Shown piece by piece: positions 1 through 64,000 of a DNA stretch of 64,000 nt. The DNA is taken from positions 1,860,001 to 1,924,000 of the forward strand of contig NC_013946.1 in the NCBI RefSeq assembly GCF_000024425.1, given 5' to 3'. A model generated the notes under the pieces. The model worked only from the letters and a program-made list of their open reading frames with translations, ran no database searches and was not told the DNA's origin. A program made the translations under genes and the position numbers. The number at the start of each line of letters is the position of its first letter. Position 1 is the stretch's first letter. The stretch comes from Meiothermus ruber DSM 1279. GTDB lineage: Bacteria > Deinococcota > Deinococci > Deinococcales > Thermaceae.

Positions 1-967
1 TCATCCTGCACCTGCCCATTGGCCACGACCGCGTCGATGAGCCCCCAGACTCGTTCTACCGGCTGCAACTCGGGCGAGTAGGATGGCAGATAACACAGCC
101 CCAAGCCCCTGGCTGGCTCCACCCGCCCCGAGGTGTGCCAGCCAGCCTGATCCAGCACCACCAGTACCAGCTTGCCCGCCCCCGCCCCCCGTAGCCGGGC
201 AAAGGCCTCCAACACCAACTGGAACCCCTCCACCGAGACCGAGGGCAGCAGCCAGTACTCGCTTTCCCCCGTACCCGGCCTTATGAAGGCGTACACATAC
301 AGCCAGCGATAGCGGGGCCGCTCCTGCGCTAGCGGCGTCCTCCCTCGCAAGGCCCATACCCGTCGGCGGATGGGCTTCAGCCCTATTCGGTGCTCATCAA
401 AGCCCCACACCTCCAACTCCAGTTCAGGAAAGAGCAGCCTGAACAGGAAAACCATCAGAAAGAGCTTTTTTTGAAAGCCTCCTGCCGCTTCGCATCCGCC
501 TCCCGGTGGCGCGGCCGGGGGCGCAGCGGGGCCAGGCCCAGGCGACGCATCCAGTACCAGGCCCGCCGCCCATCCACCGGACGTCCCAGCCTTTCAGCCA
601 GCCACTCCGCCGCGTGGCGTATGCTCCAAAGCCCGTCCCTGGGATGGGGCTGGAGGAGGGCCTGGCGGAAGGGTTCCTGGAGTTCGGGCGGTACGAGGGG
701 GGCCCGGCCTTTGTTCTCGTGCCGCAGATTCTTCATAGGCAGGCCCTGATTGTAGCGGTGGATCACCTGACGCACCCAGCGATCGGTATAGCCCAGATTC
801 CTGGCTACCTCGGGGATGCTCTGACCCCTGGCCAGCAGCCAGAGAGCGTGCCAGCGGGCGCGTTCGGTCTGGTCTTGGGACTCCCGGTAGAGGGCGTGGA
901 GGTGATCCGGATGGTGTCGCAGTTGGAGTTCCAACCGGGGGCGGCGCTGATGTTGGGCCAGTTGCAT
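1..967 (-). CDS. IS630-family transposase, two frames joined by -1 frameshift (partial, runs off window)
   Basis: The first frame (967 to 455) encodes an N-terminal helix-turn-helix region (SIPEVARNLGYTDRWVRQVI) and ends soon after a run of seven A on the coding strand (466-472). Slipping back one base there opens a second frame that stays open to the window edge. It contains the IS630 catalytic signatures: an Asp in FDEHRIG, an Asp in VVLDQAGWH, and the Glu in YSPELQPVE. Several IS630 elements are known to make their transposase by programmed -1 frameshifting on A-rich slippery sites, so I read this as one functional gene rather than a broken one. The C-terminus and the left element end lie outside the window, so integrity cannot be judged. 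A sequencing error in the homopolymer is the alternative. Confidence 0.85.
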
Positions 968-1034
968 GGCTCCATTTTAGTAGAAAGAGTCTTGGAGATT
1001 TCTTATGAGTTCTCATTGATGAGGAACGGGCGGT

Positions 1035-2168
1035 ATGCGGGAGGCTACAATAAAGCTGATGAAACGATTGCTGCTTCTCACCATGGCCGCTTTACTGCTC
1101 GGTACCAGCTGCAACAACCGCCCCGCTGCCCCGCCGCCCCCGCCGGTGATCGATCCGCCCACGGACGGGCCGCTGGTCTTCAAGTACGACGCGGCGGAGG
1201 GGTATCTGGACTACTGGTATAAGGACAATGCGTTCGGCATTGGGCTCCATACCTACGTGGAGGGCCTGGATGGCAGCTGGCGGGTCATGACCCTGCCCAC
1301 CCTGCCTTACGATAACAAGGTCGCCCCCGCCTTCTACCGCGTGCAGGGCCTGGTCACCACCGAGGGCTACCTGGTGCACTACGGGCTGGACCAGACGCTC
1401 AACAAGATCTACGGCGGGCGCAAGTTCCGCTGGAAGTACCGCTTCAAGCTGCACACCCAGGAGAACCCCTGGCGCTTCGAGGCCCCCATCGGGCCGGTGG
1501 AGTTCGAGGTGCTGGAGCGGTTTCCGTGGGAGCCGGGGGTGCAGGCCGCTATCATTGATACCAGAAACCTTTTTCTTCACAACGCGATCGCCACCTCCCC
1601 CATCGGCGCGCCCCCCTTCATCGGCTGCTTGCAGGAGGACGTACCCGGCATCTTCAACGCTAAGAAGGGCATCTACATCGCTTCCTGGCACCGGGGGGTG
1701 ATCCAGTGGCGGGACGAGGATGTGGACGTGACCTGGCCGGGGCCGGGGAATCCGCCGTGGAGCTATACCCGCAACTGGTACTGGATTGACGGGGAGTACG
1801 AGGCCTACGTGGCCACCAGCAACTCCAATCCGATATACATCACCAACGGCATCCAGTACAACCCCCGCTTCCCCTCCCTCTCCAACCGCACCCACGAGGT
1901 GATCCTGCTCTCCTACGCCGACGGGGTGGGGCCCTACCCCAAGTCCTGGGAGAAGCGCTACTTCCGCCTGGCCGGGCGGGGGGCGGGGGCCTTCCTGAAC
2001 CCCGACGGGAGCGTGCGCTGCGAGTTCGGGGAGTGGCGGCTGGACGAGATCACCGACCCGGCGGCCATCGCCTGGTTTGATGCCTTCCGCACCAGCAGGC
2101 GCGAGCAGCCCCCCGACGGCCCCATGACCCCGCAGCAACGGGCCTGGCTCTGGCCGGCGGGGTGGTAG
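1035..2168 (+). CDS. Putative lipoprotein of unknown function
   Basis: The 377-residue product begins with a short basic segment, a hydrophobic stretch and the lipobox LGTSC, followed by a proline-rich linker, so it is probably a secreted lipoprotein cleaved before the Cys. The rest is rich in Trp and Tyr (for example NWYWIDGEYEAYV) as in beta-rich carbohydrate- or polymer-binding proteins, but I recognise no family. The start at 1035 has GAGGAA eight bases upstream; an ATG at 1059 is an alternative start that keeps the signal peptide. It stands alone between two transposable elements and is followed at once by a strong terminator. The gene lacks the CTCGAG hexamer typical of neighbouring genes, which hints at recent acquisition (inference). 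Confidence 0.75.
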   Translation: MREATIKLMKRLLLLTMAALLLGTSCNNRPAAPPPPPVIDPPTDGPLVFKYDAAEGYLDYWYKDNAFGIGLHTYVEGLDGSWRVMTLPTLPYDNKVAPAFYRVQGLVTTEGYLVHYGLDQTLNKIYGGRKFRWKYRFKLHTQENPWRFEAPIGPVEFEVLERFPWEPGVQAAIIDTRNLFLHNAIATSPIGAPPFIGCLQEDVPGIFNAKKGIYIASWHRGVIQWRDEDVDVTWPGPGNPPWSYTRNWYWIDGEYEAYVATSNSNPIYITNGIQYNPRFPSLSNRTHEVILLSYADGVGPYPKSWEKRYFRLAGRGAGAFLNPDGSVRCEFGEWRLDEITDPAAIAWFDAFRTSRREQPPDGPMTPQQRAWLWPAGW

Positions 2169-2181
2169 GAGGGGGGTTCTG

Positions 2182-2205
2182 AGCCCGGGCGCGGCCCGGG
2201 CTTTT
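2182..2205 (+). terminator. Intrinsic terminator of the 1035-2168 lipoprotein gene
   Basis: The arms AGCCCGGG and CCCGGGCT (8 bp, perfect) flank the loop CGCGG and are followed by four T. It begins 13 bases after the stop codon. A second inverted repeat (GCCCCCT/AGGGGGC, about 2240-2270) lies between it and the IS element. Confidence 0.85.
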
Positions 2206-2294
2206 GCCGGGGCGGTTCTTGCCCCCCTGTGTTCTAGGCGCCCCCTCCTTTCGCTGCGCGCCAGGGGGCTTCTTAGAGACTGTCTTAATACTTT

Positions 2295-3048
2295 CTAGGA
2301 GGCCAATCTTCTGACCATAAGCCGGATCATTGCCGTGTAGATGAAGGTCTCTGAGCTCTCGGGTAGAAGCTCATAGTCCCGGTTCAGCCGGCGGCTGAAA
2401 CTGAGCCAGGCAGGGCCAAGCAGACGTGCCTCCGTGTGCGGAGGCACGCTTGTCTGCGTAAGGTGCGCTCCACCACCCATCTGCGGGGAATCACCACAAA
2501 CCCCCGATGCCCCCGCGTCCACTTCCGAGGCTGGTCTTGAAGTTGGCATCCGGCCTGCGCACCACCTCCACCGTCCAGCCCAAGGTGCGCCGAACCCATT
2601 CCTCGAACCTGCGCTTGTAGCCCCCATCCACAAACAGACGCGATAACCGCTTCGACAGCCCCTGGGTATCCACCAGCAGATGCCGTTTGCGCCCCTTTAC
2701 CTTCTTGCCCGCGTCATACCCCTGACCCCCCTTTTCCCAAGGTCTTCACGCGCTGGCTGTCCAGAATCCCCGCACTGGGTTCAGGCAGGCGTCCTGCTTT
2801 ACGGCGGGTTTTCTCGCGCAGGGTGGTGTGTATCTGTTGCAGGAAACCAGATTTGCGCCACCAACGGAAGGGGCAGGTCGCAGGGCATCATGCGCCAGGC
2901 GCAACCGGCGCGGGTGATGTAGAAGAGGCCGTTCAGGATTTCCCGCCAGGGATGCCCCCGGGGGCGATGGGGGGCGGCATCAGGGGTGCCAGGATGGCCA
3001 TTCCTGGTCGGTCAGATCGCTGGGGTAGCGGCTTTGTCTGAGTTCCAT
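2295..3048 (-). pseudogene. IS5-family (DUF4096-type) transposase remnant
   Basis: Reading the minus strand from the ATG at 3048, the recognisable pieces are YPSDLTDQEW (N-terminal domain), then, in shifted frames, LDSQRVKT with the first catalytic Asp, GKKVKGRKRHLLVDTQGL, VDGGYKRRFEEW with the second Asp, WVVERT with the catalytic Glu, and RRLNRDYELLPES near the C-terminus. These pieces lie in different frames and part of the N-terminal half looks shortened, so several frameshifts and at least one deletion have occurred. A palindromic segment of about 48 bp is inserted directly after WVVERT. No frame could give a working enzyme. Confidence 0.85.
2425..2448. repeat. Palindrome inserted in the dead transposase
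   Basis: The arms CGTGCCTCCG and CGGAGGCACG pair perfectly around a TGTG loop, and the flanks CAGA/TCTG extend the pairing with a small bulge. Compared with related transposases, where WVVERTFAWL is continuous, this segment interrupts the reading frame, so it appears to be an insertion rather than ancestral sequence. Confidence 0.65.
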
Positions 3049-3175
3049 GCGCGACTATAGCATGAGGGAGGGTATTAAGACAGTCTCTTACTTATCGTGG
3101 TTCTCTCTATTTTGTGCCGCCAGGACTGTAACAACAAACCAACCCGTTGCGCTTTTTTGATTTTTGCGAAGCGCC

Positions 3176-4576
3176 CTAGGCTTCTTCCGAGGTGACCGAC
3201 TCGCTGGGGGTCTCGTCGTCGAGGGGCTCTGGGATTTTGTTCTGGGCCCGCACCCGCTCGATGCCCCGGGGGTCGGCGGTTTCGACGATAAACTCATAAC
3301 CACCGTACTCGAGCTTTTCCCCTACCTCGGGGATGTGCCCAAACTCGTTCATCAGAAAGCCCGAGAGGGTATCGTACTCGCCTTCGGGCAGCTCGATGCC
3401 CAGCTTTTTAGAGGCCTCCTCGAGCGGAACCGAGGCATCCAGCAGATACACCCCCTCGGCGATTTGCTGCACCGGGGCCACCTCTTCTTCGTCCGACTCG
3501 TCGTAGATTTCGCCGATGATCTCCTCGATGATGTCCTCGAGGGTGACCAGACCCGCAGTGCCCTTGAACTCGTCCACCACGATGGCCATATGGGTTTTGC
3601 GCCGGCGCATCTCGCGCAGCAGCTCCCGGGCCCCCATGGTTTCGGGGACAAAATAAGCCGGGTGGCAGATGCTACCCACCTTGATGCTATCTAACTCCGG
3701 GCCGCTGTACTCCAGCAGGTCTTTGATATAGGCCACCCCGATGATGTTGTCGATGGTCTCCTGGTACACCGGCACCCGGGAGTAGCGGTGCTCGCGGGCC
3801 ATCGCCCAAAAATCGCGCAGGCTGGCCTCGGCGGATATGGTAACCATTTCTACCCTTGGCACCATAATCGAGCGCACCAGGGTTTCCTCGAGGTCGAGGA
3901 TCTGGCTGATGATCTCCCCCTCGCTCTCGTCCAAGACCCCTTCTTTGGATGAAGCCTCCACGATCAACTTGAGCTCCTCGGCGCTGCCGACCATGGAGTG
4001 CGAGGGCGCTTCTTTGAGGCCCATCAGCCGGAGGAAAAAATTACCGCTTCGGTTGAACAGCCAGACCAGCGGTGTGGTGAGCCGCTGGAAAATGTTGAGC
4101 GGCAGAATGGTGAAGACCGCGACCTGCTCGGTGCGCTGGAGGGCGATGCCTTTGGGAATAAGCTCGCCAAAGAGCACCGTAACGAAGGTGATGAAAACCA
4201 CCGAAAGCACAAAGCCCGCGCTGGAAAGCAGGCTGCTTTCAGTAGCAGCGGCGGCCTCGGGCTGGCCGAACAACACCCCGATGCCCGTCACAATCAGCCG
4301 GGTGACGTACGGTTCTCCAAAAGCCCCCAGAACCAGGTTGGTGGCGGTGATGCCAAGCTGGGTGGTGGCAATGTAGGCGTCAAGCCGGGCCATGGCATCT
4401 TTGAGCAGCCGGCCCTGCCAGGCCCCGCTTTCCGCCAGGTGCTCGACCCGGCTGCGCCGGATGGCTACCAGAGAAAATTCAGCGGTAACAAAAAAAGCGT
4501 TGATCAGGATGAGCAAAGCGATGATACCAAGACTACCAGGGATGCTTTCCATAAGGTTCGCGTCAGGCCCAACCAA
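3176..4576 (-). CDS. CorC/HlyC-family membrane protein (DUF21-CBS-CBS-CorC_HlyC)
   Basis: This polytopic membrane protein of the CNNM/CorC group is likely to act in Mg2+ or other divalent cation efflux; members are often labelled hemolysin. The N-terminal DUF21 domain (about residues 9-200) has four hydrophobic segments, starting with NAFFVTAEFSLVAIRRSR and including the typical FGELIPKGIAL. A CBS pair follows from IMVPRVEMV to VTLEDIIEEIIGEI (about 220-350), and a CorC_HlyC domain with LSGFLMNEFGHIP closes the protein. The 4576 start is a TTG; an ATG at 4552 (MESIPGSLG) is an equally good start, and neither has a clear ribosome binding site. It is the last gene of the minus-strand run with floA, phoH, ybeY and dgkA. 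Confidence 0.9.
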   Translation of the reverse strand: MVGPDANLMESIPGSLGIIALLILINAFFVTAEFSLVAIRRSRVEHLAESGAWQGRLLKDAMARLDAYIATTQLGITATNLVLGAFGEPYVTRLIVTGIGVLFGQPEAAAATESSLLSSAGFVLSVVFITFVTVLFGELIPKGIALQRTEQVAVFTILPLNIFQRLTTPLVWLFNRSGNFFLRLMGLKEAPSHSMVGSAEELKLIVEASSKEGVLDESEGEIISQILDLEETLVRSIMVPRVEMVTISAEASLRDFWAMAREHRYSRVPVYQETIDNIIGVAYIKDLLEYSGPELDSIKVGSICHPAYFVPETMGARELLREMRRRKTHMAIVVDEFKGTAGLVTLEDIIEEIIGEIYDESDEEEVAPVQQIAEGVYLLDASVPLEEASKKLGIELPEGEYDTLSGFLMNEFGHIPEVGEKLEYGGYEFIVETADPRGIERVRAQNKIPEPLDDETPSESVTSEEA

Positions 4577-4658
4577 AAGCTAACTCGCCCCGGAGCGTCC
4601 CAGGGCAAGGCCAGGGCCAGGTTTTGGGTGGGGAGTCCATACGCTACTAGCCGAGAGT

Positions 4659-5063
4659 TTACCACAGCCCCAGCCGGCTCACAAGCGGCGGAAAAAACAG
4701 CAAAAAGCCGATCAGGGCTGCAATTGTGCTCACTATCAGTACGCTGGCCGCGGCGATGTCTTTGGCGGCTTTGGCCAGCGGGTGGTAGTTGGGGGAGACC
4801 AGATCCACCACGGCCTCGAGGGCGGTGTTGATGAGCTCGAGGCCCAGCACCAGGGCTACCAACAGGAGCACCGGTACCGGGTTGACCTTCAGCCACCAGG
4901 CCAGGCCCAGGGCCAGGGCGGCCACATAGACCTCGAGGCGGAAATTGCGCTGGCTTTTCCAGGCATAACGAACCCCGGCCCAGGCATAGCCAAACGAAGC
5001 CCGCAGGCCTCGCAGGGGCAGGGGATCGGTTCCGGGTTTGGGTGGTGGGGGACGGGTTGGCAT
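4659..5063 (-). CDS. dgkA: Diacylglycerol/undecaprenol kinase
   Basis: This 134-residue integral membrane kinase phosphorylates undecaprenol or diacylglycerol at the cytoplasmic membrane, recycling the lipid carrier used for cell-wall and polysaccharide synthesis. The family core ELINTALEAVVDLVSP followed by HPLAKAAKDIAAASVL is complete, with the catalytic Glu and the Asn and Asp that hold Mg-ATP. Three hydrophobic helices follow an amphipathic N-terminus (SFGYAWAGVRYAWKSQRNFRLE). It starts three bases after the ybeY stop, so the two are surely co-transcribed; ybeY-dgkA adjacency is common in bacteria. Whether the substrate is undecaprenol, as in most Gram-positive homologues, or diacylglycerol cannot be told from sequence. 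Confidence 0.92.
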   Translation of the reverse strand: MPTRPPPPKPGTDPLPLRGLRASFGYAWAGVRYAWKSQRNFRLEVYVAALALGLAWWLKVNPVPVLLLVALVLGLELINTALEAVVDLVSPNYHPLAKAAKDIAAASVLIVSTIAALIGFLLFFPPLVSRLGLW

Positions 5064-5066
5064 GGT

Positions 5067-5489
5067 TCAGAGCTCGAGGATGCGGGCCTGCACGCGCCTA
5101 AACCCTTCCCATTCGGTCTCGGAGCGGTGGTCGTGTCCCAGCAGGTGCCAAAGCGAATGGGCGGCCAGTACCTTAACCTCGTGCTGAAGACTGTGCCCAA
5201 GCTGCTCGGCCTGGCGGCGGGCGGTATCCAGGCTGATCACGATATCGCCCAGGTGCGGCGGGATAAAGGGGTCGCCCGGTTCGTAGGTGGGAAACGATAA
5301 AACATCGGTAGGGGCATCCTCGCCCCAGTGCTGCTGCTTGAGGGCCCGTATCTCGTTATCGTTGGTAAGGATCAGGGTTAGAGACTTGTCCCCGTGCCCA
5401 AGCTCCGCCAGTAGAAGCCCAAGCGCCCTGCGCACCGCAGGGCCCAGACCTCGAGGTACTCGAGTGTGCGCAACCAGATCTACCCCCAT
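5067..5489 (-). CDS. ybeY: Endoribonuclease YbeY, 16S rRNA maturation factor
   Basis: This 140-residue cytoplasmic metalloprotein is needed for 16S rRNA 3'-end processing and late 30S quality control. The zinc-binding signature is complete: HSLWHLLGHDH gives the three His ligands of the family H-x3-H-x5-H motif. Upstream, NDNEIRALKQQHWGEDAPTDVLSFP matches the conserved substrate-binding region, and GDIVIS the next strand. Its start lies two bases after the phoH stop, giving the widely conserved phoH-ybeY pair. Confidence 0.95.
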   Translation of the reverse strand: MGVDLVAHTRVPRGLGPAVRRALGLLLAELGHGDKSLTLILTNDNEIRALKQQHWGEDAPTDVLSFPTYEPGDPFIPPHLGDIVISLDTARRQAEQLGHSLQHEVKVLAAHSLWHLLGHDHRSETEWEGFRRVQARILEL

Positions 5490-5491
5490 GG

Positions 5492-6463
5492 CTAGCTCTC
5501 GTGCTCATGGGCCTCGTAGGCCTTGATGATGCGCGCTACCAGCGGGTGGCGTACCACATCGGACTCCAAAAAGCGCTGCTGGGCAATGCCCTGGATGCCC
5601 TTTAGAATGCGCAGGGCCTCTACCAGGCCGCTTTTTTGGGCCTTGGGTAGGTCGATCTGGGTAATGTCGCCGGTGATCACCACCCGGCTATTGAAGCCCA
5701 TGCGGGTCAGGAACATCTTCATCTGCTCGGGGGTGGTGTTCTGGGCTTCATCCAAGATGATAAAGGCGTCGTTCAGGGTACGGCCCCGCATGAAGGCCAG
5801 CGGGGCCACCTCGATCACCCCCGACTGGATGTACTGTTCGAAGCGCTCGGCATCGATCATGTCGAACAGGGCATCGTAGAGCGGGCGCAGATAGGGGTCG
5901 ATTTTGGCCTGGAGGTCACCCGGCAAAAAGCCCAGGCGCTCCCCAGCCTCCACCGCCGGGCGGGTCAGGATGATGCGCTTAATTTTCTTGGCCTTGAGAA
6001 AAGCCACCGCCATGGCGACGGCCAGGTAGGTTTTGCCAGTGCCGGCCGGGCCGATGCCAAAGGTGATGTCGTGGGTGCTGATGGCCTCCACATACTTTCG
6101 CTGGCCGGGGGTTTTGGGCTTCAAGCGGCCGGGCAGGGTAATCTCGCCGCCGAGGGCGGGTGTGGTGGTTTCGACCGGCAGCGACTGACCATTTTCCGCC
6201 ACCAGGATGACCTGCTCGAGGGTGCCCGAGTCAATTTCCGCGCCCTGGCGTACCAGGGTGACCAGGTCGCGGATGACCCGTTCGGCCAACCACACCGCGT
6301 CCGGGTCGCCCGAGATTTGAACCTCCTGCCCCCGCACCACAAGCTGGGCCGGCAAAAGCTTGCGAAGGGTTTTTAGATGTTTATCCCCGTGGCCCAGCAA
6401 GGACAGGGCTTCCTGGGGCGAACGCAGGGGAACTACCGCTTTGCTTTGCGTACTCTTCTCCAA
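5492..6463 (-). CDS. phoH: PhoH-family ATPase/RNA helicase-like protein
   Basis: This 323-residue cytoplasmic P-loop ATPase of the PhoH family is proposed to act in RNA metabolism together with YbeY. Walker A is GPAGTGKT (residues 138-145) and Walker B is FIILDEAQN, followed by MKMFLTRMGFNSRVVITGD, all characteristic of PhoH. I place the start at a TTG (6463) because it follows CAGGAG at six bases and gives MEKSTQSK; the longer frame back to 6544 has no supporting site. This start makes phoH overlap the preceding membrane-protein gene by 31 bp, so translation is probably coupled. Confidence 0.92.
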   Translation of the reverse strand: MEKSTQSKAVVPLRSPQEALSLLGHGDKHLKTLRKLLPAQLVVRGQEVQISGDPDAVWLAERVIRDLVTLVRQGAEIDSGTLEQVILVAENGQSLPVETTTPALGGEITLPGRLKPKTPGQRKYVEAISTHDITFGIGPAGTGKTYLAVAMAVAFLKAKKIKRIILTRPAVEAGERLGFLPGDLQAKIDPYLRPLYDALFDMIDAERFEQYIQSGVIEVAPLAFMRGRTLNDAFIILDEAQNTTPEQMKMFLTRMGFNSRVVITGDITQIDLPKAQKSGLVEALRILKGIQGIAQQRFLESDVVRHPLVARIIKAYEAHEHES

Positions 6464-6939
6464 TATTGGCTCCTGGGTTCGGCCAGTATCTGGTGCCAAA
6501 CCACACCGTTCAGAATAGCACGGGTTGAGGTTGAAAACGCCCACTGATCGGTGGTTTTCTTGCTTTTGGGTTGCGGCTTGCTGGAGGCTTTTTGAGGGGG
6601 TTCTGAGGAGGGGCGCGGGCTGGGGCGGCTTTGACGCTCACGCTCGACCTCCTCGAGGCTCCGGGGTCGTCTGGGCGGTGTTTTGGGTTTTGGGGATGGG
6701 GCCGGCTGGCTTACCACAGGCCGGGCGGGGGGGCTTGGGGGAGGGCTGCTGGGGGTTGGGGTGCTCGAGCGGGTGGGCGGGGCGCTCGAGGCCGGGCGAC
6801 GCTCCTCACCGGGTAAGAGGATCTCGTCGGGTTCGAAGTCGGGGGGAACTTGCTGGCCCCGCCGCAGCAGCCCTTGCAGGGCCGGCAGCACGATAAAGAA
6901 GAACAGGAACAGCAGACCTAAAAGATCGTCTAAGCCCAT
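6433..6939 (-). CDS. Small single-pass membrane protein with Pro/Ser-rich tail, unknown function
   Basis: The 168 residues start with one strongly hydrophobic helix (LLGLLFLFFFIVLPALQGLL). A long low-complexity region rich in Pro, Ser and basic residues follows, then a basic C-terminus (SQYWRRVRKAKR). This suggests a membrane-anchored protein with a disordered cytoplasmic domain. It lies between floA and phoH on the same strand, 42 bases after floA, and overlaps phoH. I recognise no family. The position suggests a membrane-organisation or RNA-related role, but this is only context. Confidence 0.7.
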   Translation of the reverse strand: MGLDDLLGLLFLFFFIVLPALQGLLRRGQQVPPDFEPDEILLPGEERRPASSAPPTRSSTPTPSSPPPSPPARPVVSQPAPSPKPKTPPRRPRSLEEVERERQSRPSPRPSSEPPQKASSKPQPKSKKTTDQWAFSTSTRAILNGVVWHQILAEPRSQYWRRVRKAKR

Positions 6940-6981
6940 GGGGCCCTCCAGATGGGGGCGAGCGCCGCGCCCCCAGAGCGC

Positions 6982-7971
6982 TTAGCGTTGCGAACCATCA
7001 TCGGAAGTGCTGCCGCCGCTGGCTTTGCTGATGGAATCGCGCATCTCGGTGTCGGCCTCAATGTTTTTAAGCTGATAGTAGTCCATAACGCCTATGCGAC
7101 CGTTGCGCAGGGCCTCGGCCAGGGCCAAAGGTACGGCCGCTTGGGCCTCCACCAGCTTGGCCCGCATGGCCTCTACCAGGGCCGCGTTTTCTTGCTCCAG
7201 GGCCACCGCCATCGCGCGGCGCTCCTCGGCCTTGGCCTGGGCAATTTTCTTGTCGGCCTCGGCTTGGTCGGTGCGAAGCTGGGCCCCGATGTTTTTACCC
7301 ACGTCCACCTCGGCGATATCCACCGATAGGATTTCAAAAGCCGTGCCGGCGTCCAGGCCTTTGGCTAGCACGGTTTTGGAGATACGGTCAGGCTGCTCGA
7401 GCACCTGCTTGTGATCCTCCGACTGGCCGATGGAGGCCACGATGCCCTCGCCCACCCGGGCCACGATGGTTTCTTCGCCGGCCCCACCCACCAGGCGGTC
7501 AATGTTGGCCCGCACGGTGATGCGGGCGGTTGCCAGCAGCTGGATGCCGTCCTTGGCCATACCCGCTACCATCGGGCTGGTAATTACCTTGGGATTCACC
7601 GAGAGCCGCACGGCCTCGAGCACATCCCGCCCCGCCAGGTCAATGGCGGCGGCGCGGTCGAAGTTCAGCTTGATGCCGGCCTTGTCGGCGGCAATCAGGG
7701 CATCCACCACCCGGTCTACGTTGCCCCCGGCCAGGTACTGGGCCTCGAGCTTGGCGGTCTCGACCGGAATGCCTGCTTTAAAGGCCTTAATCATGGGATT
7801 CACAATTTTGGCCGGGGGGATTCGTCGGAAACGCATGCCGACCAGGGAGGTTAGCGGTACGTTAACCCCCGAAAACAACGCGGTAATCCATAGGGGCACC
7901 GGTACCAGGTAAAAGAATAAGAAAACGGCCAGTAAAACGATGCCAGCGATGATTAACACTCCAAACTCCAT
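6982..7971 (-). CDS. floA: Flotillin-like protein FloA
   Basis: This 329-residue bacterial flotillin scaffolds lipid-raft-like membrane microdomains. The N-terminus has a hydrophobic hairpin ([24 protein letters not shown]), then the FloA-specific [19 protein letters not shown], an SPFH/PHB-like domain, and a long Ala/Glu/Gln-rich coiled coil ([23 protein letters not shown]). The ATG at 7971 is chosen because GAGGAGG lies six bases upstream; the upstream extension has none. The NfeD-like gene precedes it on the same strand, the classic NfeD-FloA pair, in which both proteins act in the same membrane domains. Confidence 0.95.
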
Positions 7972-8136
7972 GCGATCCTCCTCAAAGATCAAACCGCCTT
8001 GTTTTTTACAGGCGCCAACTGCTTTCTAGCGTAGATGCAGATGCCGGGCTGGGCCGGGTGCTCCCTAAGGGTACACCATGGGCCAAAAGGTGTGGGCTTT
8101 CCCAGCTTTCTTTGTAGGCAAAAGCGCATAGCCAGA

Positions 8137-9411
8137 CTAACTGTCCACCTTCCGAACCACCACCCGAGGGCCTTCCACCTGGATCACCCGGACGGTCTGC
8201 CCCCGGTCGATGAACTCGCCCAGGGTGACCACATCCACCCGTCGGTCGCCGAACTGGGCCGTGCCCGCGGGGCGCAGGTCGGTGATGGCTTTGCCGATGG
8301 CTCCCAGCAGCGATTCCAGCTCGTTTTTGGGCGGTGCCACCTCTTCAACTGCGCTGCTCAGTACGAAAGGACGGGCCACCCGCCCCTTTGGTAGGTAGCG
8401 GAATATAAAGAACAGCCCCAAGGCCAGCCCGATAATGGCGAAGGAGCCGACCTGCAGGGCCTCGTCCCCAAAGGTGAAGTAGATTGAAGCCCCGATCAGA
8501 CCCAGGCCAACCAGACCGGGGATGCCAAAACCGGGGGTCACAAACAGCTCGAACACCACCAGCAACAAGCCCCCGAAGAGCAGGATGATAGACAGGGCGC
8601 TGGAAAGGCCCGCCAGGTAGCCCCCCAGGAAGAACAGGCCCAGCGAGGTCAGGCCGATGATGGCGGGGATAAAGGTGCCTGGGGTGAAAAATTCCAAGAT
8701 GAGCCCCAGCACCCCCACCGCCAGCAGAATGGCCGCGATGGTGGGGTCGGTCAGAAAACGGGCCACCCGCACCTGGGGGCCCGGCTGCAGTTCCTGGGTG
8801 TCGGTGTTAAAGCCGGCTTTCTCGAGGGCGGCGCGCAGGCTGGCGACCTCGGCATCGGCCACCTTGAGCTCCACGGCCCGCCTGGCCGAGAGGGTCAGGG
8901 GTTCCCCTCGGGTGGTGATGCCGCGCACCTCGACCTCGGGATCCACCATGGCTTCTGCGATGTTGGCAGGGCGGTTGCGGGCCTCGGCGACCGCCCGGAA
9001 CTTGCCTTTCAGGGCCGATATGACCTTGCGGTCGGCGGCATTGGTGTTGCCCACGATGGGGGTGATGGTAACCGGCAGGGCCGCTCCGATGTTGGAGCCG
9101 GGCAGCATCATGATCTGCTGAGCCGCCAGTGAGATGAGGGCCCCGGCCGAGAAGGCGTTTTCCACCACGGCCAGCGTGGGTACGGTGGAGGACAGGATGC
9201 GGTCGGTGATGCGGATGGCCGCATCCACCCGGCCCCCGGGGGTGTTGACCCGGAACACCACCCCGCTGGCCCCCTCGCGTTCGGCCTGGTCGAGGGACTG
9301 TTCAACGAAGGTGGCTAGAGGCCCATCGATGGTTCCTTCAATGGGGATGATGTAGGTTCGGGCCTGCGCAAAAGAGGCAACCAGCAGTAAAATAACCAGT
9401 AGCTTTCTCAC
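8137..9411 (-). CDS. NfeD-like membrane serine protease (ClpP-class)
   Basis: This long-form NfeD protein has about 424 residues. A signal peptide (KLLVILLLVASFAQA) leads to a periplasmic ClpP-like domain with NTPGGRVDAAIRI and the nucleophile region NAFSAGALISLAA (catalytic Ser), plus the Lys of the Ser-Lys dyad downstream. Several membrane helices (for example IAAILLAVGVLGLILEFF) follow, and then a C-terminal OB-fold of NfeD type (GTAQFGDRRVDVVTLGEFIDRGQTVRVIQVEG). It pairs with floA. I choose the GTG at 9411 because a TAAGAT box lies exactly seven bases upstream, as for a leaderless message; the frame is open further up but without a signal peptide at the right place. Confidence 0.9.
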   Translation of the reverse strand: MRKLLVILLLVASFAQARTYIIPIEGTIDGPLATFVEQSLDQAEREGASGVVFRVNTPGGRVDAAIRITDRILSSTVPTLAVVENAFSAGALISLAAQQIMMLPGSNIGAALPVTITPIVGNTNAADRKVISALKGKFRAVAEARNRPANIAEAMVDPEVEVRGITTRGEPLTLSARRAVELKVADAEVASLRAALEKAGFNTDTQELQPGPQVRVARFLTDPTIAAILLAVGVLGLILEFFTPGTFIPAIIGLTSLGLFFLGGYLAGLSSALSIILLFGGLLLVVFELFVTPGFGIPGLVGLGLIGASIYFTFGDEALQVGSFAIIGLALGLFFIFRYLPKGRVARPFVLSSAVEEVAPPKNELESLLGAIGKAITDLRPAGTAQFGDRRVDVVTLGEFIDRGQTVRVIQVEGPRVVVRKVDS

Positions 9412-9418
9412 CAAGATT

Positions 9419-9424
9419 ATCTTA
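9419..9424 (-). promoter_or_regulatory. -10 box TAAGAT for leaderless nfeD-floA transcript
   Basis: TAAGAT sits seven bases before the GTG at 9411. No good -35 is seen. The divergent aroE box lies 95 bases away, so the two transcripts share this control region. Confidence 0.5.
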
Positions 9425-9518
9425 GCAAGCCAGGCTAGCGGGAGTGTAATGCCGAGGGCTCGAGCTGTTTGTGGGTTGGGTTTTCGCTTCGACCATCGCA
9501 AACCGCCGCGCAAAAGCG

Positions 9519-9524
9519 TAAAAT
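9519..9524 (+). promoter_or_regulatory. -10 box TAAAAT for leaderless aroE
   Basis: TAAAAT is followed by six bases and the GTG start of aroE. There is no Shine-Dalgarno sequence, which fits a leaderless message. Confidence 0.5.
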
Positions 9525-9530
9525 CCAGGC

Positions 9531-10346
9531 GTGCAACTGGGTCTGATAGGATTTCCGGTCGGACACTCGCTTTCCCCGGCCATGCACCAGGCGGCGCTGA
9601 GGGCGGCGGGGCTCGAGGGCTCATATCGGGCCCTGGAGACCCCGCCTTCGTTTTTACGGGCCCGGCTGCAAGAAGTCCGGCGGGCGTTCACAGGGGTTAA
9701 CGTGACCATCCCTCACAAAGAAAGCGTGCTGGCATACCTGGACGAACTAAGTCCCGAAGCGGCGGCCATCGGCGCGGTTAACACCATTGTGTGCGAGCAG
9801 GGTCGGCTGATTGGCTACAACACCGACGCCATGGGTTTTATCGCGGGGCTGGATGAGGCCGGCATCGCTTACCGCAACAAGAAAGCCCTGCTGCTGGGGG
9901 CAGGGGGGGCTGCCCGGGCCGTTGCGTACGCCCTGAAGGAAGAGGGCGCGCATGTGGCGGTGTATAACCGCACCACCGAGCGGGCCAGGGCCCTGTGCGC
10001 GGCCATGGGGCTGCACCTGGTGACGGAGCCGCTGCTGGAGGCGGCGGTGCGAAGCTGTGACCTGCTGGTCAACACCACCAGTGTGGGGCTCAACGACCCT
10101 ACCCGCTCACCCCTGCCGCCGGGGTTGCTGCCTCGAGCGGGGGTGGTGGTGGATATCATCTATCATCCCCAGACCACCCGTCTGCTGCTCGAGGCCCAGC
10201 AGGCTGGGCTGGTCACCCTGGGCGGGCTTCCCATGCTGGTCTGGCAAGGAGCGCTGGCTTTCGAGCTCTGGACGGGTGTAAAGCCGGATGTGCGGGTGAT
10301 GTATGCAGCGGCCCAGGCTGGGCTTGGTCACACTCCTTCTGCATGA
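9531..10346 (+). CDS. aroE: Shikimate dehydrogenase
   Basis: This enzyme makes the NADPH-dependent reduction of 3-dehydroshikimate to shikimate in the aromatic amino acid pathway. The 271 residues contain GFPVGHSLSPAMHQAAL (shikimate-binding Ser pair), NVTIPHKE with the catalytic Lys, GAVNTIV, the NADPH-binding GAGGAARAVAYAL, NRTTERA, and NTTSVGL. Length and motif order are normal for AroE. The gene starts with GTG and overlaps the next gene by four bases (ATGA), so the two are translationally coupled. Confidence 0.95.
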   Translation: MQLGLIGFPVGHSLSPAMHQAALRAAGLEGSYRALETPPSFLRARLQEVRRAFTGVNVTIPHKESVLAYLDELSPEAAAIGAVNTIVCEQGRLIGYNTDAMGFIAGLDEAGIAYRNKKALLLGAGGAARAVAYALKEEGAHVAVYNRTTERARALCAAMGLHLVTEPLLEAAVRSCDLLVNTTSVGLNDPTRSPLPPGLLPRAGVVVDIIYHPQTTRLLLEAQQAGLVTLGGLPMLVWQGALAFELWTGVKPDVRVMYAAAQAGLGHTPSA

Positions 10347-10939
10347 ACTCTTTTACCCTGCAAGCATCCCATCGCTACGAGCTCGAGGTCAAACGCTCGC
10401 GCTTTGTTGCCCATGCGGTGCCGCTGCCCAGCCCCGAGGCCGCACCCGTCCTTTTGCAGACCCTTCAGGACTTGCAGGCCGCCCACAACTGCTGGGCCTA
10501 TAAGGTGGGCGCGCAGTACCGTTTTTCTGACGACGGCGAGCCTGCTGGCACGGCGGGCCGCCCCATCTTAAGTGCCATTGAAGCGCAGCACCTGGATAGG
10601 GTGATGGTGGTGGTAACCCGCTACTTTGGCGGGATAAAGCTGGGCGTGGGAGGTCTGGTGCGGGCCTACGGGGGGGTGGCTGCGGAATGCCTGCGGCAAG
10701 CCCCCAGGCGAGCAATTGCGCCCCGGGTGCGTTGCGAACTCCAGGCCCCGTTCGAGTTTGGCAACGCTTTATATCGCTTGCTGGAAGGCCTCGAGCGCGA
10801 AAGCGAAACCTACCACGCAGCCGGGGTGTGCTGGGTGCTCAGCCTGGAGGAAGCGCGGCTGCCCCAGTTTCAAGAACGGGTGCGCGACCTGACTCGAGGT
10901 CGCGCCAGCTTGCAAGTTCTAGAACGCTTCGAGGCCTAG
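10343..10939 (+). CDS. YigZ/IMPACT-family protein
   Basis: The 198-residue protein has the UPF0029/Impact N-terminal domain with the family signature YFGGIKLGVGGLVRAYGG (about residues 92-109), preceded by HNCWAYKVG and FSDDGEPAGTAGRP. The C-terminal domain is the small DUF1949-type ferredoxin-like fold. Relatives in eukaryotes regulate Gcn2 and bacterial ones are thought to bind RNA or proteins, but the role is unknown. It overlaps aroE by four bases and is followed by the convergent RNase J gene. Confidence 0.9.
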   Translation: MNSFTLQASHRYELEVKRSRFVAHAVPLPSPEAAPVLLQTLQDLQAAHNCWAYKVGAQYRFSDDGEPAGTAGRPILSAIEAQHLDRVMVVVTRYFGGIKLGVGGLVRAYGGVAAECLRQAPRRAIAPRVRCELQAPFEFGNALYRLLEGLERESETYHAAGVCWVLSLEEARLPQFQERVRDLTRGRASLQVLERFEA

Positions 10940-10968
10940 GGTTCCAGGCCTGAACACGCTTGCGCGCG

Positions 10969-12699
10969 TCAACCTTCGATTACGATGGGCAGGATGACCG
11001 GATTGCGCCCCGTGTTCTTAGCGATGAACTTCTTGACAGGGTAGTAGATGTCGTCACGGATCTCTTCGAGGCGCTTCTTCTCGCGCACACCCCTATACAG
11101 CGCGTCCATGGCCATTTTACGCACCTCGCCCAACAGGCGCTCGCCGGCCTTGACAAAGCCTTTGGAGATCACCTCCACCAGCGGGTCGCGGCTGACCAGG
11201 GCGGTGATGATCACCACCCCCTCGGCGGCCATGTGGTGGCGGTCTTCCAGAATCTCATCGGTGATGTCGCCCACCCCCAAACCATCCACATAAAGCTGGC
11301 CGTGGGGTACGGTTCCGTTGAACTCAATGTTGTTGGCGGTAAGCCGGATCAGGCGCCCGTTCTCGGGAATCAGGATTTTTTCCGGCGGGTGCGGGATGCT
11401 CTGGGCCAGCCACTTAAAGTTGACCTGATGGCGAATCTCGCCGTGCCAGGGCATCAGGAATTTGGGGCGGGCCAGGTTGAGCACGGTTTTGAGCTCCTCG
11501 TGGCTGGCGTGGCCGGAGGCGTGCACGCGGTAGCGGGGCGGATAGAACACATAGGCCCCCAGGGCGTATAGCTGGTTGATGACGGTGTTGACGGCCTCTT
11601 CGTTGCCGGGAATGGGGCTGCTGCTCAGGATGACGGTATCGCCCTCCTTGATGGCCATTTTGCTGTGAGCGCCAGCAGCCAGGCGCGCCAGAACCGCCTC
11701 AGGCTGGCCCTGCGAACCGGTGGTAATTACCAGCACCTGCTCATCGGGCAGGTCTTTGATCTCGTCCAGGGTGTAGAAGCGGTCTTTTTGCTTGAAGTAG
11801 CCGAGCTCGAGGGCGATACGGGCATACTTGAGCATGGAGCGCCCTTCCACAGCGATTTTTCGCCCGTACTTTTCGCCCGCCGTGACCACCGACTGGATGC
11901 GGTGAATGTGCGAGGCGAAGGTGGTTACAAAGATGCGCCCCTTGGCCGCACCGATGACTTTGTCGAGCTCTTCGGCCACCTCGCTTTCGCTGGGCGTGAC
12001 CCCGGGGCGCTCGCCGTTGGTGGAATCGGCGATCAGGCAAAGCACCCCCTCGGCCCCGGCCTGGGCGATTTTTTCCAGGTGGGAGGTCTGGCCGTCAATG
12101 GGTCGCTCGTCGAGCTTGAAGTCGCCGGTGTGCACGATCCTGCCGATGGGCGTGTGAATAATCATTCCGAAGTTGTCGGGAATGGAATGGGTCATGCGGA
12201 AGAGGTCGAGCTGGAAGTAGCGCCCGATGGAGATGCGGTCATCGGGGGAGACCTCTTTGAAGTTGTAATCCCCCACGGGAAGCCCGAACTCCTCGAGCTT
12301 GCCCTTGACCAGCCCCAGGGTCAGCTTGGCCCCGTACACCGGAACCCGCGGTAGTTGTGGGAAAAGGTAGGGCAGGGCCCCGATGTGATCCTCGTGGCCG
12401 TGGGTCAGCACCCAGCCCCGGATGAGGTCTTTGTTCTGAACCAGATAATCGATGCGTGGAATCACGATGTCCACGCCGAGCATCCTGGCGTCCGGGAAAG
12501 CCAGGCCACCGTCGATGATGAACATCTCGTCTTCATAGCGGACGGCGGTGATGTTCTTGCCAATTTCGCCGGTTCCGCCCAGAAACACAATTTCGACGGC
12601 GCCGTCGGGCTTGCCCAGCAGGATGGGCCCCCTGGGTTTGGGACGTTCCTGCCGTCGCCGGGGGGCCCTGGGACGGCTAAATGGTGGGTTGTTGTTCAT
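10969..12699 (-). CDS. rnj: Ribonuclease J
   Basis: This beta-CASP metallo-beta-lactamase has 5'-to-3' exonuclease and endonuclease activity and is the main RNA-decay enzyme in bacteria that lack RNase E. The metal site is THGHEDHIGALPY. Other hallmarks are HTGDFKLDE, DSTNGERPG, the beta-CASP strand VLVITTGSQGQPEAVLARLA and HASGHASHEELK. The C-terminal domain is complete. About 40 basic and proline-rich residues precede the catalytic core (PRAPRRRQERPKPRG) and could bind RNA. I use the ATG at 12699, five bases after GGAG, rather than the GTG two codons upstream. PNPase lies 80 bases upstream on the same strand, so two partners of the RNA degradosome are made together. Confidence 0.95.
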   Translation of the reverse strand: MNNNPPFSRPRAPRRRQERPKPRGPILLGKPDGAVEIVFLGGTGEIGKNITAVRYEDEMFIIDGGLAFPDARMLGVDIVIPRIDYLVQNKDLIRGWVLTHGHEDHIGALPYLFPQLPRVPVYGAKLTLGLVKGKLEEFGLPVGDYNFKEVSPDDRISIGRYFQLDLFRMTHSIPDNFGMIIHTPIGRIVHTGDFKLDERPIDGQTSHLEKIAQAGAEGVLCLIADSTNGERPGVTPSESEVAEELDKVIGAAKGRIFVTTFASHIHRIQSVVTAGEKYGRKIAVEGRSMLKYARIALELGYFKQKDRFYTLDEIKDLPDEQVLVITTGSQGQPEAVLARLAAGAHSKMAIKEGDTVILSSSPIPGNEEAVNTVINQLYALGAYVFYPPRYRVHASGHASHEELKTVLNLARPKFLMPWHGEIRHQVNFKWLAQSIPHPPEKILIPENGRLIRLTANNIEFNGTVPHGQLYVDGLGVGDITDEILEDRHHMAAEGVVIITALVSRDPLVEVISKGFVKAGERLLGEVRKMAMDALYRGVREKKRLEEIRDDIYYPVKKFIAKNTGRNPVILPIVIEG

Positions 12700-12779
12700 G
12701 TTCACTCCAAAAGCAGCACCCTAGGATGGGGAAAAGGGCCTGGCTTTACCCCTGAGCCCATGTCCTACACAGCCGCGAT

Positions 12780-14924
12780 TTATCGTCGAACAGGGGGTTT
12801 GCGTGGGGCGATCAGGCCCTCGAGCTCCGGACGAATCAGATCCACCCGCCCCTGCTCGTCGATGCTGTTGACCTTGACCTTAATCTTCTGGCCCAGCGAA
12901 AGCACATCCTCGACCTTTTGCACCCGCCCTTGAGCCAGTTGGCTGATGTGCAGCAGACCGTCCTTACCCGGCAAAATTTCAATGAAAGCCCCGAAATTGG
13001 TAATCCGGGTGACGGTGCCCTCGTAGATCTCACCCACCTTGGCCTCGGCGGTCTGGCCCAGGATGCGGGCTTTGGCCTCTTCGGCTGCGGCTGCGCTGGC
13101 ACTGTAGAGCCGGATGGTGCCGTCCTGCTCGATGTCGATTTCCACCCCCAGCTCCTCGAGCTGGCGAATGTTTTTGCCACCAGGCCCGATAATCCCCCCA
13201 ATTTTATCGGGGTTGACCTTGAGGGTGAGGATGCGGGGCACATGGGGCTTCATCTCGGCGCGGTGGGTGGGCACGGCGCGTTCCATCAGGCTCAGGATGT
13301 GCAAACGGGCCTCGCGGGCCTGGTACAGCGCTGCCCGCATGATCTCGGGGGTCAGGCCCTTGATCTTGATGTCCATCTGGAGCGCGGTCACGCCGTCGCG
13401 GGTGCCCGTGACCTTGAAGTCCATGTCGCCCAGGGCGTCCTCCAGGCCCAGGATATCGGTGAGCACCACCGCCTGCTCACCTTCCTTGACCAGGCCCATG
13501 GCCACCCCCGCCACGTGCTTCTTGAGGGGAACCCCAGCATCCAGCAAGGCCAGACAACCGGCGCACACCGTGGCCATACTGGAAGAGCCGTTGGACTCCA
13601 GCACGTCGCCCACCACCCGGATGGTGTAAGGAAACTCCTCCCTGGAGGGCAGCACGGCCCGCAAGCCGCGCTTGGCCAGGTTGCCGTGACCCACCTCGCG
13701 GCGGCTCACCCCGCGCAGGCGCCTGACCTCGCCGGTGGAGTAGGGCGGGAAGTTGTAGTGCACCAGGAAGGGGTCTTCGGTCTCGATGCCGAGGTCGTCC
13801 ACAAGCTGGGCATCGCGCCCGGTGCCCAGCGTGACCACGCCCAGCACCTGGGTCTCGCCCCGGCTGAAGATGGCCGAGCCGTGCGTTTTAGGCAGCACGT
13901 TGCTTTCAATCCAGATGGGGCGCACCTGCGTTGGGGTGCGACCATCGGCCCGCTTGTTTTCTTGTAGGATCAGCCGGCGCAGCTCCTGTTTGACCACCTC
14001 ATCAAAACCCTCGGCCACCAGTTTGCGCCGCTCCTGGTCTACCGAGCCATCCTCGGCGGGGGGAACCAGCTCTTCCAGCAAGGTCTGCCGGAAGGCCTCG
14101 AGGGCCGCCGAACGCTCACCCTTGGAGGCGGTTTGCAGCACGCTGGAAAGCCCTTTTTCCACGGCCCTTTGGTACAGGGTGGCCTGGGTATCGGCGTCCA
14201 GTTTGGCCGGGGGCTCGTAAGCAAACTTGGGCTTGCCCAGCTCGGCCCGCATCTGCTCTTGCAGCTCCAGGATGGGCTGCATAGCCCGGTGGGCGAACTC
14301 GAGGGCCTCCACCAGGCGGTCTTCCGAGACCTCTTGCGCGCCAGCCTCCACCATGATGATGGCCTCTTTGGAGCCGGCCACCACCAAATCGAGCTGGCTA
14401 TCCTCCTGGGCCACCGGGTTCAAAACCAGACGCCCATTCTGCAGGCCTACCCGCACCGAGGCGATGGGGCCCTCCCAGGGGATGTCCGATAGCATCAGGG
14501 CCGCGCTGGCTGCGATGGGCCCCAGGATGTCCGGGGTGTTTTCCTGGTCGGCGGAAAGCACCGTCAGCAGCACCTGCACCTCGTGCCGGAAGCCCTTGGG
14601 GAAGAGGGGCCGGATGGGTCGGTCGGTCAGGCGGGCTGAGAGAATGGCTTTTTCACCTGGCCGCCCCTCCCGCCGCATAAAGCTACCCGGAATGCGCCCG
14701 ACGGCGTAGTGCCGCTCTTCAAACTCCACCGTCAGAGGTAAAAAATCGGCCTGAATGGGCGCGTCGGAGGCCTGGGCGGTCGCCATCACCACGGTTTCGC
14801 CATAGGTTACCCAGACCGAGCCGGACACGTGCTTGGCGTATTTGCCGGTCTCGATGGTGAGTGTGCGCCCCCCGACGTCCACGCTGTAGCGTCGTGCCTG
14901 GGGTATTGGATTTTCCTCGTTCAT
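12780..14924 (-). CDS. pnp: Polynucleotide phosphorylase
   Basis: This phosphorolytic 3'-to-5' exoribonuclease forms a ring trimer in the cytoplasm. The 714 residues hold two RNase PH domains ([20 protein letters not shown] in the first; [16 protein letters not shown] and [23 protein letters not shown], with the catalytic Asp pair, in the second). A KH domain ([19 protein letters not shown]) and an S1 domain ([28 protein letters not shown]) complete it. The ATG at 14924 follows AGGAG at five bases; the longer frame has no such site. It precedes rnj; the usual rpsO-pnp order is also seen, with a long spacer after rpsO. Confidence 0.97.
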
Positions 14925-15315
14925 ATCTACTCCTAAGAACCCAGTTATAGCGCTGGGTGCGCTCAAAGACAGTTTCAACTCGCGCCGCTAGGGCCTGCTA
15001 AAAATGCCAGGGGCCGCTGGCGGCTGCGTGCGGGTTTGCACTCAATGCACCCTGCAAAGGCCGTTACCACATTGAAAACCGCTCCCATGACCGGAGCACA
15101 CTGCCGCAAGAAAGGGGTGGGGCACCGCATGGTTTGGGGATGGCGTCGGCAGGGTGCGGGTTGGGACATATACGAAACACTGGGCTGGTAATTACGCCTG
15201 AACACAAAACAAAGCGTGTTTTAAGGTTTTGGCGGAGCCAAACCCCCGGCCCCGCCTACCGAGTCACACCTATTGTACACGATAGAGAACGTCCGGGGTT
15301 GCCCCCGGAAGTTTT
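14925..15315. other. 391-bp spacer between rpsO and pnp
   Basis: I find no convincing gene here; short frames on both strands lack family features and ribosome binding sites. It would contain the pnp leader. Possible signals are TATAAC near 14945-14950 on the minus strand, with no good -35 partner, and a hairpin terminator that points to the right at its distal end. Confidence 0.6.
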
Positions 15316-15316
15316 T
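15291..15316 (+). terminator. Rightward intrinsic terminator in the rpsO-pnp spacer
   Basis: TCCGGGG and CCCCGGA pair around TTGC and are followed by AGTTTTTT. The T-tract is on the plus strand, opposite to both neighbouring genes. On the minus strand the same hairpin follows the rpsO stop but lacks a T-tract. Confidence 0.6.
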
Positions 15317-15585
15317 TACTTGCGCAGCCCAAGCTTTTCGATCAGTGCTTTGTAGCGGGCCTTGTCTTTACTTTCCAGATAGCTCAAGAGCCGCTTGCGC
15401 TGACCTACCAAGCCCAGCAGACCCCGCTTGGCCGCCATGTCCTTCTTATTGACTGTGAGATGGGCCGACAGGCGGTTGATACGTTCGGTGAGCAGGGCTA
15501 CCTGCACCTCGGTCGAACCGGTATCGCCAGGCTTGTGGGCGTGTTTTTCGATAACGCTAGCTTTTTCTTCTCTGGTAAATGGCAT
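15316..15585 (-). CDS. rpsO: 30S ribosomal protein S15
   Basis: The 89-residue small-subunit protein binds the central domain of 16S rRNA and helps form bridges to the 50S. Conserved elements are [27 protein letters not shown] and [17 protein letters not shown], with the helix and loop residues that contact the rRNA three-way junction. The ATG at 15585 is preceded by AGGAG at six bases. The roughly 70-base leader contains the palindrome CTCATGGGCCATGAG. In T. thermophilus S15 is known to repress its own translation through an rRNA-like fold in the leader, so the same may hold here (inference). Confidence 0.97.
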
Positions 15586-15655
15586 CTGTATCTCCTCGTC
15601 GGGTGAGCCGCAGTCTGCTGACCGGGGCTTCCTCATGGCCCATGAGAGGGGCCAG

Positions 15656-16822
15656 CTAAGAAGTATAGCGGCGCCTGGACGTAGGGTCAAGCCAAAATAG
15701 CACCAGGGCGGCGGCGGAGAGGGTGGCCGCGGTAAAAAAAGCCACACTGGAACCGAAATGCTGCCACAGCGCACCAAACAGGGCGCTGGCCGGCAGCAGG
15801 AGCAGGCCTACCAGGGTATGGTAAAGCCCAATGGCGCTGGCTTTTTCGGCTGCGGGGATGATCTGGGCCAGATAGGCCCGGCTGCTCCCTTCGAAAGCCG
15901 CGCTGTACAGCGCGTACAGCAGGAACAGGAGGACGCCCTGCCAGGTGGTGTTGCTGAGTCCAAATCCCAGGTAGACCAGGGCATAGGTCATAAAGCCCAG
16001 CATTACCAGGGCTTTAGCCCCCACCCGGTCGGCCAGCGAACCCAAGGGATAGGCCATAAGGGCATAGAGCAGGTTATAGGCGGTGTAGACCAGGGTGGTC
16101 TGGCTTGCGCTTAACCCCAGGTCATTCAGGCGTAGAATCAGAAACGCATTGGAAGAAAGCCCCAGTGTGGCCACCCCAGTAACCAGCAAAAACCAGCGAT
16201 ATTGAAGGGAGAAAGCCGATAGCTGAAGGGGTGGCAGGGGCCTGGCCTGGCTTCTCTTCTCTCGTAAAAAAAGCACAATGACCAGGGTGGCTAAAAGAGC
16301 CGGTATGGCCGAAACCCAGAACACCCCCCGAAAGCCCAACAGGGGTAGCAGTAAAAAAGCCAGCAGCGGCCCGATGGTTGCGCCCAGGCTGTCCATGGCG
16401 CGGTGAAACCCGTAGGCCCGCCCGTAGCTATCCTGGCTGGCTGCCTCGGCAATCAGGGCGTCCCTGGGTGCGGTGCGCAACCCTTTTCCTACCCGATCCA
16501 AAAAGCGGTAGGCCAGCACCTGCCAGGGGGCCATTGCCAGGGCCAGCAGGGGCCGCAGCAGGGCTGGGAAGCCGTAGCCCAGCAGAATAAGCGGCTTCCT
16601 GGCGGCCATGCGATCGGAGATGCGCCCCCCAACCACCTTGAACAGGCTGGCGGTGGCCTCAGCAACGCCCTCTACCAGCCCCACCACCGTAGTAGAAGCC
16701 CCCAGCACCCCGGTTAGAAACAGCGGGAGCAGCGGATAGACCATCTCGGAGGCGATGTCCGTAAAAAAACTGACAGCACCCAGAACATATACTGCGGGGG
16801 GTAGTTTATTCACCAGCTCCAC
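15656..16822 (-). CDS. MFS transporter
   Basis: This 388-residue major facilitator protein has about 12 hydrophobic helices. The motif between helices 2 and 3 is [14 protein letters not shown], and the equivalent in the second half is [34 protein letters not shown] resembles a subgroup of uncharacterised bacterial transporters annotated as drug or sugar efflux permeases. The substrate is unknown. Start is a GTG at 16822; a second GTG four codons in ([10 protein letters not shown]) sits seven bases after TAGAGT and could be the true leaderless start. A perfect DnaA-box-like TTATCCACA lies just upstream. The 3' end contains the rpsO promoter. Confidence 0.88.
15662..15690 (-). promoter_or_regulatory. 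rpsO promoter inside the 3' end of the MFS gene
   Basis: TTGACC (15685-15690), a 17-bp spacer and TATACT (15662-15667) make a near-consensus housekeeping promoter. The predicted start is near 15655, giving an rpsO leader of about 70 bases. Confidence 0.8.
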
Positions 16823-16851
16823 TCTATGCCCAACTTGTGGATAACTGAAGA

Positions 16852-16883
16852 ATGCCCCTGGGTTTATCCAGGGACATTCTTCT
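16852..16883 (-). terminator. Hairpin terminator after cbaA
   Basis: A long inverted repeat, GAATG-x-CCCTGG with CCAGGG-x-CATTC around a six-base loop, lies 13 bases after the cbaA stop and is followed on the minus strand by TTCTTC. It separates the oxidase operon from the MFS gene. Confidence 0.7.
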
Positions 16884-16895
16884 GAGAGGGGGAAG

Positions 16896-18578
16896 CTACC
16901 AGAGCCGCTGACCCGGAACGGGGTTCATGTTGGTGAACATCTGGAAGAGCACCGGGCCATAGGCCAGCACCACCAGCACCACCGCAAGGCCAAACCAGAA
17001 CCAGACCCGTTCGGTGAGCTGCACCAGCCCGCTGCCCTCGGGCTTGGACATTACCTCGGTGAAGGGCACCTCGGGGAGTACCCGGCTGGGTTCCCGGCGG
17101 TTTTGCAGGGCTGTGGCGAAAATCACGTAGAAGAACAGCAGGGCCGCGATGAACAGGATAACCCCTGAGACGATGTTCAGCGCCATCCAGGCCGCGCTTT
17201 CTTTGTAGGCCTCCATGGCGATGGGGCTGCCGGAAATGTGCGCGCGGCGGGGAATGGCATAGAGGAAGCCCATCCAGTGCAGGGCGAAGGTCATAATGAA
17301 CATGCCCAGGAACCACAGCCACTGTGAGGCCACCGCCATTCCGCGGGCGACGAGGGGTTTGCCGGTGAGGTGGGGAATCAGCCAGAAGGCCGTGCCCATG
17401 GCGGCCATGGTCACCAGGGTGCCCACTTGCAGGTGGAAGTGGCCTGGAATCCAGACGGTGTTGTGCACGTTCTGGTTGAGGTTGAAGCTGGCATTGACCA
17501 TACCACCGGCCCCGCCCGGAATGAAGGCCAGGAAGCCCAGCAAGAAGGCCAGCACGGTGGGGTTGTTCCAGGGTAGGGCTCCAATCCAGCCCAGCAGGCC
17601 CTTACCGCCGTTGGCCCGGCCTGCGACCTCGAGCGAAGCCGCGATGGTAAAGGCGGTAATCAGGCTGGGCACCGCCACCAGCATGGTCAAGACGGTGTGG
17701 ATCATCTTCCAGTAGGGGGCGATGCCGGGGTCGGCGAACTGGTGGTGGAAGCCCACCGGCACCGAGAACAGCAGGAAGAGGATAAAAACCAATCTCGCTA
17801 AAGGGTCGGAGACCAGCTTGCCCCCGGCCAGCCTGGGCAGGGTTACGTAGGCCAGGGTGTAGGCCGGCAGCAGCCAGAAATAGACGATGGGGTGGCCGGT
17901 GTACCAGAACAGGGTGCGCATCAAGAGCGGGTCTACCCCCGCTACCAGCCCAAACGACCAGGCAATCAGAAACAGCGCCTCCACTACCAGCCCCAGGCTG
18001 GCCAGGAACCACATCAGCCAGAAGGTAACCGCCATGAAGGTGGCCAGGGGGGTGATTTTGCCCGGGTTGGCCTTGCGCCAGCGAGCCCACATATCCAGCA
18101 CCAGGTAGATGCTCAGGTAGCTCGAGAGCACAAAGATGGCCGCGCCCAGGTAGAAGGCCCAGTGCGCCTGGAGGGGCGCATAAAAGGTATAAAGCACCGA
18201 GGCTTCGTTGAGCAGCAAGGGCACAGCGGCCAGGAGCAGCCCGCCCAGCGCCATCCAGAACGAGACCCAGGCCAGGGTCATGTTGGGCCGCAGGCCCAGT
18301 TCCCGCGCTGGCAGATAGACCATGATGGTCTGGGCGAAAAGCTGGGTGAACACGATGGCATTGAGCACCCCGTGGAGGGTCAGCCCCTGGTAGTAGCTCT
18401 GAAACACCGGTTTGAGCAGCGGATACAGATCGAGGCCACCGTAGTTCATGGCCTGGAGGGGGCCAAAAAACGTGCCCAAGGCCAGGGCCGCAAAGCCCAG
18501 CATCATCATGTACAGGGCGTACTTCTTTTCGGGTGCAGATGCGTAGGCATCGTAGTTGAACAGGGTTTTGACCGCCAT
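16896..18578 (-). CDS. cbaA: Cytochrome ba3 oxidase subunit I
   Basis: This is the catalytic heme-copper subunit (B-family oxidase) that reduces O2 to water and pumps protons, in the cytoplasmic membrane. The 560 residues form about 13 helices. The ligand motifs are GLTLHGVLN (low-spin heme His), TGHPIVYFWLLPAYT (CuB His cross-linked to Tyr), VGFHHQFADPG (two CuB His) and HFHLQVG (heme ligands). The Tyr in HPIVYFW rather than a helix-VI Glu marks the ba3 type. It is the last gene of the cbaD-cbaB-cbaA operon, the order seen in T. thermophilus. Confidence 0.96.
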   Translation of the reverse strand: MAVKTLFNYDAYASAPEKKYALYMMMLGFAALALGTFFGPLQAMNYGGLDLYPLLKPVFQSYYQGLTLHGVLNAIVFTQLFAQTIMVYLPARELGLRPNMTLAWVSFWMALGGLLLAAVPLLLNEASVLYTFYAPLQAHWAFYLGAAIFVLSSYLSIYLVLDMWARWRKANPGKITPLATFMAVTFWLMWFLASLGLVVEALFLIAWSFGLVAGVDPLLMRTLFWYTGHPIVYFWLLPAYTLAYVTLPRLAGGKLVSDPLARLVFILFLLFSVPVGFHHQFADPGIAPYWKMIHTVLTMLVAVPSLITAFTIAASLEVAGRANGGKGLLGWIGALPWNNPTVLAFLLGFLAFIPGGAGGMVNASFNLNQNVHNTVWIPGHFHLQVGTLVTMAAMGTAFWLIPHLTGKPLVARGMAVASQWLWFLGMFIMTFALHWMGFLYAIPRRAHISGSPIAMEAYKESAAWMALNIVSGVILFIAALLFFYVIFATALQNRREPSRVLPEVPFTEVMSKPEGSGLVQLTERVWFWFGLAVVLVVLAYGPVLFQMFTNMNPVPGQRLW

Positions 18579-18590
18579 TGAGCACTCCTT

Positions 18591-19073
18591 TTACGGTTCC
18601 ACAATGAGTTTGCTGATCATGTTGGCGTGGCCGATGCCGCAGTATTCGTTGCAGATGATGGGATACTCACCGGGTTTGCTGAAGGTGTAGCTGACCTTGG
18701 CAATTTCCCCCGGTATCACCTGTACGTTGATGTTGGTGTTGTGTACGTGGAAGCTGTGCTGCACATCGGGTGAGGTGATATAGAAGGTTACCTTCCTGCC
18801 CACCTTGAACCGCATCTCCGCTGGCAGGTAGCCAAAGGCAAAGGCCTGCACATAGGCCACGTACTCGTTGCCGACCTGCTCAACCCGTGGGTTGGCAAAG
18901 TCTCCCTCGGTGCGCACCTTGGTGGCGTCGATGCGGCCTGCCCCCACCGGGTTGGTGTTGCCCATGGTGAGCATCAGATAGCCCACCAGGATGATGAAAA
19001 CTGCAATCATGGCCAGGCCGAAGAAGATCCAGGCCCGTTCGTAGCGCTCGATGATGTGCTCCTGGTGTTCCAT
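18591..19073 (-). CDS. cbaB: Cytochrome ba3 oxidase subunit II (CuA)
   Basis: A single N-terminal helix (AWIFFGLAMIAVFIILVGYLM) anchors a cupredoxin domain on the outer face of the membrane. The binuclear CuA site is complete: a His in HSFHVHNTNI, the Cys pair in CNEYCGIGH, the adjacent His and the Met in HANMIS. It takes electrons from cytochrome c552 and passes them to subunit I. The 160 residues are close to the 168 of the T. thermophilus protein. It lies 12 bases before cbaA and three bases after cbaD. Confidence 0.96.
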   Translation of the reverse strand: MEHQEHIIERYERAWIFFGLAMIAVFIILVGYLMLTMGNTNPVGAGRIDATKVRTEGDFANPRVEQVGNEYVAYVQAFAFGYLPAEMRFKVGRKVTFYITSPDVQHSFHVHNTNINVQVIPGEIAKVSYTFSKPGEYPIICNEYCGIGHANMISKLIVEP

Positions 19074-19076
19074 GCC

Positions 19077-19190
19077 CTACCCCCTTGCAAGATGCATAAA
19101 GAAGTGGAAAAACCAAAAGGCCAGGATAAAAACCGTGACCACGCCAACTACCAGCAAGGCGCCAATGGGTCGTTGTTCTTTTTCTTCCAT
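19077..19190 (-). CDS. cbaD: Cytochrome ba3 oxidase subunit IIa (37 aa)
   Basis: The 37-residue protein MEEKEQ...MHLARG has a short charged N-terminus and one hydrophobic helix (ALLVVGVVTVFILAFWFFHFF). T. thermophilus subunit IIa is 34 residues, also begins MEEK and ends ARG, and has the same single helix, so the match in length, ends and position is convincing. The ATG at 19190 follows AAGGGGG. It lies three bases upstream of cbaB and opens the operon. In the crystal structure of the Thermus enzyme this helix packs against subunit I. Genes of this size are easily missed. Confidence 0.92.
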   Translation of the reverse strand: MEEKEQRPIGALLVVGVVTVFILAFWFFHFFMHLARG

Positions 19191-19402
19191 GGCATGCTTC
19201 CCCCTTGGGGGGGAGTCTAAGAACTTGGTTAGAGGACATGTGTCCCAGGGAAAAATGTCCCCCTGACCGGATTCAAAAAGACCAAGAGGTTGTCCTTTTT
19301 GAAACGTCTTTCGACGGGTTGTTTCGCTCGAATCAACGTGTGGCAGCAAACGTCCCGCGCATACTTCGGTAAAAAGACCTCAAAACGGTATGATTGCGGG
19401 GT
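19191..19402. other. Divergent control region between cba operon and tkt
   Basis: This region has an AT-rich inverted repeat with arms TTCAAAAAG and CTTTTTGAA (19271-19302) and a second one, GGACAT/ATGTCC (19233-19259). Either could be an operator or a terminator. The tkt -10 box is at its right end. Confidence 0.5.
19389..19394 (+). promoter_or_regulatory. -10 box TATGAT for leaderless tkt
   Basis: TATGAT is followed by eight bases and the ATG at 19403, with no separate Shine-Dalgarno site. No consensus -35 is seen. Confidence 0.55.
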
Positions 19403-21364
19403 ATGACCCAGATACCCCCCATTGCAAAAGCTTCCATTGATGCCATCCGCATGCTGGCCCTGGACGCGGTTGAGCAGGCCAAGTCCGGCCACCCTGGGAT
19501 GCCGATGGGCATGGCCCCAGCGGCGTATGTGCTGTGGACGGAGTTTCTGAAGCACAACCCCAAAGACCCCCACTGGCCGGCTCGAGACCGCTTTGTGCTC
19601 TCGGCGGGGCATGGTTCGATGCTGCTCTATGCCCTGCTGCACCTGACCGGCTACGACCTGTCCTTAGAGGAGCTCAAGCGCTTCCGCCAATGGGGTTCCA
19701 AGACCCCCGGGCATCCCGAGTACGGCCACACCCCCGGCGTCGAGGTGACCACCGGGCCCCTGGGGCAGGGTATTTCGACTGCCGTCGGGATGGCCATTGC
19801 CGAGCGCAAGCTGGTGGCTGAGTTTGGCGAAATTGCCGAACACTACACCTACGTCATCGCCTCGGACGGCGACCTGATGGAGGGGGTGAGCGCCGAGGCC
19901 TCCTCGCTGGCCGGGCACCTGCGGCTGGGCAAGCTGATTGTGCTCTACGACGACAACGAGATCTCCATTGACGGCAGCACCGCGCTGGCTTTCACCGAAG
20001 ACCGCCTGAAGCGCTACGAGGCCTACGGCTGGCACGTGGTGCCGGGGGTGCACGGGGAAGACCTCGAGGCCATCCGGGCCGCCCTGCGCGAAGCCCAGGC
20101 CGACCCCCGCCCCAGCCTGATCTCGGTGCGCTCGATCATCGGCTTTGGCTCGCCCCTGGCCGGCCACCACAAAGCCCACTCCGACGCCATGGGGCCCGAG
20201 AAGGTGGCGGCCACCCGGCAGGCCCTGGGCTGGCCGTATGCGCCTTTTGAAATCCCGGAGGAGGTGTACGCCCACTACCGGCAGGCCATCGCGCGGGGCC
20301 AGCAAGCCCAGGCCGAGTGGCAGAGGAAATTTGAGGCTTTTGCCAAGTCCCACCCCGAAAAAGCCGCCGAGTTCCAGCGCCGCCTGGGCCGTGCGCTCCC
20401 CCTGGGCTGGGAAAGCCACCTCCCCCGCTTTAGCGCCGGGGAGAAGCTAGCCACCCGCGCGGCCTCGGGTAAGGTGCTGGAAAAGCTGGTTCCGGTGCTG
20501 CCCGAGTTGATGGGCGGTTCCGCCGACCTCACCCCCTCCAACAACACCCGCACCCCCGATATGACCGATTTTGGCCCCGAAAACCCCGGCGGGCGGTACA
20601 TCCGCTACGGGGTGCGGGAGCATGCCATGGGCGCGGCCATGAACGGCATCGCCCTGAGCGGCGCGCTGCGCCCGTATGGGGGTACTTTTCTGGTCTTTTC
20701 GGACTACATGCGCCCGGCCATCCGTATGGCGGCCCTGATGGGCACCCCCACGGTTTTTGTCTTCACCCACGACTCGATAGCGGTTGGGGAGGACGGCCCC
20801 ACCCACCAGCCCATCGAGCACCTCATGAGCCTGCGGGCCATCCCCAACCTGTGGGTGGTACGCCCCGCCGACGCCAACGAGACCGCGGCGGCCTGGAAGC
20901 TGGCCCTGGCGCGCACCGACGGCCCCACCGCCCTGATCCTGACCCGCCAGGCGTTGCCGGTGCTGGCGGGGGTGCGCCTCGAGGGGGTGGAGCGCGGGGG
21001 TTACATCCTCTCCGAGGTGCCAAACCCCCAGGCGGCCATTGTGGCGACCGGCTCGGAAGTGGCCCTGGCGCTGGAAGCCCAGCAACTGCTGGCCGAAGAG
21101 GGGGTTGCGGTGCGGGTGGTCTCGCTGCCCTGCTGGGAGGCCTTCGAGGCCCAGCCCGAGGACTACCGCCAGGCCATCCTGCCCAAAAGCCTGCCCACCC
21201 TGGCCCTCGAGGCCGGTACGACGCTGGGCTGGGAACGCTACGCCCACAAAGCGGTGGGGCTCGATCGCTTTGGCGCCAGCGCTCCTTATGCTGATGTGTA
21301 CAGCAAGCTGGGCTTCACCAAAGAGCGGGTGGCCGCCGAGGTGAAGTCCCTGTTGGGGGTTTGA
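19403..21364 (+). CDS. tkt: Transketolase
   Basis: This thiamine-diphosphate enzyme moves two-carbon units between sugar phosphates in the pentose phosphate pathway. Motifs in order: [35 protein letters not shown], the TPP signature [34 protein letters not shown] (broken here only by description), [16 protein letters not shown] with the catalytic Glu, and [19 protein letters not shown]. Its 653 residues are the normal length. The ATG at 19403 fits the leaderless promoter; a TTG three codons earlier is unlikely. A 63-residue membrane protein gene begins immediately at the stop codon. Confidence 0.97.
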
Positions 21365-21556
21365 ATGGTTCAGACGGTTCTTTCGAACCTGCCCGCGCTG
21401 CTTTTTACCCTGGCCCTGGGGGCCGCGCTGCTGGGTTTGCTGGTCTGGGCGCTGGCCGCCCAGGGCGCGGCCAGCAAGCGTACAGCGCAGGTTTTATGGG
21501 CCCTGGCGGCGGGCTTGGGGCTGGTAGGCCTGATTCGGCTGGTGGTTGCACCATGA
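21365..21556 (+). CDS. Small two-helix membrane protein
   Basis: The 63 residues form two hydrophobic helices (LLFTLALGAALLGLLVWALAA and VLWALAAGLGLVGLIRLVV) joined by a short polar turn (QGAASKRT). The ATG follows directly on the tkt stop codon, which implies translational coupling. I recognise no family, and there is no catalytic motif. Reality is supported by position, composition and clean start and stop. A role as a small membrane-embedded regulator is possible but not shown. Confidence 0.6.
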   Translation: MVQTVLSNLPALLFTLALGAALLGLLVWALAAQGAASKRTAQVLWALAAGLGLVGLIRLVVAP

Positions 21557-21597
21557 ACAGCGGATGCGTTTTGAACTGTAATAGTAGGGTGTGAGCC

Positions 21598-22512
21598 ATG
21601 CCCAAGCACGTGGTCAGTGTTTCGATAGGTTCCTCCAGGCGCAACTCCAAAGCCGAGGTGTATGTGGAGAGCCTGGGGGAGACCTTTGTACTCGAGCGCA
21701 TCGGCACCGATGGGAGCTGGGAGAAGGCCATCGAGCTGGTAAAGGAACTGGATGGAAAGGTAGACGCCTTTGGGCTGGGCGGGGCCGACCTCTACGTGTA
21801 CGCGGGTAACCGCCGCTATACCTTCCGCGACGCCGCGCGCATGGCCCGGGCCGCCCGGAAGACCCCCATGCTGGACGGCTCGGGGCTGAAGCACACCCTC
21901 GAGCGCAACGCCATCCGGCTGCTCGAGCCGCAGATTGGCTGGAAAGACAAAAAGGTGCTGGTGCCCAGCGCGGTAGACCGCTTTGGGCTGGCCGAAGCAC
22001 TGGATGCCGCGGGGGCCCGGACGCTCTTTGGCGACCTGATTTTTGGCCTGGGGGTGCCCATCCCGCTTTACCGCCTCTCGCTGCTGCAAAAAATCGCCTA
22101 CATTTTGCTGCCCATCATCACCCAGCTTCCCTTCCAGTGGCTCTATCCCACCGGTGAAAAACAGGAAAAAGAGGTGCAAGACTGGCGCCAGCGCTACTTC
22201 GAATGGGCCGATGTGGTGGCCGGGGACTGGCACTTTATGCGCCGCTTCATGCCGCCCAACATGCAGGGCAAGGTCATCCTGACCAACACCACCACCCCGG
22301 AGGACTTGGAGTTCATGCGCGCGCGGGGCATTGCCCGGCTGATCACCACCACCCCCCGCCTGGCGGGTCGCAGCTTCGGCACCAACGTGATGGAGGCGTT
22401 CATTGTGGCGGTGGCCGGCAAATATCCCCTGAGTGAAGCCGATTACCTCGAGTACATCGAAAAGCTCAACCTGCGGCCCGAGGTCACCGAATTACAGCCC
22501 ACGCTTGGATGA
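21598..22512 (+). CDS. Conserved Deinococcus-Thermus protein, often labelled quinate 5-dehydrogenase
   Basis: The 304-residue protein starts with MPKHVVSVSIGSSRRN and contains VDAFGLGGADLYVYAGNRRYTFRDAARMARAA, PMLDGSGLKHTLERN, KKVLVPSAVDRFGLAEAL and TTTPRLAGRSFGTNVMEAFI. From memory, close relatives in Thermus and Deinococcus carry the name quinate 5-dehydrogenase, but I see no AroE-like substrate motif (no NVTIPHK, no GAGG), so that name looks unsafe. Gly-rich loops (FGLGGADLY, DGSGLKH) could bind a nucleotide or phosphate. It lies 41 bases after the small membrane protein gene and may belong to the tkt transcript. Its last 21 bases overlap the convergent amylase gene. Confidence 0.75.
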   Translation: MPKHVVSVSIGSSRRNSKAEVYVESLGETFVLERIGTDGSWEKAIELVKELDGKVDAFGLGGADLYVYAGNRRYTFRDAARMARAARKTPMLDGSGLKHTLERNAIRLLEPQIGWKDKKVLVPSAVDRFGLAEALDAAGARTLFGDLIFGLGVPIPLYRLSLLQKIAYILLPIITQLPFQWLYPTGEKQEKEVQDWRQRYFEWADVVAGDWHFMRRFMPPNMQGKVILTNTTTPEDLEFMRARGIARLITTTPRLAGRSFGTNVMEAFIVAVAGKYPLSEADYLEYIEKLNLRPEVTELQPTLG

Positions 22513-25500
22513 CCGTTGGCGCCGCAGGTAGTTGGCCAGACCCTGCTCATCACCCTTGGCCAGGTAGGATGCCTGTTTGGCCCAGGTGCCCAGGCTGGGG
22601 GCCAGCCTTATGCCGGCCTGGGCCAGCACCGCGCGAAGGGTGCTTTCTCTGGCTTTGGCAAGCTGGGCGTAGGTGGAGATGCCTGCAGCCTGTAGTGCTG
22701 CTGCGATTTTGGGGCCGATGCCCTTGATGCGCTCGAGGTCGTCCTGGGGGCTTGAGGTTCTGGGCGCCTCGACCGTTTTGGGTGAGCTTTTTGTGGGTTG
22801 GGTCTCCGCGGTCGAGGAACCCCGACTGGAGGCCTTGCGGGGGGATCGGGTTTTTGGAGGCGTGGGTTTTTGCGCAATGGCTCGCAGATACCCGTCCACC
22901 GTAAAACCCGAGTCCAGGGCGGCCTGCTCGAGCTTGTACTGAAGGGTTTGCCAGGTCGTGCGCAGCTTCTCGTGCTGGGCCGCAGGTTTTCTCTGTGCTA
23001 GGTACAGGGCCTGCCCCAGCTTCCCCAGGCCCTCGAGCCAGGCCTGATGGGCCTCGCGGTTGAAGTAGACCCGTCCCTCGAAGCGGTTGACCCCTAAAAA
23101 ACTTTGCACGGCGGGGTCTTGCAGTAGCCTGGGCATCTGCTGGGGTAGGCGGCCTGGCTTCAGCGCCAGCTCACTCTGGGCCAGCAGCAGCCGGGTGAGG
23201 CCCACCGCACGCCGGGCGGCGGCCTCCTCCAGGCCCAGCTCAGCCAGGGTCTGCTCCAGCACCCGCCCCAGGCGCCACTCCTCCAGGCGGGCCGGGCTCC
23301 CCAGGCCGCGGGTGAAGGCCCAGCCCAAAAGCGCGCCGCCGGTCACTAGATCGTCGTGCAGGCCGGCCTCGAGCACCCCCGCCAGGCCATCCAGCACCTG
23401 CTGTACCGGCAGCAAGGCCAGGTTGCCCTCGACGTGCGCCTCGATGCCCCTGTACAGCGCCAGAAGTTTCTCCTGTACCTCTTCCCGCAAAGCCCCGTCC
23501 AGCCCGCCCCGAGCGGCCAGCAGCCTGCGGAAGAGGGCCGGGCTCACCAGCGCGCGGAAAGGTTGCAGGATGGGCCCCAGCCAGAGCTCCTGCCGGGCCT
23601 CGTCCACGCTGGGAACGCCGCGCCCGGAGAGCATCTGGGCCAGGCGGGCGTAGGTGCCGTCGGCGTCGTAGACCTCGCGCCAGTCCAGGAACACCTTGCG
23701 CTGGTAGGGGCCCAGCTCCAGGTAGAGCCCCTGCTCGTGCAGGGCCTGATTGCTGTGCAGGTGCTCGAGGCCCGTCACCAGGTCGCGGAAGATGCTAAAG
23801 GTGCGGGCGTCGTAGCTGAGCTGCAGACCCTGCCCCAGCCCCACCCGCCGGGTCTCGCGGCCCTGTGCGGTTTTGAAGGGCTGGGCCACCGACTGCCGCA
23901 CCCAGACCTGGGTCTCGGCGTTTTTGTTGTGGTACACCACCAAAGCCCGCTCGCTGCCCGCGCGGTTTGAATAAACAAACACATCCTCGTTGACTGCGTC
24001 GCCGGTCTGGGCGTCGTAGAACACGAAATTCTCTACTTCAGCAAACAGGTGGCGCTTTTTGAGCAAGGGAAAGATCTGCTGCTGGTGGTAGGCGATCAGG
24101 CCCTCGTCGGGGGCCTCGTCGTAGTAGGCCCGGCGGTACTCCATGCCGTAGCGTTCGGTGAGCCCCTCCACCTGCCCGTGGCCCAGCATGGGCAGGCCCG
24201 GCAGGGTGGCGCACAGGGTCATCACCCCGAAGTACTTGTCGCCCTTGCCAAACTGCTCGATGGCGGTTTTTTCGTCGGGGTTGTTGAGGAAGTTGACGAA
24301 GCGCTTGAGGATTTCCGGCTCGAACTCGAGCGTATTTTTCACAATCTGCCGGTACTCGGCGTTTTTCTCGTCGCGCAGCATGTTCATGAAGGCCGAGTTG
24401 TAGACCCGGTGCATACCCAGGGTGCGCACGAAATAGCCCTCCATCATCCAGAAAGCCTCGGCCAGCAGCAGGGTGTTGGGGGCCTCCACCGCGACCCGAT
24501 CCACCACCTCGCGCCAGAACTCCCTGGGCATGGCCCGGTCGAAGTCTTCTTTGCTCATGGCGAAGGCGGCCCGGCTGGGCACCGAGGCCCCCCAGGGCGA
24601 GCCCCCCGGCTCGGGCCACCATAGCCGCTGGACGTGGCGCTTGGCCAGGGTCATGGCCGCGTCGAAGCGGATGATGGGAAACTGCCGGGCCACGTGCAGG
24701 ATGGCCTGGATCACCGCCTCGCGCACCTCGGGCAGCAGGTAGTTGAGCTGGGCGGTGTCGTTCCAGGGCATGGCGGTGCCGTCGTTGCCGTGGTAGATGT
24801 AGCGCACCTCGCCGGTCTGCCGATTAACCCATTTGAACACCACCGCCGCGTCGGTCTTGTCGTAGTAGTGGTCTTCCAGGAAGATGCCCACCCGCTCGTC
24901 GGACGACAGATCCGGCCCGTTGAAGGTGTAGCTGGGGTAGGGCGGGTAGGGAAGCTGGATAAACCAGTCGGGGTGCTCCATCACCCAGCGCCCGTCGATG
25001 CCCACATGGTTGGGCACCATGTCCGAGGCCAGGCGGAGGCCGTGACGGGCGGCTTTTTGCCGGAGCACCTCGAGGGCCTCCTCACCCCCCAGCTCTCTGG
25101 CAATCACATAGTCGTACAGCGCGTAGGCCGAGGCGATGGCCTCGGGGTTGCCCATTCGCTGCTTGATGCGCGCTGAGGCTTTGCTGCGCTCCCAAAGCCC
25201 AATGAGCCACAGGCCCGTCACCCCCCAGCTTTGCAGTTGGGCCAGCTCCTCCTCGGGAATCTGGTCGAGGGTTCTGATCTCGCGGCGGTATTTTTTGGAG
25301 AGCTGATCCAGCCAGACATAGGTGTTCTTGGCGATCAGGACGCAGCGCGGCATCCAGTCCAGGTCGGGGCTGAAGGCCTCGGGTTCGGGCTCGGAGAGGA
25401 GCCGCCGGATGTCCAGCATCTCACTTTCGCCCCCACCCCCACCGCCCGGCCCGTCAAAGTGAACCGGCGCGGCAAACGAGCGCCCTTCCTCGCGGATCAC

Positions 25501-26253
25501 GTCGAGGCCAACCAGCATCCGGTAGTAGAAGCGCCCCAGGCTGCCGCCAAAGCGCTGTAGCAGAAACTCGAGCTGGGCTTCCAGCGAATGGGGGTGCTGC
25601 AGGGCCGGCAGCCGCAGGGTTTTGAAAAGGGAAAGCCCGCTCTGGCCGAAGGCCGGCTGGCCCTCGAAGAAGGTCTCCAGGTTCTGGATGATGGGCAGGT
25701 AGGCGGTGGTGCGCTCGAGGGTTTCATCATCGAACAGCTCGGCGAATGGGGCGAAGGCCGGGTTGGCGTTGGCCATCCACAACAGGAGCATCTCCTCCAA
25801 CTGAATCTCCCGGTTGGAGCGGCCCTCGGTGGTATCCGCCAGGTATTCGTCCAGGCTGATCTCGCCCCGGTAAACCCGGATGGGGGGGAAGAGGGCGGCA
25901 AAGGCGCGCAGGGCCTGTTCTACCGCATCGGGGCCCAGGTTGCGCTTCAGGGCCGCCAGGGCCTCCTGCATGGCGTGGGGGTGCGCTTCCAGGTACTGCC
26001 GCACGATGAGGTGCAGCAGCTCGTCAATCAGGCCCATGGCGTTGATCTGGCTGGGGTGCACGGCCTGCTCGGGGTGCCGCAGCAGGTCGCGCTTGGCATT
26101 CATGGCCTCGGCGAAGCGTCGGGCCGCCTCAAAGTCGGCCAGGATGACGTTGCCGCTCAGCGAGAACAGCGACAGATCAAACTGATAGAAATCCCGCGCC
26201 TCTTTGGAAACGTGGAATTCGCGGGCCCCCGGCCAGGTCTGACGGTAGCTCAC
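22492..26253 (-). CDS. Very large GH13 alpha-amylase-like protein with C-terminal helix-hairpin-helix domain
   Basis: The 1253 residues have no signal peptide, so a cytoplasmic role in alpha-glucan metabolism is likely. An N-terminal domain of about 300 residues of unknown type precedes a GH13 barrel. Visible GH13 elements are GLWLIGLWER, ASDMVPNHVGID (region I His), FPIIRFDAAMTLAKRH (region II, nucleophile Asp near residue 531), LLLAEAFWMM (region III, acid Glu near 600) and NFLNNPDEKTA (region IV Asp). A long alpha-helical segment follows. A low-complexity linker of Lys, Pro and Ser leads to residues about 1172-1253, which hold KGIGPKIAAALQAAGISTYAQLA, a helix-hairpin-helix motif of the kind found in DNA-, RNA- or protein-binding proteins. 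The GTG start follows GGGAGGGG. The substrate is not known. Confidence 0.85.
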   Translation of the reverse strand: MSYRQTWPGAREFHVSKEARDFYQFDLSLFSLSGNVILADFEAARRFAEAMNAKRDLLRHPEQAVHPSQINAMGLIDELLHLIVRQYLEAHPHAMQEALAALKRNLGPDAVEQALRAFAALFPPIRVYRGEISLDEYLADTTEGRSNREIQLEEMLLLWMANANPAFAPFAELFDDETLERTTAYLPIIQNLETFFEGQPAFGQSGLSLFKTLRLPALQHPHSLEAQLEFLLQRFGGSLGRFYYRMLVGLDVIREEGRSFAAPVHFDGPGGGGGGESEMLDIRRLLSEPEPEAFSPDLDWMPRCVLIAKNTYVWLDQLSKKYRREIRTLDQIPEEELAQLQSWGVTGLWLIGLWERSKASARIKQRMGNPEAIASAYALYDYVIARELGGEEALEVLRQKAARHGLRLASDMVPNHVGIDGRWVMEHPDWFIQLPYPPYPSYTFNGPDLSSDERVGIFLEDHYYDKTDAAVVFKWVNRQTGEVRYIYHGNDGTAMPWNDTAQLNYLLPEVREAVIQAILHVARQFPIIRFDAAMTLAKRHVQRLWWPEPGGSPWGASVPSRAAFAMSKEDFDRAMPREFWREVVDRVAVEAPNTLLLAEAFWMMEGYFVRTLGMHRVYNSAFMNMLRDEKNAEYRQIVKNTLEFEPEILKRFVNFLNNPDEKTAIEQFGKGDKYFGVMTLCATLPGLPMLGHGQVEGLTERYGMEYRRAYYDEAPDEGLIAYHQQQIFPLLKKRHLFAEVENFVFYDAQTGDAVNEDVFVYSNRAGSERALVVYHNKNAETQVWVRQSVAQPFKTAQGRETRRVGLGQGLQLSYDARTFSIFRDLVTGLEHLHSNQALHEQGLYLELGPYQRKVFLDWREVYDADGTYARLAQMLSGRGVPSVDEARQELWLGPILQPFRALVSPALFRRLLAARGGLDGALREEVQEKLLALYRGIEAHVEGNLALLPVQQVLDGLAGVLEAGLHDDLVTGGALLGWAFTRGLGSPARLEEWRLGRVLEQTLAELGLEEAAARRAVGLTRLLLAQSELALKPGRLPQQMPRLLQDPAVQSFLGVNRFEGRVYFNREAHQAWLEGLGKLGQALYLAQRKPAAQHEKLRTTWQTLQYKLEQAALDSGFTVDGYLRAIAQKPTPPKTRSPRKASSRGSSTAETQPTKSSPKTVEAPRTSSPQDDLERIKGIGPKIAAALQAAGISTYAQLAKARESTLRAVLAQAGIRLAPSLGTWAKQASYLAKGDEQGLANYLRRQRSSKRGL

Positions 26254-26299
26254 ACAACCCCTCCCTTCTGCCCCAAGTCTATCGCATGAGCTCAGGTAC

Positions 26300-27535
26300 T
26301 CAGTCCACCCATTCCCCCCGGCGCATCAAGGGTTCGACCCCGCCGCTTGGGGTGATGCCGTCCACGTCCACCTGCTCGGAGCCAATCATCCAGTCGATGT
26401 GAATCAGGCTGTGGTTGGCACCGGCGGCCCGTTTTTGTTCGGGGGTGAGGTGGTGGCCGTTCTGCAGGCACTCGTCGTAGCTGGCGCCTAGGGCCAGGTG
26501 GCTGGCGGCGTTTTCGTCGTAGAGGGCTTCGTAAAAAAGCAACCCCGACTGCGCGATGGGCGAGCTATGGGGCACCAGCGCCACCTCCCCCAGCCGCCGG
26601 GCTCCCTCGTCGGTCTGGAGCAGGTGGTGCAGGATCTCCTGGCCCCGCTCGGCGTGGGCCTCGACCACCTGGCCCTGCTCGAAGCGCATCCGGAGGCCCT
26701 CGAGCAGGTGGCCGTGCAGGCTCAGGGGCTTGGTGCTCTGCACCCAGCCCTCCACCCGTTCGCGGTGGGGGGTAGTGAACACCTCCTCGGTGGGCAGGTT
26801 GGGTACGCAGCGGGCCCCGTTCTGGGCCCGGCCCGCCCCGCCCGCCCAGAGGTGGCCGTCGGCCAGCCCTACCCGCAGGTCGGTGCCGGGCCCCCGGAAG
26901 TGCAGGGCGGCGTAGCGCTTGGCGTTGAGCTGCTGCACGCGGCGCTCGAGGCCGTCCAGATGGGCCTGCCAGGCCGCCAGGGGGTCGGTCTGGTCTACCC
27001 GATTCACCTTAAAGATGGCCTCCCACAGCAACTCCATCTGCCGTTGAGGCGGCTCGTCCGGGAAGACCATCTGGGCCCAGCGCGGGGAGGCGGCCCCAAT
27101 GATGCACCAGTTGGTGGCAAACCCGCTAATCCGATCCGAGAAGGGCTTGCTGTACCGGGCCGCCGTTTGCGAAGCCTGACGGATTAGCTCGGGGTCCTGT
27201 CCCTGCAGTATTTCGGGGTCGTCGGCCAGGATACTGAGCCAGGCGTAGCCCTCATCCAGTGCCTTGAGCCGGGCCTCCACCATAAAAGTAGCGTACTCTT
27301 CGAAAGAATCCCGTGGGGCATAGCGGTAGCGCGCCAGGCTGAGCTGTTCGTCGTAGAACTGGGTGACCACCAGCCTCGAGCCTGCCTTATAGGCTTCCTC
27401 CACCACCCGCCGGGTGAGCGGTCGGGCCTCGAGGTTGGCGTTGATGAAGAGCTTCTGACCCGGTTGCAGGCCCACCCCCACCCTGACCGTTACCTCGGCC
27501 AGGCGCCGCAGTTGTTCTTCAAAGCTCTGGGACAT
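26300..27535 (-). CDS. M29-family thermophilic aminopeptidase
   Basis: This 411-residue cytoplasmic metallo-aminopeptidase is of the AmpS/AmpT/PepS family, first described from Thermus. It matches the family in length and pattern, with FATNWCIIGAASPRWAQMVFP and DLRVGLADGHLWAGG, then PNLPTEEVFTTPHRERVEG. Metal and catalytic residues come from HAERGQEIL, ALVPHSSPIAQSGLLFYEALYDENAASHLALG and HSLIHIDWMIGS. The enzyme trims N-terminal residues from peptides with broad specificity using two metal ions. It stands alone on the minus strand, 46 bases before the amylase gene, and may be co-transcribed with it. Upstream is a 159-bp gap to the IS5 element with no gene. Confidence 0.93.
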   Translation of the reverse strand: MSQSFEEQLRRLAEVTVRVGVGLQPGQKLFINANLEARPLTRRVVEEAYKAGSRLVVTQFYDEQLSLARYRYAPRDSFEEYATFMVEARLKALDEGYAWLSILADDPEILQGQDPELIRQASQTAARYSKPFSDRISGFATNWCIIGAASPRWAQMVFPDEPPQRQMELLWEAIFKVNRVDQTDPLAAWQAHLDGLERRVQQLNAKRYAALHFRGPGTDLRVGLADGHLWAGGAGRAQNGARCVPNLPTEEVFTTPHRERVEGWVQSTKPLSLHGHLLEGLRMRFEQGQVVEAHAERGQEILHHLLQTDEGARRLGEVALVPHSSPIAQSGLLFYEALYDENAASHLALGASYDECLQNGHHLTPEQKRAAGANHSLIHIDWMIGSEQVDVDGITPSGGVEPLMRRGEWVD

Positions 27536-27694
27536 GGCCCACAGCCTACCCTATGGCCCCCTATGGCCGGGTGGTTTGCCTGGTTTGCAAGCCTAAACGC
27601 CACTGCGGGAATGCACGCCCACCCCTTTGGTCGGCTTGAACTTCTCACCTTTGATTACGCCCAAAGATGAAGGATTCAAGCGGAACCGGTATAA

Positions 27695-28602
27695 GAAACT
27701 GTTGTAAAAGTCTCCCATCAGGCCTCAGACGGCCCTAGCCAGCCGCTTCACCAACAAGCGTATCATGCCTAAATACATCCAGGCCTCCGTTACCTCGGGA
27801 TAGTACTCGTAATCCTTCCCCAACCGCCGGCTCCGCCCCATCCAGGCAAACGTCCTTTCCACCACCCACCGCTTGGGCAACGGTTTGAACCCCTCCACCC
27901 GCACAATCTCCGGGGGAGGGGAAGCCTCCTTCACCCACACCCCACGCACCCCCGCATAGGGATGGGCTACCACCTCCAGCTCCAACCCTAGGGAGGCAGC
28001 TAGCCCCTTGAGACCCCGGTACCCCCAGTCCACGAAGACCTTCCGTGCCCTCGACCAATAGACGAGGTCCATCCCCTCCAGAAGGACCTTCCCACCCCAC
28101 TTGTCGTGTTCGTTGGCCGGGTGCACGTAGACCTTGAGCAAACGACCTCCCGTGTCCGTCAGGATCTGCCGCTTTCTCCCTTTGACCTTTTTCGCCCCGT
28201 CGTTCCCCCGGGGCCCCCCTTTTCACTCGTCTTCACCGACTGGCTGTCCATGACCAGGGCACTCGGGGAGGCATACCGTCCTTCCCGCTCCCGGTCACGA
28301 CGGGCCAGAACCTGAGCTACCTTCTCCCAAACCCCTTCCTTCTGCCACTTGCGGAAGTAGTGGTAGACCGTGGACCAGTGGGGTAAGTCATGGGGCATGG
28401 CCCGCCACTTGATGCCGTTTTCCAGGACGTAGAGTATGGCGTTTACGATCTCCCTTCTAGGCACTTTTGCAGGGCGGCCTCCCGGCTTGGGGGCGGGGAT
28501 CAAGGGCTCCAGGATGGCCCACTCCTCGTCCGTCAAATCGCTGGGGTAAAATCTACGTGTAGAAGCCACCCTTCAAGCATAGCAGACTTTTACGACAGTC
28601 TC
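27695..28602 (-). mobile_element. Complete IS5-family element (908 bp) inserted upstream of cdd
   Basis: The terminal inverted repeats are 18 bp with 16 matches: GAAACTGTTGTAAAAGTC at 27695-27712, and at the other end (28585-28602) the reverse complement of GAGACTGTCGTAAAAGTC. The target duplication TAA lies at 27692-27694 and 28603-28605. The two-frame transposase, ends and duplication are all intact, so the copy may still be active. It ends 17 bases before the cdd start codon. Confidence 0.93.
27725..28569 (-). CDS. IS5-family transposase made by -1 frameshift (orfA + orfB)
   Basis: orfA (28569 to 28159) begins MASTRRFYPSDLTDEEWAIL (DUF4096 domain) and reaches LVMDSQSVKTSEKGG with the first catalytic Asp. 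At AAAAGGGGGG on the coding strand (28214-28223) a -1 shift enters the second frame, which reads GGPRGNDGAKKVKGRKRQIL and continues to a stop at 27725. The second frame holds VFVDWGYRGLKG (second Asp) and KRWVVERTFAWMGRSRRLGK (catalytic Glu with its downstream Arg). A A-AAG-GGG slippery run at exactly this position is typical of two-frame members of the IS5 family. Taken alone, neither frame would make a complete DDE domain. Close homologues in a single frame would have roughly 270-280 residues. Confidence 0.88.
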
Positions 28603-28607
28603 TAAGG

Positions 28608-28613
28608 TATGCT
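28608..28613 (+). promoter_or_regulatory. -10 box TATGCT for leaderless cdd, separated from its upstream part by the IS
   Basis: TATGCT is followed by six bases and the GTG at 28620. The IS5 element ends five bases upstream of this box, so any native -35 now lies more than 900 bp away, and the IS end must supply the upstream promoter contacts. Confidence 0.55.
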
Positions 28614-28619
28614 AGGGCC

Positions 28620-29033
28620 GTGTCCAAAACGCCTCAAGAGATAGTCGAACTGCTCTACCAGCTCCTGGAACGCTCCTACTCACCCTACTCAGGCTTCGCT
28701 GTGGCAGCGGTGATTAAGTCGGGGTCGGGCCGGCTGTACGGTGGGGTTAATGTCGAAAACGCCGCCTACCCCCTCTCGCGCTGCGCTGAGCAGTCGGCCA
28801 CCTTACAGATGGTTTCGGCCGGAGAACGCGAGATCGCCGAGGTCTGGGTGCTCAGCCGGGGGGCACAGCCGGCCACCCCTTGCGGCGGCTGCCGGCAGGT
28901 GCTAAGCGAGTTCGCCCATCCCGGTGTGCCCGTGCACTGCCTGAGCGCCGACGGCCCCGAGCTACACACCACCGTGGGCGCCCTGCTACCCCACGCCTTT
29001 GGCAAGCAGTACCTCCAGCCAGACCAGGATTAA
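28620..29033 (+). CDS. cdd: Cytidine deaminase
   Basis: This 137-residue zinc enzyme deaminates cytidine and deoxycytidine to uridine in pyrimidine salvage. It has the small tetrameric form's motifs: SPYSGFAVAAVI, NVENAAYPLSRCAEQSA (Cys ligand and the proton-shuttling Glu), and TPCGGCRQVLSEF (two more Cys ligands). The zinc is held by three Cys, as in the Bacillus type. The GTG start sits six bases after a -10 box, so translation is probably leaderless. It converges with the pel-like locus, ending just before its last gene. Confidence 0.96.
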   Translation: MSKTPQEIVELLYQLLERSYSPYSGFAVAAVIKSGSGRLYGGVNVENAAYPLSRCAEQSATLQMVSAGEREIAEVWVLSRGAQPATPCGGCRQVLSEFAHPGVPVHCLSADGPELHTTVGALLPHAFGKQYLQPDQD

Positions 29034-29034
29034 T

Positions 29035-29742
29035 CTATAGCCGGGTTAGGTCGCGGTTGCTAACAAAGGTCGGCAACCCGTAGTACATCGCCCGGGCTCG
29101 AGCAAAACCCTCGAGCCAGAAACGATCGGTGTAGTCCAGCGCATAGAGCTCGAGGCCCAACCCCTGCAAACGAAATAGGCAGCTCAGGTTGTACTCGAGT
29201 TCGTAGGCGGGCAGCACCCGGTAGCCCCTGGGCGTCCAGGTGGTGGAAAACGACTCCAGAACCACCCCGTCAACCAGGCTCGAAAGCTCGGGCAGAAGAT
29301 AAAACCCACGGTTGGCGTACAGCCGCCTGGAGCCCACCAGGGCGCGCAACTGGGCTATGAGCTGGAGCATGGCGCCCCGATCCTGGGGGTTGAGGGTTAC
29401 GGTATCTAGGGTATCTAAAAACAAACCCTCAAATCCCATATCAATGGCCTTCTGGGCCTCATCCAGTCGGCTTCTAATCCAGTCGGGGTGGGCCGGGTCT
29501 ACATAAACCGTGTTCCAGTCCGGGTTGCGGGTCTTGCGGTGCCATGGCGCCGGGGTGGGCTGATCCTCGCCCAGGCTCAAGTAGGCCAGTGGCCGGGTGC
29601 CCTGGCGGCGCAGCCACTGAAGCTCTATAGGGGTATAGGCCCAGGTTTGCAAGACCACCTGGGCATAGCGGCGCAGTTGTTGTAGGCGTCCTTTGCCGTA
29701 GTAAAAAGCCAAGGCTTCCTTGCGGTACATCCTTCGCCTCAC
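29035..29742 (-). CDS. GH114-type glycoside hydrolase without signal peptide (second PelA-hydrolase-like protein)
   Basis: The 235 residues form a TIM-barrel-like domain of the GH114/TM1410 group, whose studied members are endo-alpha-1,4-polygalactosaminidases. Visible elements are FYYGKGRLQQLRRYAQVVLQ, GTRPLAYLSLGE, MGFEGLFLDTLDTV (Asp at the end of a barrel strand), YANRGFYLLPEL, VDGVVLESFST (candidate catalytic Glu) and the C-terminal ALDYTDRFW. I find no signal peptide, so it may act in the cytoplasm or with the adjacent membrane protein; a start further upstream is blocked by that gene. It overlaps the upstream gene by four bases (ATGA) and closes the locus. A polymer-length control or lyase-like trimming role is inference. 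Confidence 0.8.
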   Translation of the reverse strand: MRRRMYRKEALAFYYGKGRLQQLRRYAQVVLQTWAYTPIELQWLRRQGTRPLAYLSLGEDQPTPAPWHRKTRNPDWNTVYVDPAHPDWIRSRLDEAQKAIDMGFEGLFLDTLDTVTLNPQDRGAMLQLIAQLRALVGSRRLYANRGFYLLPELSSLVDGVVLESFSTTWTPRGYRVLPAYELEYNLSCLFRLQGLGLELYALDYTDRFWLEGFARARAMYYGLPTFVSNRDLTRL

Positions 29743-31169
29743 TGGTAGTTGCGCAATTCACGTAAAACTGGCAAAGCCACCAGCAGCAGGTAACTGGTAA
29801 AAACCCCACACCCGATCAGATAGCTCACCGACTCATCCAGGGGGAGCAGGCCCTGGATGGACAGGGCAAACGCCACGGCATAAACCAGCAACGCCAGCAG
29901 CATGCCCAGCAAAACCCTCAAGGTACGGTTCATGGAGGTGAGGGTAAAAGCCACGAAAAACCCAATGCCCAGTAAAAAGTTTGCGAGCAAAAAGACCTCC
30001 GACGCCGGGCTGTTGAGGCCGAAAAATACCTTGGTCAGCAGGCTTAGGACTAGCAACAGCGCGGCATACGAAGCCAGCGCAGATAGAAAAATGCGATTGA
30101 TGTTACGGGCAAACACCCTCAGGTCGCTGGTGCTGGCCAGCAGCAAGCTCACCCGCTCCAAAAAAACCCGCAACTGCCATTCCAGCCCGCCCATGCTCAG
30201 CACCAGCGGCACCACCGCCAGGCCCAGCACAATGGAGGTGCCGGTAACCCAGTGCCAGAAGGGGTTGATGAAAACAAAGATCGCACTAAAGAGCCCATAC
30301 AGCACCAGCGGGATCGCATCCAGCCAGTCGGCTTTTTGCAGCACCTTCCAGGGCGAGTGGCCGGCCCTGGTTCGAAGCTCCAGCAGCGCGGCCGCCACGC
30401 TCAGCAGGACGGAGCCCATCATGACCGTAACCGTGCCGGTGGCGCCCAGCAGCTCGGGAAACCACAAAAACAGCACCCCAGCCAGCACCGCCGGTAGAGC
30501 GGCCAGCAGCAGCCACAGCTCGCGTTTATACAAAAGCAGGATGCTCGAGGCCATATGATAAGCCGTCTGTAAAACCACCAAGACCGCGAGGGCCAGGTCG
30601 GCCTGTAGAAGCAATGAAACTAGTAAAGCCGGCCCCAGGCCCAGAAAAAACATGGTTTGCAAGAGCTTACGGGCCTCAGCAGCAAACCCACGGCCCATCA
30701 ACACATAGGCCAGGCGAATCATGCCCTGGCTCCAAGCCCAGCCCAGAATCGCCGATAAAATCAGGCCGAGGGTGGCTTCCCGGGCACCCACCCAGGCAAA
30801 AATCGCCGGAAAAAACAGGCCGGGCATCCCGTAAAAAAGCCCATGCGAAAGCTCTCGTAAAGTTTCGGGCAGGCGATTGGCTTTACGTCTGGAAGCAGCC
30901 GCTCGACGCGGCGCTATCCGATAGAGCGCTTCCGCCAGCTCAAACACATTGGGGTATCCGTAGCGTTCCAGCACCATTCGGTCGTTGTAGCCGTGAGCCT
31001 CGAGCACCGCAGCCACCTGCTGGGCATCCACTGCGGTTTCAATCAACGGCCCGAGGTGTTGCAACAGCGGCGTTAGGCGATCCGTGGCACCCACCGGGTA
31101 ACCAGTGCGGGTGTAGCTGGCTAAGACCGCCACCCCCCGCTCGCTATAAAACTCTGTACGCTGGCTCAT
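29739..31169 (-). CDS. Polytopic membrane protein in the PelG position (candidate polysaccharide export/synthesis partner)
   Basis: The first about 100 residues are soluble (ERGVAVLASYTRTGYPVGATDRLTPLL, then NVFELAEALYRIAPRRAAASRR). About ten to twelve hydrophobic helices follow, from GLFYGMPGLFFPAIFAWVG to the C-terminus. No sugar-transfer motif is seen. PelG of known loci is a 12-helix membrane protein of the polysaccharide-flippase-like type that works with PelF; this protein has the same place right after pelF, but I cannot show homology. The ATG at 31169 is preceded by GAGGAG at eleven bases; an in-frame upstream start at 31220 is less likely. It overlaps the last gene of the locus by four bases. 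Confidence 0.7.
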   Translation of the reverse strand: MSQRTEFYSERGVAVLASYTRTGYPVGATDRLTPLLQHLGPLIETAVDAQQVAAVLEAHGYNDRMVLERYGYPNVFELAEALYRIAPRRAAASRRKANRLPETLRELSHGLFYGMPGLFFPAIFAWVGAREATLGLILSAILGWAWSQGMIRLAYVLMGRGFAAEARKLLQTMFFLGLGPALLVSLLLQADLALAVLVVLQTAYHMASSILLLYKRELWLLLAALPAVLAGVLFLWFPELLGATGTVTVMMGSVLLSVAAALLELRTRAGHSPWKVLQKADWLDAIPLVLYGLFSAIFVFINPFWHWVTGTSIVLGLAVVPLVLSMGGLEWQLRVFLERVSLLLASTSDLRVFARNINRIFLSALASYAALLLVLSLLTKVFFGLNSPASEVFLLANFLLGIGFFVAFTLTSMNRTLRVLLGMLLALLVYAVAFALSIQGLLPLDESVSYLIGCGVFTSYLLLVALPVLRELRNYQ

Positions 31170-31361
31170 GCCGACTGCCACTCCTCGAGGTGTCCCACCG
31201 GCCTTCCGCCAACGGTTCAAATTTGCATGCGCTCCTGCGAAGTTGTGACAGGAGGGTGCATCCTACCATCCATTGCCTTGCCCACCTTCTCAATGAGGCT
31301 CCACGATACCCCACCACACAGATATATGCATCGTAACAGACCCTGTCGGGGGTAAGGAATC

Positions 31362-32864
31362 TCATGTAACAGCCTCACCACTACCTACCAGCATCAGATC
31401 AGCCCTATCTTTCGCTTCTTCTTGGACAGGAACTCGCCCGGCTTGAGCCGCGAAAACCACGTCCTGGTACATTTTCCGGTAGTCGTTCAGAAAACGCTCG
31501 AGGGTAAAGTATTTGAGCACCCGGGCCCGCGCCGCTTTACCCAAAGCAATTCGACGTTCATCATCGAGCAAGAGCTCAACGCATGCCTTGCCCATAGCCA
31601 CAGGGTCGCGGGCCGGCACCAGAATGCCTGCATCCCCTACCGCCTCCGCCACCCCCCCCACATCGGTGGAAACTGTAGCCCGCTCACACGACATAGCCTC
31701 AATCACCGCGTAAGGGAAACTCTCCGAGATGCTGCTCAGCACCACCACATGGCCGGCCTGATAGCCCTTTGCGACTGGTGAAACACGGCCTTCGAAGCTC
31801 GCTGCCCCCTGCAGTCCCAACCTAACGATAAGCTCTTCGCAGCTCGCTCGATAAGGCTCGTTGCCCTTTGGAGTAGGACCAAAAATGCGCAAGCGAGCAT
31901 TGGGAACCTGCTCTTTGGTGTATGCAAATGCTTCAATCAAGGTATGCAGGTCTTTAAGGGGGTCGATACGGCCTACAAAAACGAGTGTTGGCAGATCGGG
32001 TTCTACTGCGGGTGGCGGAAACTGCGTTGGGTCGATGCCGTTGTGTATCGGTCGAATAGAGGAAGGAAAAGCCCCGTTGCGTTCCTCCCAGCGGCGGTTG
32101 TACTCCGAGACCGGCACGATCAGATCGGCCATGCGGTAGGCCGCGCTCGAGAGCAAGCGGAAAAAGTTCAGAATTAGGATTCGTACCGAAGAGCTATAGG
32201 GCGCCTGAAGGTAGCTTAGATAGCGCTCCCGAAGGTACACCCCATGCTCGGTAAGCACAAAAGGAGCCTGGTGATACCATTTGCCCACCATTCCAACCAA
32301 GGCTGCAGGCCCGTTAGAAACAGCGTGATAGACCGCGGCTCTGGGCGGAATAAACTGCAAAGGACGGAGCAGGTGCTCGAGCAGGTCTGTAGCCAGCAAG
32401 GCGTCCTGTAGGGTTAATTCTGGTAGTCCTGCGCTGGAGGTATCCTGGGACTGGCACTCCTTCCAGGCTTTAATCAGGCGCCCAATCGAGGCTTCGCTCA
32501 GCAAAGCCTCTCCAAGGTCGGCCTGCCGGGCGTAGCCAGCCATCGCCTTTAAGGCCCAAAGAAAATAGGTGGTGCCCCAGTTGGGCCTTACCAGGGCGTT
32601 TACAAAGCTGTGGTGTACCTGGTTAAACCAGTGGGAAGCCCGGTTCCTGGAGCGACCCCGGCGCACCGAGCTCCACAAGGGAAAATTCACCACGCCTTTT
32701 AGATTGGCAGGTGCAGGATAAACGGCTTTTTCCAGGCCGTTGCTGGTAAGGGCGATTACTTCGAACTCGAGCTCCTGGAGCCCGCGGATAAGCTGATCGC
32801 ACCATACACTCACCCCTCCTTCCACAAAGGGGTAGGTTCCTTCGGTAACCAGGGCAATCCTCAT
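31362..32864 (-). CDS. pelF: PelF-type GT4 glycosyltransferase
   Basis: This 500-residue cytoplasmic retaining glycosyltransferase is of family GT4. The N-terminus MRIALVTEGTYPFVEGGVSVWCDQLI is the hallmark of the PelF subgroup (DUF3492 region). The C-terminal Rossmann domain contains LVFVGRIDPLKDLHTLIEAF, GPTPKGNEPY, FEGRVSPVAKGYQAGHVVVLSSISESFPYAVIEAMSC with the E-x7-E motif, and DVGGVAEAVGDAGILV. PelF of Pseudomonas polymerises the Pel polysaccharide from UDP-N-acetylhexosamine, so the same sugar type is expected. The stop of the deacetylase gene lies 21 bases upstream, which indicates co-transcription. Confidence 0.88.
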   Translation of the reverse strand: MRIALVTEGTYPFVEGGVSVWCDQLIRGLQELEFEVIALTSNGLEKAVYPAPANLKGVVNFPLWSSVRRGRSRNRASHWFNQVHHSFVNALVRPNWGTTYFLWALKAMAGYARQADLGEALLSEASIGRLIKAWKECQSQDTSSAGLPELTLQDALLATDLLEHLLRPLQFIPPRAAVYHAVSNGPAALVGMVGKWYHQAPFVLTEHGVYLRERYLSYLQAPYSSSVRILILNFFRLLSSAAYRMADLIVPVSEYNRRWEERNGAFPSSIRPIHNGIDPTQFPPPAVEPDLPTLVFVGRIDPLKDLHTLIEAFAYTKEQVPNARLRIFGPTPKGNEPYRASCEELIVRLGLQGAASFEGRVSPVAKGYQAGHVVVLSSISESFPYAVIEAMSCERATVSTDVGGVAEAVGDAGILVPARDPVAMGKACVELLLDDERRIALGKAARARVLKYFTLERFLNDYRKMYQDVVFAAQAGRVPVQEEAKDRADLMLVGSGEAVT

Positions 32865-32885
32865 AGAATCTGTCCCGCCCCTCTC

Positions 32886-35174
32886 CTACTCCCCAGGGTA
32901 GTAGGAAAAACGCAGTTCCTGCCCGGCCGACAGGCTCACTTTTGAAACGGTATCCCCACCGTACACCCAGCTCACCCCCTGCGCAGCCCCTGTAAAAAAC
33001 AGCACCCCGGAAGTTCCGGCAGGCGCAGAGATTGTGACCCGACCCTGGCCGCGATCCCAAAAAGCGGTGATGCCTGCCCGGAGCAGAGCTGTGTGTTGAG
33101 TACGCTCAGCCACATACGCGCCAATCTCGTCCCAGGAAGGATTGAGCACCGGGATGCTGTAATAGCTGGTGTATTTCTGCATTAAGCGCTCGAGGTAATC
33201 GAAAACCAGGCTGCGCCCCGGCGCATACTCCCGCAGGTTGGCCTGGTGGAAGTAGTGGGAGCTGGCGCTAGTTTGCAGGTGGTGGAGGGCCAGGTTGGTC
33301 TCCTGCTCGAGGATTTCCTCGTAAGTAAGCGCCCTGGGCCAGTATGGGAAGCGCCCACCGGGCGCATAGATGTAGTTGTAAAAGGAGGCGGCCTCAGCCG
33401 GGGTGGTCACGGTGTAGGCAATGTTGGTGGGCCAGACCGGAATCATCAGCAGGTTTGGGCGCAGCGCCACGCCGCAGATGGGACAGGGGGGTTTGTGGCT
33501 ACCCACCGAGTAGTTGCCGTGGATGTAGCGAATGCCCAGCTCAACCGCGCGATCCAGCATGGCCTGGTTGGCGCAAATCAAACCAAAGTCCTTGCGCGGC
33601 TCATCCGCACCGGGGCCGGTGGGCCCCGAAACCGCCGGGCAGTCCGAAGGCAAGGCCGGGGGAACCACCGGCGCTGGGGCAGGGCTCCGGTACCAGCCCA
33701 GGCCCGAAAGTTCGCCGGTTTTGAGGGTTTTGGGGCTGTACCAAAGGCCCATCTGGTTGGCTAAGCGGGTGTTCTCGGCAATTTGGAAGCGCAGCGCCGC
33801 TGGGTCGGTGATGTTGTCCATGGAGGGGTGATCGCGGGTATGGTTGACCCAGCGCATCCGGCTGGCCAGGCACTTGGTCAGGCTGGACAGAGGGTCGCCG
33901 CTGGACACCCCTGGGTTGCAACTGGCCGCCACGCCGAGGTTCACCCCGCGACCGTTGAAGACCAGATTGAGCATGAAGCCATTGCTGAGCGGGTAGCTGG
34001 CATTGAGCCGGCGCTGTTGCTGGTACACCGACCACGCATCCTGCGCCGATATCCGGAAAGGCTCGCTTCGGTAGCGCAGGGGGTCGCCGGGCTGGAGGGC
34101 CTCATCCCACCAGTCGGACTCGAGGCCCCAGTCGTCCACGTCGACCGCCAGAATATGCCGCCGCTCCCCGATGAACAGCCCCCGCGTGGCCCAGCGAACG
34201 AGGCCATAGCCCAGCAGTTGGGTGTGCAGCAGGTAGGGGTTGCTGGCAAAGGTCAGGGCGATGCGCTCCCGTCCATCAGAAGACCTGCTCAACACCCCCA
34301 GCACATTGCCGCTCGAGTCCTGCAAAAGCGGCTGTGCCGAACAGCCGGGTGACTCCTCGGGCGTCGCCAGACGAGCCGGGTAAAGATAGGCGTTTTGAAT
34401 GGGGATTTCTGCACTTGGATTGAGGTAGCTAAACACGCCCCGTCCTTCGGGAGTAAGGGTCATCCGCACCGGCGGGTAAAGGGGTGGATCGCCCGGCGGA
34501 TTGGTGGCCGGGTTATCGGTGCGCACACCCTCATCACCAGCGGGCCGCACAGCGCGCATGCAGTAGTCCTCGGGTTCGGCGTAATTGAAAACCGGATCGC
34601 CTGTTCCAAGGAAGGTGTAAAGCGAAACCAAACGAACCGCATAACGGCGCTGGTAGTCCCAGAGCCGATTCCACTCATCCGCATCAAAAGCGCTGGCAAA
34701 AACCCCCGGTGATACTTCGTAAGCCAGGTTGTTGCTGGCCAGCAAGACGGCCTGGAAGCGCCCACCAGCGCTATCTTCCAGCACGCTTGGGGTCAGGGCC
34801 TGTGTAGAGGCGATCAGAACCTCATAGTTGGCCCCTAGTTGGTCAAGCAAAGCCCGCCAGGCCTGCAGACCGGGGTCTTCGGGGGTTGGGCCAATCACCA
34901 GGATGCGCAGGGCCACACGGTTTGCCGGCAGCCCCTGCGCCTGCACGCTCCCTGGACGAGACCGGCTCGAGCTGGGAATCTGCACCCTGGGAAGGGGACG
35001 GTTGGCGTCTGGCTGCTGCAGCGGCAGGGCCACCGGGGCCCCCTCAAAACGGGGCATGGAGGGTGTCTGGGCCGAACCATCCGATACCTGGCCCGAATTG
35101 TTTTTCTGCAGGCTGCATCCGGATAGCAACAGTACAAGCAGAGCTAAAAGAGGCGCAATCTGTGTCCTATTCAT
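32886..35174 (-). CDS. Lipoprotein with Agd3/PelA-type (CE18) polysaccharide deacetylase domain
   Basis: The 762-residue protein has a signal peptide ending in the lipobox LLSGCS, then a disordered linker. The region RILVIGPTPEDPGLQAWRALLDQLGANYEVLI is a flavodoxin-like part found before this type of deacetylase. The metal site matches Agd3 and the PelA deacetylase domain: HILAVDVDDWGL (Asp residues) and RWVNHTRDHPSMDNI (His residues). Later elements are IRYIHGNYSVG, PNLLMIPVWPTNIAYTV and the last His region SSHYFHQANLRE. C-terminal residues form a small beta domain. It should remove acetyl groups from a GalNAc-containing polymer outside the membrane. It sits 21 bases before pelF. Confidence 0.8.
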   Translation of the reverse strand: MNRTQIAPLLALLVLLLSGCSLQKNNSGQVSDGSAQTPSMPRFEGAPVALPLQQPDANRPLPRVQIPSSSRSRPGSVQAQGLPANRVALRILVIGPTPEDPGLQAWRALLDQLGANYEVLIASTQALTPSVLEDSAGGRFQAVLLASNNLAYEVSPGVFASAFDADEWNRLWDYQRRYAVRLVSLYTFLGTGDPVFNYAEPEDYCMRAVRPAGDEGVRTDNPATNPPGDPPLYPPVRMTLTPEGRGVFSYLNPSAEIPIQNAYLYPARLATPEESPGCSAQPLLQDSSGNVLGVLSRSSDGRERIALTFASNPYLLHTQLLGYGLVRWATRGLFIGERRHILAVDVDDWGLESDWWDEALQPGDPLRYRSEPFRISAQDAWSVYQQQRRLNASYPLSNGFMLNLVFNGRGVNLGVAASCNPGVSSGDPLSSLTKCLASRMRWVNHTRDHPSMDNITDPAALRFQIAENTRLANQMGLWYSPKTLKTGELSGLGWYRSPAPAPVVPPALPSDCPAVSGPTGPGADEPRKDFGLICANQAMLDRAVELGIRYIHGNYSVGSHKPPCPICGVALRPNLLMIPVWPTNIAYTVTTPAEAASFYNYIYAPGGRFPYWPRALTYEEILEQETNLALHHLQTSASSHYFHQANLREYAPGRSLVFDYLERLMQKYTSYYSIPVLNPSWDEIGAYVAERTQHTALLRAGITAFWDRGQGRVTISAPAGTSGVLFFTGAAQGVSWVYGGDTVSKVSLSAGQELRFSYYPGE

Positions 35175-35516
35175 CCGCTAGTGAACCCTTAATCTAAAAT
35201 GAGATGGACTTAAACCCCTGAGGCCGCCTTACCAAGTCTAAGGGTAGAAGAAGATGGTCAAACGCAGTAGTAGATTCCTTGAGTTACCGCACGTTACATT
35301 AATGCACCTTTTCACTTAGAACTCAATAACATTTCATGGGCCTAAAAAACCCCACATACTTTTCAAAGATAGGCTTTTGGCCCTGTCAAAGCCGTGCCCA
35401 ATAGTTCAGACCCGCCCTTACGCTCCCGCTCATGGCATGTGCAAAACGCACTCGAGCCCCCAGGGCTCGGTGAGATTTTTGCGTCTAGGGCTTTTTATCC
35501 TGACTTAACGGGGGAG
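35175..35516. other. 342-bp AT-rich spacer inside the pel-like locus
   Basis: I see no gene here. A hairpin CGAGCCC/GGGCTCG (35452-35468) is followed by ATTTTT on the plus strand and GTTTTG on the minus strand. On the minus strand, TTGACA (about 35384-35389) and several T/A-rich hexamers could make a second promoter for the deacetylase-pelF part. The A+T content is clearly above that of the flanks. Confidence 0.5.
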
Positions 35517-36350
35517 TTACCTGCACTCCTCTACCCAGCCATCCAGTTCACGCCGCTTCAAGATGGAGAAAATGCCCAGGCTAACGCTGCTAGCACAAAA
35601 CTGAGAGGCGCTCTTGATGCGGGTGTCGGTGTATTCGATGTTCAGCACCGGCTTGCCAGCCTGCACCATGGGCCGGGTCTGGTTGCACCAACCCTGGGCA
35701 AAACATTCCTCGGTGACCAGAAAATCGAAGTCGTTGATGAGCTGTGGGAGCAGCTCGGTGGTGTTTTTGAGTCCGATAGCCAGGCCGCGCTGGTGGGCTT
35801 CGCCAGCTAACCAACGGTTGAAGCGAAGCTGATCCTGGGCCGTAAGGGGAAAACCGGTGTTGTTCTGGTAGCCGTTCACGTTGTCAGGGTCTACACCCAC
35901 AAAGCCCTTTTGCTTACAGAGATCGAGCCGGGCCCGCAGAATGGGGGCCAGCTTGTCAATCTGTCGGATATCCAGCCAGCGCTCCCCAGGCCAGCCGTCG
36001 TAGTTGCGGCCCAGCACCTCAGGTGGAAACAGGTTCCTGTCAGGCCGCCAGTTTTCCCAGGAACCCGCACTCAGGTAGCAGACAGCCTTTACCCCACGCG
36101 CCGCCAGCTCCTGTACCACACTGGCCGGGGTATCGAACAGATCGAGGTTGTAGGCCGTTACTTGACGGTTTTTATCGAGCGTACCGGTGTATTGGATGTG
36201 CCAGGTGGTATCCACCCCAGGCTTCCACCATCCACCCGGGGCGGGGCTGGATGGTGGGGTGGGATTTGGAGCGGTGAACTCAAGAGTGCCGCCACAGGCC
36301 GTCATCGCAACGGCCAGCACCCATAGATAGCGGAGCATATGCAGTAGCAT
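35517..36350 (-). CDS. GH114 endo-alpha-1,4-polygalactosaminidase-like lipoprotein (PelA hydrolase-like)
   Basis: The 277-residue protein has a signal peptide with lipobox MTACG and then a GH114 domain. Typical elements are WHIQYTGTLDKN, VTAYNLDLFDT, VKAVCYLSAGSWENWRPD, ERWLDIRQ, KGFVGVDPDNVNGYQN (catalytic Asp region), LAIGLKNTTEL and FLVTEECFAQGWC (catalytic Glu region). Family GH114 members cut alpha-1,4-linked galactosamine polymers, and the hydrolase domain of PelA belongs to the same clan of activity. It is the first gene of the locus in transcription order. An ATG four codons in (MLRYLW) is an alternative start. Confidence 0.87.
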   Translation of the reverse strand: MLLHMLRYLWVLAVAMTACGGTLEFTAPNPTPPSSPAPGGWWKPGVDTTWHIQYTGTLDKNRQVTAYNLDLFDTPASVVQELAARGVKAVCYLSAGSWENWRPDRNLFPPEVLGRNYDGWPGERWLDIRQIDKLAPILRARLDLCKQKGFVGVDPDNVNGYQNNTGFPLTAQDQLRFNRWLAGEAHQRGLAIGLKNTTELLPQLINDFDFLVTEECFAQGWCNQTRPMVQAGKPVLNIEYTDTRIKSASQFCASSVSLGIFSILKRRELDGWVEECR

Positions 36351-36443
36351 TACAAACCCACCGCATCAGATGCTCATGGGGAGTGGATTGAACCCCCTTG
36401 AGCAACTTCTCATATCCTACCCCACCACGTAACGCCCCGTTGC

Positions 36444-36471
36444 TTGACAGCTTTTTCAGGAATGCTAGCCT
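36444..36471 (+). promoter_or_regulatory. Promoter of the Ig-repeat lipoprotein gene
   Basis: A consensus -35 TTGACA (36444-36449), a 16-bp spacer and TAGCCT (36466-36471) lie upstream of the gene, followed by AGGTGG before the ATG at 36492. Confidence 0.7.
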
Positions 36472-36491
36472 CAAAAGCATAAAGGTGGATT

Positions 36492-38882
36492 ATGCGCTTA
36501 TTGCTGGGGTTGTTTAGATTTTGGCTTCACCTGTCCACTCTACTTTTACTGGCACTGGCAGGCTGCACCCGCCCTGCGCTGGAACCCGCCCTACAGATCA
36601 ACTTTTCCCCAGACCGCCTGCGCCTTGTGCCGGGCGGGGCCGGAGAGGTCAACATTACCCTTGTGCGCCAGAATCTGCCTGGAGTGGTAGCACTGGATCT
36701 GCCTGACCCTTTACCAGAAGGCGTAACCGCCTCTTTTACCCCTTCCAGCACAACCGGCGACACCGCCACCCTACGGGTTCAGACCTCGAGCAGTGCAGCC
36801 GTGGGCAGCTTTAACTTGCGGGTAAGGGCTGCCCAGGGATCCATAAGCGCCACCAACGACCTACCCTTGCAGATAGAACCCAGCCAGCAACCCGACTTGC
36901 AGTTATTCCTGGACAACCCCACCCCCTCCATCCGCCAGGGGCAGCATGCAGATCTTTTAGTTGACGTGCGGCGCATCAACCTCGAGGGCGTGGTGGTACT
37001 GACCCTCGAGCAGCAGGACGGCCGCCCCCTGCCGCCCGGCCTGAGCGCGACCTTCAGCCCCGGCCAGCCCAGCACCACCGTCTCGATTCTGCGGCTTGCA
37101 GCGGCCCCCACCGCTACCACAGGCCCCTACCCCCTGCGCATCAAGGCCACCTGGGGCAGCCTCGAGCGCACCCTGGACTTCACCCTCACAGTCCTGGAAG
37201 CCCTGCCAGAGCCCGACTTCCAGCTCAACCTGACCCAGAATCTCAGCCTTCAGCGGGGCGGAACCAGCAGCGAGACCATCACAATTACTCGTGTCAATTT
37301 GTCCGGCCCCATCGCCCTGAGCCTCGAGCGCTTCGACGGCACCCCGCTACCCCCTGGCATCAGCGCAACCTTTGCACCAGCAGAACCAGAGGGCCCCCAT
37401 TCCACCCTTACCATCTCCGCTGCCCCCGACCTGCCCCTGGGAGACTATGTGCTACGGGTGCGGGGCGTGCAAGGCACGCTCGAGCGCACCGCTCTGGTAC
37501 TGCTAAATGTGTTTGATCAGGCCGGGCTTACCGCTACCGGAGCCGTCTGGGTTGCCGCCCAGGACGATAGTGGAGCCTGGCAGGTAGTACAACCCACCGC
37601 CGGCAGCTACCGCCTGCGCGTCAGCAACGCCGCAGAACGCTATGGCTGGGCGGTGGTGTGCAGCAAAACCGAGGCCGGCCTCACCACCCATCAGGTGAGC
37701 GTCTATCAGCTCACCCTAAGCGAGGTGCGCACGCTGAGCCTGTCCTGCCCCCCGGCTGCCAGCAGCGGCGCCTTCTCAGACCTCAGTGGACAGCTCACCA
37801 ACCTGGATGGCCGTCATGCCCAGGTGGCCTTTGGCACGGCCAGCGACTTTGTGGATCCGGCCCGAACAGCCGACTTCCCCCCCACCCCAGCCTACCCCGG
37901 TTACCTGCTGCAAGGCGTGCGGCAGGGCACCGCCGATCTGATGGCCGTGCGCTACCTACCACCCACCCCACCAGGAACCTACTTCCAGGCCGACCGGGCC
38001 CTGTTCCAGCGCAGCTACACCCTGAGCGGTCGGCAGAGCCTCGACCTGGATATGCAAGGTTCTGCCTCCTTCGCGCTCGAGGGCACCTACACCGCCACCC
38101 TGACCAACCCCAACCCCGCCGCCCAGGGCCTGAGCTACCTGGCCTACCTGACCCCCACCACCCAGACCCTTTACCTGGCGGACAGCCAGCAACAGGCCGC
38201 CGATCTATCCTACGGCGCCATCCCCACCAGCCGGCGGCTGGCCAACGAGTTCTATGTTTTCTATGCCCGCGAGACCACCTTCAGCAACCTGAGCCTGCGT
38301 TCCCGGCAGGCGCTGCGGGGCTTTGCCAACCCCCAGAACCTGAGCGCCAGCTTCCTGAGCCTGCCGGAAGCCCATCTGAACCTGCAAAACAACCGCTTCC
38401 AGACCACCTGGAGCCCGTATTCGTGGTCGGGCAGCGGCAGCCAACTGTTCAGCCTGAAGCTCGAGCAGTTGGCGGTGGCCCCCAGCACCAACCTGGTGTG
38501 GCACCTCCACCTTTCGCGCCGCTGGGTGGGTGGTACCACCAGCTACCCCATTCCCAACCTCGCCCAGAGCTGTGCGGCCGCCCAATCCCCTTGTGTTCCG
38601 GCTCCTTCCAACACCGCCACCAACGGCTGGCAGAGTGACTGGAGTTTGCGCGATAACCTCGAGCTTGACTGGTCGTTTAGCGCGGTGCAGGTGAGCCTTC
38701 CCCTAACCGACTGGCTGCCCCTGGCCCCGAGCCCCTTCCCACCCACCAGCCTCAACCTGGAGGGCTTCAGCTTTGATGCTGCCAGCGCTGGGGGCCTTTA
38801 CAACGCCAGCAGGCTCTCGGCGCAGCACCAGGTAAAAGCCAGGGAGCCGCGCTTACTGCCCTTCTGGCTTGCACCCCGCTGA
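36492..38882 (+). CDS. Large Ig-repeat lipoprotein, unknown function
   Basis: The 796 residues start with a signal peptide and lipobox LALAGCT. Three repeats of about 100 residues follow (about 30-130, 130-230, 235-335). Each is beta-rich and has the pattern of a bacterial Ig-like module: FSPDRLRLVPGG, LPPGLSATFSPGQPS and LPPGISATFAPAEPE mark equivalent strands. A different beta-rich C-terminal half of about 450 residues has no recognised family and two Cys pairs. It is likely a surface or periplasmic protein. It is divergent from the pel-like locus, 141 bp from its first gene, so it may be a matrix or adhesion protein that works with the polymer (inference). Confidence 0.8.
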   Translation: MRLLLGLFRFWLHLSTLLLLALAGCTRPALEPALQINFSPDRLRLVPGGAGEVNITLVRQNLPGVVALDLPDPLPEGVTASFTPSSTTGDTATLRVQTSSSAAVGSFNLRVRAAQGSISATNDLPLQIEPSQQPDLQLFLDNPTPSIRQGQHADLLVDVRRINLEGVVVLTLEQQDGRPLPPGLSATFSPGQPSTTVSILRLAAAPTATTGPYPLRIKATWGSLERTLDFTLTVLEALPEPDFQLNLTQNLSLQRGGTSSETITITRVNLSGPIALSLERFDGTPLPPGISATFAPAEPEGPHSTLTISAAPDLPLGDYVLRVRGVQGTLERTALVLLNVFDQAGLTATGAVWVAAQDDSGAWQVVQPTAGSYRLRVSNAAERYGWAVVCSKTEAGLTTHQVSVYQLTLSEVRTLSLSCPPAASSGAFSDLSGQLTNLDGRHAQVAFGTASDFVDPARTADFPPTPAYPGYLLQGVRQGTADLMAVRYLPPTPPGTYFQADRALFQRSYTLSGRQSLDLDMQGSASFALEGTYTATLTNPNPAAQGLSYLAYLTPTTQTLYLADSQQQAADLSYGAIPTSRRLANEFYVFYARETTFSNLSLRSRQALRGFANPQNLSASFLSLPEAHLNLQNNRFQTTWSPYSWSGSGSQLFSLKLEQLAVAPSTNLVWHLHLSRRWVGGTTSYPIPNLAQSCAAAQSPCVPAPSNTATNGWQSDWSLRDNLELDWSFSAVQVSLPLTDWLPLAPSPFPPTSLNLEGFSFDAASAGGLYNASRLSAQHQVKAREPRLLPFWLAPR

Positions 38883-38884
38883 GG

Positions 38885-40474
38885 TCAGAAGGGCAGCTCG
38901 GCCCGCACGGTGGTGCCCTGGTTTTCTACCGATACCACCTCAAAACGCCCCCCCCGGGCCTCCACCCGTTCGCGCATCTGGGTCAGGCCAAACCCACCCA
39001 GGCCGTTCGCTGAGGTGCCAGCTTTGAACCCCCGCCCGTTGTCGCTGATCTCCAGCACGCCGCCCCGTTCGCCCAGCGGGGTGAGCTTGACCTGCACCAA
39101 ACCGGGCCGGGCGTGCTTGGCCGCGTTGGTGAGGGCTTCCTGCAGCACCCGGAAAAAAACCAGCTCGGAAGCCTGGGAGAGTTCGATTTTTTCGGGCAGG
39201 CTGAGGCGCACCCGGAAACCTGCCTGCTCGGCAAAGGCGGTGGCGTAGCGCCGCACCGATTCCAGAAAGCCGTAGCGCTCGAGGTCGATGGGCCGCAGGG
39301 CAAAAATGCTGCGGCGCACCTCGCGAATCTGGGCGCGCAAGGTCTCTTTGACCTGGTGCAACTCCTCCAGAGCCCGTTCAGGGTCGGTTTGTAGCAGGCG
39401 CTCGGAGAGGTCGAGCTTGAGGGCCATGAAGGCCAGGGCCTGGGCGATGCCATCGTGGATTTCGCGGGCGATGCGGTTGCGCTCCTCGGTGAGGGCCAGC
39501 TCCTCGGCCCGCAGATAAGCCTGGGCATTGCGCACCGCCAGGGTAACCTGCGCGGCCAGGAAGCGTAAGAAGGGCAGGCGCTGGCGCAGGTTTTCGGCCT
39601 CGCCCTGCACCAGCAACAGCCCGATGGCCGACTGCTCGCGCAGGGGTACGGCCAGCAGGTTCTCGCGCACAAACACCGGCGATTCCAGGGCCTCCTTCCA
39701 GCGGTGATCGGGCATGAAGGCGTGGGGGGGTAGCTCGAGGTTGCGCAACACCTGGGGTTGCAAAAAGTTTTCCTCGTCCAGCAAAAGCACCCCGCCCCCG
39801 GTGGCCCCCGCCCAGGCCAGGATGCGATCCATTAGGCGCTCGAGCAACCGGCCCAGGTTGGCCTCGGCCCGCAGAGCCTGGTCTACCTCGTAAAGGGTGA
39901 GCAGATCGCGGCTGCGGGCTCGCGCCGACTCCAGCGCCCCAGCCACCTCAGCCGCCAACACCTCCAGAAAGGCCCGCTCCTCGTTTGAGAGGGGGCGGGG
40001 CGGGGCCACCTCGAGCTTCCCTTCCAGGCCCGGTAACGGCAAGGTGTAGAGCGCGTCCGAGCCCGGCTCAAAACCGGGTGAGGTGGCCCGCACCCCCTCG
40101 AGGGTCAGGGCGGCCCCCATACCCAGCGCTTTGGCTACCTCCTGCACCACCGCGGCCAGGGCCTGCTCGAGGTTGTCGGCAGCCGAGGCCCGCTTAAGCA
40201 TCTTGCCCACGGCCTCCAACCGCTGGTTGGCTACTTCCAGCGCGCGCTGGGCCCGCTCGCGGTCTTGCACCTGCTGGGCGATCCACTCCAGGGTCATCCA
40301 GGTGACCAGGGGCCCCACCAGGCCGTAAAAGCCCAGGCGCAGCCAGAAGGCCACCGGCTGCCCCTGGTAGGGCTCGAGGGAAATCTCAAACAGCACCACC
40401 ACCAGCACAATCGCCAGCGGCAGAACCAGCCGGTACAGCCGGATCAGGCGGTATAGGCTGGGAACAGGCTCCAC
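38885..40474 (-). CDS. Sensor histidine kinase, NarL-partner type (HisKA_3)
   Basis: The 529 residues start with two to three membrane helices (LVLPLAIVLVVVLFEISL; FWLRLGFYGLVGPLVTW). A coiled coil, two GAF-like domains (about 95-185 and 190-330) and a HisKA_3 dimerisation domain with the phospho-acceptor His in EERNRIAREIHDGIAQALA follow. The HATPase domain has the N box (EALTNAAKHA), G1 box (DNGRGF) and G2 box (GGFGLTQMRER). Such kinases phosphorylate LuxR/NarL-type regulators, but no response regulator gene is in the window near it. Its stop lies two bases after the Ig-lipoprotein stop (convergent). Confidence 0.92.
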   Translation of the reverse strand: MEPVPSLYRLIRLYRLVLPLAIVLVVVLFEISLEPYQGQPVAFWLRLGFYGLVGPLVTWMTLEWIAQQVQDRERAQRALEVANQRLEAVGKMLKRASAADNLEQALAAVVQEVAKALGMGAALTLEGVRATSPGFEPGSDALYTLPLPGLEGKLEVAPPRPLSNEERAFLEVLAAEVAGALESARARSRDLLTLYEVDQALRAEANLGRLLERLMDRILAWAGATGGGVLLLDEENFLQPQVLRNLELPPHAFMPDHRWKEALESPVFVRENLLAVPLREQSAIGLLLVQGEAENLRQRLPFLRFLAAQVTLAVRNAQAYLRAEELALTEERNRIAREIHDGIAQALAFMALKLDLSERLLQTDPERALEELHQVKETLRAQIREVRRSIFALRPIDLERYGFLESVRRYATAFAEQAGFRVRLSLPEKIELSQASELVFFRVLQEALTNAAKHARPGLVQVKLTPLGERGGVLEISDNGRGFKAGTSANGLGGFGLTQMRERVEARGGRFEVVSVENQGTTVRAELPF

Positions 40475-40522
40475 GCCAAACGATTATAGAGCGGCTTCAA
40501 GGGGCGGATGGCCCTATTCGCC

Positions 40523-41296
40523 CTATTCCTGTGGGTCGGTCTTGCGCCTGCCGTGCTGGGCATACCAGCGGCTTTGGTGCAGGAAACCCCGCAAAAGCTG
40601 CACCTCGCCGGGGGTCAGACGGGCCTTGTGCAAGAGCCGCCTAAAGCGCCGAACGGCATAAGGCAACCGTTTTTCGTCGGTGAAGCCGATGCGTAGGATG
40701 TACTCCTTCAGATCGTCAAAAAGTTGCTGCAAGGCCGCCTGGCTGGCAAGCTGAAGCGGTTCGGGTGGAGGGGGGGCCTGGGCGACCCCGAAAATTTCGT
40801 AGCACAGGAGCAGCACCGCCTGGGCCAGGTTCAGGCTGGGCTGCCTAGGCGAGGTGGGGATGCGCACAATAAGCTGGGACAGGTCAATTTCATCGGTGGT
40901 CAGGCCCGAGGTCTCGCGCCCAAACACCACCGCCACCCGGCCCCGTGGGGCCACCTGGGCAACCCGCAGGGCCATCGGCCGGGGCCCCACCACCGGCCCG
41001 GTGTAAATCTCCCGCTCGCGCACCGTGGTGCCCACCACCAGCCGGGCATCGGCCACGGCCTCGGGCAGGGTGTCCACCACCCTCATCCTGTCCAGCACGT
41101 CCTCAGCGTGCACCGCCAGGCGGTAGGCCAGCGAACCCCCAGGGTGCCGGGCCAAGTCCTCGCGCACCCGCGGCTCGGGCGCCACCAGCCACAGATCTGA
41201 AATGCCAAAGTTCTGCATGGCGCGGGCTGCAGCCCCGATGTTCATAGGTTCCTGGCTGCCTACCAGCACGATGCGGATGTTCTCGAGCCAATCCAT
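40523..41296 (-). CDS. trmJ: TrmJ-like tRNA (2'-O) methyltransferase (SPOUT)
   Basis: The 257-residue protein belongs to the TrmH/SpoU class and uses S-adenosylmethionine to 2'-O-methylate position 32 of tRNAs. Motif 1 is IVLVGSQEPMNIGAAARAMQNFG, motif 2 is VAVVFGRETSGLTTDEI, and motif 3 is IPTSPRQPSLNLAQAVLLLCYEIFG; these form the trefoil knot. A C-terminal extension (RLPYAVRRFRRLLHKARLTPGEVQLLRGFL) of the TrmJ type follows. The family assignment is firm; the exact target position is inferred from homologues. Confidence 0.9.
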   Translation of the reverse strand: MDWLENIRIVLVGSQEPMNIGAAARAMQNFGISDLWLVAPEPRVREDLARHPGGSLAYRLAVHAEDVLDRMRVVDTLPEAVADARLVVGTTVREREIYTGPVVGPRPMALRVAQVAPRGRVAVVFGRETSGLTTDEIDLSQLIVRIPTSPRQPSLNLAQAVLLLCYEIFGVAQAPPPPEPLQLASQAALQQLFDDLKEYILRIGFTDEKRLPYAVRRFRRLLHKARLTPGEVQLLRGFLHQSRWYAQHGRRKTDPQE

Positions 41297-41361
41297 CGGC
41301 TATAGCCTAAGGGCTTGGGCCGGATGCGTCGAGGCATGAATAGACTGGGTGCCCATCCCAA

Positions 41362-43026
41362 TTACTCGGGCTTCAATAAGACCGCCCCCTCCCGTGCACT
41401 GCTCACCAGCGCTGCGTAGCGCGCAAACAGCCCGCTTTTGTAGTGGGGCTTGGGGGGCTTCCAGGCTTTGGCCCGCCGGGCCAGCTCCTTTTCCGAGACC
41501 TCCAGGTTCAGGATACCCCGGTCGCAGTCAATCGAGATGATGTCGCCCTCCTCGACCAGCGCGATGGGCCCGCCCACCTGGGCCTCAGGGGCCACATGCC
41601 CGATCATCAGGCCCTTGGTGCCACCGCTGAAACGCCCATCGGTCACCAGGGCCACATACGGCCCCAGTCCCTCGCCCACCAGGGCCGAGGTCACCGAGAG
41701 CATCTCGGGCATCCCGGGGGCCCCCTTGGGGCCTTCGTAGCGGATCACCACCACATCACCGGGCTTGATCTGTTTTTTGAGGACGGCCTTCATGGCGCTC
41801 TGTTCGCCGTCGAAAACCCGGGCCGGCCCCCGGTGTACCTTGGTCTCGGTGCCGGCCAGCTTGAGCACCGCGCCGTCCGGGGCCAGCGAACCCTTGAGCA
41901 CCCGCAGGCCCCCTTCGGGTTTGAAGGGTTTTTTGACGCTGGTAACCACCTGCTGGCCCTTGGTCTCTCTGGCGTTTTTAACCTCCTGCCAGAGGGTTTT
42001 CCCGCTCACGGTCATCTGGTCGCCGTCAATCAGGCCGCCTTCAATCAGGCGGCGAATCACCAGCGGGATGCCCCCAGCCTCCCAGAGCTCCCAGGCGGTG
42101 TACTGACCCCAGGGGCGCATATCGGCAATCACCGGGGTTTTACGCGAGATTTTATCGAACTCCTCGAGCGTCAGTTTAATCCCGGCCTCCCTGGCGATGG
42201 CCAGCAGGTGCAGCACCGCATTGGTCGAGCCGCCGGTGGCCGCCACCGCGGTAATCGCATTGGTGAAGCTCTTTTTGGTCAGGAAGCTCTTGGGGGTGCG
42301 GCCCGCCTGGATGGCCTCGGCCAGGATGCGCATGGCCCGCCGCCCGGCCTCTTTTTTCTCGGGGGCGACGGCCGGGATGGCGTTGTAGCCGATGGGCGAG
42401 AAGCCCATCACCTCGAGGATCATGGCCATGGTGTTGGCGGTGTACTGCCCGCCGCAAGCACCGGGGCCGGGAATGGCGGTGCGCTCGATCTCGGCCAGCT
42501 CTTCCTCGGTAATCTGGCCGGCCGCGTACTGCCCCACCGCCTCAAAGACCGAGACCACGGTCTGCTTTTTGCCGCGCAGGAGGCCGGGGGCAATGGAGCC
42601 GCCGTACAGCACCAGGCTGGGCACGTTGGCCCGGATCACCCCCATCATGGCCCCAGGGTTGGTCTTGTCGCAGGCCACCAGGGCCACCATGCCGTCGTAG
42701 AGGTAGCCCTGGGCAATCAGTTCAATCGAGTCGGCGATCACCTCGCGGCTCACCAGCGAGGCCCGCATACCCACCGTGCCCATGCTGATGCCGTCGGAGA
42801 TGGCCGGGGCCCCAAACTCAAAGGTCTGGAAGCCAGCCTCCCTGGCCCCAATCTTCAGGTCGGCGGCCAGGTCGCGCAGGTGAAAGTTGCAGGGCATCCC
42901 CTCGGTCCAGGTGTTCACGATGCCCACCCAGGGAATCTTGAACTCTTCGTCGCCGATGCCCACCGCGCGCAGCATAGCCCGGGCGGGGGCTTGTTGAGGG
43001 CCTTTTTTGATGATGTCCGAACGCAT
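41362..43026 (-). CDS. ilvD: Dihydroxy-acid dehydratase
   Basis: This Fe-S enzyme dehydrates 2,3-dihydroxy-3-methylbutanoate and the homologous pentanoate in valine, leucine and isoleucine synthesis. It has 554 residues with the cluster cysteines in [23 protein letters not shown] and [15 protein letters not shown], plus [19 protein letters not shown] and [23 protein letters not shown]. Length and motifs are typical. It is the last of the branched-chain genes in this minus-strand run, 42 bases after the SDR gene. Confidence 0.97.
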
Positions 43027-43068
43027 AGAAAAACCTCGCCAGCAGCCGGTGATGAAAGGGTTTATTTG

Positions 43069-43818
43069 TTATGAGCCGTCTGCAACCGTTGCTATCTTAC
43101 CGTGGAAACGCCGGGGATCGCCCTCGAGGAGGCGCACCAGGGCCCTGGCCGACTGCTCGGGGGTGAGCACCCGACCCTGGCTCTGGTAGCCCCGGAACAG
43201 GGGCCGCAGGGTCTCACTGGCGCTCCCCTGGGCCTCCCGTAGCTGGCGCTGCATCTCAGTCTCCACGATGCCCGGTCGGAAGGTGAAGCAGGTAACCTCG
43301 GGGGCCTCCACCGCAAGCTGCCGCACCAGGTGCTCTTCTGCCGCCTTGGCGATGGCATAGATGCCCATGCCAGGGATGTTGTGCTCGGCCACCCCCGAGC
43401 CCAGAAACACCGCCACGCTGCCCGGCTGGCGGATCAGATGGGGGTAGGCAAAGCGGGCTAGCTGGTAGCCGCCCTTAACGTTGGAGTCCATGATCTCGTC
43501 GTACTGGGCCTCGATCAGTTCGTAGGCCAGCGGGCCAGCGTTGAGCACACCGGCGTTGTGGATAAAGCCCACAAAGTTTCCGATCTCGAGCGCGGCCTTG
43601 ACCATCGCCTCGGCCACCGCGGCGCTGGCTACGCTACCGGCCACCACCAAGCAGCGCACGCCCAGGCCCTGCACCTCGTCGCGCACGAACTCGAGGGCCT
43701 TCTGGTTGCGGGCCCCGATCACCAGGTGGGCCCCGGCGCGGGCCAGTTCCAGGGCCAGGGCCTCGCCAATGCCCCGACTGGCCCCGGTGACGATGAAGGT
43801 CTGTCCTTTCAGTTTCAT
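43069..43818 (-). CDS. Short-chain dehydrogenase/reductase
   Basis: The 249-residue classical SDR has the NAD(P)-binding TGASRGIGEALALELARAG, then FIHNAGVLNAGPL (NAG motif) and the catalytic Tyr-Lys in GIYAIAKAAEEHLV; the usual Ser is at the SVAVFLGSGVAE region. The GARNQK region after beta-2 suggests NADP preference. The substrate is unknown. It lies between leuB and ilvD, 90 bases after leuB, and could be an accessory keto-acid or hydroxy-acid reductase, but nothing in the sequence proves this. Confidence 0.9.
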   Translation of the reverse strand: MKLKGQTFIVTGASRGIGEALALELARAGAHLVIGARNQKALEFVRDEVQGLGVRCLVVAGSVASAAVAEAMVKAALEIGNFVGFIHNAGVLNAGPLAYELIEAQYDEIMDSNVKGGYQLARFAYPHLIRQPGSVAVFLGSGVAEHNIPGMGIYAIAKAAEEHLVRQLAVEAPEVTCFTFRPGIVETEMQRQLREAQGSASETLRPLFRGYQSQGRVLTPEQSARALVRLLEGDPRRFHGKIATVADGS

Positions 43819-43908
43819 GCTCTTTGTATACGACCTATTGTTGCAAAAGGCCAGGGGGTATCCGACCGGTTCACCCGGCCACGGTAGAGGGGTTGCCCAG
43901 GTTGGCAG

Positions 43909-45580
<1,672 letters not shown>

Positions 45581-45793
45581 TTACTTACCCTCCTTGTCTC
45601 TAAAAAAGCCCATAATGCTCCAAATCCCGACGATGGCCGCCGCAGCGCAAAGGGCAAAGCCCACCCCAAACACTATCCAACTGAAAAGCGGGTTGGTCTC
45701 CAGGTTGCCCAGCCACAGCCCCAGGGTGGCCAGCGAGAGCAGCACCGAGGCCGCTACCAGCGTCACCCCGCGGATCAGATTCTTGGTCGCCAA
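45581..45793 (-). CDS. Small two-helix membrane protein in the leu operon
   Basis: The 70-residue protein has two hydrophobic helices (GVTLVAASVLLSLATLGLWLG and FSWIVFGVGFALCAAAAIVGIWSIMGF) and a charged C-terminus (FRDKEGK). The stop codon abuts the leuD start, so its translation and leuD's are linked. I recognise no family. It lies between the Uma2 gene and leuD, 15 bases after the former. Confidence 0.7.
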   Translation of the reverse strand: MATKNLIRGVTLVAASVLLSLATLGLWLGNLETNPLFSWIVFGVGFALCAAAAIVGIWSIMGFFRDKEGK

Positions 45794-45808
45794 AGCTCAA
45801 CCTCACCA

Positions 45809-46375
45809 TCAAAACCAGGTCTTTCCCAGAATTTCATCCACCTCGAGTTCGACACCCTCGAGCCCCACGAGCCGGATAACATCCCCGCGCCCGTAGGCTT
45901 GTATGTGCGTATAAACCCCTCCCTGGGGGTGGCGGTACACCCAGACGCGGTCGCCGCCAAGATCCACCACCCAAACCTCCGGTACGCCGTGCTGGGCATA
46001 CTTGGGCACTTTGACTTCCTGATCGGTCTTGAGGGTAGACTCGGCCACCTCGATTAGCAACAACACATCGCCTACGTTGAAATGGCGGCCCTCGTAGAAG
46101 TCCGGCGATGGTCGCAGCAGGAAAACGTCCGGCACCGGCTCATCGCCCCCCACCACCAACGGCTGCTGGCTCTCGAGCTGGGCCACCCCAGCCGTACGTG
46201 GGCCCAGAACCCGCATCAGCCTGCTTACGCAGTCCTTGTGGCGAATGCCCACCAGGCTCATCTCAACGATCTCCCCATTCAAAAGCTCGTAACGCCCGTC
46301 TTGCAACAGCCCCGCCTCACCCAGCCGGTGGTATTCCTGCAGGCTCCACTTTTTGGTACTGCGGTCGGTGGTCAT
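45809..46375 (-). CDS. Uma2-family (DUF820) putative endonuclease
   Basis: The 188 residues match the PD-(D/E)XK-like Uma2/DUF820 family: MTTDRSTKKWSLQEYHRLGEAG, YELLNGEIVEMS (first acidic residue), EPVPDVFLLRP (catalytic Asp), VLLLIEVAESTLKTDQEVKVPKYAQHGVPEVWVVD (Glu-x-Glu-like and Lys). The family is common in cyanobacteria and Deinococcus-Thermus, and its role is unknown. I place the start at the ATG at 46375, seven bases after a TAGGCT box. It splits leuC from leuD, and its own box may give it separate transcription. Confidence 0.8.
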   Translation of the reverse strand: MTTDRSTKKWSLQEYHRLGEAGLLQDGRYELLNGEIVEMSLVGIRHKDCVSRLMRVLGPRTAGVAQLESQQPLVVGGDEPVPDVFLLRPSPDFYEGRHFNVGDVLLLIEVAESTLKTDQEVKVPKYAQHGVPEVWVVDLGGDRVWVYRHPQGGVYTHIQAYGRGDVIRLVGLEGVELEVDEILGKTWF

Positions 46376-46425
46376 ACACAACAGCCTAGCACCGAACAAA
46401 CAGCGGCGCGCCAAGCCCGCTCGAG

Positions 46426-47850
46426 CTAGGCCCCTACCAGGGCCTCAACCCCAAACACTTCCCGCGCGTCGCTGATCCGGCCGGTCACCGCCGCCGCCAC
46501 CACCATCACCGGCGACATCAACACGGTGCGGCCCGTGGCGCTGCCCTGGCGGCCCTTGAAGTTGCGGTTGGAGCTGCTGGCGCACAGCTCGTCCCCCACC
46601 AGCTTGTCGGGGTTCATAGCCAGGCACATCGAGCAGCCCGCCCCGCGCCACTCGAATCCGGCCTGGCGGAAGATCTCGGCGATGCCCTCCTCCTCGCACT
46701 GCTTAGCCACCTGCTGCGAGCCCGGTACTGCAATGGCCCGCACCCCCGGGGCCACCTTGCGGCCTTTGAGGTACTTAGCAGCCTCGCGGAAGTCGGAGAT
46801 GCGCCCGTTGGTGCAGCTTCCCAAAAAGGCCACATCTACCTTAACGCCCTTGATGGGCTGGCCGGGCTTCAGCTTCATGTGCTTGAGGGCCTCTTCCAGC
46901 GCGGGCCGCTCGGCCTCGGGGTAGAGGGCCGGGTCGGGCACCCGGTCGGTGATGGCGCAGCCCTGGCCGGGGTTGATACCCCAGGTCACGGTGGGGGCGA
47001 TGTCCTCGGCCCGGATGTTCACCACGTCGTCGTAGTGGGCGTCGGGGTCGGAGGCCAGGGCCTTCCAGCGGGCCACGGCTTTTTCCCACTCCTCGCCCTT
47101 GGGGGCGTAGGGGCGGCCCTTGAGGTAGTCGAAGGTGGTCTGGTCGGGGTTGACGTAGCCGATGCGGGCCCCGCCCTCGATGCTCATGTTGCAGACGGTC
47201 ATGCGCTCTTCCATGCTGAAGTTGTCGAAGACGCTGCCGCCGTACTCGTAGGCGTAGCCGATGCCGCCGTTGACCCCCAGCACCTTGATAATGTGCAGGA
47301 TGACGTCTTTGGCATAGACCCCCGGCTGCAACCTACCCTCTACGTTGATGCGGCGCACCTTGAGCTTGCTGACGGCCATGGTCTGGGTGGCCAGCACATC
47401 GCGCACCTGGGTGGTGCCAATCCCGAAGGCGATGGCCCCGAACGCCCCGTGGGTCGAGGTGTGGGAGTCGCCGCAGGCGATGGTCATGCCGGGCTGGGTG
47501 ATGCCATTCTCGGGGCCAATCACGTGCACGATGCCCTGAAGCCCCGAGGTCACGTCGAAAAAGGTAATCCCGAAGTCCTGCACGTTCTTGCGCAGTTGCC
47601 GGATCATCTCGTCGGCCTGGGGGTCTTCGAAGGGCTCGAGCAGGGAGTGGGTGGGGACGATGTGATCCACGGTGGCGAAGGTGCGATCAGGAAAGCGCAC
47701 CTTGAGGCCCAGGTCGCGCAGCATGCCGAAGGCCTGGGGGCTGGTGACCTCGTGGATCAGGTGGGTATCGATGAACAACTGGGTCTGCCCGTTGGGCAGG
47801 GTTCGGATGGCGTGGCTCTCCCAGACTTTCTCGTACAAACTTTTGCCCAT
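46426..47850 (-). CDS. leuC: 3-isopropylmalate dehydratase large subunit
   Basis: The 474-residue aconitase-like subunit carries the [4Fe-4S] cluster. Its motifs are [40 protein letters not shown] (first cluster Cys), and [35 protein letters not shown] (the other two Cys and the substrate-binding loop). It starts at 47850 with AGGAG at five to eight bases (AAAGGAGTG). It is the first structural gene of the leucine operon and is preceded by a complete attenuator. Confidence 0.97.
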
Positions 47851-47880
47851 GGAAGTTCACTCCTTTGACAACCTCAAAAG

Positions 47881-47938
47881 CCCCAGCGGCTACAGGCCCT
47901 GGGGTCACGTGCAAAGCAGCTAGACCCCTCGAGCGGGG
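47881..47938 (-). promoter_or_regulatory. Leucine attenuator: protector, antiterminator and terminator hairpins
   Basis: On the minus strand four segments can pair in exclusive ways. Segment 1 CCCC (47935-47938) pairs with segment 2 GGGG (47925-47928). Segment 2 GGGGTC (47923-47928) pairs with segment 3 GACCCC (47901-47906), the antiterminator. Segment 3 CCCCAG (47899-47904) pairs with segment 4 CTGGGG (47881-47886), followed by CTTTT, the terminator. A ribosome stalled at the leucine codons of the leader would cover segment 1 and leave segment 2 free to pair with segment 3. This is the classical amino-acid attenuation layout. Confidence 0.8.
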
Positions 47939-47970
47939 CTTAGTAGGGGCTGCTTCACCCATGTCGGCAT
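47920..47970 (-). CDS. leuL: leu leader peptide, 16 aa with tandem Leu codons
   Basis: MPTWVKQPLLSPARGV ends at TAG. The two Leu codons are adjacent and both CTA, a codon that is rare in the GC-rich genes around. The ATG lies seven bases after the -10 box TATACT, with no Shine-Dalgarno sequence, so the leader peptide is itself translated from a leaderless message. The stop codon lies in the loop between segments 2 and 3 of the attenuator. Confidence 0.75.
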   Translation of the reverse strand: MPTWVKQPLLSPARGV

Positions 47971-47977
47971 CAGGTAG

Positions 47978-48007
47978 AGTATAAAGTTTGGTATACCAAA
48001 GCGTCAA
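47978..48007 (-). promoter_or_regulatory. leu operon promoter with a palindromic operator in the spacer
   Basis: TTGACG (48002-48007), an 18-bp spacer and TATACT (47978-47983). The spacer contains the perfect 14-bp palindrome TTTGGTATACCAAA (47987-48000), a likely repressor or activator site. The start of transcription is predicted at or next to the leader ATG. Confidence 0.8.
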
Positions 48008-48021
48008 GCCATCTGGTTTTT

Positions 48022-48050
48022 TTGAGTACGCCATCGCCAGCCGGTATGCT
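48022..48050 (+). promoter_or_regulatory. Divergent promoter of the phosphotransferase gene
   Basis: TTGAGT (48022-48027), a 17-bp spacer and TATGCT (48045-48050); the ATG follows at eight bases. It lies back-to-back with the leu promoter, with the -35 boxes 14 bp apart. Confidence 0.75.
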
Positions 48051-48058
48051 GTGAATGT

Positions 48059-48862
48059 ATGTCGCTCGCACGGCTGGGACAGGGGCGCGAGGCCGAGGTG
48101 TTTGCCTGGGCCGACGGCTATGTGCTTAAGCTGTTCTGGCCGGAGTTCTCCCGGGCCGACGCTGAGCTCGAGGCCCAGCTCACCCAGCAGGTCTGGCTGC
48201 TGGGGGTGCCTTCACCCAGGGTGGAGGACGTGCTCGAGGTCGAGGGGCGCTGGGGGCTGGTGCTCGAATGGATCCAGGGTGTGTCGCTTACCGACTACAT
48301 CCAGTCCAACCCCGAGCGTTTGCGTTTCGCCGCCCAGACACTGGGGGCCCTGCACCGCCAGCTCCATCAGAAAGCCGCCGGACACCTACCCTCCCAGCGA
48401 GAACACCTTATCCAGCGCATCCAGGCCTGCCGGCTTCCGGAAAACCTGCGGGCTGTTTTGTTGCAACACATGGAGCGCCTACCCGATGGAACCGCCCTGT
48501 GTCACGGCGATTTTCACCCCGAGAATGTGCTGGTAAGCGCAAAGGGCCCGTTTGTGGTGGACTGGCCCAATGCCACGCGGGGCAACCCCCTGGCCGACAT
48601 TGCCCGTACCACCCTGCTGATCTTGCACAGCGAGTTTCCGCAAGACCTGCCCGCGCGCGAGGAAATTTTGCGCCAGCGCCAGATGTTTTACCAAACCTAC
48701 CTCGAGCACTACCAGACCTTCTCGGGCCTGGATATGGCCCAGCTCCAGGCCTGGATGCCCATCGTGGCTGCGGCCCGCCTGCGGGAGAATATCCCCGGTG
48801 AGGAACCCAGGTTGATGCAGCTCATCCAGGAAGGTTTGCAGGCATACGGCACCTCGGCCTGA
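48059..48862 (+). CDS. Aminoglycoside/choline kinase-like phosphotransferase
   Basis: The 267-residue protein of the APH/choline kinase superfamily has GQGREAEVFAWADGYVLKLFWP (ATP-binding Lys), VLEWIQGVSLTDYI (hinge), LCHGDFHPENVLV (catalytic loop with Asp and Asn) and VVDWPNATRGNPLADIARTTLL (Mg-binding Asp). The substrate is unknown; resistance is only one of several possibilities for such chromosomal members. The ATG at 48059 sits at a leaderless distance from a good promoter shared back-to-back with the leu operon. Confidence 0.88.
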   Translation: MSLARLGQGREAEVFAWADGYVLKLFWPEFSRADAELEAQLTQQVWLLGVPSPRVEDVLEVEGRWGLVLEWIQGVSLTDYIQSNPERLRFAAQTLGALHRQLHQKAAGHLPSQREHLIQRIQACRLPENLRAVLLQHMERLPDGTALCHGDFHPENVLVSAKGPFVVDWPNATRGNPLADIARTTLLILHSEFPQDLPAREEILRQRQMFYQTYLEHYQTFSGLDMAQLQAWMPIVAAARLRENIPGEEPRLMQLIQEGLQAYGTSA

Positions 48863-48967
48863 ACCCGACCACAACTGCCAACCGGCTATCTCGTAGACAC
48901 CCCCCCATTTTGCTACACTTAGTATCCGCGCGGCCCCGGAATCCCTCCGGTAGGCCCAGGGGTTTAC

Positions 48968-50290
48968 ATGAAAACAAACATCATCACCTATGGCTGCCAG
49001 ATGAACGAGTACGACACCCACCTCGTGCGAAGCGAGCTGGTGTCGCTCGGTGCAGAGTTCGTGGATCACTGGCGGGAAGCCGACTTCGTGCTGGTCAACA
49101 CCTGCGCGGTGCGGGGCAAGCCCGTGGAGAAGGTGCGCTCGCTTTTGGGCGAGCTGCGCAAGGAAAAGGAAAAGCGCCCCCTCCTGGTGGGCATGATGGG
49201 CTGCCTGGCCCAGCTCGAGGAGGGCCAGCAGATGGCCCGTAAGTTCGAGGTGGATGTGCTCCTGGGGCCGGGGGCGCTCACCGAGATTGGCAAGGCCCTC
49301 GAGGCCAAAAGCCGCTTCTGGGATCTGAGCTTCCGCGAAGAGCTCACCCACCACCTGCCCCCCGCCCCCCAGGGGGCCCTATCGGCCTTTGTGAGCATCA
49401 TCCGGGGCTGCAACCACCACTGCACCTACTGCATCGTGCCCACCACCCGTGGCCCCGAGGTAAGCCGCCACCCCGACCTGATCCTGCGCGAGGTGGAGCA
49501 GCTCAAGGCCGCGGGGGTGCTCGAGGTCACCCTGCTGGGCCAGAACGTCAACTCCTACGGCAAAGACCAGCCGGGCTTCCCCAGCTTCGCCGAGCTGCTG
49601 CGCCTGGTCGCCCAGGTGGGGATTCCCCGCATCAAGTTCACCACCAGCCACCCGGTCAACTTCACCGACGACGTGATCGCCGCCATGGCCGAGACCCCCC
49701 AGATCTGCCGCTACATCCACCTGCCGGTGCAGTCCGGCTCCAACCGGGTGCTGCGCCGCATGGGGCGGGAGTACCGGCGGGAATGGTACCTGGATCGCAT
49801 CCGGGCCATCCGCGAGGCCATGCCGGACGTGGTGCTCTCCACCGACATCATCGTGGGCTTCCCCGGCGAGACCGAGGAAGATTTCCAGGCCACCCTCTCG
49901 CTCTACGACGAGGTGCGCTACGACAGCGCCTACATGTTCATCTACTCCCCGCGCCCCGGCACCCCCAGCTACAAGCACTTCCAGGATCTGCCGCGCGAAG
50001 TTAAGGTCGAACGGCTCCAGCGCCTGATTGAGAAGCAAAAAGAGTGGAGCTACCGGCAAAACCAGCGCTGGGTAGGCCAGACCGTCGAGGTGCTGGTGCG
50101 CGGTGCCGCCAAGGACGACAGCTTCGTGGAGGGCCACACCCGCGGCAACCACCCCACCCTGCTGCCCGCGGCCCAGGCCCCCCGCCCCGGCCTGTACCAG
50201 GCGGTCATCCAGCAGGCCACCCCCCACATGCTTCTGGGCGAGGTGGTGGGGGCGCAGGAGCCGGCCACGATTCCGCTGATGATGGCGTGA
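48968..50290 (+). CDS. miaB: tRNA-2-methylthio-N6-isopentenyladenosine-37 synthase MiaB
   Basis: This radical-SAM methylthiotransferase modifies A37 of tRNAs that read UNN codons. The N-terminal UPF0004 domain holds the second cluster's cysteines in [22 protein letters not shown] and [11 protein letters not shown]. The radical-SAM Cys motif is [17 protein letters not shown] (C-x3-C-x2-C), then VPVQSGS-like [12 protein letters not shown] and [16 protein letters not shown]-terminal TRAM domain ([13 protein letters not shown] to GEVVGAQ) completes the 440 residues. The ATG at 48968 is used; the next gene starts within its stop codon. Confidence 0.96.
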
Positions 50291-51177
50291 AAACCCAGGC
50301 TGAAATCGTGGTACTCGGGGCCGGCATCGCCGGGTTGTGTGCGGCCCGGGTGCTGCACGAGGCTGGCAAGGAGGTGCTGGTGTTGGCCCGCGAACTCGGC
50401 GAGGCCAGCCGGGTGCCGGACGCCCTGCTGAATCCGGTGCGGGGCAAGCGCGGGACGGTGGCACCCGAGGCCGAGGAGGCCCTGGAAGCCCTGTGGGATT
50501 TCTATCCCCGGTTTGGGGCAGTGCGACAGGGCATCCTGCGGCCCGTGCCCCAAAGCGATAAGCCGGTCTGGCAGCAAAAGCTACAGGGCCGCCGGATTCC
50601 ACACCTGTGGCTCGAGGAAGGTTTGTACCTGGAAAACGCGGGGTGGCTGGAGACCACCCCCCTGCTGCACCGCCTGGCCGAGGGGCTGAATATCCAGTAC
50701 GCCAGCGTGGAACGACTTGAATCGGGTGTAGCGTGGCTCGAGGGCGGACGCAGGATATCGGGCAAGGTGCTGGTCTACGCCGGCGGGGCCAGTGGCGCAC
50801 ACCTGGTGGGACTGGGCGGGCGCTTCACCCCCGGCTCGGTGCTGCGAACCCAGCAACACTTCCAGCAGGCCCGCTCGTACGGGGTGTATGTGGCCGGGCA
50901 TAGCCTGGGGGGGAGCTACCTGCCCCACCAGGACAGGTATGCCCCCCACCAGACCCAGCCGCACGAGGTGGAGTGGCTGCTGGCCGAAGCGCAAAAGCTG
51001 CTGGGCTACCGGCCCGCGTTCAGTGCGTCCTGGGCCGGGGTGCGCTACCGGCTGGACAGCCACTACCTCAAGGAGATTCCGGGCGGCTTCGCCCTCACCG
51101 GCTTTGGCTCGGCGGCGTATTTTTATGCACCTCTGTATGCCTGGCGCCTTCTCAAACGTCTCACCGGCCAATCCTGA
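50287..51177 (+). CDS. FAD-dependent oxidoreductase (DAO family)
   Basis: The 296 residues start with the Rossmann GxGxxG fold [31 protein letters not shown], and later [29 protein letters not shown] and the C-terminal [23 protein letters not shown]. This is like the small D-amino-acid-oxidase group and the oxidase half of Mnm[15 protein letters not shown] resembles MnmC (which has NPxRG-type segments), so a tRNA-wobble-uridine role is possible, especially next to miaB, but the substrate is unproven. It starts with a GTG that overlaps the miaB stop by four bases (GTGA), so it is coupled to miaB. Confidence 0.85.
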
Positions 51178-51183
51178 TAGACT
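51178..51183 (+). promoter_or_regulatory. -10 box TAGACT for leaderless thyA
   Basis: TAGACT begins one base after the upstream stop codon and is followed by seven bases and the ATG at 51191. No clear -35 is seen; read-through from miaB is also possible. Confidence 0.5.
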
Positions 51184-51190
51184 ATGCGCC

Positions 51191-51985
51191 ATGCAGCAGT
51201 ACCACGACCTGATGCGCCATGTGCTCGAGCACGGGGTAGATAAGTCCGACCGCACCGGCGTGGGCACCCGCTCGGTTTTTGGCTATCAGATGCGCTTCGA
51301 CCTGCGCCAGGGTTTTCCGCTGGTAACCACCAAAAAAGTCCACTGGAAAAGCGTGGTCTACGAGCTTTTGTGGTTCTTGCGGGGCGAGACCAACATCGGC
51401 TTTTTACGGGAAAACGGGGTCACCATCTGGGATGAGTGGGCCGACGAGGCGGGCGAGCTGGGGCCGGTGTACGGCAAGCAGTGGCGGAGCTGGGCCGGCC
51501 CGGACGGCCAGACCATCGACCAACTGGCCTGGGTGTTGGAAGAGATTCGGCGCAACCCCGACTCCCGCCGCTTGGTGGTGAGCGCCTGGAACGTGGCCGA
51601 CCTGCCCCAGATGGCCCTGGCCCCCTGCCACATCCTGTTCCAGTTCTATGTGGCCCAGGGGCGGCTTTCCTGCCAGCTTTATCAGCGCAGCGCCGACATC
51701 TTTCTGGGGGTGCCCTTCAACATCGCCTCCTACGCCCTGCTGACGCACATGGTAGCCCAGGTCACAGGCCTGGAGCCGGGCGAGTTGATCCACACCCTGG
51801 GCGATGCGCATCTGTATCGGAACCACTTCGAGCAGGCCCGCTTGCAGCTTTCCCGCGAGCCCCGGCCCCTGCCCACGCTGCGCCTCAACCCCGCTGTGAA
51901 GGATTTGTTTGCCTTCACCTACGACGACATCGAGCTGCTAAACTATAATCCCCATCCCCGCATCCCCGCCCCGGTGGCGGTCTAG
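51191..51985 (+). CDS. thyA: Thymidylate synthase ThyA
   Basis: This enzyme methylates dUMP to dTMP with methylenetetrahydrofolate, which is oxidised to dihydrofolate. The 264 residues show [42 protein letters not shown] with the nucleophilic Cys, [19 protein letters not shown] and GDAHLYRNH. The ATG fits a leaderless box and falls right after the FAD oxidoreductase. It precedes folA by one base, so the source of dihydrofolate and the enzyme that recycles it are made together. Confidence 0.97.
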
Positions 51986-51986
51986 T

Positions 51987-52502
51987 ATGGCCCGGAAGAT
52001 TGCTTTTGTGGTGGCGATGGATCAGAACCGCGCCATTGGCCGGGCTGGGACGCTACCCTGGCACCTGCCCGACGACCTCAAGCGGTTCCGCGCGCTGACC
52101 CTGGGCAAGACCGTGCTGATGGGCCGCAAGACTTTTGAGAGCATCGGGCGGCCCCTCCCCAAACGCCGCAACGTGGTGCTCACCCGCGACCCGGCCTTTG
52201 CCGCCGAGGGCGTGGAGGTGGTGCACACCCTCGAGGACGCCCTGAAGCTGGACGACGAGCTGATGGTGATTGGGGGGGGTGAGATTTATACCCTGTTCCT
52301 GCCCCTGGTCACCCACCTGCACCTGACCCTGGTCGAGACGGTCGTCCCCGATGCCGACGCCTTTTTCCCCCCGTGGAACCCGACCGGGTGGCGCGAGACC
52401 TACCGGGAGCACCACCCCGCCGACGAACGCCACCCCTGGGCCTTCACCTACCTCGACCTGGAGCGCACCCGCCCGCAAGAGGCATCCCAGGGTGAAGGGT
52501 AA
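51987..52502 (+). CDS. folA: Dihydrofolate reductase
   Basis: The 171-residue enzyme reduces dihydrofolate to tetrahydrofolate with NADPH. Motifs are VVAMDQNRAIGRAGTLPWHLPDDLKRFR (catalytic acidic residue), VLMGRKTFESIGRPLPKRRNVVLTR, and MVIGGGEIYTLFLP. The start follows the thyA stop by one base. The last 59 bases overlap the convergent gene at 52444-53244, and the extra C-terminal residues (RTRPQEASQGEG) are not conserved in DHFR. Confidence 0.97.
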   Translation: MARKIAFVVAMDQNRAIGRAGTLPWHLPDDLKRFRALTLGKTVLMGRKTFESIGRPLPKRRNVVLTRDPAFAAEGVEVVHTLEDALKLDDELMVIGGGEIYTLFLPLVTHLHLTLVETVVPDADAFFPPWNPTGWRETYREHHPADERHPWAFTYLDLERTRPQEASQGEG

Positions 52503-53244
52503 TCTGGTAATGGGATATTGGGTTACTCACCGCCCCCGCCGTCGCCCCCCCATCCCCAGCATCGAGGGCCACACCGACCTGCTGAAAGGCGCGCTCGAGG
52601 TCGTGGTGATCGGACTCATCCACCACAAAAATGGGTACATACCCATCCGAGCTGTTGCCGCCCATGAGGGTTCTGAGCTGCTGTAGCTGCGACTCGATCC
52701 CCGGAAGCAGCAAAAGGCCGGCCCCCAGGCCCCCCAGCAAGGCGACCGCCTCGGCTTTGCCGTCGGCGAGCGACGGAACCAGCCGGCGGGCTTCAAGCAA
52801 GCCTTGCTTCAAGCGGCTCTTCAAGTCCGCCCCATCTGGGGTGAGTCGGTGGTTGGTATAGGGAAACAGGCCTAGAAATTTGCCAGATTCCTTATGAAGA
52901 AGCCCCCGCTCTACCAGGCTGGGTAGGACGGTTTTAGCCTTAAAGCCGCCATAGCCCAGACCATACTCTCTTTGCAGGTGCTGCAAGACCCGGTTGATCT
53001 CGAGCCCTTGCCGGCTGGCGCTGCGAAGATGGGCCCACAAACTTTGCAAGACCGGGTTTTGCGGCTGGTTGTCCAAGTCGAGGACAAAATGCGATTCACC
53101 GCCAGGAGTAGCGTTGTCCACCCGCAGCAGCCCCCTGGCAATCAGCTCCTTGAGCGCGACCTTCAGCACTTCGTCGGCTGCTACCTCGGGCTCGAGCAGC
53201 ACCAGAATTTCAGGCGCACTCAGGTCTTGGGCTTGCACTTGCAC
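52444..53244 (-). CDS. Hypothetical protein with winged-helix-like N-terminus and one hydrophobic segment
   Basis: The 266 residues begin with QDLSAPEILVLLEPEVAADEVLKVALKELIARGLLRVD, which looks like a helical DNA- or lipid-binding fold. A middle region has KTVLPSLVERGLLHKESGKFLGLFPYTNHRLTPDG, and a Gly/Leu-rich stretch (AVALLGGLGAGLLLLPGIESQLQQL) could touch the membrane. I do not recognise the family with certainty; a distant GPP34-like fold is one thought. The 3' end overlaps folA by 59 bp on the other strand; the true protein may end earlier or later in other strains. Confidence 0.6.
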   Translation of the reverse strand: MQVQAQDLSAPEILVLLEPEVAADEVLKVALKELIARGLLRVDNATPGGESHFVLDLDNQPQNPVLQSLWAHLRSASRQGLEINRVLQHLQREYGLGYGGFKAKTVLPSLVERGLLHKESGKFLGLFPYTNHRLTPDGADLKSRLKQGLLEARRLVPSLADGKAEAVALLGGLGAGLLLLPGIESQLQQLRTLMGGNSSDGYVPIFVVDESDHHDLERAFQQVGVALDAGDGGATAGAVSNPISHYQITLHPGMPLAGGCAPGRGR

Positions 53245-53282
53245 GCCTTTATGGTAAGCCTCGAATGTCAGCGCAAACCCAG

Positions 53283-53304
53283 AAAAACCCCCCCGCGGGC
53301 GGGG
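53283..53304 (-). terminator. Intrinsic terminator of clpC
   Basis: CCCCGC and GCGGGG pair around GG, extended by further G, and are followed on the minus strand by TTTTT. It lies 22 bases after the clpC stop. Confidence 0.75.
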
Positions 53305-53325
53305 AGGTGTGGGGCCTGGGCTTTG

Positions 53326-55536
<2,211 letters not shown>

Positions 55537-55566
55537 GCGCGAACCTCCTGGTGTGTCGTACAAGTA

Positions 55567-55595
55567 TTCATAGCGCCGCTTTCTACCTACCTCAA
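55567..55595 (-). promoter_or_regulatory. clpC promoter
   Basis: TTGAGG (55590-55595), 17 bp, TATGAA (55567-55572), leading into a leader of about 25 bases with AGGAGG. No clear CtsR- or CIRCE-like operator was seen. Confidence 0.6.
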
Positions 55596-55703
55596 TATTA
55601 CAGTATGACCGGCCCTTGCTTGGTGTTTGCGCCACACGTTACGAAGCGTTTAATAATGCCATGTGCGCTGTAACAGACAGCCCCAAGAAGCCTTTGTGGG
55701 GAT

Positions 55704-56294
55704 CTAGCACCGACCATCGGGTTGTGCGCCCGGGCTAAACTCAGGACAGTCCACCCGCAGTTGGGGCGCGAGCAAAGGTTTTTGCAATAGGGTGCAGTGA
55801 TATTTACCGCTTTGGCTGTGCAAATGCCGGCATAGCAAGCACATACGCACCACGGTGATGACGGAATCCTCTACCAGCCGAGCTAGCAGCGCCAGCAGCA
55901 GATCGTACAGGGCTTCTTTCTGTGTGGTCTGAAGAGCTCTTAGGGCATGCTGTATGGGGTAATCCCAGTCTTTTAGCTTGTCCACGTACTCGAGACCAGC
56001 GGGGGTAAGCTCTAGGGTATGGGTTCGGCGATCGCGCCCAGGATGGCGTATCAGCAACCCTTTGGTCACCAAAGCGCTGACCGCATCGCTAATGGTAGCA
56101 GGGGTCAGGTCAAAGTACTGCGCCAGCACCCCCACCCTGCGCGTGCTCGGCTCGCGGAGATGGAGGTGTAGCAGAATTAGAGCCTGGATAGGACTGAGGC
56201 CCAGGGGCTCCGCTGTTTGCCATAGCAAAACCCGCTGGGCCTGAGCCAGGCGTTCGAGGGCCGAGGTGAGTTTTTTTTCCAGAGGTGCTTCCAT
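55704..56294 (-). CDS. MarR-type regulator with a C-terminal four-Cys tail
   Basis: The 196 residues have a winged helix-turn-helix of MarR type (TRRVGVLAQYFDLTPATISDAVSALVTKGLLIRHPGRDRRTHTLELTPAG). After residue about 145 comes a tail unlike plain MarR: MCLLCRHLHSQSGKYHC and LRVDCPEF, giving C-x2-C-x11-C-x15-C with nearby His residues. Such a cluster could hold Fe-S or Zn and sense a redox or NO-like signal (inference). It follows the P460 gene by 35 bases, so it forms an operon with it, and the palindrome at 56836-56850 is its probable operator. Confidence 0.87.
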   Translation of the reverse strand: MEAPLEKKLTSALERLAQAQRVLLWQTAEPLGLSPIQALILLHLHLREPSTRRVGVLAQYFDLTPATISDAVSALVTKGLLIRHPGRDRRTHTLELTPAGLEYVDKLKDWDYPIQHALRALQTTQKEALYDLLLALLARLVEDSVITVVRMCLLCRHLHSQSGKYHCTLLQKPLLAPQLRVDCPEFSPGAQPDGRC

Positions 56295-56329
56295 GGCGCG
56301 GTGCAGATAGCCGCACCGCCAATTTTACT

Positions 56330-56818
56330 CTAGGGGCGGAAGCTGCTAAAAACAAAATCGGTGTTGGCAGCGCCCCTGTGGCACTCGTAGCAGCTATTGG
56401 CGTTTATTTCGACGGGCCTGCGGCTATCGCCTTCAAATACTGCGTATCCCCAGTTGCCCGTAGCAGCAAAGCGGCGCGTGTCTTTTTCCATCACGATCAC
56501 GGCTTTTCGTTTACCTTCAACAACCGCGTTTTCCGCCTTTACGGGCTCGAGCAGATCAAACACTATTACAGCCCCTTCAGGAAAAACCCGTGGGTTGGCC
56601 TGGTAGCCTTGCATGGCTTTGCTATTGGCATAGATGTGGTGCAGGCCCCCCACCAGCTCGAACAGAGGATGGCCTTTTTCCACAATCATGCTCTTGACGT
56701 GAGTCCAGGTGCGGTAACCCTCGGGAAAGGCCACGCCTTCTACAGTTTGTCCAGATACACCGACCACCAAGCCAAAAGACCCTATCAACAAAAGGAGACC
56801 AAGCCAGGGCTTTTTCAT
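56330..56818 (-). CDS. Cytochrome P460-family protein
   Basis: The 162-residue exported protein has a signal peptide (LGLLLLIGSFGLVVGVSG) and the P460 fold elements FPEGYRTWTHVKSMIVEKGHPLFELVGGLHHIYAN, RVFPEGAVIVFDLLEPV, VMEKDTRRFAATGNWGYAVFEGDSR and the heme c site CYECHRGAANTDFVFSSF. P460 enzymes of ammonia oxidisers oxidise hydroxylamine; relatives of the cytochrome c'-beta kind bind NO. The usual heme-Lys crosslink residue cannot be assigned without an alignment. It is the first gene of a two-gene operon with the MarR-type regulator. Confidence 0.9.
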   Translation of the reverse strand: MKKPWLGLLLLIGSFGLVVGVSGQTVEGVAFPEGYRTWTHVKSMIVEKGHPLFELVGGLHHIYANSKAMQGYQANPRVFPEGAVIVFDLLEPVKAENAVVEGKRKAVIVMEKDTRRFAATGNWGYAVFEGDSRRPVEINANSCYECHRGAANTDFVFSSFRP

Positions 56819-56835
56819 AGCAGAACCCCCATTTA

Positions 56836-56877
56836 TTTAGGACTCCTAAATATATCATCCAACAGCGCCCCCGTCAA
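56836..56877 (-). promoter_or_regulatory. P460-marR promoter with palindromic operator
   Basis: TTGACG (56872-56877), 17-bp spacer, TATATT (56849-56854). The palindrome TTTAGGAGTCCTAAA (56836-56850, 7-bp arms, one central base) overlaps the -10 end and the start site, an ideal place for repression by the MarR-type protein encoded downstream. Confidence 0.8.
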
Positions 56878-56966
56878 GCCATCCACCTGATACCGTTTTT
56901 TGAGTGGACAACCGCTATACGAGAAAGAATGCTAAAAGCGGAGGCCTCGGAAAACCAGCCCAGAGA

Positions 56967-57521
56967 CTACCCCAGCCGGGCATAGATGTCCTCGAGGGCA
57001 ATCTCCAGGTTTACGCAGGGCAGCTTGAGCGAGCCGCTCTCAATGCGTTCGTAGAACCAGCCCCCCTCCATCCGCCGGAACACCTCGGCCCGCATGGTGT
57101 CTTGCTCGAGCAAGACGTACATTTGCAGACTGGGTAGGGTCTGGTAGTTGAGCCACTTTTCGCCCCGATCGATGTCGAGTGTGCTATCTGACAAAACTTC
57201 CACAATCAGACAGGGTGAGCGCTTGATGTATGGATGGTCGTCGGAGGCATCGCATACCACCATGACGTCGGGGTAGTAGATAGCGCCCGTGGGCGTCTGG
57301 ACTTTGACATCGCTCATCAAAACCCGACAGCCAGTGTCTCTGCTGTTTTGAGCGATAGCCATGGCTAGCTCAAAGGCCAGGCGGTTGTGGCGTTCGCTGC
57401 TACCGGCCATGGCAAAAACCTGTCCATGGGCATACTCGTGCCGCTCAGAGGAGGTGGCCTCAAAGGCGAGAAACTCCTCTACCGACACCTCGGTTTTGAC
57501 AGGGGGTTTCGACCTGGGCAT
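56967..57521 (-). CDS. Uma2-family (DUF820) putative endonuclease
   Basis: The 184 residues belong to the same family as the one at 45809-46375 but are clearly divergent: SVEEFLAFEATSSERHEYAHGQVFAMAGSSERHN (family start with first acidic site), CRVLMSDVKVQTPTGAIYYPDVMVVCD (catalytic Asp), CLIVEVLSDSTLDIDRGEKWLNYQTLPSLQMYVLLEQD (Glu and Lys of the PD-(D/E)XK-like core). The role is unknown. It is a single gene facing away from glyS. Confidence 0.88.
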   Translation of the reverse strand: MPRSKPPVKTEVSVEEFLAFEATSSERHEYAHGQVFAMAGSSERHNRLAFELAMAIAQNSRDTGCRVLMSDVKVQTPTGAIYYPDVMVVCDASDDHPYIKRSPCLIVEVLSDSTLDIDRGEKWLNYQTLPSLQMYVLLEQDTMRAEVFRRMEGGWFYERIESGSLKLPCVNLEIALEDIYARLG

Positions 57522-57543
57522 CCCCTACAGGATAGCAAAATCC

Positions 57544-57572
57544 TTGATGGGAAAGGGCCGCTGTGTTACCTT
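57544..57572 (+). promoter_or_regulatory. glyS promoter
   Basis: TTGATG (57544-57549), 17 bp, TACCTT (57567-57572). The predicted start is near 57579, at the beginning of the T-box leader. Confidence 0.6.
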
Positions 57573-57578
57573 GTAGCT

Positions 57579-57796
57579 TGCGTTGAACCGCAGGAGTAAC
57601 CCGGCGTTCCGCTACAGCGAGCCTGGGAGGGTGTGAGCCGGGCAGCCAAGAACCGGGTGAAGGGCGGCGGGGCAAACCTCAACGCAGCTCAAAGGGCCTC
57701 GAGCGACCTCGAGGAACTGGGGTGGAACCGCGGATGTCCGCGCCTTTCCCGGCGCGTATTCGTCCCCAGGCATGCGTGCCGGGGGTTTCTTTTTTC
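57579..57796 (+). promoter_or_regulatory. T-box riboswitch controlling glyS
   Basis: The leader contains the T-box consensus GGTGGAACCGCG (57721-57732), which base-pairs with the free acceptor end of uncharged tRNA. Stem I features are AGGAGTAAC (AGUA-like loop) and GCGAGCCTGG...GGTGTGAGCC. A GGG or GGC glycine triplet lies in the expected specifier region near 57655-57675; I cannot fix which. It ends in a terminator (CCCC-a-GGCA TGCG TGCC-GGGG, 57764-57784) followed by a T-rich run up to 57795. Low charging of tRNA-Gly would switch glyS on. Confidence 0.9.
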
Positions 57797-57849
57797 CCGG
57801 CATAAGCTGGTGAGGGGCCCCAATCCTGCCCAGCCAAAAGGAGCAAGCT

Positions 57850-59376
57850 ATGCCTGCTGAAACGATGGAAGAACTGGTAAGCCTGTGCAAGCGCCGGGGG
57901 TTTATCTTCCCTGGGTCGGATATCTATGGGGGTTTGCAGGGAACCTACGACTACGGCCCCCTGGGGGTTGAACTCAAAAACAACCTCAAGGCCGCCTGGT
58001 GGCGGGCCAACGTCTACGAGCGCGACGATATAGAAGGCCTGGATGCCAGCATCCTGACCCACCGGCTGGTGCTTTTTTACTCGGGCCACGAGGCCACCTT
58101 CTCGGATCCCCTGGTGGATAACCGCATCTCCAAAAAGCGCTACCGCCTGGATCACCTCCTCAAGGAGCAAAAACCCAGCGTGCTACAGGCTTTATCACAA
58201 GCCATGGGGCTACAGCAGGACGAGAGCCTGGCGGCCCTGGTCTCGCGCCTGCTGGCTGAACCCGAGAAGGCCGCCCTGGCCATGAACACCGCCCGGGTCA
58301 TAGACCCTGCCGACGGCGCGCCCGGCGACTGGACACCCCCGCGGCCTTTCAACATGATGTTCAAAACCCAGATTGGCCCCGTGGCCGACGAAGACTCCTA
58401 CGGCTACCTGCGTCCCGAGACGGCCCAGGGCATCTTTATCAACTTCAAAAACGTGCTCGATGCCACCAGCCGCCGCCTACCCTTTGGGGTGGCCCAGATT
58501 GGCAAGGCTTTCCGCAACGAGATTACCCCGCGCAACTTCATCTTCCGGGTGCGCGAGTTCGAGCAGATGGAGATCGAGTACTTTGTGAAGCCCGGCACCG
58601 ACGAAGAATGGCACCAGCGCTGGCTCGAGGCGCGCCTGGCTTGGTGGGAGGCGCAGGGCATCCCCCGCGAGCAAATCCGGGTGCTGGACGTGCCCAAGGA
58701 AGACCTCTCGCACTACTCCAAGCGCACCTTCGACCTGATGTACAACTTCCCCACCCTGGGCTTCGAGGAGATTGAGGGCATCGCCAACCGCAGCGACTAC
58801 GACCTGGGCAGCCACACCAAGGGCCAGGCCGAGCTGAAGATTCAGGCCCGGGTGCTGGAAAACCACGACTCCACCGCCAAGCTGGCAGTGCAAGACCCCG
58901 AGACCAAAGAGTGGTTCGTACCTTTTGTGATCGAGCCCTCGGCGGGGGTTGATCGGGGGGTGCTGGCGGTTTTGTCCCAGGCCTACACTCGGGAAAAGCT
59001 GGAAAACGGCGAGGAGCGCATCGTGCTTAAACTCAAGCCGCACCTGGCCCCCATCAAGGTGGCGGTCATCCCGCTGGCTAAAAACAAAGAGGAGATCACC
59101 AGCTACGCCCGCCGCCTCAAGGCCGATTTGCAGGCCCTGGGCTTTGGCCGGGTGCTCTACGAGGACACCGGCAACATCGGCAAAGCCTATCGCCGCCACG
59201 ACGAGGTGGGCACGCCCTTTTGCGTTACGGTGGACTACGACACCATCGGCAAAAGCCAGGACGGCAGCACCGCCCTGCAAGACACCGTGACGGTGCGCGA
59301 CCGCGACACCATGCAGCAGGAGCGGGTAGCGGTAAAGGAACTGCCCCAGTACCTGCTCGAGCGCCTTAAAAGCTGA
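57850..59376 (+). CDS. glyS: Glycyl-tRNA synthetase (alpha2 type)
   Basis: This class II synthetase charges tRNA-Gly. The 508 residues show [34 protein letters not shown] (motif 1 region), [41 protein letters not shown] (motif 2), [18 protein letters not shown], and [17 protein letters not shown] (motif 3), followed by the anticodon-binding domain ([18 protein letters not shown]). It is the dimeric eukaryote/archaeal-like form. The ATG at 57850 follows AAGGAG. The T-box upstream controls it. Confidence 0.97.
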
Positions 59377-59639
59377 TGCGCCTGGCTATCTGTACCGGCT
59401 GTCACGCCCGGGAGGACGAAAAGCACTTTGCGGGCTGGATCGAGCTTCTTCAGTCCCGCCTGGGGGTGGGCTACTTTGGCGGGGAGGGCCAGGGGATTGA
59501 GGTAGATTTTGTATCGTGTCTATCGCATTGCGAACAAGGCTTCGCGCTGACGGTAGAGGACGAGGTGCTGGTGCTGGAAAATGCAGAAGATTTTGCGGCT
59601 TTTTTAGAGCGGCTGAAGCGGGTGGCTTCAACCAGGTAA
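59376..59639 (+). CDS. Small DUF1636-like cysteine protein (thioredoxin-fold ferredoxin type)
   Basis: The 87 residues have a CTGC pair near the N-terminus (ICTGCHARED) and VSCLSHCEQGF later, the four-Cys pattern of thioredoxin-like [2Fe-2S] ferredoxin/DUF1636 proteins. The function is unknown; the cysteines could bind a cluster or metal. The ATG shares one base with the glyS stop codon (TGATG), so translation is coupled and the gene is under the same T-box control. A further stretch with alternating beta and alpha pattern fits the fold. Confidence 0.75.
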   Translation: MRLAICTGCHAREDEKHFAGWIELLQSRLGVGYFGGEGQGIEVDFVSCLSHCEQGFALTVEDEVLVLENAEDFAAFLERLKRVASTR

Positions 59640-59728
59640 CTGAAACTTAGTAAACCCAGTGCCACATTTGTCACCGACTTCGAATTGCTCAAGCTCTATG
59701 ATGAAATCGAATTTAGCAAGGAGGTACT

Positions 59729-61510
59729 GTGAAGAAGTTATTCTTACCTCTCGCAGTGGCTGGTCTGATGTTGACTGGTTGTAGCACGCAATCGCAGTCT
59801 CAGCCCAACTTCACACTATCCCTCAACCCCAGCAGCGCTTTGGTCAGCCCTGGTGATTCGGCCTCGAGTACCCTCACCATCACCCCTCAGAACGGCTTTA
59901 GCGGCACTGTGAACCTGAGCCTGCAAAACCCCCCGGCGGGCATCACGGTCTCACCCAGCACCATCGAGGTAAGCGGGCCAAACCCACAGGACTTCACCAT
60001 CACCTTCAACACCACTTCCAGCACCCCCACCGGCCCCAGCACCCTCGCGCTGGTGGCTGCCCAGGGCAGCCTGAGCAAAACCGTCAGCTTTGAACTAACC
60101 GTAACCTCGTTCAACATTGCCCTGACCCGCTCGAGCACCCTGCGGGCCCAGGGTCAGAGCTTCTCAGACTTCAGCCTCACCCTCACCCCCGAGGCCGGGT
60201 TTAGCGGTTCGGTGAGCCTGAGCCTGCAATCACCCCTCAGCGGTATCAGCCTCAGCCCGGCCAGCCTGAGCGCCTCCGGGCCAGTAACCCTTTCAGTAGA
60301 CCGCACGGTTCCAGAAGGTGTTTACAACCTCATCGTACAGGCCAGCAGCGGCAACCTGACCCGCACCGCCCCCCTTACCCTGCGGGTGCTGCGGGCCAAC
60401 ACCCTGGCCGCCGGGGGCTACTTTAGCGCGGCCATCAAACCCAACGGCCAGGTCTGGTCGTGGGGCGACAACACCTACGGGCAGCTAGGCCGGGCAACCA
60501 CCAGCCCCAGCGATAGCACCCCCACCCAGGCTTCTCTCATCAACGATGCAGTCTCGATTTCCCTGGGCGAGTACCACGCCATTGCCCTCACCAACGATGG
60601 CCGGGTGGTTACGCTGGGACGAGACGACTACGGGCAGTTGGGGGATGGGCCGGGGGACTCGAGCGGCACCCACACCGCCCCCAACCTGCGCGACAACATC
60701 CTGCCGGCTGGGATCAAGGCTGTGGCTGTTCAGGCAGGCCGCTACCACTCCCTGGCTTTGACCTCCGAAGGCACCGTCTACGCCTGGGGGCGCAACGATG
60801 TGGGCCAGCTCGGCCTTGGCACAATCACTGCCCCACAGGAATCGCCCGCGCTTATTCCTGGCTTGAGCGACGTAATTGCCCTGGCCGCCGGCGACGACCA
60901 CACCCTAGCCCTCAAAGCCGATGGCAGCGTCTGGGCCTGGGGCGACAACCCCAACGGCGAGCTGGGAACCGGAGACATCACGCCCTACAGCGTACCGACC
61001 GCTGTATCAAACCTACCAGGTGTAAAGGCCATCGCTGCCGGGGGCAACCACTCGGTCGCGCTGCTGGCTGACGGAACGGTGCGTACCTGGGGCTATAACA
61101 ACCACGGTCAGCTTGGCAATGGCAGCAACACAAACAGCAACGTACCGGTTCCGGTCACGGGCCTAACGGACGTGGTGGGCATTGCGGCGGGCTACGAGTT
61201 CACCCTGGCCGTTCTGAGCAATGGTTCGGTCAAGGCCTGGGGGCACGACGACAGCTTCCAGCTTGGCAACGGTGCCACCACGGGCGACCAGACCACCCCG
61301 GTGGATGTTCAGGGCATACCCACAGGTCGAAGCGTGCGGGGCTTAACGGCGGGCATCTTCCACGCCCTGGCCCTGCTGGACGATGGCTCGATGGTGGCCT
61401 GGGGCAGCAACGTTCAGGGTCAGCTAGGTGATGGGACTCCTAACTCCTCTGATACCGCCAAGCCGGTGTCCATTACCGGCGTACAGGTGCCCCCCACCGC
61501 TGCGCCCTAG
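59729..61510 (+). CDS. Lipoprotein with Ig-like and RCC1-type repeats
   Basis: The 593 residues begin with a signal peptide and lipobox LMLTGCS. Two Ig-like modules (about 25-125 and 125-220) use the pattern GFSGTVNLSLQNPPAGITVSP and GFSGSVSLSLQSPLSGISLSP. Then come about seven repeats of about 50 residues of RCC1 type: WSWGDNTYGQLG, VYAWGRNDVGQLG, VWAWGDNPNGELG, VRTWGYNNHGQLG, VKAWGHDDSFQLG, VAWGSNVQGQLG. These predict a seven-bladed beta-propeller on the cell surface or in the periplasm. The GTG start has a perfect AAGGAGGT. The Ig modules recall those of the 36492-38882 protein. Confidence 0.85.
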   Translation: MKKLFLPLAVAGLMLTGCSTQSQSQPNFTLSLNPSSALVSPGDSASSTLTITPQNGFSGTVNLSLQNPPAGITVSPSTIEVSGPNPQDFTITFNTTSSTPTGPSTLALVAAQGSLSKTVSFELTVTSFNIALTRSSTLRAQGQSFSDFSLTLTPEAGFSGSVSLSLQSPLSGISLSPASLSASGPVTLSVDRTVPEGVYNLIVQASSGNLTRTAPLTLRVLRANTLAAGGYFSAAIKPNGQVWSWGDNTYGQLGRATTSPSDSTPTQASLINDAVSISLGEYHAIALTNDGRVVTLGRDDYGQLGDGPGDSSGTHTAPNLRDNILPAGIKAVAVQAGRYHSLALTSEGTVYAWGRNDVGQLGLGTITAPQESPALIPGLSDVIALAAGDDHTLALKADGSVWAWGDNPNGELGTGDITPYSVPTAVSNLPGVKAIAAGGNHSVALLADGTVRTWGYNNHGQLGNGSNTNSNVPVPVTGLTDVVGIAAGYEFTLAVLSNGSVKAWGHDDSFQLGNGATTGDQTTPVDVQGIPTGRSVRGLTAGIFHALALLDDGSMVAWGSNVQGQLGDGTPNSSDTAKPVSITGVQVPPTAAP

Positions 61511-61523
61511 CCCGGATGGCACG

Positions 61524-61550
61524 AGCGCCCTAGGCTGGGCGCTTTTTATT
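61524..61550 (+). terminator. Intrinsic terminator of the RCC1-repeat gene
   Basis: AGCGCCC and GGGCGCT pair around TAGGCT and are followed by TTTTATTT. It lies 13 bases after the stop codon. Confidence 0.85.
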
Positions 61551-61686
61551 TGGTGGGCTCTGGTATCCGCCGATGGCAGCTTATAAAGCCAACCATTGCA
61601 GGTCTTCTGCGGGGTGGGCCAATCGGCCCCTCGAGGGTTAAACAGCCTGGGGGCCCACCTGCGCGAGCCCCCAGACCAAAAAAAGC

Positions 61687-63930
61687 CTACTGGACATTGA
61701 GCGAGATGGTGGCGAGGGGCGGCTCGCTCTCGGGCGCCCCGGTGGGGCGCACCTCGTAGGTGATCTGGCCGGGGCCGGGGTCGGAGAAGTAGCTCCAGCC
61801 GCAGGCGGCGCTCAAGGGTAGGTCGCGCCGCCCGATCACGCGGTCGCCGCGCTTGACCAGCACGGTATAGCTTCTGGCCGAGCCCACCCCACCGAAGCGG
61901 AATGGACGGGAGACCGTACCCCCGGCCTGAAGGTTCGAGAGGGCAAACTGCAGGTTGCAGGCAGCCCCGGCCTGGGCCTCGGCCACCACCAGGGCAATCT
62001 TGCTTCCCGAGGTTGCGCCTTCGGCGCGCACCTCATAGGTGCGGGTGCCGCTCGAGGGCGGTGGAACGTTCAAGCTCCACAACCCGTTGGCATCGGCGCT
62101 GACCCGCCCCAGGCTGGCCCCGTCCTCAAAAACCTCCACGGTCTGGCCCGGCTGGGCCGTACCCTGGAGGGTAAAACCGGTGGCCGAAACCGTGGCCCCA
62201 TCCACAGGCGCGATAAAGGTGGGTTCGACCGGGGGCGTGGCGGTCACGCGGACGCTGGCCCCGGTCATCTGCCCGGGGCGGCGGGCCTCGTAGGTGTGTG
62301 CACCGGCGGTCAGGGCCGAGACCGGGAGCGCAAAGCTCCAGCGCCCATCGGAGCCTACCGTTACAGCGCCAAGGGCCGCGCCGTTGTCGAAGAGCTCGAG
62401 GGTCTCCCCTGGCTGGCCAGCCCCCTGCAGGGTATAGCTGCCCACTGCCAGGGTCGAACCGTCCGCCGGTGCGGTGATGGTTACAGCCGCTGCCGCCGGG
62501 GGCAGGCCCGCGCTGAAGGCCCGCAGGCCCAGTCCAGGCAGAACCGAGAGCAGGCCCAGCAGGGCCATCGCCCCCACCAGCATCCCCGCCGCAGGCAGGC
62601 CCGTTCGCGTCGCGGGGGCCATCAGGGCCTGGGTGAGGCCCATCGGGGCCGCCGCTACCGGAACCCCCGGCGCTTCCGAGCTGCCATACTGGGCCAGGGC
62701 CGCCTCGGCCTCGCGGTCTTCGGCTTCCTGGGCCGGCGTGGGCTGGCTGAAAATCAGGAAGAAGACCCGGAGGTAGTAGTAAGCGCCAATGGCCGAGGTG
62801 ACCAGGGCCAGCACCACCAGTCCGTAGAACCCGGCCCGGGCCGCCTCCTGGAAGACCAGGTACTTGGCCCAGAACCCGGCCAGCGGGGGCAGCCCCAGCA
62901 CCGAAAGAATGCCCAGCCCCAGGGCCCCGCCCAGCAGGGGCTTGCGGTACCACAGGCCCCGCAGGCGCTCGAGCGGTACATCCTGGTTGGAGAGCATCGA
63001 GAGCACCGCAAAGATCAGGCCCGTAGCCAGGCCGTAGGTCAGCAGATAGAACGGGATGGTGGCCTGCCCGGTGGGGCCAAACAGCCCCAGGCCGATGTAG
63101 CCCGCATTGGCGATGGAGGAGTAAGCAAAAAGCCGCTTGGCTTCAGTCTGAGACAGAGCTCCCAGATTCCCAAACAGGGTGCTGAGGGCAATCAGGGCAG
63201 CCATCCCGACCCCCCAGGCTTCCAGGCCTTCAGGGGTAAAGATGCGCAGCATGGCCGCAAAAGCCGCCGCCTTGACCGCCGTGGCCATAAAGAGGGTGAC
63301 CACCGTAGGGCTCCCCTGGTAAACGTCCGGCGACCACCACTGGAAGGGCACCATGGCGGTCTTGAAGGCAAACGCCGCCATAATCAGCAACAACCCAGCC
63401 ACGTAGAGCGGCCCCGAGCCGGTCGCACCCACCATAAAGCTGCCGGTTGCCCCAAAGTACAGGGCGATGCCATAGAGAAAGATGGCCGCCCCCAGCGCCC
63501 CCAGCAGGAAGTATTTCAGGCCCGCTTCAAAACCTTTCTCATCGCGCTGCCAGGTGGCCAGTACGTACAGCGGCAGCGAGAAAACCTCCAAGGCAATCAC
63601 CAGCACCACCAGGTTGGGGCTGCTGGCCATGACGTGCATACCGGTCACCGCAAACAGCACCAGCAAGGGGTATTCAAATTTCTTAGCAGGCCCCAGCAAA
63701 AGCGCCCACAACCCACCCAGAATGGCTACCAGGGTCAGGCCCCGGGCCAGGGTATCGAAGCGGTAGAGGCCCCCAAAGGCCTCCACGGTCTGGCCCCAGC
63801 CCACCAGAGAGAACAAACCCGCCAACAGCAGCGCCGCCACGGTCACGATGCGGTTGGCCTCGCGGGAGATGAGGAAGGCCAGCAGCGACAGCACGGTGGC
63901 GAAGCCTGCCAGCAAGTACAAAGTCAGCAT
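61687..63930 (-). CDS. nuoN: NADH-quinone oxidoreductase subunit N with C-terminal Ig-like extension
   Basis: Residues 1-481 are a normal antiporter-like membrane subunit of complex I: LARGLTLVAILGGLWALLL, VIALEVFSLPLYVLATWQRDEKGFEAGLKYFLLGALGAAIFLYGIAL, the proton-channel Lys in FKTAMVPFQWWSPDVYQGSP, and LSQTEAKRLFAYSSIANAGYIGLGLF, about 14 helices. Residues 482-568 and 569-655 are two Ig-like modules (both with APxDGxT, QG.GQPG, and LxxFDNG.ALG-type strands), and 656-747 is a third beta-rich domain. Plain NuoN proteins are about 470-490 residues. The C-terminus of NuoN faces the outside, so the extension should be periplasmic. GGGAGG precedes the ATG. The other nuo genes are expected beyond the right edge. 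Confidence 0.92.
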   Translation of the reverse strand: MLTLYLLAGFATVLSLLAFLISREANRIVTVAALLLAGLFSLVGWGQTVEAFGGLYRFDTLARGLTLVAILGGLWALLLGPAKKFEYPLLVLFAVTGMHVMASSPNLVVLVIALEVFSLPLYVLATWQRDEKGFEAGLKYFLLGALGAAIFLYGIALYFGATGSFMVGATGSGPLYVAGLLLIMAAFAFKTAMVPFQWWSPDVYQGSPTVVTLFMATAVKAAAFAAMLRIFTPEGLEAWGVGMAALIALSTLFGNLGALSQTEAKRLFAYSSIANAGYIGLGLFGPTGQATIPFYLLTYGLATGLIFAVLSMLSNQDVPLERLRGLWYRKPLLGGALGLGILSVLGLPPLAGFWAKYLVFQEAARAGFYGLVVLALVTSAIGAYYYLRVFFLIFSQPTPAQEAEDREAEAALAQYGSSEAPGVPVAAAPMGLTQALMAPATRTGLPAAGMLVGAMALLGLLSVLPGLGLRAFSAGLPPAAAAVTITAPADGSTLAVGSYTLQGAGQPGETLELFDNGAALGAVTVGSDGRWSFALPVSALTAGAHTYEARRPGQMTGASVRVTATPPVEPTFIAPVDGATVSATGFTLQGTAQPGQTVEVFEDGASLGRVSADANGLWSLNVPPPSSGTRTYEVRAEGATSGSKIALVVAEAQAGAACNLQFALSNLQAGGTVSRPFRFGGVGSARSYTVLVKRGDRVIGRRDLPLSAACGWSYFSDPGPGQITYEVRPTGAPESEPPLATISLNVQ

Positions 63931-63986
63931 CGCGCACCTCCCATCCGCGCAAAAGAGCTAAAAACCTGGCGCTTGCGGTCGGTCAT
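63924..63986 (-). CDS. 20-codon ORF with strong ribosome binding site before nuoN
   Basis: It begins at ATG 63986, seven to nine bases after GGAGGTG, encodes MTDRKRQVFSSFARMGG and a last few residues, and its stop codon overlaps the first codons of nuoN in another frame. It may be a coupling peptide or a chance open frame between nuoM and nuoN. The residues show no known family. Confidence 0.3.
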   Translation of the reverse strand: MTDRKRQVFSSFARMGGARC

Positions 63987-64000
63987 GAAGCACCTCCAAA

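Follow-up and report, generated by a model that had tools for sequence, protein, structure and literature searches.

A candidate galactosaminogalactan-like exopolymer locus in Meiothermus ruber pairing a PelF-type glycosyltransferase with a predicted MOP-fold flippase

Putative exopolysaccharide operons containing homologues of the deacetylase Agd3 were described in Actinobacteria and Deinococcus-Thermus by Bamford et al. 2020 (PMC7229062). In the operon description of that paper, the Agd3 homologue is clustered with genes for a cytoplasmic glycosyltransferase, a multi-spanning membrane protein and GH114, so that this gene combination, Deinococcus-Thermus included, has been reported since 2020. 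In Gram-positive bacteria, Pel operons follow the order pelD-E-ADA-F-G, where ADA is a single, deacetylase-only gene and the hydrolase is usually encoded outside the operon (PMC7112168). Our literature search on Deinococcus PelF and on Meiothermus polysaccharide gave no lead. Here, we describe a related locus from Meiothermus ruber DSM 1279, located in a 64,000-nucleotide stretch of the chromosome that we refer to as the window. The host genome comprises 3,097,457 bp, and its nearest named relative is Meiothermus taiwanensis. What is new here is an obligate partner of PelF, predicted to be a flippase, and the division of PelF into two lineages.

Gene content and conservation of the locus

The locus consists of five minus-strand open reading frames, in the order 35517-36350, 32886-35174, 31362-32864, 29739-31220 and 29035-29742, in agreement with the five genes listed in a preliminary description of this DNA. 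For the membrane-protein gene, the most likely start is 31169 (MSQR...) rather than 31220, giving a product of 476 aa. The features, with the evidence for each, are as follows.

35517..36350, minus strand: GH114 endo-alpha-1,4-galactosaminidase (Ega3 type), predicted lipoprotein, 277 aa (Pfam, phmmer, lipobox)
32886..35174, minus strand: Agd3-type (CBM87 + CE18) polysaccharide de-N-acetylase, predicted lipoprotein, 762 aa (Pfam, phmmer, fold)
31362..32864, minus strand: PelF-type GT4 glycosyltransferase, cytosolic, 500 aa (NCBIfam, Pfam, tree)
29739..31169, minus strand: MOP-fold 12-TM protein, predicted flippase/translocase and PelF partner, 476 aa (AF2 model, linkage)
29035..29742, minus strand: GH166-like (PelA hydrolase domain) protein without signal peptide, 235 aa (phmmer)
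36492..38882, plus strand: possible accessory gene for a 796-aa predicted lipoprotein with Ig-like repeats, divergently transcribed (synteny)

The GH166-like gene and the membrane-protein gene overlap by 4 nt. The synteny comparison that the preliminary description had proposed, across Meiothermus and Thermus, showed that the four-gene order deacetylase-PelF-membrane protein-hydrolase is conserved in both genera. Because this order is kept in relatives at 30-97% identity, a chance arrangement is ruled out, above all by the synteny at 30-50% protein identity. In six Meiothermus genomes, the gene for the 796-aa lipoprotein sits beside that for GH114, at 67-96% identity; the Thermus loci have related repeat proteins as neighbours, and similar repeats are fused to GH114 in one related locus (L026). 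A Pfam search with this protein gave nothing above the cut-off.

GalE is encoded in the genome outside the locus. There is no epimerase within the locus itself and no outer-membrane exporter, including PelB or PelC, was recognised in its neighbourhood; we count both observations against the pathway proposed below. PelD is absent among the locus genes, and PelD_GGDEF (PF16963) was not found in the genome in a search whose control was positive nowhere. No candidate for PelE lies between the five genes.

The glycosyltransferase, the deacetylase and the hydrolases

The 500-aa GT4 protein scores 193 bits against the NCBIfam PelF equivalog NF038011 (cut-off 100) and 192 bits against DUF3492, and in the tree it falls among the PelFs, separated from other GT4s with support of 100/99. 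The trees further resolve two PelF clades, one containing the PelFs linked to the MOP protein and the other those linked to PelG. This separation holds even within Actinomycetota, where PelG-type loci also occur. On sequence grounds, the PelF of this locus belongs to a sister lineage of the PelG-linked PelFs.

The 762-aa deacetylase carries both Agd3 Pfam domains (CBM87_Agd3 and Agd3_CE) above cut-off and matches 6nwz with a phmmer E of 2e-10. Its model (residues 1-677) matches Agd3 with a Foldseek E of 2e-31 and superimposes with a Z of 27.1 and an rmsd of 2.9 over 558 residues. Agd3 stands far above the other fold matches, with human NDST1 in second place, and we judged assignment of the enzyme to the PelA/PelADA type less likely. 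PelA is absent among the fold matches listed, which is still compatible with a distant relation. Three of the catalytic motifs, CM1, CM2 and CM4, are kept: D347/D348, H445xxxH449 and H643 are invariant in nine Deinococcota and align with Agd3. The CM3 arginine in Agd3 activates the catalytic base. This arginine is absent from the Thermaceae deacetylases (V580 here, D in M. granaticius), a loss that we count against the proposed pathway, and the position is R in a Deinococcales MAG and in actinobacteria. PMC7229062 states that most bacterial Agd3 homologues retain CM3, though not all of them do. We also considered CE18 as a marker of loci with a MOP-type partner and rejected it, because two actinobacterial PelG loci carry Agd3-like proteins as well.

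The 277-aa protein scores 273.6 bits against Pfam GH114 (PF03537; cut-off 27) and matches Aspergillus fumigatus Ega3 (6oj1) with a phmmer E of 7e-54; its residues D156, E214 and E215 are invariant in relatives. These sequence criteria place it in GH114, among enzymes of the type of fungal Ega3. Among solved structures, the 235-aa protein is most similar to the hydrolase domain of PelA (5tcb, phmmer E 2e-24), a far closer match than GH114 (28 bits in Pfam), and assignment as a plain GH114 was rejected. Residues D110, D113 and E163 are invariant in eight Deinococcota, and E163 aligns with the residue altered in 5tsy. The protein has no signal peptide or N-terminal hydrophobic stretch, and the Deinococcota relatives examined have no signal peptide either; we count this, too, against the proposed pathway. 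The presence of two endo-galactosaminidase-type hydrolases, as predicted from these matches, is supported.

These results bear out much of the preliminary description, namely a PelF-type GT4, a CE18/Agd3-type deacetylase, here recovered by domains and by the structural comparison with Agd3 suggested there, and predicted lipoprotein anchoring of the deacetylase and the GH114 protein, whose N-termini are of the lipobox type (...LLSGC and ...AMTAC, respectively). Its assignment of two GH114 hydrolases stands for the 277-aa lipoprotein and fails for the 235-aa protein, which resembles the GH166 domain of PelA.

The membrane protein and its linkage to PelF

The AF2 model of the membrane protein (pLDDT 86) contains 12 TM helices, in the two six-helix bundles of a MOP fold, and an additional conserved, helical N-terminal soluble domain. 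It matches MATE, WzxE and MurJ with a Foldseek probability of 1.00, and these superimpose on it with a Z of 12-21 and an rmsd of 4-6 over approximately 350 residues. MOP folds are common to drug exporters and lipid-linked-sugar flippases, and we count this breadth against the proposed pathway. In each of the 27 Deinococcota genomes with PelF, it is the next gene downstream of PelF, and the same holds for 77 of 80 genome loci drawn from Deinococcota and Actinomycetota. From the model and this linkage, we predict a flippase/translocase of the polymer.

We found no detectable relation to PelG. PelG (PF16933) was found neither in the genome nor in any of 111 Deinococcota, with the control positive in Thermotoga maritima; profile-profile comparison of the membrane family with PelG (hhalign) gave a probability of 0.1-0.5%; and the Pfam and NCBIfam searches with the protein showed no PelG link. 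A PDB sequence search with the family gave no lead. With these negative results we rejected the protein as PelG. The gene that the preliminary description had placed in the G position thus has a MOP fold but no recognisable kinship with PelG by sequence or profile. The wider reading given there, of a reduced Pel locus that keeps the order A, DA, F and G, gives way to a CE18 deacetylase, a non-PelG membrane protein and a sister-lineage PelF, and the Gram-positive order cited for it, pelD-E-A-DA-F-G, is in fact pelD-E-ADA-F-G (PMC7112168). The idea of a galactosaminoglycan-type locus is upheld by the PelF relative, the Agd3-like deacetylase, the two hydrolases and the synteny. The missing Pel genes look like the mark of a different system type, common to Deinococcota and Actinomycetota, rather than of loss in a thermophile.

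Proposed pathway, alternatives and comparison with known systems

In our best reading, the locus encodes a galactosaminogalactan-like exopolymer system with two core parts, PelF and the MOP flippase, and it probably directs the synthesis, export and trimming of an exopolysaccharide rich in alpha-1,4-linked GalNAc and partly de-N-acetylated, in the manner of Pel in bacteria and of galactosaminogalactan (GAG) in fungi. Judging from its family, cytosolic PelF would polymerise UDP-GalNAc, which may be supplied by the GalE encoded elsewhere. The polymer would then cross the inner membrane via the MOP-fold protein, whose fold and linkage suggest that it stands in for PelG. Outside, the lipoprotein Agd3-type deacetylase is predicted to strip acetyl groups, rendering the polymer cationic and adhesive, and the Ega3-type GH114 lipoprotein would cleave deacetylated stretches. 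Our guess for the cytosolic GH166-like enzyme is that it probably removes or limits polymer remaining inside. The additional enzymes in related clusters always come from the same pathway (epimerase, nucleotidyltransferase, GH114 or GH135/spherulin-4), and their functions are those of the fungal GAG cluster as outlined in PMC4817252 and PMC7229062.

An ordinary reduced Pel system, with a genuine PelG too diverged for sequence searches to detect as its membrane protein and with loss of PelD and PelE in the lineage, would accord with the 12-TM MOP fold, the position after PelF and the homology of the GT4 to PelF. We consider it unlikely, given the unmatched PF16933 profile alongside a positive control, the negligible profile-profile probability, the extra N-terminal domain, and a MOP-linked PelF clade that stays separate even inside Actinomycetota. 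The PelF homologue might instead build a short lipid-linked glycan that the MOP protein flips in a Wzx-like manner, the product being a cell-wall or surface glycan and not a synthase-type homopolymer. WzxE and MurJ are indeed among the fold matches, and genes for sugar nucleotidyltransferases and epimerases occur in several of the related clusters; however, the cassettes have no initiating phosphoglycosyltransferase, polymerase or ligase, the minimal five-gene forms hold only the deacetylase, glycosyltransferase, membrane protein and two endo-hydrolases, and the hydrolase and deacetylase families act on long GalNAc polymers, which makes this route quite improbable. Very improbable is a role mainly in degrading or modifying foreign galactosamine polymers, such as fungal GAG or the Pel of neighbours: in its favour, the GH114 and Agd3-type proteins are predicted to be lipoproteins of the surface or periplasm, and members of these hydrolase families are capable of attacking GAG and Pel (PMC12054363); against it, a glycosyltransferase and a MOP protein are invariably part of the conserved core, and scavenging would need neither.

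Beyond the proposed pathway itself, it is possible, if doubtful, that PelF and the MOP protein form a second GalNAc-polymer synthase-exporter, independent of PelD and PelG and spread partly by plasmids through Deinococcota and Actinomycetota. It would then correspond in bacteria to the fungal GAG cluster, perhaps as its source, and Gtb3 would combine a PelF-like domain with a membrane part. If the pathway proposed above is right, cationic galactosamine biofilm polymers would be made by two types of bacterial machine that have PelF in common and unrelated-looking translocators, and one of the two would lack a recognised c-di-GMP receptor. Finding the fungal GAG enzyme set in a bacterial cluster would bear on the proposed bacterial origin of this virulence-associated polymer, and the small two-protein core would allow the membrane crossing of a PelF polymer to be tested. 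Heat-stable Meiothermus and Thermus enzymes could also serve as biofilm-cutting tools.

With the Pseudomonas pelABCDEFG system, the locus shares a PelF relative and a hydrolase related to PelA-H (GH166). In contrast, the PelA deacetylase there belongs to CE21, and PelG, PelD and the outer-membrane PelB/PelC of that system are not recognised at the Meiothermus locus. Gram-positive pelDEADAFG loci (B. cereus, streptococci; PMC7112168) are alike in having a PelF-type glycosyltransferase followed by a 12-TM protein, a separate deacetylase and a PelA-hydrolase-like gene nearby. They differ in their PelADA, which is CE26/CBM114 (PMC13254593), whereas the Meiothermus deacetylase is CE18/CBM87, and in their PelG and PelF, the former absent from the Meiothermus locus and the latter in a different clade. 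The Aspergillus GAG cluster (uge3, gtb3, agd3, ega3, sph3) has the same Agd3-type deacetylase and Ega3-type GH114, and its GH135/spherulin-4 and epimerase recur in relatives of the Meiothermus locus; it relies on a single putative transmembrane glycosyltransferase, Gtb3, whereas Meiothermus has separate PelF and MOP proteins. The locus fits the operon description in PMC7229062, with a glycosyltransferase, a multi-spanning protein and GH114 neighbouring an Agd3-type deacetylase. That description leaves the membrane protein unnamed and the glycosyltransferase unplaced relative to PelF, and to its picture our analysis adds a MOP fold for the membrane protein, its partnership with PelF and a GH166-like enzyme predicted to be cytosolic.

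Gene layout and genomic setting

The closed M. ruber DSM 1279 genome (3,097,457 bases) carries a locus of five minus-strand genes. Among the relatives compared, the nearest named one is M. taiwanensis, with 97% for the deacetylase and 95% for the membrane protein.

Genes of the locus, in 5'->3' reading
35517-36350, minus strand: GH114 hydrolase, 277 aa, first of the five
32886-35174, minus strand: Agd3-type deacetylase, 762 aa
31362-32864, minus strand: PelF-type glycosyltransferase, 500 aa
29739-31169, minus strand: membrane protein, 476 aa, start corrected
29035-29742, minus strand: GH166-like protein, 235 aa

In the same direction, the intergenic gaps measure 342, 21 and 192 nt, followed by a 4-nt overlap. 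Because a terminator-like hairpin (minus strand, 35469-35453; consensus match only) lies within the 342-nt gap, the GH114 gene may form a separate transcription unit. Divergent from it, 36492-38882 encodes a predicted lipoprotein of 796 aa that carries repeated Ig-like units and keeps this position in Meiothermus; in a Thermus locus (L026, 10446-11633), GH114 is fused to similar repeats. Also in the window are an IS4/5-type transposase split into two reading frames (27725-28569; DUF4096 and a DDE domain), probably through programmed frameshifting or decay, and a 1253-aa protein (22492-26253) that, unusually, combines an alpha-amylase-like domain with a helix-hairpin-helix domain at its C-terminus.

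A PelF lineage and its membrane partner

The 500-aa glycosyltransferase scores above the curated PelF cut-off, and in two maximum-likelihood trees the PelFs group together against other GT4s (support 100/99), bearing out its preliminary description as PelF-type. The PelFs split into two supported clades (each 100/98). One contains 19 rows from Deinococcota and Actinomycetota, linked to the membrane protein; the other contains 11 rows from Proteobacteria, Fusobacteria and Actinomycetota and includes those from PelG-type loci, although for two of the 11 (L131 and L132) the PelG neighbour is assumed because the records lack annotation. The separation of the clades is firm; the root between them is not, because the outgroup branches are long.

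The adjacent gene had been placed at the PelG position. It does encode a polytopic protein directly after PelF, but one that is not detectably PelG and has no Pfam or NCBIfam match. Its model, built with a 37-sequence alignment (pLDDT 86, pTM 0.76), comprises a helical soluble domain of ~60 residues followed by 12 transmembrane helices. Foldseek returned MATE, WzxE and MurJ at probability 1.00 with E-values of only ~1e-3, while VIA-align gave Z up to 21 over ~355 residues (rmsd 4.5). As this Z is above the level for which VIA-align issues a warning on helical proteins, and every top-scoring row is a MOP-fold protein, we conclude that the modelled protein adopts the MOP flippase fold.

A scan of 84,980 species identified 359 loci with relatives of this protein. 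PelF lies directly upstream in 77 of the best 80, and the other three are at contig edges or on a 3.5-kb contig. PelF occurs in 27 of 111 Deinococcota genomes, every one of which encodes the membrane protein on the same strand, at most 412 nt downstream; two further genomes have only marginal membrane-protein matches (E ~1e-4). PelG was found in none of the 111 genomes searched. Around the PelF-MOP pair, cluster composition varies.

Composition of clusters containing PelF and the MOP protein
Meiothermus: GH114, Agd3-like, PelF, MOP, GH166-like
M. granaticius: the same plus nucleotidyltransferase and epimerase
Deinococcus plasmids: PelF, MOP, three sugar-nucleotide genes, Agd3-like, hydrolases
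Streptomyces griseus: PelF, MOP, epimerase, spherulin-4/GH135
Streptomyces californicus and Kocuria rosea plasmids: Agd3-like, PelF, MOP, spherulin-4, GH114

On the mobilizable K. rosea plasmid NZ_CP126484.1, the five-gene cassette (Agd3-like, PelF, MOP, spherulin-4, GH114; L113, 6514-15582) is flanked by two inverted copies of one transposase (WP_284563886.1), and is possibly a composite transposon carrying an exopolymer system. The Thermus brockianus megaplasmid pTB1 also carries the locus (L134, 5432-11742), with its deacetylase, MOP and GH166-like genes annotated as hypothetical.

Deacetylase and hydrolases

The deacetylase had been described as CE18/Agd3-type, and both Agd3 Pfam domains are matched (E 2e-10 against Agd3 itself). 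A fold search with its model (mean pLDDT 77, pTM 0.82) agrees: the top match is Agd3 across the whole chain (Foldseek E 2e-31; Z 27.1, rmsd 2.9, 558 residues), with human NDST1 lower (Z 20.6). Residues of catalytic motifs CM1, CM2 and CM4 are invariant across nine Deinococcota deacetylases. At the position of the CM3 arginine, Meiothermus has V580 and M. granaticius has D; a Deinococcales MAG and actinobacteria retain the arginine. CE18 does not mark the MOP-partner type, since Agd3-type deacetylases also occur in two actinobacterial loci that have genuine PelG (L142, 8333-10267, PF25115 86 bits; L143, 8207-10171).

Both hydrolases had been assigned to GH114. This holds for the 277-aa protein (Pfam, 273.6 bits), which among solved structures is closest to A. 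fumigatus Ega3 (E 7e-54). The 235-aa protein is instead closer to the PelA hydrolase domain (5tcb, E 2e-24), and its invariant E163 aligns with the glutamate changed in the 5tsy mutant. No signal peptide was found on it in any Deinococcota relative examined; a PelG-linked Paraburkholderia relative has a hydrophobic N-terminal stretch.

Proposed pathway and known systems

Families, folds, linkage, lipobox motifs and conserved catalytic residues are directly supported here. Outside the locus, the genome encodes a GalE that passes the curated cut-off. UDP-GalNAc would be the substrate for polymerisation; the polymer would be translocated, deacetylated and cleaved, and could have a role in biofilms.

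The fungal galactosaminogalactan (GAG) cluster combines epimerase, synthase, deacetylase, GH114 and GH135 functions (PMC4817252, PMC11356417), the same set as that found across the bacterial PelF-MOP clusters. The text of Bamford et al. 2020 (PMC7229062) notes support for the view that the GAG cluster came from bacteria, and reports Agd3 homologues of Deinococcus-Thermus and Actinobacteria within uncharacterised operons that hold a cytoplasmic glycosyltransferase, a multi-spanning membrane protein and GH114. Since such operons were already reported there, the Meiothermus locus is a member of that kind. Beyond the text of that paper, whose figures or supplements may contain part of this, our analysis adds the conservation of a cytosolic GH166-like enzyme and the loss of CM3 in Thermaceae. 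It also places the glycosyltransferase in a distinct lineage of PelF and assigns its obligate partner, which occupies PelG's position, to a MOP-fold family for which neither Pfam nor NCBIfam has a model.
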